Source: Acidobacteriota bacterium (GTDB lineage: Bacteria; Acidobacteriota; Terriglobia; UBA7540). From it: a DNA stretch of 34,032 nt. Location: NCBI GenBank assembly GCA_902812365.1, contig CADDZC010000044.1:1-34032 (forward strand), in the 5' to 3' direction. How positions within the stretch are numbered: the stretch's first letter is position 1; each line of letters starts with the position of its first letter. The notes under the pieces are model-generated. The model saw only the letters and a program-made list of their open reading frames with translations. It made no database searches and had not been told where the DNA came from. The position numbers and the translations under genes are program-made. This document shows positions 1 through 34,032 of this stretch, piece by piece.

Positions 1-73
1 CGCCCCGCCGGCCCGAACGTGCACCGGGGGCGACGTTTCCCCGATCCTCGCATCGCGGCGCCGCCATCTCGGC

Positions 74-1189
74 TTAACCGAAATTATCCTTCACAGTATC
101 CGCGGTGCGGCGGACCACCGGGCTATTGTCGACGCGGAGGGTGGAGCCGAGCGATTCGATCAGCCGGCGTTGCTCGCGCGAAAGCCGGGTCGGGATCACC
201 ACCTGGACCCTAACATAAAGGTCTCCGTGGCCGTGATCGTCGACGCGCGGCACCCCCAGCCCCCGCAGCCGAAAGACGGCTCCCGGTTGCGTGCCTTCGG
301 GAATGCGTAATCGTTCGGTGCCATCGAGCGTGGGAACCTTGATCTCGGCGCCGAGCGCCGCTTGGGCGATGGAGATGGGAATGGTGCAGTAAAGGTCGCT
401 GCCGCGGCGCTCGAAGTAGCGGTGCTCGCGTACCCGCAGCACCACATACAGGTCACCGGCCGGACCGCCGTGCTCGCCAGCTTCGCCTTCACCGCTCACC
501 CGCAAACGCGTTCCGTCGTCGACGCCGGCCGGAATCTTGATACCCAAAATCCGCTCGGTGCGCACCCGGCCGTCGCCCTGGCATTCCGGGCAAGCCTCTC
601 GAATGACCTGCCCCATTCCCTGGCACTGCGGGCACGTTCGCGTGACGGTGAAGAATCCTTGTTGATGCCGCAGCTGCCCGCGACCCCGGCACGTAGGGCA
701 AGTGGCCGGCTCACTGCCCCGCTTGGCTCCCTTCCCGCCGCACGCCGAACACGTCTCCCAGCGCGGGATCTTGATCTTGGTTTCGAGCCCCTTCGCGGCC
801 TCCTCAAATGAAATTTCCAGGTCGTAGCGCAGATCGGCGCCGCGCCGCGCCGTCGTTCGACTGCCGCGTCCGCGCCCGAAGATGTCCCCAAAGAAATCCC
901 CAAAAATATCTTCAAAGTCCGTGAAAATCGTCGACGAAAAATCCGGACCGCCTCCGCCGCTCACCCCCGCATGACCGAAACGGTCATACGCGGCGCGCTT
1001 CTGAGGATCCGCCAAGACGCTGTACGCCTCGGTGATTTCCTTAAATTTTTCCGTGGCCTCGTCTTTGCGGTCGGGATTGCGGTCGGGGTGATGCTGCATC
1101 GCCAGCCGGCGATAAGCGCTCTTCAGCTCCTGCTCGGTGGCATTCCGGTCGACGCCCAGAATCTCGTAGTAGTCGCGTTTATGATTCAT
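74..1189 (-). CDS. dnaJ: Chaperone protein DnaJ (Hsp40)
   Basis: Cytoplasmic co-chaperone that delivers unfolded substrates to DnaK and stimulates its ATPase. The protein is about 371 aa, the usual type I DnaJ length. It has an N-terminal J domain with the HPD motif (H34-P35-D36), a Gly/Phe-rich stretch, a zinc-binding domain with four CxxCxGxG-type repeats (CSACGGKG, CPTCRGRG, CPQCQGMG, CPECQGDG) and C-terminal substrate-binding domains. I chose the ATG at 1189 because it gives the canonical MNHKRDYYEILGV beginning; the frame extends 5 codons further to a TTG at 1204. No clear Shine-Dalgarno is visible before either start. It is the last gene of hrcA-grpE-dnaJ on the minus strand, 26 bp after the grpE stop, so translation may be coupled. 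dnaK is not in the window. Confidence 0.97.
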   Translation of the reverse strand: MNHKRDYYEILGVDRNATEQELKSAYRRLAMQHHPDRNPDRKDEATEKFKEITEAYSVLADPQKRAAYDRFGHAGVSGGGGPDFSSTIFTDFEDIFGDFFGDIFGRGRGSRTTARRGADLRYDLEISFEEAAKGLETKIKIPRWETCSACGGKGAKRGSEPATCPTCRGRGQLRHQQGFFTVTRTCPQCQGMGQVIREACPECQGDGRVRTERILGIKIPAGVDDGTRLRVSGEGEAGEHGGPAGDLYVVLRVREHRYFERRGSDLYCTIPISIAQAALGAEIKVPTLDGTERLRIPEGTQPGAVFRLRGLGVPRVDDHGHGDLYVRVQVVIPTRLSREQRRLIESLGSTLRVDNSPVVRRTADTVKDNFG

Positions 1190-1215
1190 GGGAGGAATGG
1201 TCAATTGGGAACTCG

Positions 1216-1878
1216 TTATTCGCCCCGGCTTTCCTCCGGTTCCTGGTTCCCGGCGGTCCCTTTCGGTTTCACCGCCACTTTGACGATGGCCGGACGCAGC
1301 AGGCGATGGCGCAATTTGTAGCCGCGCTGCAGTTCTTCCACGATCTCGTGGTCGCGATAGCCCTCCGCCTCGACGGTCTCCACGGCCTGGTGCAGGTGAG
1401 GATCGAACAAGCGCCCTTGCGTCTCAATGGTTCCGAGGCCGGCGCGGCGCAGCACGTCCATGATCTCGCGGTGAATCAGCTCGACGCCTTGATAGAATTG
1501 TTCGGGCACGGCCGGATCCCGGTGCTTCAGGGCGCGATCAAAGCCGTCCAGTGCCGGCAGCAGCGACCGGATGAGGTCGGCCGTGGCGTGCTTCATGAAT
1601 TCTTCTTTTTCGTGCTGGACGCGCTTGCGGAAGTTTTCGAACTCCGCCTGCTTGCGGAGCAGGCGATCGTACAGCTCCTGTTTCTCCGCCTGCAGCTTGC
1701 GGTAAGCGGCGGCGAGATCAAGCGGCAAGTCGGAGGCGGCCGGAGCGGCTCCGGCCGAGGCGTTACCGGCCGCGGGCGCCGTTTCCTCCCCCACCGCCGG
1801 GGTCTTCGTCTCGCTTTCGGATTTCCTCTCCGGCGTGCCGGAGGGGGCGTTAGTCGCTTCCTGGTTCTCCATACTCAT
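1216..1878 (-). CDS. grpE: Nucleotide exchange factor GrpE
   Basis: Cytoplasmic nucleotide exchange factor that releases ADP from DnaK. The 220-aa product has an acidic, low-complexity Ala/Pro/Glu N-terminus (about residues 1-55), a long coiled-coil helix (about 58-105, with LLRKQAEFENFRKRVQHEKEEF), and the GrpE beta-domain signature near the C-terminus (DPHLHQAVETVE, then IVEELQRGYKLRHRLLRPAIVKV). It lies between hrcA and dnaJ on the same strand. Starts at 1878 or 1872 (both ATG, in frame) are equally possible because the ribosome-binding site is weak. The 267-bp gap from hrcA is large for an operon and holds a hairpin just after hrcA, so grpE-dnaJ may have some transcription of its own. Confidence 0.96.
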   Translation of the reverse strand: MSMENQEATNAPSGTPERKSESETKTPAVGEETAPAAGNASAGAAPAASDLPLDLAAAYRKLQAEKQELYDRLLRKQAEFENFRKRVQHEKEEFMKHATADLIRSLLPALDGFDRALKHRDPAVPEQFYQGVELIHREIMDVLRRAGLGTIETQGRLFDPHLHQAVETVEAEGYRDHEIVEELQRGYKLRHRLLRPAIVKVAVKPKGTAGNQEPEESRGE

Positions 1879-2122
1879 CCACTATACCATCCACCGGCGG
1901 GCCTCCGGACCTCTCGCTGGGTCCCGCCGCCCCTGCGCCCGCACCCTGGCGGCAAAACGGCCCACGGGCCGGTCGCGGTGCGCGGGCCCAGGCCCGCTCT
2001 CAGCGCTCCGACGTCATGGCGCTCGGTGAACTTCCCCTCGTGACGTTGACGGCTTCCCTGGTACTCACCACAACCTTCCCGTTCACGGCGGCGCCTCGTC
2101 TCAGTGCGTGTCCGCTTGGACA

Positions 2123-2140
2123 AGCCCGGCGAGCCGGGCT
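2123..2140. repeat. GC-rich inverted repeat just downstream of hrcA
   Basis: AGCCCGGC and GCCGGGCT (8-bp arms, 2-bp loop) lie about 5-22 nt past the hrcA stop. There is no T-tract on either side, so it is a weak terminator or an mRNA-processing/stabilising hairpin inside the hrcA-grpE transcript. The rest of 1879-2145 holds nothing I can identify. Confidence 0.4.
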
Positions 2141-2145
2141 CCTGT

Positions 2146-3195
2146 TCAGTTGAGGCTGAGTAGCCGGCTGGTCAGGTGGGCAATGTATTCGACCATGGTG
2201 ATGGCCCTGTCGTATTCCATTCGCATGGGCCCGACAACGCCCAAAGCTCCCACCGCGCGATGGCGATATCGGTAAGGAGCCACGATGAATGCGCACTGCT
2301 GCATTTCGGTGTGAGGGTTCTCCCGCCCAATCACCGTTCGCACGCCGACCGCGGGCGATTCCACACAGGCACTCAAGATCTTCACCAGCTTCGCCTTCTC
2401 CTCGAAGCTGGCCAGCAGTTCCTGAGCGTGGTGGGCGCCCCCGAATTCGGGATGGTCAAGGATTTTGGCGGTTCCTTCCACAAAGAGCGGACCCGATTCG
2501 TCGCTGCCAAGCGCCCCGGCGTGAAACAACATCCCCACCCGGGCCAGCATCTTGTCCGGCACGGTTTTCATCTCTTCCAGGCGTTTGAAAACCTCCAGCC
2601 GGATGGTCCGCAGTGACCAGCCGCGGAACTCGCTGCTTAAATACTCGGCTGCCCGGTCCAACTCCTCCTGGGAAACGTCTTCGTCGAGGCGGATCACTTT
2701 GTTTTCAATCAGGTCAGGCCGCGAAACGATCACGGCCAGCACGCGCCGGCCGGGCAGCGCCACCAGTTTGAGATGCTCCAAGAGCTTTTCTTCGAGTGCC
2801 GGCCCGAGCACCAGGCCCACGTAATGCGAGACCTCGGAGAGCACGCGCGACGTCTTGGCCATCAGTTCTTCCGGGGATGCATCACTGCCGTCGAGGTGGT
2901 CCAGGATGTACTGAGCGGTCGCGGGGTTCAGTCTTCCCAACCGCCCAGCATGATCCACGTAAAAGCGATAAGCTTTGTCCGTGGGCACACGCCCGGCCGA
3001 GACGTGCGGCTGCTCGAGAAATCCGGCCTCTTCGAGCTCGGCCATGACGTTGCGAACCGTAGCCGAACTCAGCGACTCGGACAGCTCGTCAGCGACGGTC
3101 TTGGAGCCGACCGGCAGCCCGGTCGAGACGTATCGGCGCACGACGCTGGCCAGGATTTCCTGCTGGCGCTTCGGAAGCTCGATTCCGTTCCCCAT
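2146..3195 (-). CDS. hrcA: Heat-inducible transcription repressor HrcA
   Basis: DNA-binding repressor of class I heat-shock genes, normally acting on CIRCE operators. The protein is about 349 aa, typical for HrcA. It has an N-terminal winged-helix domain (RQQEILASVVRRYVSTGLPVGSKTV, then SSATVRNVMAELEEAGFLEQPHVSAGRVPTDKAYRFYVD) and a C-terminal GAF-like regulatory domain ending with GALGVVGPMRMEYDRAI. I prefer the ATG at 3195, preceded by TTAGGCAAGAT, over the GTG at 3213, which has no Shine-Dalgarno. First gene of hrcA-grpE-dnaJ. A sigma70-type promoter lies 52 nt upstream, but I see no CIRCE inverted repeat (TTAGCACTC-N9-GAGTGCTAA) near it, so autoregulation is not evident from this sequence. 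Confidence 0.96.
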   Translation of the reverse strand: MGNGIELPKRQQEILASVVRRYVSTGLPVGSKTVADELSESLSSATVRNVMAELEEAGFLEQPHVSAGRVPTDKAYRFYVDHAGRLGRLNPATAQYILDHLDGSDASPEELMAKTSRVLSEVSHYVGLVLGPALEEKLLEHLKLVALPGRRVLAVIVSRPDLIENKVIRLDEDVSQEELDRAAEYLSSEFRGWSLRTIRLEVFKRLEEMKTVPDKMLARVGMLFHAGALGSDESGPLFVEGTAKILDHPEFGGAHHAQELLASFEEKAKLVKILSACVESPAVGVRTVIGRENPHTEMQQCAFIVAPYRYRHRAVGALGVVGPMRMEYDRAITMVEYIAHLTSRLLSLN

Positions 3196-3246
3196 ATCTT
3201 GCCTAAGTCTCACCAGGTCAAATGGTTAGGGCGATTCCTCATGACT

Positions 3247-3274
3247 ATTCTAGCATCGTCTCGGGTTCTGTCAA
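3247..3274 (-). promoter_or_regulatory. Sigma70-type promoter of the hrcA-grpE-dnaJ operon
   Basis: Read on the minus strand: TTGACA (3274-3269, perfect -35), a 16-bp spacer, then TAGAAT (3252-3247, 5 of 6 matches to the -10). The predicted start near 3240 leaves about 45 nt to the hrcA ATG. No CIRCE repeat overlaps it. Confidence 0.75.
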
Positions 3275-3557
3275 GGCCTTGGCCTTCGGCCAATGAGTGG
3301 CCCTCGAGGTCCCGTCGTTCGCGTGAAGCTTCGGGCCACAATCGCGGCGGCCGCCGCGAAAAGAGGGCGCCGGAAGGAACTTCGGTCAGCTCCGCGCCGC
3401 TCTATCATGCCTTCACTACCGGGCCGGGGCCAGCGGCACGATTCCGGAAATCGACGCCCGGGATACGTGCAGACTCTGGCCCCGGCCCGTTCCGCAGGCC
3501 GACGCCGGTCATCCACCACGCCTCCACCCCGCCAGTCGGCCTCCCGCTAACCTTGCA
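3275..3557. other. Intergenic region, nothing recognised
   Basis: GC-rich spacer between the hrcA promoter and the end of the interrupted Tat-exported gene. Apart from a small TTGGCC/GGCCAA inverted repeat at the promoter-proximal end, I see no convincing gene, terminator or repeat. The open frames here have low-complexity Arg/Pro-rich products typical of noncoding GC-rich DNA. Confidence 0.4.
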
Positions 3558-4538
3558 TCACCCGCCCTCTCGCCGCTCGCTGTTTCTGGCGAAGACGCCG
3601 TTTCGTTCCCGACCCACAACAGAGAATTTACTGACGAAACTTGTCGGGTCCGACGTAAACGTAAAACTCTGGCCGGTGGCCCCGGGAGCGGCTATCGCCT
3701 GAACGGTGGAAACGGCCACGGTGACCGTCTCAACCTCGATCAGGTCGTCAACAAATCCCAGTGACTCGTTGCGAAAGACGCCCAGGCGCTTCCTCCGCCC
3801 ACTCCACTCCACGTCCAGAGACATGGTGGCGGGGAGCGGCGTGCCGGGGATTTGGGTGCCCATCGAGAGGCTGTTGAAGACGGAAATCCAGTCATTCACG
3901 GCCACGTCGGTGAAGTGCAGCGAAGCCTCGCCTTCGCCCAGCTCCACTTGGACGCTCTCTTCCGGCACCTGAACGGTCCAGGCGACGCCATTCGGATAGC
4001 CTCCATCGTAACTGTGGAGGGGATGACCCGCCGGGTCAAAGAGGTCCAGTCAAATGAAGGCGAATGCCCCTCGGTGCAAGTTGCCGTCGAGGCCGACGTA
4101 GGAACCTTTCATAAAGCGCATGTCCACATCCACCCCGGTGAATGACTGGGCGACGCGGGCCCGATTGCCGGTACCGCTCACCGTGCCGGCGGTGACCCCA
4201 ATGAAACCGTCGAAGTCCCAGACGGTCGAGTTCTCATTCGTCGGCCCGGGGCCGAAGAAGTGAAGGACTTCCGAGGGGCAGCCCTTCGGAAGAGCAGGAT
4301 TGACAAAGCCGCCGGGAATGTGCTGCGGCCCGTCGTCCGCATCCGCGAGCGGCAGGGCGGGATGCCCGGCGGCCACGGCCAGTCTGGACGCCAGCCCGGC
4401 GGCAGCACCGATGAAATGGCGGCGAGAAAAATTAAACCGAGAAGAAATCAAGGTGGGTCGCGCGTTTTGAGAAATGGAAGAAACAGGTTCGCCCGCTCCG
4501 GCAAACCCGCTCCCCAAAAGGATCTGGTCGAGCTTCAT
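3558..4538 (-). pseudogene. Tat-exported protein of unknown function, interrupted by an in-frame TGA
   Basis: One reading frame runs from the ATG at 4538 (Shine-Dalgarno AAGGAGA, 6 nt before) to a TGA at 3558-3560, about 326 codons, but holds a TGA at 4050-4052. Codons on both sides of that stop are in the same frame and read as ordinary protein: ...HRGAFAFI, stop, LDLFDPAGHPLHSYDGG.... The N-terminus carries a twin-arginine signal (SRRHFIGAAAGLASRLAVAAG, about residues 36-56), so the protein is expected to be folded before export. The remainder is rich in beta-prone, acidic segments, and I do not recognise a family. The stop could be a real nonsense mutation (for example CGA or TGG to TGA), a base-call error, or readthrough; no selenocysteine machinery or SECIS element is evident. 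With the stop effective, the product is about 162 aa. Confidence 0.7.
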
Positions 4539-4798
4539 GGTCTTCTCCTTGTCTGCAAGATACGAGCGCCCGAGATGTCGGGGCCTCGTGGGCAGAAACT
4601 CGGTTTCGACCCTGCACCCGTGTGGTTGTGAAGAGTTCACCTCCCTGCTCAGGTTAGCGCTCCTCACGCTACCCCTAGCTTTCGCCGGTGTGAAGTCCCT
4701 GGGATGTTATGCGCAATTCGGATATGACCAACAACGATAAGAAACTGCCCCGCCAGGATCGGAGGGGAGCGCGAAGGGCTGCCCGCACCACGATCCTT

Positions 4799-5065
4799 CT
4801 ATCCTTCGGCGCCCTCGCAGACGCGGATGATCCGCTCTAACTCATTCCACGGGATATAGATCCGGGCGCCGAACCGCACCGAGCGTATCTTGCCGGAATT
4901 GACCCACCGGTAGAACGTTGATCGGCCGCACTGAAGGCCCGTCCGGCTCCTGAGAATCCTCCAGGCATTGTTGGGAGGCAGCACGTGTCCGAAGGGTGTG
5001 TCCGGACCAGCCCTCAGGCCCAGCTCCGCGGTCGGGAAGGCGAAATCGGGGGATTCCTGAGGCAT
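4799..5065 (-). CDS. Excisionase/HTH_17-type DNA-binding protein
   Basis: Small protein (88 aa) whose second half fits the MerR-like/excisionase helix-turn-helix fold: WRILRSRTGLQCGRSTFYRWVNSGKIRSVRFG followed by ARIYIPWNELERII. In that fold the recognition helix is followed by a wing and an 'R-I-x-x-x-x-E-L' strand/helix. I chose the ATG at 5065; the frame continues upstream to a TTG at 5110 but without a better ribosome-binding site. Such proteins act as recombination directionality factors or small regulators, but no integrase or phage gene is nearby, so the role is open. It lies downstream of, and on the same strand as, the Cys/His-motif protein at 5204-5638. Confidence 0.65.
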   Translation of the reverse strand: MPQESPDFAFPTAELGLRAGPDTPFGHVLPPNNAWRILRSRTGLQCGRSTFYRWVNSGKIRSVRFGARIYIPWNELERIIRVCEGAEG

Positions 5066-5203
5066 GGCTGTTACAACCTCGTCTCGAAGGGAGTACGAAC
5101 GGCGCGACAAAGGTTCGCGCCGGCCCGGCGGACGTTCCGGCGGGGTGAGCGCCGCTGGGCGGCATTCAATGCCAGACGGAACGCGTCGCGGGCCCGTCCG
5201 GAG

Positions 5204-5638
5204 TTAATCATCCAAAAATGATTCGCGTTCGGCCGCCAGGCGGCGCCGGTCGCGGCTCCGCCAGTTTTCGTCGGGCTCATCATTGTCCGGGCAAAGCACG
5301 CCGTACTTGGCGCGCGCGACCACGAGGGACGTCGGCTGGTGCGAGGTATAGAGCTTCGGTTCGCGCAACTGGCGGTCATGATGAAGGCATCGGCCTTCTC
5401 GCCCGGGCTCCGCCGGAAACACGCAACCCTTTTCAATGCAGCGGGTTGGCAGAGTGGTTGGAGCCGCCGCGAACGTCGCCGCCGGGAGGCTTAAAAGTTT
5501 CGGCGGCGGAGCGCTCCACGCCGGCGGCGGAGCGAAAGGCGGATGACCCCCCGCTGGCGCTGGAAGCAACCGGGTCGCAGACGAGACCGACAAGGTTTGG
5601 GGGCCGGAAAGGCCCGGTAGGCTGTGTGGCGTTCCCAT
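5204..5638 (-). CDS. Hypothetical protein with a C-terminal Cys/His cluster
   Basis: 144-aa protein. The first 60 residues are Pro/Ala-rich and probably disordered. The second half has a compact motif, C67-x4-C72-x11-C84-x2-H87, followed by the conserved-looking REPKLYTSHQPTSLVVARAKYGV and a charged C-terminus. The C/H spacing suggests a small metal-binding (probably zinc) domain; the function is unknown. The start at 5638 is supported by CAGGAG seven bases before the ATG; the frame is open further upstream but with Arg/Pro-rich noise. It is divergent from the XRE regulator at 6363 and upstream of the HTH protein at 4799, so the three may belong to one accessory module. Confidence 0.6.
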   Translation of the reverse strand: MGTPHSLPGLSGPQTLSVSSATRLLPAPAGGHPPFAPPPAWSAPPPKLLSLPAATFAAAPTTLPTRCIEKGCVFPAEPGREGRCLHHDRQLREPKLYTSHQPTSLVVARAKYGVLCPDNDEPDENWRSRDRRRLAAERESFLDD

Positions 5639-6134
5639 AGTAGCACTCCTGTGTGGTGTCAATACGGTGAGCCTGACGGTACAAAAGCAGCGATTTGGGC
5701 GGCAGCAACTGAACGAAAGCCCGGGCGAAGGGGCGGCCGGCGTGCGCGGTGGAGAGAGGCTCAAGTGATGGCGCCGCCGTGTCATTCTGTCCCCAGGCCT
5801 GTAGCCTATCGAGGCGTCGCGTGCGTCCTATTTTTCGCTTGCGTTGTAGCCTAGGGTATGGCAGAGTGGCCGGGGATGAGCAGGAAAGCCTAAGGCCGCC
5901 GAGCCTGGCCCCCCGCGGCCGGGCCGCCAGCGGCCGGCGGGGCAACGGGCACTGCTCAAGCGATGCCCGTGTCAAGGGGTCAATGATACCCAGGAGATGC
6001 GGTGTAAGGCCAGTCCAGGTTCCGCGCGAGGCTGTGAGGGAGTTCGCAAGACGCCGGCGCGGAGGGTTGACGGAGGTGTGGGGACCGCTTGTTACCATAT
6101 CATGTACGTTACCATCAAGTAAATACCAGCGCCC
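5639..6134. other. Long intergenic region upstream of the 144-aa protein
   Basis: About 500 bp without a supportable gene. It contains GTAGCCTA twice (around 5801 and 5848), with a third copy near 6313 inside a promoter candidate. A very GC-rich self-complementary stretch lies around 5905-5950, and a pair of GTTACCAT repeats ends the region. I found no tRNA or known riboswitch signature in it. Confidence 0.35.
6091..6115. repeat. Direct repeat GTTACCAT x2
   Basis: Two identical octamers start 17 bp apart (6091-6098 and 6108-6115), separated by ATCATGTAC. Same-face spacing is not exact, but tandem sites like this are common as regulator-binding sites. The XRE regulator about 250 bp away is one possible ligand; this is inference only. 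Confidence 0.3.
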
Positions 6135-6165
6135 AAAAAAATTCCGTCTCGACCATAAGACGGAA
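6135..6165 (-). terminator. Intrinsic terminator of the leftward small transcript
   Basis: Minus-strand order: TTCCGTCT, an 8-nt loop, AGACGGAA, then a run of seven T's (6141-6135). The stem is a perfect 8 bp. No annotated gene lies directly upstream on this strand, which is why a small RNA is proposed. Confidence 0.7.
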
Positions 6166-6302
6166 ATCCCTGACGTCACTACTCGGGACACTCGGCGCCC
6201 CGAGCCCCTTCCCAAGCTGGGGAGCTCCGCGTTCGCCGGCCCGAGGCACGCCTCTCGATGCGGCACTAGGCCACGCCGAGGACGCTATCTCCTGACGCGA
6301 AT
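6135..6302 (-). ncRNA. Candidate small RNA (about 168 nt) with its own promoter and terminator
   Basis: On the minus strand a TTGACA-N17-TACCAT promoter (6337-6309) predicts a start near 6302. A clean intrinsic terminator (stem 6165-6158/6149-6142, then seven T's) ends the transcript near 6135. Between them there is no good ORF, but there are several self-complementary segments, for example CTCGGG/CCCGAG around 6181-6204, and GCGTCA near the 5' end that can pair with TGACGT near the 3' end. It does not match 6S, SRP or tmRNA signatures that I know. It sits in the divergent gap next to an XRE regulator, overlapping that gene's upstream region on the opposite strand. Confidence 0.45.
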
Positions 6303-6308
6303 GACTAG

Positions 6309-6337
6309 ATGGTAGCCTAATGTCCTGGAAATGTCAA
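6309..6337 (-). promoter_or_regulatory. Sigma70-type promoter facing left, upstream of the small RNA candidate
   Basis: Minus strand: perfect TTGACA (6337-6332), 17-bp spacer, TACCAT (6314-6309, 4 of 6 with the key A and final T kept). It lies only about 25 bp from the XRE gene start on the other strand, so the regulator could control it. Confidence 0.5.
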
Positions 6338-6362
6338 GAGTTTTTTTGCAGGGAGGTAACCG

Positions 6363-6824
6363 ATGACAACGAAAATAGATATCGCCAAACTGGTGCGCCG
6401 GGTCCGGGAGCGCTTGGGAGTGAGCCAGGAGGGGTTGTCACGGCGATTGAACTCCACCAAAGGCGCCGTCCAGCATTGGGAACGGGGCCGGAACCGTCCC
6501 GACCTGGCCCGGCTGCTGGCCCTCCGCCATATCTGCCCCCCGGGGCCTGAGCGCAAGCAGCTGGACGCCTTGATCAAAGAAGCCCAATCCCGGGCCGTCC
6601 AACCTCCGGAAGGCTCGGTTGTACCCTTACAAAGCCCGCTCGCTCTTCATAAAGATAACGTCCGGCTCCGGCAGCAGATATCCCGCTTGGAGGCCCAGCT
6701 TCAGAAACGCAGTGAACGGTTGCGCATTCTTGAGGAACTCGCTGCCGACCTGCAACGGCAGATGTCGGAGTTGCGCGGCAGCAAGGCGACAGGCGTTTCG
6801 GGGACTTCCGTCACACCTTCTTAA
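6363..6824 (+). CDS. XRE-family helix-turn-helix regulator with C-terminal coiled coil
   Basis: 153-aa protein. Residues about 7-60 form an XRE/Cro-type HTH (VRRVRERLGVSQEGLSRRLN, then TKGAVQHWERGRNRPDLARLLALRHI). Residues about 97-137 form a heptad-rich helix (HKDNVRLRQQISRLEAQLQKRSERLRILEEL), suggesting dimerisation through a coiled coil. The ATG at 6363 follows GGGAGGT with 5-nt spacing. It is divergent from the small RNA promoter and from the 144-aa protein, and convergent with the HEAT-repeat gene. It probably regulates its own or the divergent transcript through the repeats in the gap, but the target is not known. Confidence 0.8.
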   Translation: MTTKIDIAKLVRRVRERLGVSQEGLSRRLNSTKGAVQHWERGRNRPDLARLLALRHICPPGPERKQLDALIKEAQSRAVQPPEGSVVPLQSPLALHKDNVRLRQQISRLEAQLQKRSERLRILEELAADLQRQMSELRGSKATGVSGTSVTPS

Positions 6825-6865
6825 CCGATTGATAATAAAGTCGTTGATGGATATCCCTGGTGCCC

Positions 6866-8307
6866 TCAGGCCGAAGGTGCCGAGGCTCGGGCAAGGATCG
6901 CCCGCCGGGCTCGAAGGGCCGCCGCAGCCACGTCTCGATTAGGATCGCTCGACAGGCGATCCAGCAGCTTCAGGCTGGTCTCATCCCCCGTGTACATCAG
7001 CACCCAGCACAGCCTTCGGCGGATCGTGGCGTCAGGATTATCGAGGTAAGGGTAGAGCTTCTGAAGGAACGGTTTGTCGCGGAAAAGCTCTGTCAGATAA
7101 GCACTGGCGACGTCTCCCCGGAATGTCGAGCGCAAGCCGTTCACCAGATCGTTGAACCCGTTCTGATTGCCCAAGCTGGCTAAGGCAAAATCCATGGCCA
7201 GCTTGGCGCCGCCATCTTTTTCTTGGGACAAAGCCGTTTCCAGGTTCGACTCCGCTCTGGGATCGCGAATCCGCGCCAGACCCTCGGCAGGGAAGTGCGA
7301 TCCGTCTTGTCCTTGCTCGACAGCGCTTGAATAAACAGCGAGTACGAGGCGGGCCTGCCGAGGTAGGCCAAGCCCTCGAGAGCAGCCTGCCGCGTCTTCT
7401 TGTCTCCGTCCGCCGAGTACATCTGTTCAAGTCGGGCGGCGGCGGCGGAAGTCCTTAGAATACCAACGGTTACGGCCGCGCTCTGGCGCACCGCCTTTCG
7501 CGGTGAATCGAGCAGGTCCACCAGTTTGGGCCCGGCGGAGATGTCCATCAGTTTGCTGAGCGAATTCAACGCCTCGAGCGCCAAGCCCTCATCGGACGAG
7601 TGAGCGGCCTTCACCAAGTCGGGCACGGCGGCCTTGGCCATCAGGATTCCCAAGCCTTGAGCCGCTTCCCTGGCCGCTTCGATTGAGCGCTCGTCGAGCA
7701 TGGCGGTCTCAAGTGCCGAAACCACTTCCGGCGCGACCTGCACGCCCGGGTCGATTCGCCGCGTGTCGTTTTGAAAGTGGCTGGTGACATTCTTGCGCAC
7801 AAAACCCGCCAGCCCCAATTTCGGCACGTCACCGGTGTAATAGCCCGTAACGGCCTCGACGGCCAGGACTCGCACGTCCGGATCTGGATCGCGCGTGGCG
7901 GTGATCAATGCCTCCAGCGATGGCTCAGCATGGATTTCGGCCAGCCCCACCACCGCCTCGCGCCGCACCTTCGTGCTGGGATCCTGCAGGGCGGAGCGCA
8001 GGGCCGGTACCACGGCGGGATCCCCCGTCTTTCCAAGGTCTCGAGCCGCCCGAGCGCGAATGTCCGCATCGGGGCTTTTCAGCTCCTCCGCCAGGGGATT
8101 GCCGTTCTGGTTCAAGCCCTTCGGGCGCGCCGTGACTGCCCCGGAGACCCAGCAGACTAAAACCACCACGAAAGCGCGATACAGATGACCTTTACCTGAA
8201 CGCGGAGAACCCTCAAAGAAGTGGCGGCTGGGATGCCGGTGGCCGAATTCGGAATGGCCGGGATGGGATGGCCAGCCGTGCTTATGATCCGTACTTTTAC
8301 CGCTCAT
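6866..8307 (-). pseudogene. HEAT-repeat protein with N-terminal membrane anchor, frameshifted
   Basis: The gene encodes tandem HEAT/PBS-lyase-type repeats, for example DIRARAARDLGKTGDPAVVPALRSALQDPSTKVRREAVVGLAEI. It is preceded by a hydrophobic segment (about residues 41-60, YRAFVVVLVCWVSGAVTA) that is a signal peptide or anchor. From 8307 the frame is coherent until about 7300 (KDKTDRTSLP); then the repeat sequence continues in another frame (AEGLARIRDPRAESNLETALSQEKDGG...) to the TGA at 6866. The shift lies around 7285-7300. Intact, the protein would be about 480 aa. The start at 8307 is preferred because GAGG lies 6 nt before it, while the ATG at 8313 overlaps that site. The protein probably mediates protein-protein contacts in the envelope. 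Either a pseudogene or a one-base sequencing error. Confidence 0.75.
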
Positions 8308-8463
8308 GATCATCCTCAGCCGCGCGCCCGCTGCGCTCCAGCCTCATCATAGCACCGACTCGGCCGCTTGGCCCGCGACTGGACGGCTCGCTTGGCGGCG
8401 GCCGTTCGCCCCGCGGCAGAGCCTTGATAAAAAAATTTGATGCCACCACCAAGCATCTCTGAT

Positions 8464-8492
8464 TTGACAAGCCCATCAGTTTGATTTATCCT
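8464..8492 (+). promoter_or_regulatory. Sigma70-type promoter of the sulfur assimilation operon
   Basis: Perfect TTGACA (8464-8469), 17-bp spacer, TATCCT (8487-8492, 4 of 6). The predicted start near 8499 gives a leader of about 230 nt before the sulfite reductase. An inverted repeat CACCCC-GA-GGGGTG (8518-8531) lies about 20 nt into the transcript and could be an operator or an RNA hairpin. Confidence 0.7.
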
Positions 8493-8576
8493 GGCCTTGA
8501 GTGGGCAGCCAAGGGGTCACCCCGAGGGGTGGCTTCCAGGGAAGGTTTGAACGGAGTGTTTTTAACGGGCCAGACG

Positions 8577-8636
8577 ATGTGTTGTTGTTGCGGCGCTGCG
8601 GGCGTGTCGTCTGGCGCGGGGAGGTTGCTCACTTAA
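8577..8636 (+). CDS. Polycysteine leader peptide (19 aa)
   Basis: Short ORF beginning Met-Cys-Cys-Cys-Cys (ATG TGT TGT TGT TGC), then Gly/Ala/Ser-rich residues, ending at TAA 8634-8636. Four consecutive Cys codons by chance are very unlikely, and the ORF sits in the untranslated leader of a cysteine-biosynthesis operon, directly upstream of a strong terminator. The likely role is a sensor of charged cysteinyl-tRNA rather than a functional peptide. The Shine-Dalgarno for the ATG is poor. An in-frame GTG at 8556, with GGAAGG about 10 nt before it, would give a 26-aa form with the Cys run at residues 9-12. Polycysteine upstream ORFs acting as cysteine attenuators are known in mycobacteria, also before sulfite reductase operons. 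Confidence 0.7.
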   Translation: MCCCCGAAGVSSGAGRLLT

Positions 8637-8662
8637 GAGTTTAGCTTAAGATTGACCTCAAA

Positions 8663-8705
8663 AGCCCATTCGCCAGAACGTCGCGCCTGGCGAATGGGCT
8701 TTTTT
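8663..8705 (+). terminator. Intrinsic terminator in the leader, 23 nt before the sulfite reductase ATG
   Basis: A perfect 14-bp stem (8663-8676 with 8687-8700), 10-nt loop, then TTTTTATTTTTTT. No complete gene ends just upstream on this strand, and the promoter of the operon is 5' of it. It must therefore stop leader transcripts unless antitermination occurs. Confidence 0.85.
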
Positions 8706-8728
8706 ATTTTTTTGGCGCAAGGAGGCGC

Positions 8729-10432
8729 ATGACCACGACAACGCACGAGACCAAGGCCCAGCGCGCGGAACGCCTGAAGCGCGAGAAAAATCCCTGGGAG
8801 TGCCTCGACGAAATCCGCCGCTTCGCTCGCCAAGGCTACGATTCCATTCCGCCCGAATGGCTCGGGACCTACTTTCGCTGGTGGGGAGTCTACACCCAAG
8901 GGGACGGCCTCGGGGCGGTCGGAGGGCGTGGCGGCCAGGGCAACTCGACCCCGTACTTTATGGTGCGGGTCCGCGTGCCCAACGGGTTGCTGTTCGCCCA
9001 TCAACTGCGCACCGTCGCCGACTTGGCGGCACGCTACGCGCGTGGCGTCGCCGATATCACGGTGCGCCAGAACTTTCAGCTTCACTGGGTTACCATTGAG
9101 GCTCTGCCGGAACTTTTCGAATCGCTAGGACGGGCCGGCCTGACGACGATGGCGGCCTGCGGCGACGATACGCGCAACGTGACCGGCTGCCCGCTGGCCG
9201 GAATCGACGGGGACGAAATCGCCGACGCCTCGCCTCTGGTCCAACAGGTCACCCAGCTCCTGGTGGGTAATCGAGATTTCTACAACCTGCCCCGCAAATT
9301 CAAAATCTGCCTGACCGGCTGCCGCGTTTGGTGCTCGTATCCGGAGATCAACGATATCGGCCTGACGGCGTTGACGCGAACCGCGAACGGTCGGCGCGAA
9401 ACGGGTTTTTCGGTGCGCGTGGGCGGAGGGCTTTCGACCGAACCCCATTTCGCCGTGCGGCTCAACGCCTTTGTCCGCTGGAATCAGGTCCTGCCGGTGG
9501 TGAGAGGCATCGCCGAGATTTTCCGCGACTCGAGCGTCCTGCGCGAGAGTCGCGAGCGCGCCCGATTGAAATATCTTTTCCTGCGCCATGGTTGGACGAC
9601 GGAAAGCTTTCTGGAAGCGCTCGAAGACCGCCTGGGATTCCGCCTCGAGCCGGCCATCCCGGAAGACCCCCCCGCCGATGTGTGCCGCGACCACGTCGGC
9701 ATCCACCCTCAGAAACAGGAAGGCTACCGTTACGTCGGCGTGTCGGTACTCCGCGGACGGATCACGGCGGAGCAGATGCGCGCTGCCGCCCGGCTTTCCG
9801 AACAGTTCGCGAGCGGCGAGCTGCGAACCACCGGAATGCAGAACCTGATCGTGGTCAACGTGCCCGAACGGCAAGCCGAGGCCCTGGCATCGGAGCTCGA
9901 AGGCGTTGGCCTGGCGGTCGGCGGATCGCCCTTTGCTCGGGGAGCCGTGGCCTGCACGGGGACGGAATTCTGCAAGCTGGCCATCACCGAGACCAAGGGG
10001 TTTACGCGCTGGCTGGTGGAGGAGATCGAAGAGCGCCTCCCCGGTTTCGACCAGCCCCTGAAGTTGAACGTCACCGGCTGCCCCAACGGCTGCGGCCAGC
10101 ACTGGATCGCCGACATCGGCTTGGAGGGCAAGAAGCTGAAGGTGGACGGCCGGCTCGTGGACGCCTATTACTTCTCGCTCGGAGGAGGCGTCGGCAAGCA
10201 TCCGGCGTTTACCCGGCCGATCGGCTACCGCTGCCCGGCCGGTGAGGTTCCCGAAGCGATCGAGCGCCTGCTGCGCGCCTATCTGGCCGAGCGGCAGGAG
10301 GGGGAGAATTTGCGCCAATTCTTTGCCCGTCACCGCGACGAGGAGCTGCGGGCGTTCCTGGCCGGGCGGGAGCTCGAGGCGGTGGCCTGCGACCCATCCC
10401 CCGGGCGCGTGCCGCACGGCGTCGAGGCGTGA
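8729..10432 (+). CDS. Ferredoxin-type siroheme sulfite (or nitrite) reductase
   Basis: 567-aa siroheme/[4Fe-4S] enzyme performing six-electron reduction of sulfite to sulfide (or nitrite to ammonia), in the cytoplasm with ferredoxin as likely donor. It shows the two-fold NiR/SiR ferredoxin-like half domains, the siroheme-binding stretch GDDTRNVTGCP, and the cluster ligands C409-x5-C415 (CTGTEFC) and C451-x3-C455 (CPNGC). Start ATG 8729 follows AAGGAGG. I favour sulfite reduction because APS reductase and siroheme synthase follow in the same operon and the leader encodes polycysteine. Sequence alone does not separate the two substrates. The Cys-Tyr crosslink near the active site, seen in some sulfite reductases, is not something I could assign. 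Confidence 0.92.
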   Translation: MTTTTHETKAQRAERLKREKNPWECLDEIRRFARQGYDSIPPEWLGTYFRWWGVYTQGDGLGAVGGRGGQGNSTPYFMVRVRVPNGLLFAHQLRTVADLAARYARGVADITVRQNFQLHWVTIEALPELFESLGRAGLTTMAACGDDTRNVTGCPLAGIDGDEIADASPLVQQVTQLLVGNRDFYNLPRKFKICLTGCRVWCSYPEINDIGLTALTRTANGRRETGFSVRVGGGLSTEPHFAVRLNAFVRWNQVLPVVRGIAEIFRDSSVLRESRERARLKYLFLRHGWTTESFLEALEDRLGFRLEPAIPEDPPADVCRDHVGIHPQKQEGYRYVGVSVLRGRITAEQMRAAARLSEQFASGELRTTGMQNLIVVNVPERQAEALASELEGVGLAVGGSPFARGAVACTGTEFCKLAITETKGFTRWLVEEIEERLPGFDQPLKLNVTGCPNGCGQHWIADIGLEGKKLKVDGRLVDAYYFSLGGGVGKHPAFTRPIGYRCPAGEVPEAIERLLRAYLAERQEGENLRQFFARHRDEELRAFLAGRELEAVACDPSPGRVPHGVEA

Positions 10433-10542
10433 CGGGGCCGGAGCGCAGAGCGGGTTTCAAACCCCGAGGGGGACGTCGCCCGGCTGGCCGCGGGGCCGGG
10501 GCGGCAATTTTCGAACGGCTTTTCTTGACACAGGAGGGAACG

Positions 10543-11259
10543 GTGACGGCAGCAGTGGAGAAAACGGACTTACCCGCGATCGAAGCCGAAGGCTGGAGCG
10601 CCGAAGAGGTGCTGGCCTGGGGCTTTGATCGCTTCCATCCGCACCTGGCCCTGGCCTCGGCTTTCGGCGCCGAGGGTATGGTGCTGATTGACATCGCCTC
10701 GCGACTTCGCCCCGATTTCCGGCTCTTTACCCTCGACACGGGCTTTTTCTTCCCCGAAACCTACGAATTGATGGAGCGCGTCGAAGAGCGCTACGGTGTC
10801 GCGATCGAGCGCTGCCGGCCCGCCCTGTCGCCGCACGAGCAGGCACGCGCTCACGGCGAAGCCCTTTGGAGCCGCCATCCGGACCGCTGCTGCGAAATCC
10901 GCAAGGTGCTCCCGCTGCGCTCCAAGCTCGCTGAGCTGGACGCTTGGGTGACGGCGATCCGGCGCGAGCAGTCTCCGGCGCGGGCCTCAACCGCCAAGAT
11001 CGAGTGGGACGCCAAATTCGGACTGGTCAAACTTAACCCCATCGCCGATTGGACCTGGCAGGAAGTGTGGCAGTACATCCGAACCCACCGCGTTCCCTAT
11101 AACCCGCTTCACGATCGACGTTATCCCAGCATCGGCTGCACGCACTGCACCCGTCCGGTCGACGGTGGCGAGTATTCGCGCGCCGGGCGCTGGGCCGGAT
11201 TCGCCAAGCTGGAATGTGGCCTGCATGACCGCGCACCTGGGACGGCGAATGGCGGCTAG
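10543..11259 (+). CDS. cysH: Adenosine 5'-phosphosulfate (APS) reductase, CysH family
   Basis: Reduces APS to sulfite and AMP with thioredoxin or similar thiol donors. 238 aa, normal for the assimilatory [4Fe-4S] type. Ligand pairs C116-C117 (RCCEIRKV) and C199-x2-C202 (GCTHC) mark the APS- rather than PAPS-using branch. The catalytic Cys is C225 in KLECGLH. An ATP-pyrophosphatase-type fold is indicated by SAFGAEGMVLID and TLDTGFFFPETYE. I chose the GTG at 10543 because CAGGAGGGAACG immediately precedes it; an ATG at 10429 overlapping the previous gene adds 38 unlikely residues. It supplies sulfite to the enzyme encoded just upstream. ATP sulfurylase genes are not in the window. Confidence 0.93.
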   Translation: MTAAVEKTDLPAIEAEGWSAEEVLAWGFDRFHPHLALASAFGAEGMVLIDIASRLRPDFRLFTLDTGFFFPETYELMERVEERYGVAIERCRPALSPHEQARAHGEALWSRHPDRCCEIRKVLPLRSKLAELDAWVTAIRREQSPARASTAKIEWDAKFGLVKLNPIADWTWQEVWQYIRTHRVPYNPLHDRRYPSIGCTHCTRPVDGGEYSRAGRWAGFAKLECGLHDRAPGTANGG

Positions 11260-11295
11260 CGCCGGGGGAAGCCCCGGGAATTTCGGATCACTCGC

Positions 11296-12733
11296 ATGAG
11301 CCTGTTTCCTGTCTTTCTGAAGCTCGAGGGACGCCCTTGCCTGGTGGTCGGGGCGGGCGAGGTGGGCGAGTCTAAAGTCGCGGGCTTGCTCGCCGCTCAG
11401 GCGCGGGTACGCGTAGTGGCGCCCGAGGCCACGGCCACCCTCCAGGAGTGGGCGCTCGCGGGAAGAGTCGATTGGGCGGCGCGCGAGTTTGAGCCGGCCG
11501 ACTTGGAGGGCGCCGCCCTCGTCGTGGTCGCGACTTCCTCGCCCGACCTGAACGCCCGCGTCTTCCGACTGGCGCGGGAGCGCCGCGTCCTCTGCAACGT
11601 CGTGGACGATCCTGCCCATTGCGACTTTTATTATCCGGCCATCGTGCGCCGTGGCGATTTGCAGATCGCCATCTCGACCGGCGGCCGCAGTCCGGCGCTC
11701 GCCCAGCGACTGCGGCAGGAACTCGAGGAGCAATTCGCACCCGAATACGCGGACTGGCTCGAAGCCTTGGGACGCGCCCGGGACGAGCTGCGGGCTCGGG
11801 ACGACCTGGACGCGGAGACGCGGCGGCGCCTCCTCCACTTCCTCGCCCGCCCCGAAAGCTTTGAGGAATTCCGCTCTGGCCGACCCGCGGAGGCTCACGG
11901 CGGATCGGCTCCGGGCGAGGAAGGGCCAGCCGGGACGGCTCACCCGGCGGCGCCCCGGGCCCGCCGAGCGCCGGGTAAAGTCTACCTGGTGGGGGCCGGG
12001 CCGGGGGATCCGGACCTGCTCACCGTGCGGGCGGCGCGGCGGCTGCGGTCGGCGGACGTCGTGCTGCACGACGATCTGGTTCCTCGGCCGGTCATCGAAC
12101 TGGCCTCGCCGCGGGCGCGGGTGATGAACGTCGGCAAGCGTTGCGGCCGCCGGCGCATCACCCAGGAAGAGATCCATGCCTTGATGATCGGCTTTGCCCG
12201 CCAGGGGCTGACGGTGGTTCGTCTCAAGGGCGGAGACCCGCTGACGTTCGGGCGGGCCGGCGAAGAAGTGCGCGCGCTGCGGCAGGCGGGCGTGGAGCTG
12301 GAGATTGTGGCGGGCGTGACCGCCGCCTCCGCCGCCGCCGCTGTGGCCGGTATCTCGCTGACCGAGCGGCGCCGGGCGTCGTCGGTGATCTTCATCACCG
12401 GCCACCATTGCGCCGAACGCTCCGGCCGCCCGCGCGGCTCCGAGTCGGGGCTGGCCGGTGGAAAACTCCCGCCAAAGGCCACGATCGTGGTGTACATGCC
12501 GGGCGACGATCTGGGCCCGCTGGCGGCCGAGTTACGGGCCGCCGGCCTCCTGGCCGAGACGCCGTGCCTGATGGTTTCGCGGCTGGCCGCCCCCGACCAG
12601 CAGTTTCGGCGCACCACCCTGGAAGGCCTGGGCCGCGCCGCGCCGCTCCCCTCGCCGAAGCTCCTCATCATCGGAGCCGTGGCCGGCACGGCCGACGAGG
12701 GGAGGGCGGAGACCGAGCCCGAACCGGAGCTGG

Positions 12734-12753
<20 letters not shown>
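11296..12753 (+). CDS. cysG: Siroheme synthase, bifunctional or trifunctional CysG type
   Basis: 485-aa fusion that makes siroheme, the cofactor of the reductase upstream. The N-terminal part (about 1-200) is precorrin-2 dehydrogenase/ferrochelatase: NAD-binding [16 protein letters not shown] and [31 protein letters not shown]. After a Pro/Ala/Gly-rich linker (about 200-225), the C-terminal part is uroporphyrinogen-III C-methyltransferase: [35 protein letters not shown] and [20 protein letters not shown]. It lies 36 bp after cysH, so probably is part of the same transcript. Its last 20 bp overlap the 3' end of the convergent ilvD. The start ATG at 11296 has only a weak Shine-Dalgarno, so translation may depend on cysH. 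Confidence 0.94.
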
Positions 12754-14404
<1,651 letters not shown>

Positions 14405-14459
14405 GGAACCTCCGTTTAGAAGCTGCGATCTTCGCAGATTTGGAGCCGACGGGCAAGCC

Positions 14460-14481
14460 CCGCGCGGCGGCCGCCGCGCGG
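14460..14481. repeat. Perfect 22-bp GC palindrome between the TonB receptor gene and ilvD
   Basis: CCGCGCGGCGG is followed directly by its reverse complement. It lies 36 bp beyond the receptor stop and 56 bp before the ilvD start (both genes on the minus strand). It has no T-tract, so it may be a weak or Rho-assisted terminator or an mRNA 3' stabiliser. A smaller hairpin, CTGCGA-TCT-TCGCAG, lies nearer ilvD. Confidence 0.4.
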
Positions 14482-14516
14482 AAACAGCCGGGAATCCGCG
14501 GCCGGGCGCTGCGCCG

Positions 14517-17500
14517 TCAGAAGAACAGCTTCAACCCGAACTTGATCTGCCGCTGTCCTTCCGTCGAGGTCGTGCCCGAGAAGAGGCTGGGAGTGGCGAA
14601 TCCGGTATTTTCGGAGGCGAGGCCAGCATCGTCGAGGAACGGGTCGACGCTCGAGAAGTTGGGATGATTGAACACGTTGAGGGCGGTGACGTCGAAGCGG
14701 AGGTTGAAGCGCTCGCTGATCTTAATGTTCTTGTAGATGCTGAAATTGGCGATGTTGGTGTGGTAGTCGCGCAGGATGTTCCGGCCGGCGCTGCCCCACG
14801 GAGTGCCGTAAATCGAGTCGGCCGTCGCCCCGTTGACGATCAGGCGAACCCCGTTCGGAGACAAAATCTGCGTCGCGCCCGTCGTGTTGACCAGATTGAA
14901 GTTCAGCATCGTGTTGGCCGACAAGCCGCACCCCACTCCGAATCCCACGCAGGCATCCCCGGCGTAGATTCCCACCGGATTCACGGGAGCTTTCGCGTTG
15001 CCCACGAACGGCCGCGCCGTCTCAAAGACTCCGATAAAGGCGCTATCGAAGGGGAAGTCGTAAACCGAGCCGCCGGTCGAGGTGTTGAGGGCGAACTGCG
15101 CCGGGCTGTAGGGCTGGCCGCTGGCAATCAGGTAAGTCCCCGCCAGGCCCCATCCGCCGAGAAGGTGCCCGACCACCCCGGCCTGGCCGCGGAAGACAGG
15201 GAGGTCTTCGTAGAAGCTCAGCGCCCAGGCCTTGGGGATGTCCAGGCCGGACAGTCCATGCTCGCCGTGAACATAATCGAGCGGATTCTGGGAAAAGGCA
15301 TCCGTGTTGCCGCCGGCGAAGGTGCTGAAAATCTCGCTGACGTTATCGGTCGTCTTGCTCCAGGTGAACGACGTGCGGAGCGTCAACTGGTTGGCCAGGT
15401 TGGTCGCTCGCAATTCCGTCTGCAGGCCGTTGTAATCCGAGACTCCGGTGTTGGTGCGGAGGCGGACGACGCCCAGGTTGCAGTTTACCCGCCCCACCGC
15501 CTTCGGCACCACCGCCTGCGCGGCCGGGCAGGGCGTCAGCCCGGACGGAACCAGGCTGGGGAAGGCGGCGGCCAGCCCGTCAATCGCGGGGTTGCCGTTG
15601 ATCGATTGGAACAAGTCGGTGCCGTGATTGCCGACGTAGCGAACCTCCGCCACGGCATGTTCCGTCAGCTCCCGCTGGACTCCGAACGACCAACTGTGAA
15701 CGCGGTCGCCACGGAAGTTGGGGGTGACGGTAGTCTGGTTAAACGAGCGAGGGTCGGCCACGCCCAGGGTGAGGAACGGCCCCAACTGGCGGCGGACGGT
15801 CGGGCCAAAGGGCTGAGCGGGAAGCGGGTTGCTGGAGGCCCCGGCCCCGGTGATCGTCTGGGCGAGAACCTGGGGCGCGGCGCTGGCGATATTGAGGTAG
15901 ATGTTGTAAAAGGCCGGATCATACGTGAGCCGGTAGCCTCCCCGCAGGACGAGCTTGCCGCCGCCCCAGGCTGGCGTGTAGGCAAAGCCCGCGCTCGGCC
16001 CCCAGTTGTTCTTGGGCGCGGGCAGGTCCGGGAAGGTTCGCACCGAGAGGGGCAGGGCCGGGTTAAAGAAGGGGGTGGAGCTCGACTCCCGCTTCACGTC
16101 CAACTGGTGGAACAGATTGGCGGGCTGGCCGAAGTAGGAATAGGTCAAGCCCAGGTTCAAGGTGAGGTGCGGCTTAATTTTCCAGTCGTCGCCGACGTAG
16201 AAAAAGTTGTCGTGCTCGCGAAAATCCAGATTCGGGCTGCCCAAGGTGATGCTGATGGAGCGGGGGACGTTGAGGGCGAAATTCTCGAAGCTGGAAAAAG
16301 TGAAGCGGCCGTTGTAGTTGGGCAGAAAGACGTTCGGCGACCGCTGATAGGTGATGTTGGTGCCGGCTTTAATCTGGTGGTGCCCGCGGAAGTAAGTCCA
16401 GTTATCCTGGAACTGGTAAGTGTTGACGATGCGCCCCTGCGGCGCGTTGGTGGCCGGCCCGAAATCCAGATATCCCGACGGCATGTGGACGTTCGTCAGC
16501 GCCGAGGCCAGATTCGTCTGGTTGGGGACGGTGTTGCCAATCCCGTTCCCGCCGAATTCCACGACCAGGCGGCCGTAGCTCACACGGCCCTCATTGACCA
16601 TCGAGGCCGAAAGATTGCGCGTCCAGTCGAGGCCGATGTCTTCGCTGAACGACGGCACGTTCGCCGGATATCCGGCCGCCGCCGTCCCGAAGGGATCCGC
16701 GTTCTCGGGATTCTGGGTCTGGCGAATGTAGCGGCCATAGACGTGGTCTTTGTCTCTCTGCCAATCGACCCGCGCCAGAAAATCGTATTCCTTATACGGG
16801 GTGGCGAGGCTGCGCTGCACCCCCGCGAACTGGACGTTGCAAGGGTTGCCGCCCGGGCCGGCCAGAGTCACCGTCTTCGGCGTGCCGCTTGGCGTCGGAT
16901 TTCCTCCCTTGATCCCGTACGGTCCGAACTGTTGGAGATCGGCCACGGAAGCGCTGTTCGGGAAGCACGCCGCCAACTGTTGCAAGCCGGCAGGGGTGGG
17001 AGTGAGGTTGCCGGTGGAGTAGTTGGTGGTGCCGGGGATGATTTGGTCGTCCCAGCCGCTGAAGACAAACAGCTTGTTCTTGATGATCGGGCCGCCGGCA
17101 CTGACGCCGCTGAACTCGTCGTTAAACTTGGGCAGCCTCTTCAGTCCCTCAAACGCCTTCTGAGTGTTGCTTAAGGTGCCCAGTTTCCAGCTACTCTCCG
17201 TCCCGAATACATCTCCGTGCCAGTCGTTGGTGCCCGACTTGGTCACAATGTTGACGACCGAGCCGGAGTTGCGCCCGTATTCCGGCCCGAAATTGCTCGT
17301 CGTGATCTGATACTCCTGCACGAAGTCCGGGTTCGACAAAAACAGGCCCGGGCCGGCTACCGAGTTGTCGTTATTGTTCTGGCCGTCGATCTGTTGATCG
17401 TTGTTGCGGCCCCGCAGACCGTTGACGGAAAATCCGATCCCGTTGGTGTTGGAAAAGTTGTTGTCCCGCGTCGCCACAATGCCCGGCAGCAGCACGGCCA

Positions 17501-17996
17501 GATTATCCAAACCCTCGTTCTCACCCACCCCTGGCAATACCTCGATCGTCGACGAAGAGAGCGAATTCGTCACCTGGGCCTCGGTGGTGTGCAACAGCGG
17601 CGGCGCCGCCGAAACCTCCACCGTGGTCGTGACCTGCCCCACCTCCAAGGTGATATTTCCCAGGTTCGTTTCCTGGTTCGACCCCACCTGGACGTTTTCG
17701 AGCGTCAGCTTCCTAAAGCCCTCCTTGCTGACGGTGACCAAATAGCTGCCGATCCCAAGCAGCGGCAGGCGAAAAAGCCCGGTGGCGTCCGTCACCGCCC
17801 GGTAGACCGCTCCGGTGGCGGCTTCTTTCGCTTCAACCTGGGCCCCCGGAATCGCCGCTCCGGTGGGATCCACGACCGTCCCGGAAATCGAGCCCTTCAC
17901 CACCTGGGCCTCCAACCGCGCGGCTCCAACCGCCAACACCACCCACCCCACCGCCAGTATCCTCAGCTTCTGCACGAGACTCCGACGGCTGTCCAT
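14517..17996 (-). CDS. TonB-dependent outer-membrane receptor, Oar-like with N-terminal carboxypeptidase-regulatory domain
   Basis: 1159-aa outer-membrane beta-barrel of the large acidobacterial TonB-dependent type. A signal peptide (about 1-31, with [21 protein letters not shown]) is followed by a CarboxypepD_reg/Cna-B-like domain (about 35-115: [21 protein letters not shown] to [20 protein letters not shown]). A plug domain (about 135-260) includes [25 protein letters not shown] and [19 protein letters not shown] long barrel ends in KFGLKLFF with a terminal aromatic residue. The substrate is unknown: these receptors are often linked to polysaccharide or large-solute uptake, but no SusD or transport partner is adjacent. 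The ATG at 17996 follows AAGGAGG, better than an upstream start at 18029. Confidence 0.93.
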
Positions 17997-18346
17997 ACAT
18001 CCTCCTTGACCCAACAGTGCTCGCCTCAACTCACCACAGCACCAGCGTCATCTGGGGCTCGCGTGCGGACGGCAGAATTGGCTTCTCGCCTTGGGAGAGG
18101 CAGCCCAGACGAGCTTTCCGGCCATACATCTACGGCGAAGCTCCGCCCCTCCGGCAGGTTGGACCTTCGCACTGGGAACGGCAATCGAATGGCCAAATTC
18201 ACGGTCTCTATGATCATCACGTAAGTTAATCATATGCAACAACTTAGATAAGAATGGAAGAAACCGGTTCGGGAAGGTTATATTAAAAATCATAGGCATG
18301 ATACCGAAAATCATAGAAAGTGGCGTACTCCCGCCATCTTTCGGTC
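17997..18346. other. Upstream region of the TonB receptor, no gene recognised
   Basis: About 350 bp. The part nearest the receptor is GC-rich; from about 18200 it becomes markedly AT-richer than the surroundings. I found no convincing promoter for the receptor and no supportable ORF. It ends at a perfect-consensus promoter facing the other way. Confidence 0.4.
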
Positions 18347-18375
18347 TTGACATGTCTAATAGAGTAGTTTATAAT
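18347..18375 (+). promoter_or_regulatory. Perfect-consensus sigma70-type promoter facing a repeat array
   Basis: TTGACA (18347-18352), a 17-bp spacer and TATAAT (18370-18375): both hexamers match consensus completely at optimal spacing, unique in this window. The predicted start is near 18382. Downstream there is only a doubtful 31-codon ORF (ATG 18385) and then the degenerate repeat array, so it probably makes a noncoding or unknown transcript, or reads on toward the gene at 18926. Confidence 0.7.
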
Positions 18376-18461
18376 TGATTGGTTATGACGAGCCTCCTTC
18401 ATAGACCCGCTCGCCGCGGCACGGACAGGCGGGTCAAAATGTGGGGGGATGGTGGGGGGTC

Positions 18462-18684
18462 GAAGCCACTATGTGGTTGAAAACAAACTACCTAGTGGCT
18501 TCGCCTCAAAAACGAAGCCGCTAAGTTGTTGAAAATACGTCGGGGCTTCTTTGGAAAGCCACTAGGTTCATGAAAAGTAATATACTTACATTTAAATTTG
18601 AGCCTCGAGATTCCTCGTAACTTATTGAAAATCCGTTAAGGCCGCGAAGCGGTCCTGCGAGAAAGCCACTAGGTTGTTGAAAAA
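18462..18684 (+). repeat. Array of degenerate about 22-bp repeats, consensus GAAGCCACTAGGTTGTTGAAAA
   Basis: Four clear copies, at 18462-18483, 18514-18535, 18554-18576 and 18661-18684, plus a partial one ending CTTATTGAAAA around 18616-18631. Start-to-start distances are about 40-55 bp when the partial copy is counted. An inverted copy (CCTAGTGGCTTC, 18491-18502) forms a perfect 10-bp inverted repeat with the first unit (18462-18471/18493-18502). Divergence between units and uneven spacers argue against CRISPR. The units could be decayed mobile-element ends, a structured RNA or regulator sites. Nothing else is recognisable in 18376-18831. Confidence 0.6.
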
Positions 18685-18831
18685 TAATTGGTTATCTGTT
18701 TTTAGCGGCGAATGGGCCTGCCACCCCAACGCCGTGCCGCCGGATCGGAAAGGGAGCTTTCAGGAAGGCTGGCTCGTGACGTCTCCAGGCGCCATGACGA
18801 TAGCGACAACCGATATGTAACATTAAAATAC

Positions 18832-18861
18832 TTGACAGATGCAGTACGATTGTGCGATAAG
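18832..18861 (+). promoter_or_regulatory. Possible promoter for the Pro/Ser-rich protein
   Basis: TTGACA (18832-18837), an 18-bp spacer, then GATAAG (18856-18861, 4 of 6). It lies about 65 nt upstream of the ATG at 18926. Confidence 0.45.
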
Positions 18862-18925
18862 GAACGCAGCTTGTAAAGCAATGGGGCGGGCTTTGAGGGG
18901 GCGCGCTCCAGCCAGGAAGTGAATC

Positions 18926-19375
18926 ATGGCCTTGAGTCCGATACCCGTGGTGACATTTCAAACCTCCATCGAGCCGAATGCGCCGCCGTCTGCCAGCCGG
19001 CCGGCGGAGCCGGGGTCGAAATCGAGCCAACAGGATCAGGTGCAAAACCTCGAGCAGCTACCCACCAACCAGATTCCGACCCAGGCGCCGGGGCTGTTTG
19101 GGTTGGCGCTGGCTCTCGAAAACTTCGATCAACGCGATCAGACCTTCGTTCAAGAGAACCTGCCGGCGTCTCCCTCGTCCCGGAGCTACTCTTCGCCGGC
19201 TACACCCGCCACTTTATTCAGTCCCAATCCACCGGCTTCCCCGGGCGGCACCCAGCCGGCCGCCACCGGTCAGGCGCCGAACCCGGCTCAACCGGGGAAA
19301 GGGAGCGCGCGGCCCAATCCCGCCGCCTTGAATCCTGGTCAGGCTTCCGGCCAACTTTTAAATCTTTTTGCGTGA
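18926..19375 (+). CDS. Hypothetical Pro/Ser/Gln-rich low-complexity protein
   Basis: 149-aa product dominated by Pro, Ala, Ser, Gln and Asn, with no Cys and no clear signal peptide or transmembrane segment. There is a short amphipathic stretch, GLFGLALALENFDQRDQTFVQENLP (about residues 57-81), and an amphipathic C-terminus, GQLLNLFA. It is probably intrinsically disordered. AGGA occurs about 9 nt before the ATG, and a TTGACA-type promoter lies upstream. I do not recognise the family. An alternative is chance coding in GC-rich DNA, but the promoter, the ribosome-binding site and the contrast with the flanking AT-rich region favour a gene. Confidence 0.5.
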   Translation: MALSPIPVVTFQTSIEPNAPPSASRPAEPGSKSSQQDQVQNLEQLPTNQIPTQAPGLFGLALALENFDQRDQTFVQENLPASPSSRSYSSPATPATLFSPNPPASPGGTQPAATGQAPNPAQPGKGSARPNPAALNPGQASGQLLNLFA

Positions 19376-19543
19376 CGATCGGGCGCTGCCCGTCACCGGC
19401 TGTTGATGCAGCCTATCGACCGGCGGCCGCGCGGCTGGCGTTTCTGAGGCCGGCTTGCCGCGCCGCCGCGCCCTTGTGATAGGATAACGCAGGTTTCGAG
19501 AAGCGCAGGAGCCGCGGCGCGGCTCGCCGGGAGTGAGAGGCCG

Positions 19544-20104
19544 ATGAACGCATCAGCAGAGCAGGAACCGTTGTCCGCCGAAACGCTTTCGCCGGCCGAG
19601 CGCGCGCGCCGGCGATTGATCGGCTGGATGCTGGGCGTGTCGGCCAGCGTCCTCGGCGTATTGATGGCGATTCCCCTCGTCCGCGTGGCGCTCTATCCGC
19701 TGCTGGCCCAGGCGGCGGCGAATCCGTGGGCGGATCTCGGGCCGGAAGACGACTTTCGCTCGCTCACCACGCCGGTGCGGCGGGTGATTCAGATCCGCAA
19801 GCTGGACGGCTGGCGGCAGATCACCGCGGAACGGGTCGTCTACGTCACCAAGGGAGCAGACGGAAAGCTCGAGGTGCTGACGGCCGTCTGCCCGCACTTG
19901 GGTTGCGAGGTGCAGTGGAATCCCGACCTCGGGCAGTTCAAATGCCCGTGTCACGGCGGCACTTTCGCGCCCGACGGCCGGCACCTTTCCGGCCCTCCTC
20001 CGCGCGGCATGGACCCGTTGCCCTTGTCGGTCGAGAACGGCCGCCTGCGCGTGCAATACGAATACTTCCGGAATCTCGTGCCGACCCGGGAAGTCATGAG
20101 TTAA
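19544..20104 (+). CDS. Rieske iron-sulfur protein of a bc-type quinol oxidoreductase
   Basis: 186-aa subunit carrying the [2Fe-2S] cluster that takes the first electron from quinol. It has an N-terminal membrane anchor (about residues 26-47, LIGWMLGVSASVLGVLMAIPLV), then a soluble Rieske domain with C116-P-H118-L-G-C121 and C134-P-C136-H137-G-G. C116, H118, C134 and H137 bind the cluster; C121 and C136 form the usual disulfide. An arginine-rich segment precedes the anchor (ERARRRLIG), compatible with twin-arginine-dependent insertion. The gene is 22 bp upstream of the cytochrome b/c fusion and clearly forms a complex with it. A Shine-Dalgarno-like GGGAGTGAGAGG precedes the ATG. Confidence 0.95.
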   Translation: MNASAEQEPLSAETLSPAERARRRLIGWMLGVSASVLGVLMAIPLVRVALYPLLAQAAANPWADLGPEDDFRSLTTPVRRVIQIRKLDGWRQITAERVVYVTKGADGKLEVLTAVCPHLGCEVQWNPDLGQFKCPCHGGTFAPDGRHLSGPPPRGMDPLPLSVENGRLRVQYEYFRNLVPTREVMS

Positions 20105-20126
20105 GCGCCAGCCAGGATATTGACCC

Positions 20127-21602
20127 ATGTCGGATTCGCCCATGGCCGCGCCTCCCAACTCCTCGCCACCGCGCCCGCCCGCGAGCGGACTCGGCGCCTG
20201 GCTCGATCAGCGCACCGGCTGGAAACAGCTGCTCCACGAATTTCTGGACGAGCGCATTCCGGGCGGCGCGCGCTGGTCCTATGTGTTCGGCTCCGGCCTG
20301 CTGTTTATCCTGCTCTCGCAAGTGGTGACGGGCATCTTTCTGGCGCTTTATTACGTGCCCTCGGCCGATCACGCCCATACGACCGTGGCCTACCTCGTCA
20401 AGGTGGTGACGGACGGGGCTTTTCTGCGCAGCCTGCACGCTTACGGCGCCAGCATCATGGTGATCCTGCTGGTCATCCACATGACCCAGACGTTTCTGTT
20501 CGGGTCCTATAAAGCCGGCCGCGAACTGCTTTGGGTGGCGGGCTGCGTTCTGTTCGCGCTGGTTCTGGGCATGGCGTTCACCGGTTATTTGCTCCCCTGG
20601 GACGAGCGCTCCTATTTCGCGACGGCGGTCGGCACCAACATTCTGAGCGAGGTGCCGCTCGTCGGCCAGTGGCTGAAGCTGGTGCTGCGCGGCGGACCCG
20701 ACATGGGGACGCTGACCGTTTCGCGCTTCTTCGTCGCCCACGTCTTCCTCATCCCGGCCGCCCTGCTGCTGTTCGTCGGCCTCCACTTGTTCCTTTTCCG
20801 CAAGGCCGGACCGGCCGGACCTCCCAGCGGCGACGCGGCCGAACTGCGCCGCCGCGCCCAGACGTTTTATCCGCGGCAACTGCTGATGGATGCGGTCATG
20901 GCGTTGCTCCTCATCGTGATCCTGGCGGCGCTCGCCCACTTCCGGCCGGTGAGCCTGGGGCCGGAGGCGAATCCGGCGGATACGCAGTTCATTCCGCGGC
21001 CCGATTGGTACTACCGCCCGGTGTTTCAATGGCTGAAGTATTGGGAAGGCCCGCTCAGCGTGGTCGGCATTCTGGTAATTCCCGGCGTCCTCGGCGGCCT
21101 GCTGGTTTTGCTCCCCTTCTACGATCGGCGCGCGGAGCGCCGGCCGGGGAAGCGACCCGTGGCGACCGGCCTTTTCTCGGTGGTGCTCGCCGGCCTGGTG
21201 GCGCTCGGCGCCATCAGTTACTACGCTGACTACCATGATCCGGCCATCGCCGCCCAACTGCGCCGCCAGGACGAGGCCGAGCGGCGGTTCATGGAGCAGC
21301 CGTTTGAGCCCGAGGCGCAAGCCCCAGCCGCGGCGCCGGCGGCCGAGGCGGCGAATCCGCTGGTGGAGCAGGGCCGGCAGATTTTCACCGCGCAGGGCTG
21401 CGTGGCCTGCCACGGCGAGGGCGGGGCGGGCACGGCTTTGGCGGTCAAGCTGACGGGCATCGGCCAAAAGCTGCCGCCCGACGAGCTGGCGCGTCTGATC
21501 CGCCATCCGAACGCCCGCATGACGGCCGGAGGGATGCCGCCGTTTCCGCTTGCCGACGACCAGATGAAGGCTCTTATCGCCTATTTGGATAGCCTACACT
21601 GA
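20127..21602 (+). CDS. Cytochrome b fused to a C-terminal cytochrome c domain
   Basis: 491-aa inner-membrane subunit of a quinol:cytochrome c oxidoreductase. The N-terminal part is full cytochrome b: heme ligands H104/H118 and H205/H220, the quinol-oxidation motif as PDWY (RPDWYYRPVF) and about eight hydrophobic helices. The second His pair is separated by 14 residues, as in cytochrome b6 rather than mitochondrial-type cytochrome b (13). After a Pro/Ala/Glu linker (about 395-412) there is a monoheme cytochrome c domain with C425-V-A-C428-H429 and a likely distal Met in GGMPPF. It therefore combines b6, subunit IV and cytochrome c functions in one chain. It is followed directly by a terminator, so the complex is a two-gene operon with the Rieske protein. 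Confidence 0.95.
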   Translation: MSDSPMAAPPNSSPPRPPASGLGAWLDQRTGWKQLLHEFLDERIPGGARWSYVFGSGLLFILLSQVVTGIFLALYYVPSADHAHTTVAYLVKVVTDGAFLRSLHAYGASIMVILLVIHMTQTFLFGSYKAGRELLWVAGCVLFALVLGMAFTGYLLPWDERSYFATAVGTNILSEVPLVGQWLKLVLRGGPDMGTLTVSRFFVAHVFLIPAALLLFVGLHLFLFRKAGPAGPPSGDAAELRRRAQTFYPRQLLMDAVMALLLIVILAALAHFRPVSLGPEANPADTQFIPRPDWYYRPVFQWLKYWEGPLSVVGILVIPGVLGGLLVLLPFYDRRAERRPGKRPVATGLFSVVLAGLVALGAISYYADYHDPAIAAQLRRQDEAERRFMEQPFEPEAQAPAAAPAAEAANPLVEQGRQIFTAQGCVACHGEGGAGTALAVKLTGIGQKLPPDELARLIRHPNARMTAGGMPPFPLADDQMKALIAYLDSLH

Positions 21603-21624
21603 AAGGGCCCGCGCGGCCTTTTTT
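21602..21624 (+). terminator. Terminator after the Rieske/cytochrome b-c operon
   Basis: AAAGG-G-CC and GG-CCTTT arms around a short CGCGC loop, followed by a run of T's to 21624, beginning at the last base of the stop codon. The stem has one bulged G. Confidence 0.6.
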
Positions 21625-21743
21625 CCCCGCTGCCCTCCCGTTACCAAAGTACTATTTACTTTCTGAGGGAAAGGCTTTTAGATGGTCGCTGGCAGGCCGG
21701 CCAGGAAGCGGTCCGGCCCCATCATAAAGCCTGGAGGTGTTTG

Positions 21744-22070
21744 ATGAACCGCTGCCCGTATTGCGGTTATCCGGCGTACGCATACGCGCTCGAGTGCGCC
21801 AAGTGTCACTTCCCGCTGACGCGGGGCGGCACGCTGTATTCACCAGCCAAGACGCCGTGGATCGGAGCCGAGCGGGCGCTTGAGATTCGCAGGAAGGCGC
21901 TGGCCGTTCTGGCTTTAGGGCTCCTGCTGAAAGTTTACTGGGGCGGCTACGGACCTTGGCCAGTCATTTCGCCGCCGGCGCTCGACCATCTGCGCTCCTG
22001 GCTCGAACCGCTCTTCACCGAAGGGGGCGCGGCGGCCTACGCGGCGGGCTGGGTTCTGAGGTTCTTTTAA
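21744..22070 (+). CDS. Small zinc-ribbon protein with C-terminal hydrophobic segment
   Basis: 108-aa protein beginning with a zinc ribbon, C4-x2-C7 (CPYCGYP) and C18-x2-C21 (CAKCHFP). This is followed by a basic region and a hydrophobic stretch (about 52-65, LAVLALGLLLKVYW) that may be a membrane segment. This arrangement is common in small uncharacterised membrane-associated proteins. The ATG at 21744 follows TGGAGGTGTTTG, a good ribosome-binding site; an in-frame TTG at 21741 is ignored. It lies downstream of the cytochrome operon terminator and is convergent with the D-threonine-aldolase-like gene. Function unknown. Confidence 0.7.
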   Translation: MNRCPYCGYPAYAYALECAKCHFPLTRGGTLYSPAKTPWIGAERALEIRRKALAVLALGLLLKVYWGGYGPWPVISPPALDHLRSWLEPLFTEGGAAAYAAGWVLRFF

Positions 22071-22102
22071 GGCCGGCGGCGGCTCGGGCGCCGCGGCGGG
22101 TT

Positions 22103-23197
22103 TTACCGGACCCGGCCGCGCGCGGCGACGCGCCAGCAGCCCGCCACCTGTTCGTCGCGGACGATAAACACCTCGTCGTGCATGTTAACGCACGCGCAGA
22201 CGTGGTTGGGGATCACAGTCAGGACTTCGCCCACCCGGAAGGCATGGGCGGATTGAGTGATGTCGAGGTGCCCGTGCTCCTCGTTGAGCTTGAAGAGCCG
22301 GGCGTCGGGGGCCTCGACGACATAACCGTAACCGGCTTTCGGGCCGGAGCCGAGGGCGTCGGAAGAGAGCGTTTTGGAGCCCGCGTCGATGATGGCGCGG
22401 CCGGGGACAGCCTTCGAGACGACGCTGGTGAGGACGCGCGCCGCGCAATCCTCGATCCGGCACGCGCCCTGATAATACGTGTTGAGGTCGTTATAGACAT
22501 AGGTCCCGGGACGAATCTCGGTGAGGCCGGGAATCTCGTGCGAGAGCGCCGCCGAGGGCGTCGAGCCCCCGGAAACGATCTCGAGCGGCAGGCGCGCCGC
22601 CGCCCAGGCGTCGAGCGCCCGCCGGACGCGCGCCGCCACGCGGTTCACCTCGGCCCGCCGCTCTTCGAGCGTTCCCCAAACGTTGCCGTAATAGGTCATC
22701 AGCCCACGACATCGCAGGCCGGGCAACTTCTCGATCTGCTTTGCCAGTTCCACGCAAGCCGAGCCCGGCGCCACGCCGCAGCGGCCGAACCCCGAATCAA
22801 ACTCCACCAGCACGCCGATCGTCGCCTCTTGCGCGCTCGCGGCCTTCGACAGTTCGCGCGCCGTCGCCGCGCTGTCGAGCGACAGGAGCATCCGCCGGCG
22901 GCGAGCGAGCGCGGCGAGACGCTTCAAGTTTTCCGCGCCCCACACCGGGTAAGCCACCAGCAGATCATCGAACCCGGCTGCCGCCATCGCCTCGGCTTCG
23001 CCCACCTTGGCCACGGTGAGCCCGGCCGCGCCGCGCTCGATCTGTCGCCGGGCCACGTCCGGCGTCTTGTGGGTCTTGGTGTGAGGCCGCAGAGCGAGAT
23101 GGTGCTGGCGGCAGTAATCGGCCATCCGGTCGAGGTTGCGCTCGAGGATTTCCAGGTCGATGATCAACGCCGGGGTTGGCAGTTCACGATAATGCAT
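22103..23197 (-). CDS. D-threonine aldolase/D-serine dehydratase-like PLP enzyme
   Basis: 364-aa member of the fold-type III PLP family (alanine-racemase-like N-terminal barrel). The PLP-lysine motif is LRPHTKTHK, with K41 the likely Schiff-base residue; STPS (GGSTPS) probably binds phosphate. C-terminal metal ligands are expected in EEHGHLD and PNHVCACV. Such enzymes cleave D-threonine or D-3-hydroxy amino acids to glycine plus aldehyde, or dehydrate D-serine; sequence alone does not decide. Position downstream of gcvT-gcvH-gcvPA-ridA on the same strand supports a glycine-producing or hydroxy-amino-acid role. AAGAAGGG lies upstream of the ATG at 23197. Confidence 0.88.
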   Translation of the reverse strand: MHYRELPTPALIIDLEILERNLDRMADYCRQHHLALRPHTKTHKTPDVARRQIERGAAGLTVAKVGEAEAMAAAGFDDLLVAYPVWGAENLKRLAALARRRRMLLSLDSAATARELSKAASAQEATIGVLVEFDSGFGRCGVAPGSACVELAKQIEKLPGLRCRGLMTYYGNVWGTLEERRAEVNRVAARVRRALDAWAAARLPLEIVSGGSTPSAALSHEIPGLTEIRPGTYVYNDLNTYYQGACRIEDCAARVLTSVVSKAVPGRAIIDAGSKTLSSDALGSGPKAGYGYVVEAPDARLFKLNEEHGHLDITQSAHAFRVGEVLTVIPNHVCACVNMHDEVFIVRDEQVAGCWRVAARGRVR

Positions 23198-23281
23198 GGA
23201 GCCCTTCTTGCGCCGAGGCGGGGTGCGTCCGGGCCCTCCCGGAGCCGCCCGCGGAGGAGCAAGTTCCGGCGCCAGACCGGG

Positions 23282-23683
23282 CTAGTGCCTCGGGCCGGCG
23301 GTTCCTTTGCGAACGCGGGCAATACAGTCGATCTCGACCTTGATCGAACCGGGCAGCATGCAGCCGACCGTTGTCCGCGCCGGCGGGTCTTCCGGGAAGA
23401 ATTCTTTGAACACTTCGTTCATGGCTTGAAAGTCGCCCATGTCTCTGAGGAACACGCCGAAGCGAACGACGTCGCGGAGGGAACTGCCCGCCGCATCGAG
23501 AATCGCGCCCAGATTCCGAAGGACGCGGCGGGTCTCAGAACGGATGTCGCCGGGTTCGAGCCGGCCGGTTTGGGGGTCAATGGCCCCTTGGCCGGCCACG
23601 AAAACCCAGCCGTCGGAAACAATCGCTTGGGAATAGGCGCCCTGAGGTCGCGGGGCGTCAGAGGTGCGGATGACTTTGCGCAT
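23282..23683 (-). CDS. ridA: RidA family reactive intermediate/imine deaminase
   Basis: 133-aa RidA (YjgF/YER057c/UK114) protein that hydrolyses 2-aminoacrylate and similar enamine/imine intermediates released by PLP enzymes. Typical features are APRPQGAYSQAIVSDGWVFVAGQGAIDP at the N-terminus, the middle IRSETRRVLRNLGAILDAAGSS, and the active-site region with the conserved Arg in PPARTTVGCMLPGSIKVEIDCIA. I chose the ATG at 23683 (GGAG six bases before); the frame is open upstream to 23740. Lying between gcvPA and a PLP-dependent aldolase/dehydratase-like gene, it may protect that pathway from aminoacrylate. Confidence 0.92.
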   Translation of the reverse strand: MRKVIRTSDAPRPQGAYSQAIVSDGWVFVAGQGAIDPQTGRLEPGDIRSETRRVLRNLGAILDAAGSSLRDVVRFGVFLRDMGDFQAMNEVFKEFFPEDPPARTTVGCMLPGSIKVEIDCIARVRKGTAGPRH

Positions 23684-23752
23684 ATCGGCTCCGGTTTTGC
23701 CGCTCGCGGCGCGCGGGGCAGCCCGCCGACGTTCAGCCACCGAGCGTTTCCG

Positions 23753-25141
23753 TCAGCGCTCGTGGGCGACGGAGGCGGCGTCCAGATCGGCTGCCCGGAC
23801 CGCCCTCGGCGCCCAGCGGCGATAGACGTCGGTCATGGCGTCAATGGCCGTCCGGCTGACCATTTCCGTCGTGCAAATCAGCAGGTGGTTCTTCAGCTCG
23901 GGGTAGAACCGCTCGAGGTGAAGACCGCCAATGATCTTCTCTTCGCGCAGCGCGGCCAGCAGTTCGTCCGCGTCGCCGGGGACTTTGACCGCCACCTCGT
24001 TGAAGTGGGGAGCGGAAAACGGCGTCTCGACCCCCGAAACCGCGCGCAGCCGCTCGGCCGCGTAACGCGCTTTGGCCAGGTTGTGCGCGGCCAGCGCCCG
24101 CAGGCCGCGCTTTCCGAGCAGGCAGAGGTAAATGGTGGCGTTCAGGGCCATCAGCGACTGACTCGTGCAAATATTCGACGTCGCCTTCTCGCGCCGAATA
24201 TGCTGCTCGCGGGTGGCGAGCGTGAGGACGTATCCGCGCCGCCCGCGGCGATCGGTCGTTTGGCCAACCAGGCGCCCCGGCATCTGGCGAATAAACCGTT
24301 CGTGCGTGGCCAGAAACCCTACGTACGGACCGCCGAAGGCCACCGGCACCCCGAACGACTGGGCCTCACCACAGACGATGTCCGCCTCCACGGGCGGCTT
24401 GACGATCGCCAGCGACAAAGGTTCCGCCACGGCGACCACCAGGAGGGCGCCGCGCCGGTGGGCGATCTCGGCGACCGGCGCCACGGATTCGAGAGCTCCC
24501 AGGAAATTCGGCGTTTGCAGGACGACCGCCGCCGTGTCGTCGCGGGTGGCGGCGTCGAGCGCCGCGAGGTCAATCTGGCCCGAGGCGGCATAGGGAACTT
24601 CGTGCAGGCGCACGCCCTGATGTTGCAGGTACGTTTGCACCACCTGGCGATATTCCGGATGGACGGTGCGGGCCATCACCACCTGCTCGCGCCGCGTCAG
24701 GCGCATCGCCATGAGCACGGCCTCATTGGTGGCGGTCGAGCCGTCATAAAGGGACGAGTTGGCCACCTCCATTCCCGTCAACTGGGCGATGAGCGTCTGA
24801 AACTCGAACATCGCCTGCAGGTTTCCCTGGCTGATCTCGGCCTGGTAAGGGGTGTAGGACGTCAGAAATTCGCCGCGCAGGATCAGCGTGTCGATCACCA
24901 CGGGGCGGTAATGGGAGTAGGCTCCCGCGCCGAGCAGACAGACATAGTCGCGCGCGCTGGCGCTGGCCGCCTGCTTGAAAAATTCGAGAATTTCGGCCTC
25001 GGATAACGGCCCCGGCAGGTTCAGCGGCCGGCGGAGTCGCAAGTCTTCCGGGATCTGGGCGAACAGCTCGTCGATCGAATCGTGGCCCGTCGCGCGGAGC
25101 ATGGCCTGGCGGTCGGCGGGAGAGTTGGGTAGGTAGCGCAT
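23753..25141 (-). CDS. gcvPA: Glycine dehydrogenase (decarboxylating) subunit 1
   Basis: 462-aa N-terminal-half subunit of the two-subunit glycine decarboxylase (P protein) of the glycine cleavage system. Characteristic segments are MRYLPNSPADRQAML, FLTSYTPYQAEISQGNLQAMFEFQTLIAQLTGMEVANSSLYDGSTATNEAVLMAMR, and the C-terminal region with LHLERFYPELKNHLLICTTEM. The PLP-lysine belongs to the partner subunit (gcvPB), which is not in this window. Its ATG at 25141 overlaps the gcvH stop by one base (TGATG), which indicates translational coupling; longer starts upstream would run through gcvH and are rejected. Confidence 0.95.
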   Translation of the reverse strand: MRYLPNSPADRQAMLRATGHDSIDELFAQIPEDLRLRRPLNLPGPLSEAEILEFFKQAASASARDYVCLLGAGAYSHYRPVVIDTLILRGEFLTSYTPYQAEISQGNLQAMFEFQTLIAQLTGMEVANSSLYDGSTATNEAVLMAMRLTRREQVVMARTVHPEYRQVVQTYLQHQGVRLHEVPYAASGQIDLAALDAATRDDTAAVVLQTPNFLGALESVAPVAEIAHRRGALLVVAVAEPLSLAIVKPPVEADIVCGEAQSFGVPVAFGGPYVGFLATHERFIRQMPGRLVGQTTDRRGRRGYVLTLATREQHIRREKATSNICTSQSLMALNATIYLCLLGKRGLRALAAHNLAKARYAAERLRAVSGVETPFSAPHFNEVAVKVPGDADELLAALREEKIIGGLHLERFYPELKNHLLICTTEMVSRTAIDAMTDVYRRWAPRAVRAADLDAASVAHER

Positions 25142-25530
25142 CAGTGCCCGGCTCCCTCGCGGACATAGGCCTCGTATTGCTCCGCCGTCATCAAGCCCTC
25201 CGTCTCTTTGCGGTCCCGCAGCCTTACCTTGATCAGCCACGCCTCGCCGTGCGGGTCGGCGTTGAGCAGTTCGGGGCTTTCCTGGAGTTTTTTGTTCACC
25301 GCCACCACTTCGCCGGTAACCGGCGAGTAGACGTCGGAGACCGCCTTCACCGATTCCACCGTCCCGAACGACTCCCGGGCGACGACCTGGTCTCCCACCT
25401 TGGGCAGCTCGACAAAGACAATGTCGCCCAGTTCCTTCTGGGCATGGTCGGTGATCCCAATCGTGCCCGTGAGCTCATCGACGCGAATCCATTCGTGCTC
25501 ACGGGTGTAAAGGAGTTCTTGTGGATACAT
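25141..25530 (-). CDS. gcvH: Glycine cleavage system H protein
   Basis: 129-aa lipoyl carrier that shuttles the aminomethyl group between the P and T proteins. It has the lipoyl domain with the modified lysine K62 in GTVESVKAVSDVYSP, preceded by IGITDHAQKELGDIVFVELP, and a C-terminal helix containing LMTAEQYEAYV. A GAGGGATTT ribosome-binding site lies before the ATG at 25530. Between gcvT (105 bp upstream) and gcvPA (1-base overlap), all on the minus strand. Confidence 0.97.
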   Translation of the reverse strand: MYPQELLYTREHEWIRVDELTGTIGITDHAQKELGDIVFVELPKVGDQVVARESFGTVESVKAVSDVYSPVTGEVVAVNKKLQESPELLNADPHGEAWLIKVRLRDRKETEGLMTAEQYEAYVREGAGH

Positions 25531-25635
25531 AAATCCCTCGACCCATCAGGAATGACGAGCGGCGGGGATACTACCGGCCGGCGGCGGAGCACGCCACGGC
25601 CAGGGCCCGGAGATTCATCATCCTGCGTTTGAACT

Positions 25636-26754
25636 TCACGATTTCGCCGTTCGCTTGTAAAACGGCAACGGCACCAGCCGCGCCGCCACCCTCTGGCCGC
25701 GAATTTCGACGGCAATCTCTCGTCCCGCCACGGCCGCCTCGGACGGCAGCACATAGGCCAGGCCGATGTTCCTTCTCAAGAAGGGCGCGTACGATCCGCT
25801 GGTGACTCGCCCGGCGGGCTCGCCACCGATCCAGACGGGGTAGCCGTCGCGGGCGATTCCGCGCCCCAGCATTTCAAATCCTACCAACTTCTTGCGCAGC
25901 CCGTGCTGCTGCTCGGCGAGCAGGGCCGCCCGGCCCAGGAACTCGCCCTTGTCGAACTTGCAAATCCAACCCAAGCCGGCTTCGAGCAGCGTCGTTTCCT
26001 CATCCAGCTCGTGGCCGTAAAGCGGGTAGGCCGCTTCCAGCCGCAGCGTGTTGCGCGCCCCGAGGCCCGCCGGCAGGAGGCCATCGGGCTTCCCGGCGTC
26101 CAGCAACGCGCTCCACACGCGCTCCGACTCGGACGGCGGGAAGTAGAACTCAAATCCGTCTTCGCCCGTGTAGCCGGTGCGGGCGAGGAGCCCCCCGACG
26201 CCGCAGCACGTCGCCGGCCGGAAACAGTAATACTTGATCGCCCCCAGGTCGGCGTCGGTGAGGCGAGCCAAGATGGCCGCCGCGCGCGGTCCTTGCAAGG
26301 CCAGCTGCGAGTACTCGTGCGAAACATCGCGCACGGACGCCCCCCAGGAGTTGTGGCGCGTAATCCACTCGAAGTCTTTCTCGGTGTTCGCCGCGTTGAC
26401 ACAGAGCAGGTAGTGGTCTTCGGCCAGGCGATGCACGAGGCAATCGTCGACGGCGCTCCCTTGAGGATACATCAGCGCCGTGTATTGCGCCTGCCCGACG
26501 GCCAGGCGCGCGACGTCGTTCGAAGTCACGTACTGCAGCAGAGCGAGCGCGCCCGAGCCGCGGAGCTCGATCTCGCCCATGTGGCTGACGTCAAAAAGGC
26601 CGGCGCGGGTGCGGACCGCGAGGTGCTCCTGCATGATGCCGGTGTACTCGAGCGGCATCTCCCAGCCGCCGAACTCCACCATCCGCGCGCCGGCAGCCCG
26701 GTGAGCCTCATAGAGAGCGGTGCGCTTCAGCGTGAGTCCGGCCGGCGTCGCCAA
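25636..26754 (-). CDS. gcvT: Aminomethyltransferase, glycine cleavage T protein
   Basis: 372-aa tetrahydrofolate-dependent T protein, which releases ammonia and forms 5,10-methylene-THF. Characteristic sequences include LKRTALYEAHRAAGARMVEFGGWEMPLEYTGIMQEHLAVRTRAGLFDVSHMGEI, RTGYTGEDGFEFY and the C-terminal SGSYAPFLRRNIGLAYV. The best start is a TTG at 26754 with GAGG about 6 nt before; the next ATG (residue 25) would remove conserved sequence. It is first of the gcvT-gcvH-gcvPA-ridA set. The 97-bp gap to the enoyl-CoA hydratase upstream is too short for a glycine riboswitch, and none is seen. Confidence 0.96.
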   Translation of the reverse strand: MATPAGLTLKRTALYEAHRAAGARMVEFGGWEMPLEYTGIMQEHLAVRTRAGLFDVSHMGEIELRGSGALALLQYVTSNDVARLAVGQAQYTALMYPQGSAVDDCLVHRLAEDHYLLCVNAANTEKDFEWITRHNSWGASVRDVSHEYSQLALQGPRAAAILARLTDADLGAIKYYCFRPATCCGVGGLLARTGYTGEDGFEFYFPPSESERVWSALLDAGKPDGLLPAGLGARNTLRLEAAYPLYGHELDEETTLLEAGLGWICKFDKGEFLGRAALLAEQQHGLRKKLVGFEMLGRGIARDGYPVWIGGEPAGRVTSGSYAPFLRRNIGLAYVLPSEAAVAGREIAVEIRGQRVAARLVPLPFYKRTAKS

Positions 26755-26851
26755 ACGAAGCCTCTAGGCGAGGGGAATGAACCTCAAGCAGGGAACGTAG
26801 CACAGTCGGAAAGAACCGGTCAAGGCAAGCTCGCCGCGCGAGCGGCGAGAG

Positions 26852-27643
26852 TCAGAAGCCTTTGAACCGAGCCGGGCGGCCCGCCAAGAAGGCCTCGAGC
26901 CCCTCAGTGCAGTCGTTCGATTCGAAGCATTTCATCTGGGCCGACACTTCAAAATCCATCATCAGGTCGAGCTGCGTCTCCAGCCGCTGGTAAAGCGCCT
27001 GCTTGAGCAGGGCGACGGGGAGGGGCGGTGCCGAGGCCAGGCGGGCGGCGAGCGTCTCGGTTTCCGCGGTCAGCCGGTCGTGCGGCACGACCCGATTCAC
27101 TAAACCGATGCGGAAGGCCTCCTCGGCCCCCAGCGGCTCGCCCAGGAGGTACATCTGGAGCGCCCGGCCGAGACCGACGAGGCGCGGCAGCGAGAACGTG
27201 CCTCCCCAATCGGGATGCAGCCCGACTTCGAGAAACGCCTGCGTGAACAGGGCGCGATCCGAAGCGATACGCAGATCGCAGGCCAGCGCCAGATTCATTC
27301 CGGCGTCGATTGCCGGACCGTTCACCGCCGCCACCACCGGCTTGGGCAGCTCGCGGATGGCCTTGACCAGGGCGTGCCCCGCTTCGAGATAGCCGCGGAA
27401 CGCCACCGACTGGTGCCGGGCCTTGAGGTCCATCATCCCCTGAAGATCGGCACCGGTGGAGAAGCTTTCCCCCGCGCCGGTGATTACGGCGACGCGAACG
27501 GAGGGATCGTGAAGAATGTGGGCTAGGGCGCGGGCCAGTCCGGCGCGCACCTCGTCGTCGAGGGCGTTGCGGCGGTCGGGACGATGGAGAGTGAGGGTGA
27601 CGACGGCTCCGGCTTGCTCACACAACACGGCTTCATCGGGCAT
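26852..27643 (-). CDS. Enoyl-CoA hydratase/isomerase family protein (crotonase fold)
   Basis: 263-aa crotonase. CoA-binding/oxyanion segments are GESFSTGADLQGM and PKPVVAAVNGPAIDAGMNLALACDLRIASDRALFTQAFLEVGLHPDWGGTFSLPRLVG. In the second active-site position (GLHPDWGGT) Asp replaces the Glu of classical hydratases, and Ala-Ile-Asp replaces the usual A-x-G-G in NGPAIDAG. Both resemble isomerase-type (PaaG/PaaB-like) members more than mitochondrial-type hydratase, so the exact substrate is open. On the same strand and 97 bp upstream of gcvT, it may be transcribed with the glycine cleavage genes, though no metabolic link is obvious. Confidence 0.88.
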   Translation of the reverse strand: MPDEAVLCEQAGAVVTLTLHRPDRRNALDDEVRAGLARALAHILHDPSVRVAVITGAGESFSTGADLQGMMDLKARHQSVAFRGYLEAGHALVKAIRELPKPVVAAVNGPAIDAGMNLALACDLRIASDRALFTQAFLEVGLHPDWGGTFSLPRLVGLGRALQMYLLGEPLGAEEAFRIGLVNRVVPHDRLTAETETLAARLASAPPLPVALLKQALYQRLETQLDLMMDFEVSAQMKCFESNDCTEGLEAFLAGRPARFKGF

Positions 27644-27771
27644 GGTGCTCTACCCGCTGGCCAGGCCGGCGGCAACCGGCGCGCCCCAGCACGCCGGTCA
27701 GGTGCCGGAGGTTCCGGAGAGGGGAAATACGGATCTGGCCACCAGCTATCAGGTTCATGGCTTCAACTTTC

Positions 27772-28506
27772 TTACACTCGGCTGACGGAACGGCGATTCT
27801 TTCGCTGTTCGGCGGCTTCTCGGCACGCTGCGATAAAGTCCTTGAAAATCTGGCGTTGCTCGGGATGCTCCAGGAGCTCTTCCGGATGCCACTGGATGGC
27901 AAGCAAAAAAGGATAGTCATCCGCTGCTTCCACCGCTTCCACCAGCCCGTCTTCGGAGTGGGCGGTCACCTTCAGTCCACGGCCCAGGCGCCGAATGGCC
28001 TGATGATGCAGACTGTTCACCCGGCAGCTACCTTGAATGGAGGCGCTAAGGCGGGACTCCGGCTCCGTCACCGTCACTTGGTGGGTCGTCGCGCTACGAT
28101 CACCGGTCTGCCGGTGTTCAATCTCTGTATGGCGGTCACTCTTAAGGTCCTGATAGAGGGTGCCGCCGAACTTCACGTTGATCATCTGTGCGCCGCGACA
28201 GATGCCCAAGATCGGCAGACGCCGGCGCAGGGCCTGATCGAGCAGCCCAAGCTCGAACCGGTCTCGGGCGCGGTTCACGTGCACGTTGTCATACCTCTTC
28301 GGTTCCCCGTAAAACTCCGGGTCTACATCTTCGCCGCCCGCGAATAGAATGCCGTCCATCTCTTCCGCCCGCAGGCACGTGCCATCGGCTGCAGTTACTA
28401 GCTCCAGCTCTTCAGGATGCGCGCCGGTTCTCTCTAGCGCCTTGAAATAGGGCGATTCGCGACCCTTGGACTTCTCCTTCTCGGAAACGGACAGGGTGAT
28501 CTTCAC
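27772..28506 (-). CDS. PuuD-like class I glutamine amidotransferase (gamma-glutamyl hydrolase type)
   Basis: 244-aa peptidase C26 family protein. Catalytic triad candidates: nucleophile C103 in GICRGAQMINV, then H207 and E209 in QWHPEE. Further family features are GILFAGGEDVDPEFYGE and NSLHHQAI. Relatives hydrolyse gamma-glutamyl-GABA in putrescine use or related gamma-glutamyl amides; the true substrate cannot be told here because no other putrescine genes are nearby. It starts with GTG at 28506, supported by GAGAGG four bases before. A promoter with near-consensus boxes lies 79-106 bp upstream of the start, so it is probably the first gene of its transcript. Confidence 0.9.
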   Translation of the reverse strand: MKITLSVSEKEKSKGRESPYFKALERTGAHPEELELVTAADGTCLRAEEMDGILFAGGEDVDPEFYGEPKRYDNVHVNRARDRFELGLLDQALRRRLPILGICRGAQMINVKFGGTLYQDLKSDRHTEIEHRQTGDRSATTHQVTVTEPESRLSASIQGSCRVNSLHHQAIRRLGRGLKVTAHSEDGLVEAVEAADDYPFLLAIQWHPEELLEHPEQRQIFKDFIAACREAAEQRKNRRSVSRV

Positions 28507-28584
28507 TGAACCTCTCCCCTTTGGAGGCTATCGTCCCGGCGCGGCCTCACCCGCCGCCCACTTCTGGAGTGCTGATCCGATTTC

Positions 28585-28612
28585 ATGATACCGCGGGCGG
28601 GGGGATTGTCAA
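28585..28612 (-). promoter_or_regulatory. Sigma70-type promoter of the PuuD-like gene
   Basis: Minus strand: perfect TTGACA (28612-28607), 16-bp spacer, TATCAT (28590-28585, 5 of 6). The predicted start near 28578 leaves a leader of about 72 nt. The remaining part of 28507-28815 shows nothing else clear. Confidence 0.65.
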
Positions 28613-28815
28613 CGATGTGGCGCCTTTTCTCGGCGCTGTCATTCGGCTCCGCGTTGTGGTAGCGTTTCTCGACGATGACTTTTCCTGTGCCAAAGCTTGC
28701 CGGACGCACGCCGGCTCCCGTGCGGTGGAACGGGGCGGGTCGCGCAGGCGCCCATGATGGGGCCGGAAGGCGGCTGCGCTCGAGCCGGCGATTACTCCGC
28801 GTTCTCGGGGTGCTC

Positions 28816-29328
28816 ATGAGGCTCGGGGCCGCGTTGCTCGCCAGCACAACGGTGTTACCTGGAGCGCCGACAGGTTTCCACCTGATCACCGGCCGGTCGT
28901 TTGACGCGGCTTTGCCTCGAGACTTCTATCTGGAAGGGAATGCCATTCCGACCGAAAAGCGCAATGCTAGGCTGGTCGAAACTCCGCGAGGCCGCAGGTT
29001 GCTCATAGCCCTCATCGACACAACGGGTTATAGCTCGCAGGTACAGAAAAAATACATCGGAATGCTCATCACCGAAGGCGAGGTTTCACTGTGTGGACAT
29101 CGCCTGGGGATCGGTAGTTACGGATTCGGGCTGGAGGTGCCACCGCAGCCGAGCGGTGCGAGAGCAACCTTTCACCTTTATGATCAGGCGGGGAACGAGG
29201 TTTTTAGGTGCCAGGCGGGCAAAGACTTAACGGATCATCACCCTCGCCCGTTGGAGGTGCGGCTCGGGCCGGGCGCGGGCGCCGAGCTGTATCTGGGACG
29301 GTACCACCTCGAGCTGGAAGGCCGGTGA
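28816..29328 (+). CDS. Secreted protein of unknown function
   Basis: 170-aa protein with a short hydrophobic N-terminus (MRLGAALLASTTVLPGAP) that looks like a signal peptide. A beta-rich domain without known catalytic motif follows (RDFYLEGNAIPTEKRNARLVETPRGRRLLIALIDTTGYSSQVQKKYIGMLITEG...). I prefer the internal ATG at 28816; the frame is open back to an ATG at 28675 but that region is Arg/Pro-rich and would bury the signal. Similar small secreted proteins are, as I recall, common in Acidobacteriota, but I cannot name a function. It is divergent from the PuuD-like gene. Confidence 0.65.
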   Translation: MRLGAALLASTTVLPGAPTGFHLITGRSFDAALPRDFYLEGNAIPTEKRNARLVETPRGRRLLIALIDTTGYSSQVQKKYIGMLITEGEVSLCGHRLGIGSYGFGLEVPPQPSGARATFHLYDQAGNEVFRCQAGKDLTDHHPRPLEVRLGPGAGAELYLGRYHLELEGR

Positions 29329-29640
29329 GATCACGCCGGCTGGTAGCCGCGATCATTGAGGAGAACTCGGAAAGCGTATTTAGGGCTGTGACGATGAAGT
29401 CGATGACCGGCACATTACTAGGCGGTTACGGAAGTGTGAAAGACAGTTCCACTTTGTGCTTGTATGTTTCCTTGTGGGACCAGTTAGGCATGGGGCTTGG
29501 TCAATGCAAGATGTTGTGATTCAGTCAGTTATCTGAAAGTCGGGTTTGGATGCCCAGTTGCTTGGTACCAAGGCGTACGGTTGTGACTGCAGGGCGGAGC
29601 CAAAAAGGGGGAAATTGCGGCTTGCGCCGAGGGAGTGCAT
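29329..29640. other. Intergenic region upstream of the PEP-CTERM gene
   Basis: 312 bp without a supportable gene. It holds a sigma54-like element (29547-29562) and one copy of AGTTATCTGA (29527-29536) that recurs downstream of the PEP-CTERM gene (30347-30356). Confidence 0.4.
29547..29562 (+). promoter_or_regulatory. Sigma54-like -24/-12 element before the PEP-CTERM gene
   Basis: TGG (29547-29549) and TTGCT (29558-29562) place the essential GG and GC exactly 10 bp apart, as in RpoN promoters. The bases of the -24 box after TGG deviate from CACG. PEP-CTERM genes in several phyla are under the RpoN-dependent PrsK/PrsR system, which makes this plausible. The predicted leader is about 68 nt. Confidence 0.4.
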
Positions 29641-30309
29641 ATGAGAAGGGCGCTGTTGGTGGTTGCATTATTGGTGGGTGTTTCATCGGTGGGGTTGGCG
29701 GGAACCTGCGGCGTCGGTACCCTGGCAAGTTATATGGGCACGAGCTGCACGCTAATGACCACCGGGGGAGCAACGTTAACATTCGACGACTTCGGGTACA
29801 CGAGTTCCGCATTCGGCGGAGCCTCTGCCATTCCGGCCTCCGGGGTTTCCGTCACACCGGTGGTGAATGGCAACGAAGTCGGTTTCCTGTTTACCGCGCC
29901 GTGGAGCGTGGGATCCACCCAGGGTTTGGACTCGGGGATCACCTTCCAGGTCAGCGGTAACATTACTGATGTCGTGGCCCAAATGGGAGGTTACGGTTTC
30001 ACGGGCACGGGCGGTGTGAGCGTGGCGGAAACGTCCACGGTCAACGGCTCGCCCTTGAGCCTCTTCCTGGTTGACAATTCCGGTGGCCTCATCGCCAGCG
30101 ACAGTGCAACGTTCGCGGCCGTGCCATCGCTGCTCATCACTAAGGACATCGCCCTGAACGGCAACGCCAAAGGTTCGGCTGCCGTATCGTTTGTCTGGGA
30201 TGAGTTCTCGGCTCAAGTCGTCCCGGAACCGGCTTCGATGTTTCTTCTGGGCTCCGGCTTGCTCGGACTTGCTGGCTACGTTCGGCGGCGCAAGCTGGGC
30301 AAACGATAG
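29641..30309 (+). CDS. PEP-CTERM sorting domain protein
   Basis: 222-aa exported protein. It has an N-terminal signal peptide (MRRALLVVALLVGVSSVGLAG), a beta-rich, Gly/Ser/Thr-rich body with two Cys near the start (TCGVGTLASYMGTSC), and a C-terminal sorting signal VPEPASMFLLGSGLLGLAGYVRRRK: PEP motif, hydrophobic helix, basic tail. Exosortase (EpsH/XrtA type) is expected to cleave this signal on the way to the cell surface or biofilm matrix; no exosortase gene is in the window. The ATG at 29641 follows GAGGGAG; an ATG two codons upstream is less well placed. Followed by an intrinsic terminator. Confidence 0.9.
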   Translation: MRRALLVVALLVGVSSVGLAGTCGVGTLASYMGTSCTLMTTGGATLTFDDFGYTSSAFGGASAIPASGVSVTPVVNGNEVGFLFTAPWSVGSTQGLDSGITFQVSGNITDVVAQMGGYGFTGTGGVSVAETSTVNGSPLSLFLVDNSGGLIASDSATFAAVPSLLITKDIALNGNAKGSAAVSFVWDEFSAQVVPEPASMFLLGSGLLGLAGYVRRRKLGKR

Positions 30310-30369
30310 AATCCCGCCCTTGAAAAGAAGTTCGGGCTCGGCCATTAGTTATCTGAGGTTGAACTCAAC

Positions 30370-30398
30370 AGGCTGCCTTGCTGCGGGCAGCCTTTTTT
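30370..30398 (+). terminator. Intrinsic terminator after the PEP-CTERM gene
   Basis: AGGCTGCC and GGCAGCCT (8-bp stem, 8-nt loop, 30370-30393) followed by TTTTTT. It lies about 60 nt past the stop codon. The rest of 30399-30604 shows only a small hairpin (GGCGA-TTCACGT-TCGCC near 30459). Confidence 0.85.
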
Positions 30399-30604
30399 GT
30401 TGCTGCATTTGAGCTTCGCTTTCGGCTTTTGAACCCGAAGAAAGGTTGAAAATGAGGGCGATTCACGTTCGCCTGAGGGGGCGGCGGCAGGCTGCACGAA
30501 GGCAGGGAGAGGTCCAGTTTCCACTGCCGCTATTCCCCTGAAAGGCGAGTCGAACGAGGCGTCGGACCGTGAAATCAGTTGGTTTCTTCAGGGAGAAATC
30601 GCAC

Positions 30605-33600
30605 ATGCTATTTCGTGATCTGTGGCGTCATTGTGCCGGGTGGTTTGCCATCGCGGTACTGCCGCTCCTCGTGGCACTCGCGGTGGCGTGGCCGCATGAC
30701 GGGCCGGCTCAAGCCGGCACCGAAACGGTCCGCCGTGACTTCTCGGCGGCTCCAGCAGCCGATCATCGCCCTCCTCAGTTTGACCCTCGCCACCGTCACA
30801 TGCGCTTGAGTTTTGAACTCAACCGGGGCCAGGCGGCAACTTCGGTGGGATACCTGGCGCGCGGTAACGGGTTCACGTTGTTTTTGACCCCCACTGAGGC
30901 CGTTCTAGTATCGCGGTCTCTCCACAGTTCGCCGTCTTCGGTCGTCAGCGACGTGTTGACGCTCCGCCTCGCGGGATCTAATCCCGCCGCCCGTCTGTCC
31001 GGGCTCGACGCGCTGCCGGGCCAAGCCAACTATCTACTCGGACGCGACCGTTCGCACTGGGTGACCAACGTTCCGACTTACGCGAAAGTGAAGTGCGAGA
31101 GCGTCTATCCAGGTGTTGATCTCGTCTATTACGGTACCGAGGACCGCCTGGAAGACGACTTCACGGTCGCTCCTGGCAGCGACCCCCGCGTGATTCGGCT
31201 GTCATTGCCGGGCGCGGCGGCGAGGGTCGACGGCGATGGCGATTTGGTCGCCAAGGTAGGCAGCGACGAGATCCGTCTCGGGCGACCGGTAGCTTATCAA
31301 ACTAGTGCCGGCGAAGGGCATCCGATTTCGGTGAAGGCGGAATACGTCCAGATTACCCCGAGCGAGTTCGGTTTTCGCCTCGGCACTTACGACCATCGCC
31401 GGGCGCTCGTGATTGACCCGGTGTTGATGTATTCCACCTATCTGGGGGGAACAAATCTCGATAAGGCCACGAGCATAGCTCTGGATGCCTCCGGAAACGC
31501 TTACGTGACAGGTAACACCACTTCCACCGACTTTCCCGTGTCCCCTAATCCTGGCGCTTTCCAAACGGCCTGTACTCTGAATGCCCAAAGCGTCTGCGCG
31601 GGGGACATCTTCGTCACCAAGCTGAACGCCAGCGGCACCGCCGTCGTGTATTCGACTTACGTCGGCGGCAGCGGGGGAGACTTCGGGTTGAGCATCGCCG
31701 TTGATCCCGGTGGCAACGCCTACGTCGCGGGCCAGACGACTTCCAAAGATTTCCCCATCCCCGCCGGCGTCAACACCTTCCAAAGTTCCTGCGGGCTCGA
31801 TAGTTCCGGCAACTGCCAGGACGGCTTCCTCTTGGTCTTGAATTCCAGCGGTTCGGCGCTCGTCTACTCCACGTATCTCGGTGGGAGCAACAACGACGAG
31901 GCGAACGCGGTGACGGTCGACACATCAGGCGATGCTTACGTCGTAGGGCAAACGAGCTCCAACAATTTCCCAGTCAGCATTGGGGCTTTTCAAACCCACT
32001 GCGGCACCGACGGCACCTGCAATGCGAGCAGTGGAACGCCGGCGGCGGACGCTTTCGTGACCAAGCTCAACACAACGAAGAGCGGTTTGGCGTCGCTCGC
32101 GTACTCCACCTATCTGGGCGGCAGCGGCAGCGACATTGCTTTCGCCGTGGCCGTCGATGCTGCCGGTCACGCAGTCGTCACGGGCAGCACGAAATCGGCG
32201 ACAAGTTTTCCGACCACGCCGACGGCGTTTCAGACCGCCTGCAAGACATCCGGAGGCACCTGCAATGGCAACGCTTTCGTGACGGAACTCAAGGCGGACG
32301 GCTCGGGCTTGGTTTATTCCACTTACCTGGGCGGCAGTGGAACGACCGGTTTCGGAGATTCCGGCGCGGGAATCGCGCTCGATGCCGCCGGTAATGCTTA
32401 CGTCGTCGGCCAGACCGCTTCGGCGGATTTTCCCGTCACCTCGGGCGCGTATAAGCCGACGTGCGGAACCGACAAGAACTGCAATCCCGCCGGCAATCCT
32501 GCTGTGAACACCCCAGACGTCTTTGTCACCGAGCTGAACAGTAGCGGGTCAGGTTTGGTCTATTCGACCTACTTAGGCGGATCGGGTACCGATTTGGCGG
32601 GCGGTATCGCGCTCGGCCCGGGCAACGTCGCATATGTGACGGGAACTACCAATTCGAGCGATTTCCCGATCGTTAACGCCTACCCTCAGGGGAAAACCTT
32701 CGGCGGCGGCGTGTGTTCCGGCGCCCCGTGTCAGGATGCTTTTGTGGCCGAGTTGGACGCTTTGGGCAGCAGTCTTCTATTCTCCGCCTACTTGGGCGGA
32801 GACAATGCCGACTTTGGGGCTGGCGTAGCCGTCGACCCGTCCGGAAACGCGTACGTTGCGGGCTCCACGCAAACACCCAATGTGGATCCGGTGCCATTTC
32901 CGACCACCACGGGAGCTTTCCAGACCACTTATAAAGGCAATACAGACACATTCGTCACCGCAATTGGGAGCACCACCACGCCCTTTGTTCGGCTGTCGCC
33001 TACCAGCCTGGCTTTCAGCAGCCAGTTTGTGGGAACGACCGGCACCCAGACCGTCACCCTGACCAACACGGGCAGCGCCACGCTCAGCATCTCCGGCATG
33101 GCCATCACAGGCTCGAACGCCAGCGCGTTCACCGAAACGAATGGTTGCGGTAACAGTGTGGCGGCGGGCAGCAACTGCGCCATCAGCGTCAACTTTCAGC
33201 CCTCGGCGCCCGGGGCGGCGAGCGCCACCCTCACTGTGAACGACAATGTCGCTAACAGCCCGCAAAGCATCCCCCTCACTGGAACCGGGATCGCGCCCGT
33301 GGTCAGCCTCTCTTCCACGACCGTCGATTTCGGCAGTCAGGTCGTGGGGACGGCCGGCTCGCCCAAAATCCTAACGATTTCAAATACCGGCAACACTACC
33401 CTCAGTATCACGTCCGTTGCGATTAGCGGTGATTTTAGCATTCAGTCGAATGCCTGCGGCAGCTCGGTGGCAGCTGGCGGTAACTGCTCGATCGGCATCG
33501 TCTTCAAGCCAACAGCATCGGGTGCCCGCGCCGGAACGCTCACCATCACCGACAACGCTCCAGGAAGCCCGCAGAGCGTCGCTCTGACCGGGCAGGGGGC

Positions 33601-34032
33601 GGACTTTTCGCTCAGCGCGTCTCCCACCAGCGCGAGCATCAACCCGGGCGGCTCGGCCAGTTTCACCATCTCGGTAACGCCCGCCGGAGGGTTCAACCAG
33701 GCGGTCACGTTGAGTTGCGCCTCCGGCTTGCCAGCGCTCGCCAGTTGCAGTTTTACTCCTGCATCCGTCACACCCAACGGCACGGCGGCGGCCACTGCCA
33801 CGCTGACCGTCTCGACGACGGCTGGCTCCTCCGCTCTTCCGCGCTTCTCGACCCGCCGAGCTCCGCCTCAGGCCGGACCGAAACCGCCGCTGTGGCTCGG
33901 CGTTCTCCTGGTATGGCTAGCCTACGTTGGATGGAGGCTAAAACGGTCCGGCATTCGCCGCGCCTGGCTGCTGTGGGGAACCGTCCTACTTCTGGCGGCG
34001 CTCGCGGCATCTTGTGGCGGCGGGGGCGGGGG
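30605..34032 (+). CDS. SBBP-repeat beta-propeller surface protein with ASH/choice-of-anchor-D domains (3' end outside the window)
   Basis: The frame stays open from the ATG at 30605 (GGAG nine bases before) to the window end, so at least 1142 residues. Order: signal/anchor helix (about 12-30, WFAIAVLPLLVALAVAW). N-terminal domain typical of SBBP proteins (about 70-270: FELNRGQ, NYLLGRDRSHWVTNVPTYAKV, VYPGVDLVYYG, EDDFTVAPGSDPR). Seven SBBP repeats starting at YSTYLGG-type motifs near nt 31431, 31650, 31864, 32101, 32313, 32562 and 32778, each with GNAYVxGxTxSxxFP and usually DxFVTxLN. Two ASH-like repeats (about 795-995: LSPTSLAFSSQFVGTTGTQTVTLTNTG, then a second copy). An Ig-like domain (about 998-1075). 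Two hydrophobic segments, then LAASCGGGGG. It is probably cell-surface, structural or adhesive. No catalytic motif seen. Confidence 0.9.
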   Translation, partial: MLFRDLWRHCAGWFAIAVLPLLVALAVAWPHDGPAQAGTETVRRDFSAAPAADHRPPQFDPRHRHMRLSFELNRGQAATSVGYLARGNGFTLFLTPTEAVLVSRSLHSSPSSVVSDVLTLRLAGSNPAARLSGLDALPGQANYLLGRDRSHWVTNVPTYAKVKCESVYPGVDLVYYGTEDRLEDDFTVAPGSDPRVIRLSLPGAAARVDGDGDLVAKVGSDEIRLGRPVAYQTSAGEGHPISVKAEYVQITPSEFGFRLGTYDHRRALVIDPVLMYSTYLGGTNLDKATSIALDASGNAYVTGNTTSTDFPVSPNPGAFQTACTLNAQSVCAGDIFVTKLNASGTAVVYSTYVGGSGGDFGLSIAVDPGGNAYVAGQTTSKDFPIPAGVNTFQSSCGLDSSGNCQDGFLLVLNSSGSALVYSTYLGGSNNDEANAVTVDTSGDAYVVGQTSSNNFPVSIGAFQTHCGTDGTCNASSGTPAADAFVTKLNTTKSGLASLAYSTYLGGSGSDIAFAVAVDAAGHAVVTGSTKSATSFPTTPTAFQTACKTSGGTCNGNAFVTELKADGSGLVYSTYLGGSGTTGFGDSGAGIALDAAGNAYVVGQTASADFPVTSGAYKPTCGTDKNCNPAGNPAVNTPDVFVTELNSSGSGLVYSTYLGGSGTDLAGGIALGPGNVAYVTGTTNSSDFPIVNAYPQGKTFGGGVCSGAPCQDAFVAELDALGSSLLFSAYLGGDNADFGAGVAVDPSGNAYVAGSTQTPNVDPVPFPTTTGAFQTTYKGNTDTFVTAIGSTTTPFVRLSPTSLAFSSQFVGTTGTQTVTLTNTGSATLSISGMAITGSNASAFTETNGCGNSVAAGSNCAISVNFQPSAPGAASATLTVNDNVANSPQSIPLTGTGIAPVVSLSSTTVDFGSQVVGTAGSPKILTISNTGNTTLSITSVAISGDFSIQSNACGSSVAAGGNCSIGIVFKPTASGARAGTLTITDNAPGSPQSVALTGQGADFSLSASPTSASINPGGSASFTISVTPAGGFNQAVTLSCASGLPALASCSFTPASVTPNGTAAATATLTVSTTAGSSALPRFSTRRAPPQAGPKPPLWLGVLLVWLAYVGWRLKRSGIRRAWLLWGTVLLLAALAASCGGGGG

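Follow-up and report, generated by a model that had tools for sequence, protein, structure and literature searches.

The segment from 6302 to 6135 of the window (the whole stretch of 34,032 nucleotides that was analysed, contig C44 of a draft genome of 3.5 Mb) is best explained as the promoter-proximal, prematurely terminated 5′ leader of a transcription unit encoding an FPA and an HTH_17 protein, with a palindrome-bound regulator setting the level of readthrough. We put the probability of this reading at about 0.5. The component parts recur in a conserved order and spacing and are linked to the FPA gene. The preliminary description had proposed an independent regulatory small RNA, a free-standing gene beside an XRE regulator. 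This proposal was not supported: the body of the RNA is conserved neither in sequence nor in structure, and the terminated unit stays with FPA where XRE is absent, findings that together argue for a cis-acting leader. Coordinates of all features are collected in Table 1.

Table 1. Positions of the leader, its signals and the neighbouring genes in the window
Feature	Positions	Strand	Basis or remarks
XRE regulator with HTH_3 and a coiled-coil-like C-terminal part	6363..6824	+	Domain search; orthologues
P1 −35 hexamer TTGACA	6332..6337	-	Sequence pattern; site shared with XRE relatives
TAGGCTA motif overlapping P1 −10 (candidate XRE operator)	6313..6319	-	Motif counts
P1 −10 hexamer TACCAT	6309..6314	-	Sequence pattern
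Terminated leader RNA, predicted, about 168 nt	6135..6302	-	Inferred from promoter and terminator
Intrinsic terminator hairpin	6142..6165	-	9 pairs, one G-T; loop 6
T7 tract	6135..6141	-	Directly after terminator hairpin
Palindromic element TTACTTGATGGTAA, candidate operator past terminator	6109..6122	-	Family consensus TTTACT-N4-AGTtA
Stop-free frame running past FPA start	5433..6098	-	ATG 24 nt after TTAC; amino acids unconserved
TAGSCTA site, one of pair 45 bp apart	5847..5853		Motif search
TAGSCTA site, other member of 45-bp pair	5802..5808		Motif search
FPA gene, variable N-terminus, C-x4-C-x11-C-x2-H zinc-finger-like domain, DRRR helix	5204..5638	-	Conservation
HTH_17 (excisionase/BldC-like) gene	4799..5110	-	Pfam PF12728, E 1.8e-7

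The promoter of the segment, P1, was located where it had been described, as TTGACA-N17-TACCAT on the minus strand (6337 to 6309) with 10 of 12 consensus positions matched, and was also found to be conserved in relatives. Three sites of this grade were present in 4 kb, compared with 0.8 expected in shuffles. The ATG of XRE, at 6363, is separated by 25 bp from the 5′ end of TTGACA. Comparisons were made across 39 genomes of one bacterial family, recorded as Acidobacteriota/Terriglobia and in some cases as subdivision 13, and XRE orthologues were detected in 30 of them at E ≤ 1e-20. Relatives of XRE in a named collection (28 loci) were all from Acidobacteria, Acidobacteriota or Terriglobia, three being labelled gp13 and one subdivision 13, and no match to XRE on viruses was found in IMG/VR.

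DNA upstream of XRE was compared at 30 loci, including the window, and at 23 of these a pattern search detected a TTGAC promoter that faces away from XRE and carries TAGSCTA at its −10. The motif was denser in XRE-upstream DNA (48 occurrences in 56.5 kb) than in the DNA flanking it (16 in 321 kb). TAGSCTA was present at P1 at all 22 loci carrying both XRE and FPA, in each of which FPA lies on the minus strand beyond P1, at none of seven XRE loci without FPA and at none of four FPA loci without XRE (22/0 versus 0/11; Fisher P = 5e-9, with kinship ignored). Locus L093, which has the motif but whose contig stops 640 bp upstream, was omitted from this count, while L092 was scored as lacking FPA on only about 709 bp of upstream DNA; the FPA loci without an XRE match on the fetched stretch were G001, G006, G022 and G032, with contig ends being near in the last two. 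This co-occurrence makes the XRE protein the likely reader of TAGSCTA and lends indirect support to the earlier suggestion that XRE controls the promoter of the RNA. At four XRE loci without FPA, all from one genus (L046, L089, L090 and L092), inspection by eye indicated that repeated TAGCC half-sites replace TAGSCTA upstream. A genome-wide TAGSCTA regulon was considered and rejected, a looser promoter pattern being only about as frequent as the control.

The hairpin and its seven T's were likewise present at the position claimed and were conserved better than expected by chance. In 9 of 27 related regions, a hairpin followed directly by T6 or longer was detected at a distance of 166 to 213 nt from TTGACA, compared with 0.87 expected from dinucleotide shuffles; a degenerate terminator in L035 brings the number of terminator loci to 10. 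In the other 17 regions, which include most other genera, no terminator of this kind was present in intact or degenerate form, indicating that the module can do without this arrangement. The terminator stems were wholly different between genus groups and pairing was nevertheless kept, with one compensated pair change (L041 versus g15) being seen by eye. The start and 168-nt length of the RNA are derived from the promoter. For this predicted RNA, the minimum free energy was −78.5 kcal/mol compared with a shuffle mean of −68.98 (z = −2.06; 5 of 200 shuffles as stable), and the fold contained both the GCGUCA/UGACGU closing helix that had been proposed to pair the ends and internal hairpins. In the window, the covariance models of Rfam 15 (6S, SRP, tmRNA, RNase P and sRNAs) gave no matches at the gathering score, in agreement with the earlier statement that signatures of the first four are absent. 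A permissive threshold gave only two chance matches between 5400 and 6400 (E 5.5 and 8.8), and ARAGORN detected no tRNA or tmRNA in the window.

The body of the RNA was then the part for which conservation was not found. Searching 101 genomes with the RNA as DNA returned the copy itself and one spurious 38-nt match in unrelated surroundings, and the nine leader bodies exhibited no alignable sequence. Structure conservation indices (SCI) were tested against column shuffles. For the window plus the g12 bodies the SCI was 0.30 (P = 0.13; P = 0.43 after trimming), while the g6 bodies gave P = 0.2 and, after trimming, P = 0.05 at an SCI of 0.35. The g15 bodies gave an SCI of 0.14 (P = 0.017), a signal obtained with the terminator included and due to the terminator being shared; after trimming, 0 of 60 shuffles reached the SCI of 0.13, on poor alignments. 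All nine bodies together had an SCI of 0 and no consensus fold. A shared body fold was, therefore, rejected for the window plus g12 and for all nine bodies, the g15 and g6 signals being weak and of very low SCI, and a conserved functional fold of the body has no support. A coding function for the RNA was also rejected, as the body aligns with nothing. The preliminary description had held that a small RNA would be refuted if the region proved unconserved and without covariation in strains that keep XRE; such a lack of conservation was found for the RNA body but not for the layout of promoter and terminator.

The terminated unit tracks the downstream gene rather than XRE, as indicated by a unit kept before FPA without XRE and by a second copy in the genome of the window. 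All 10 terminator loci have FPA downstream, on the strand of the terminator. In G001, which lacks both an XRE match and TAGSCTA, a promoter, a leader of about 200 nt, a hairpin-T7 terminator and the palindrome are followed by FPA, with its ATG about 150 nt beyond the first T of the run. The second copy (G000:C4:35670-35713) precedes a phage-tail-like gene rather than FPA and consists of TTGACA-N17-TACACT, a leader of about 86 nt, a hairpin-T7 terminator and, 19 nt on, the TTAC palindrome; the start codon of the tail-like gene lies 63 nt beyond the first T of the run. As in attenuator-type elements, a promoter and a gene on one strand flank an intrinsic terminator, with the gene following immediately in G001 and at the C4 copy. 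Genes for a terminase, a Mu-like portal, a Mu-like protease, a tail fibre and a weak tape-measure match occur in the surrounding DNA (G000:C4:25000-60000; L236 and L237). As the 128-amino-acid tail-like gene is present in 28 of the 39 genomes, mostly in single copy, the cluster may be domesticated, making it a candidate particle cluster. Among 28 of the 30 tail-like loci (L207 and L209 were excluded because their sequence is cut at the gene start), the composite preceded the tail-like gene only in this one genome. Co-occurrence of FPA and the tail-like gene across the 39 genomes was not significant (22/5/6/6; P = 0.06; an FPA match in G019 at E 0.005 was left uncounted).

The distance between the start of the T-run and the TTAC of a TTACTN4AGTNA palindrome was 19 to 20 nt in all 10 loci (the nine with intact terminators and the degenerate one), which span five genera (g1, g2, g6, g12 and g15) and vary in hairpin sequence and in distance from P1. 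A strict pattern (T6, 10 to 14 nt, TTACTN4AGT) was detected in 8 of the 39 genomes, whereas the reversed pattern occurred in none on either strand. Six of these matches were at FPA loci and two elsewhere, at G000:C4 and at G034:C163, where no hairpin was seen; the copy in the window is missed by this pattern, having GGT instead of AGT. A sequence model extending from the T-run to the palindrome (R1, trained on 11 copies, the G000:C4 copy included) matched, at E ≤ 1e-4 in the 39 genomes, solely the FPA loci of 10 genomes and the G000:C4 copy. In the next match (G014:C49; E 0.005), the palindrome lies just past a TTGACT-N17-TAGGCT promoter and the hairpin is absent, which is consistent with the palindrome being a DNA operator. 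The palindrome is described as a candidate operator, and any assignment of its binder is a guess. An IS200/IS605-like end, in which a hairpin lies near TTAC, was thought of as an alternative identity, but the element occurs once per genome and twice in the genome of the window. A promoter within the palindrome was rejected, as no consistent −35 and −10 elements were seen by eye.

The conserved same-strand genes downstream of the segment, FPA and HTH_17, did not figure in the preliminary description. FPA, whose start was chosen from an AGGAG ribosome-binding site and the length of relatives, is characterized by the pattern RCxxKGCxFPA...CxxH...EPxLFxSHQP...DRRR. It was present in 26 of the 39 family genomes and in 1 of 260 other genomes of the class (a weak match, with a stop), and no model in Pfam, NCBIfam, PADLOC or PHROG matched it. 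An AlphaFold2 model had a mean pLDDT of 78, rising to about 90 over the zinc-finger part. The first five Foldseek matches were A20 zinc fingers (E 2.4 to 4.2), as was the sole match in a PDB profile search (E 0.78). The core of FPA resembles A20-type fingers (PDB 3oj3 and 3vux) in its Cys/His spacing and predicted fold. In those fingers the last ligand is Cys, whereas that of FPA is His; the matches are weak and FPA has no ubiquitin context. Assignment of FPA as an A20-type Cys3-His zinc finger is, therefore, a lead and not a proof. HTH_17 comes after FPA in 24 of 26 loci, and none of the eight loci without FPA has it. In 8 of 10 loci an ATG 22 to 25 nt after TTAC opens a frame in which no stop occurs until the FPA start or shortly before it. 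These frames, compared in the window, L033 to L039, L041 and L150, were 34 to 218 codons in length (Markov P per locus, 0.0003 to 0.29); they are not called genes because their amino acids are unconserved and GC content by codon position is flat. At about 5448 to 5462 and 5859 to 5872 of the window are two copies of TGGCAGAGTGG-YYGG, which resemble a tRNA D-arm; ARAGORN finds no tRNA, and these are probably due to chance.

These observations are consistent with the following mechanism. P1 would fire away from XRE, and the XRE protein would probably repress it by binding TAGGCTA on the −10. Most RNA polymerase molecules would halt at the hairpin-T7 terminator, and the palindrome would be bound by a regulator that is most likely encoded in the operon itself, as HTH_17 or FPA. 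The footprint of polymerase extends about 15 to 18 bp ahead of the RNA end, and the edge of the palindrome, 12 to 13 bp past the T-tract, would approximate to the front of a polymerase paused in that tract. A protein bound there may promote or prevent release, setting the balance between termination and readthrough, with the leader RNA itself being a by-product. Roadblock termination by DNA-bound proteins is already known and, as described in PMC10310618, a protein on the DNA ahead of elongating polymerase can stall and terminate transcription; the roadblock proposed here differs in being registered to an intrinsic terminator. According to Naville and Gautheret (2010; PMC2965389), it is a strong argument for cis action when the link between a terminator element and its flanking gene is conserved, and synteny with the downstream gene is the chief indication by which computation can recognize a cis element. 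The leaders considered there share with ours an intrinsic terminator between promoter and gene, conserved downstream linkage and a body too variable for family models; ours differs from them in that no mutually exclusive antiterminator fold was found and in the presence of a palindromic DNA element at a fixed distance past the T-tract. The search for an antiterminator fold covered the 10 terminator loci, of which only G001 exhibited real competition with the terminator; the mean probability of the 5′ arm being paired inside the hairpin was 0.70 to 0.99 in nine loci and 0.29 in G001. The leader would be invisible to RNA-family searches because only the promoter, terminator and operator register are kept.

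In XRE-bearing genomes, FPA starts 240 to 700 nt past the T-run, and at eight loci, including the window, a pair of TAGSCTA sites 44 to 45 bp apart lies about 100 to 250 nt upstream of FPA, the 45-bp pair being unique within the genome of the window. The pair suggests a separate FPA promoter in such genomes, in which case the terminator may only insulate. P1 and the terminator would then be purely transcriptional parts shielding a second promoter and operator further down, and both the RNA and readthrough would be functionless. We regard this as possible but somewhat unlikely; the distance to FPA keeps it a strong rival, and the unconserved RNA body, the failure to find an antiterminator, the upstream TAGSCTA pair and −10-like TAGAAT and TAGAAA sequences (in L034 and L033, respectively) are in keeping with it. 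Retention of P1 at all 22 loci with XRE and FPA would, however, be odd for a promoter without a product, and both the fixed register of T-run and palindrome and the position of the C4 copy directly before its gene suggest regulatory use.

An RNA acting in trans or as an antisense RNA, for example on the 5′ leader of the XRE mRNA, appears improbable. Its discrete promoter and terminator would suit this role, as would a TTGA(C/T)(C/G)-N17-TAGSCT promoter facing XRE, found in all six g6/g15 loci (L035 to L039 and L041) at the FPA-upstream TAGSCTA site nearest the P1 transcript. This is possibly a distal XRE promoter antisense to the leader, and an XRE mRNA begun at this site would include a sequence complementary to the whole RNA. 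The same promoter is, however, missing in the window and in g12; moreover, there is no conserved body or seed, and the terminator unit exists where XRE is absent.

Late control in phage lambda operates through the pR′-6S RNA-tR′ arrangement with Q, and a module product might similarly load onto polymerase at P1 and let it pass the terminator, as for lambda pR′-tR′ or AlpA/GafZ. Such processive antitermination seems very unlikely here, although a promoter and promoter-proximal terminator do precede regulator genes and, at the second copy, the tail-like gene of the phage-like cluster, which also encodes a terminase and a Mu-like portal and protease. To our knowledge, a palindrome in fixed register past the terminator is foreign to those systems, and TAGSCTA is missing from the promoters of units without XRE (G001 and the C4 copy), tracking XRE instead. 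FPA, HTH_17 and XRE match no antiterminator model in Pfam, NCBIfam, PADLOC or PHROG; as unrelated antiterminators exist, this lowers only the case for membership in the lambda/AlpA/GafZ class. TAGSCTA does lie between the −35 and −10, the position of the QBE, ABE and ZBE elements described in PMC11150451. That the promoter and terminator arose by chance in the GC-rich gap, a reading with which only the modest z of the RNA fold accords, is hardly credible given the recurrence of TAGSCTA and the promoter, the excess of terminators (9/27 versus 0.87), the register in 10 of 10 loci and the composite in 8 of 39 genomes (six at the FPA locus) compared with none for the reversed pattern.

The layout recalls phage and gene transfer agent late control (lambda Q and, as described in PMC11150451, Pseudomonas aeruginosa AlpA and Caulobacter GafYZ/RogA), which shares with the unit a repressor gene, a promoter-proximal terminator and a short terminated RNA, with phage-like structural genes under control, as under the second copy in the genome of the window. 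The Caulobacter gene transfer agent is controlled by an activator and an antiterminator under the repressor RogA (PMC11150451), and the likeness of the XRE/FPA/HTH_17 module to it is one of layout only: the proteins are unrelated by the models searched, antitermination is here a proposal only and the link to a particle cluster comes from one genome. It is doubtful, if conceivable, that the module represents a phage-derived late-gene switch kept family-wide, in which XRE, FPA and HTH_17 would control their own operon and a domesticated phage-like cluster via registered terminator-operator units, by roadblock or antitermination. A literature search at the level of titles and abstract openings found no published description of such a leader or module. 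The analysis brings out a regulatory module of XRE, FPA and HTH_17, the second of these without family models, in a family known here from draft and metagenome-assembled records; this module may also be connected to a particle cluster of phage-like type. If the register is functional, it would pair a termination site with a DNA-bound protein.

Follow-up and report, generated by a model that had tools for sequence, protein, structure and literature searches.

The classical leaders of the trp, his, thr, ilv and leu operons consist of a short ORF, in which codons for the end product stand in a row, and of four ordered RNA strands, and they precede a biosynthetic operon. For cysteine, leader peptides were predicted in 2005 in Mycobacterium, Propionibacterium and Bifidobacterium, without terminators (PMC1262725), and the mycobacterial ones have been reported as leaderless cysteine attenuators (PMC4633059); PMC13236596, which cites Canestrari 2020 on the mycobacterial leaders, calls this translation attenuation. 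In Rhodobacterales, uORFC-8-2, described in 2021, puts a cysteine uORF and then an intrinsic terminator before cysS, and is predicted to act by ribosome-mediated attenuation (PMC8632094). In a 2010 survey almost none of the predicted acidobacterial attenuators had an assigned function (PMC2965389), and in our search of openly available full texts no account of a cysteine attenuator from Acidobacteriota came up.

The window analysed here, a whole 34-kb contig from a genome of 3.5 Mb, carries upstream of a sulfite reductase operon a leader that has every testable defining feature of a trp-type attenuator: an in-frame ORF with Cys codons, an intrinsic terminator before the first structural gene, mutually exclusive helices, and downstream genes that make cysteine (Table 1). 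We consider, with a probability of about 0.9, that it is a ribosome-mediated, trp-type transcription attenuator that senses charged tRNA-Cys and would in this way respond to cysteine. It resembles the classical leaders in the codon run, the four strands and the position before a biosynthetic operon, and differs from them in that the amino acid is cysteine and the host belongs to the Acidobacteriota, in that the ORF of most of its relatives begins only a few nucleotides into the transcript, and in that the leader is present at several unlinked sulfur operons and also at some genes that are not biosynthetic. Actinobacterial and mycobacterial Cys leaders, as described in PMC1262725 and PMC4633059, are similar in having a poly-Cys run, in being often leaderless and in preceding cys operons and a sulfurtransferase gene. 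The window shares with them the short poly-Cys ORF before a cys gene but does not have a leaderless start, such as 47 of 58 leaders of the present set have or come close to having; and whereas the mycobacterial leaders have no conserved terminator and are described as acting by translation attenuation, an explicit, conserved intrinsic terminator with an antiterminator is present here. Cys codons followed by a terminator are common to the window and uORFC-8-2, but the latter has two Cys codons and is restricted to cysS in alphaproteobacteria, while the leaders studied here usually have three or more and precede a broad range of sulfur genes, the gene in the window being a sulfite reductase and not cysS. 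No NCBIfam leader-peptide model matches the leaders. They form a new family within a known kind of attenuator, and belong to neither the mycobacterial nor the Rhodobacterales group. The suggestion, made in the earlier note, that no such element had been described outside mycobacteria is thus partly wrong, given the predictions for Propionibacterium and Bifidobacterium, which lack terminators, and the Rhodobacterales cysS leader, which has one.

Table 1. Features of the leader and of the operon in the window
Feature	Position	Strand	Details	Basis
Promoter	8464-8492	+	-35 TTGACA 8464-8469, 17-nt spacer, -10 TATCCT 8487-8492	consensus scan
Extra 5' hairpin	8513-8536	+	GGGGUCACCC/GGGUGGCUUC; between promoter and leader ORF, outside the switch proper	fold
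Possible upstream in-frame start, GTG 8556	8556-8576	+	adds VFLTGQT ahead of MCCCC	sequence reading
Leader peptide ORF	8577-8636	+	MCCCCGAAGVSSGAGRLLT; starts at ATG 8577, stop 8634-8636	
Four Cys codons (predicted regulatory)	8580-8591	+	TGT TGT TGT TGC	sequence
Strand 1 (protector 5' arm)	8566-8577	+	pairs with 8607-8618	inverted-repeat search
Strand 2	8607-8618	+	pairs with strand 1 in the protector; 8610-8616 pair with strand 3 in the antiterminator	inverted-repeat search
Strand 3 (antiterminator 3' arm)	8671-8677	+	also within the terminator 5' arm	inverted-repeat search
Extended antiterminator hairpin (predicted)	8602-8686	+	-36.8 kcal/mol, with the ribosome masking all up to 8601 and strand 4 not made	
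Intrinsic terminator	8660-8703	+	perfect 17-bp stem 8660-8676/8687-8703, 10-nt loop	inverted-repeat search
Terminator T-run	8700-8713	+	TTTTTTATTTTTTT; one break, at 8706	
Shine-Dalgarno of sulfite reductase	8719-8725	+	AAGGAGG	sequence
Sulfite reductase	8729-10432	+	NIR_SIR and NIR_SIR_ferr domains	domain search
PAPS/APS reductase-domain protein	10429-11259	+	CC...CxxC cysteines as in APS reductases	domain scan of 10516-11256
CysG-like siroheme synthase	11296-12753	+	NAD_binding_7, Sirohm_synth_M, TP_methylase	

The promoter, the Met-Cys4 ORF, the operon and the three competing pairings proposed previously were all recovered in the window. The pairing proposed between 8570-8577 and 8607-8614 lies within a longer protector, 8610-8616 with 8671-8677 reappeared as the antiterminator in the inverted-repeat search, and domain searches agree with the proposed identities of the three downstream genes (sulfite reductase, APS/PAPS reductase, siroheme synthase). 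Two points need correction. The terminator is present, and its first T-run ends at 8705, 23 nt ahead of the sulfite reductase ATG (8729), as had been claimed, but its stem is 17 bp and not 14 bp; the four Cys codons are in place, but the ORF given as beginning at 8577 may start further upstream. No Shine-Dalgarno sequence is evident for ATG 8577 in the leader, while GTG 8556 has an SD-like AGGGAAGG at 8538-8545 and would give a product beginning VFLTGQTMCCCC; the leader probably starts at one of these two codons. The promoter is the sole sigma-70-like match of the consensus scan within 3 kb, and a promoter-like site also precedes the leaders of most relatives. The extra hairpin that follows it is strong, and one related leader, L006, has a different hairpin in the equivalent position.

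In the window alone, the 212-nt leader folds with a z score of -4.7. The longest run of the protector was matched in only 1 of 2000 shuffles, whereas a 7-bp antiterminator of equal stability was found in 322 of 2000, so that the significance of the antiterminator comes from the comparison with relatives. Within its genome, the window site is the only one among the Cys-run sites that combines a four-Cys run with a downstream terminator, the other four-Cys runs having no terminator following them.

A family search of 39 genomes gave 30 loci, 26 of them with readable upstream DNA; the relatives with named records are Acidobacteria, one labelled subdivision 13 and one Terriglobia. Each of the 26 readable homologues combines a short Cys-rich ORF (for example MCCCNPAPACGGVA, MACACCCCRTTVSGHGSLPA and MEHQGCCCSCCCPISPAVG) with a terminator and the two competing pairings, and is preceded by a promoter-like site, which is weak in two or three cases. 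These leaders precede two quite different types of sulfite reductase. As strand 1 and the Cys run are not of constant length, RNAalifold on a MAFFT alignment recovered the terminator incompletely, and the helices were therefore tested by duplex permutation: strands 1 and 2, and strands 2 and 3, pair better with their own partners than with swapped ones (0 of 20000 permutations for each helix). One position of the antiterminator shows C-G replaced by U-A, G-C and G-U. The proposal of a cysteine transcription attenuator with protector, antiterminator and terminator is in this way supported by comparison, through the Cys-codon ORF, the partner-specific pairings and the position before cysteine-pathway genes.

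Conservation extends beyond this family. A covariance model was trained on 16 leaders from before the other type of sulfite reductase, with the window excluded, and found the window leader (E = 5.4e-7). In a scan of named genomes, which gave 80 relatives of the sulfite reductase, this model matched, at E values no higher than 0.05 and with some uncertainty in the weakest cases, 41 of 57 acidobacterial loci, and none of 22 Methylomirabilota/Rokubacteria loci of the same gene, whose proteins are up to 74% identical. Some loci missed by the model (L152, L168 and L170) proved on reading to have Cys-rich leaders too, and in some acidobacterial relatives no leader was detected. The own-partner test on 36 leaders of the window's type (type 1) again gave 0 of 20000 permutations for both helices. 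The CTGGC:GCCAG core of the antiterminator is kept in all 30 aligned type-1 leaders, with one U-A/A-U swap beside it; there is little variation in this helix, and pair statistics are weak (30 of 500 shuffles). The terminator shows ten double compensatory changes among relatives (0 of 500 shuffles). Over 62 leader entries, a few of which are one leader with two identifiers, 34 distinct antiterminator helices were counted. Judged from these sequences, the switch in the window is not a product of chance.

The leaders are also constrained at the level of the codons. In 50 of 55 leaders the run is preceded by an ATG that is in frame with the Cys codons, compared with 2 and 7 for the other frames, and Cys runs may be interrupted while the frame is kept (CSCICICC, CCVCCC, CCCSCCC). 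Reading the TGTTGTTGT run in another frame, as a Val or Leu leader, was rejected since the starts are in the Cys frame. The leaders use TGT 223 times and TGC 100 times (UGU 69%), whereas 16 genes of the window use TGT 14 times and TGC 71 times (UGU 16%); they thus favour the codon that is rarer in the window genes, which may make stalling more sensitive. Of the 58 leaders whose promoter was recognised, 47 have their first in-frame ATG or GTG at most 16 nt from the -10 box (median 10.5), and the ORF is nearly leaderless in these if transcription starts 5-8 nt past the -10. The window leader is longer: its first Cys codon lies 87 nt beyond the -10, compared with about 30-50 nt in most relatives.

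From these parts we infer the following behaviour in the cell. Transcription would run from just after the promoter into the short ORF with its four consecutive Cys codons. When cysteine is plentiful, the ribosome would reach the stop codon, strand 1 would pair with strand 2, strand 3 would be left free, and the terminator would form and stop transcription ahead of the sulfite reductase gene. When cysteine is scarce, the ribosome would stall at a UGU or UGC codon, covering strand 1 and ending short of strand 2. A standard ribosome footprint on any of the four Cys codons spans roughly 8562-8601, and so covers strand 1 and leaves strand 2 accessible. Strand 2 and strand 3, extended through the terminator loop, would then pair before strand 4 is made, and the operon would be read. 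Folding the RNA as it would be with a stalled ribosome (masked up to 8601, without strand 4) gives the long antiterminator of Table 1, which also uses the terminator loop. In the free full leader, with strand 4 made, the terminator fold is the more stable one (-48.4 vs -37.6), and the choice between the folds must therefore be a kinetic one, as it is in other attenuators. If both strand 4 and the ribosome are left out, the antiterminator and not the protector has the lowest energy, so that the switch can be off only if the protector has formed first.

The same data bear on other ways of reading the locus. Control could be exerted at translation, as PMC13236596 describes for mycobacterial Cys leaders, which have no conserved terminator hairpins (PMC1262725) and which most relatives of the window leader resemble in being nearly leaderless. 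However, a perfect 17-bp stem followed by a long T-run is present and conserved with compensatory changes, and the Shine-Dalgarno sequence of the sulfite reductase gene lies outside all three helices; we regard this reading as improbable. Somewhat less probable still is that the peptide itself is the sensor or the product, by arrest of the nascent poly-Cys chain, as a small redox or metal-binding protein, or as the precursor of a modified peptide. Poly-Cys is chemically reactive, leaders are also found before peroxiredoxin genes, and two related leaders match a Cys-rich NCBIfam model (E 0.0015 and 0.021), but these matches are under the cut-off of the model and reflect low-complexity Cys sequence, the residues that flank the Cys run differ freely from clade to clade, the tails that are conserved, such as VSSGAGRLLT, fall on RNA strand 2, and the leaders stand before a terminator with competing helices. 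A RiPP-like peptide in particular was rejected, its sole support being the sub-threshold low-complexity match.

That an ordinary terminator simply follows a chance ORF, with no regulation, is very unlikely. Short ORFs and terminators are common, and in the window by itself the antiterminator does not reach significance, but the terminator cannot serve the gene upstream of it (7180-8313), which lies on the minus strand, and the arrangement, with its partner-specific pairing, is seen again in all 26 leaders of the family and more widely in the phylum; it is this conservation among homologues that leads us to reject the explanation. Riboswitches and T-boxes, which bind a ligand or a tRNA directly, commonly control sulfur genes in other bacteria. 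Here the conserved feature is a coding run and not an aptamer, and no Rfam family reaches the gathering threshold in the window, relaxed matches scoring far below it; a known RNA family or riboswitch was rejected on this ground, and we give direct binding as little credit as the chance ORF. Attenuation of transcription by a ribosome that reads the Cys codons remains by far the preferred reading.

The genes behind the leaders were surveyed by searching the class (399 genomes) and the phylum (396 genomes) with the model; some 55 matches were read, ten products being checked against Pfam and the others recognised from sequence. Cys-rich leaders precede both sulfite reductases, ATP sulfurylase and CysD (PAPS_reduct domain), as well as TauE, rhodanese-type sulfurtransferases, DsrC/TusE, a YeiH-type protein (Cons_hypoth698) and an NMT1/SsuA-like binding protein; cysteine synthase (PALP) and CobA (TP_methylase) are cases from other classes of the phylum. 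The target genes thus belong mostly to sulfur assimilation. Cys-rich leaders with a terminator also precede TonB/carboxypeptidase-regulatory receptor genes (L081-L084, L192, L196), that of L081 being divergent from a sulfite reductase leader, and the receptors perhaps serve the uptake of a sulfur compound. Cys-run leaders with a terminator stand before peroxiredoxin genes (L099, L185, L208, L210, L211, L212), suggesting that the supply of cysteine or thiols also controls a peroxide defence gene. Leaders rich in Thr, Ile and Ser, such as MSIAKKRITSKSSMSTTTTTTKKIMTASGDGRNS, precede aspartokinase genes together with a terminator (L080, L086, L087, L090, L091, L096, L182, L184, L186, L188, L190); their architecture equals that of the Cys leaders, the same model matches this second class as well, and they are probable threonine attenuators of Terriglobia. 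Because the class-wide matches are partly such threonine attenuators, the 157 of 399 genomes matched is not a count of Cys leaders.

These observations can be put together in a model that we regard as evenly balanced between right and wrong, in which Acidobacteriota have a distributed cysteine regulon operated by cis-acting attenuators and not by a single master transcription factor. Each of the unlinked poly-Cys attenuators, most of them near-leaderless, that stand before genes of sulfate activation, sulfite reduction, siroheme synthesis, cysteine synthase, sulfite export, sulfur transfer, peroxiredoxin and TonB receptors would read Cys-tRNA on its own, with parallel threonine attenuators before aspartokinase genes. 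For one class of acidobacterial attenuator, the present analysis offers a probable function together with the amino acid sensed and the genes targeted, and the TonB receptors and peroxiredoxins are flagged by their leaders as possible parts of the cysteine response. The occurrence of leaderless or nearly leaderless poly-Cys leaders in two distant phyla raises the questions of whether they had separate origins and of whether leaderless initiation or the UGU bias sharpens the sensing of cysteine. Finally, these leaders point to cysteine attenuation with a real terminator as a design at the level of the phylum, and not a mycobacterial peculiarity.
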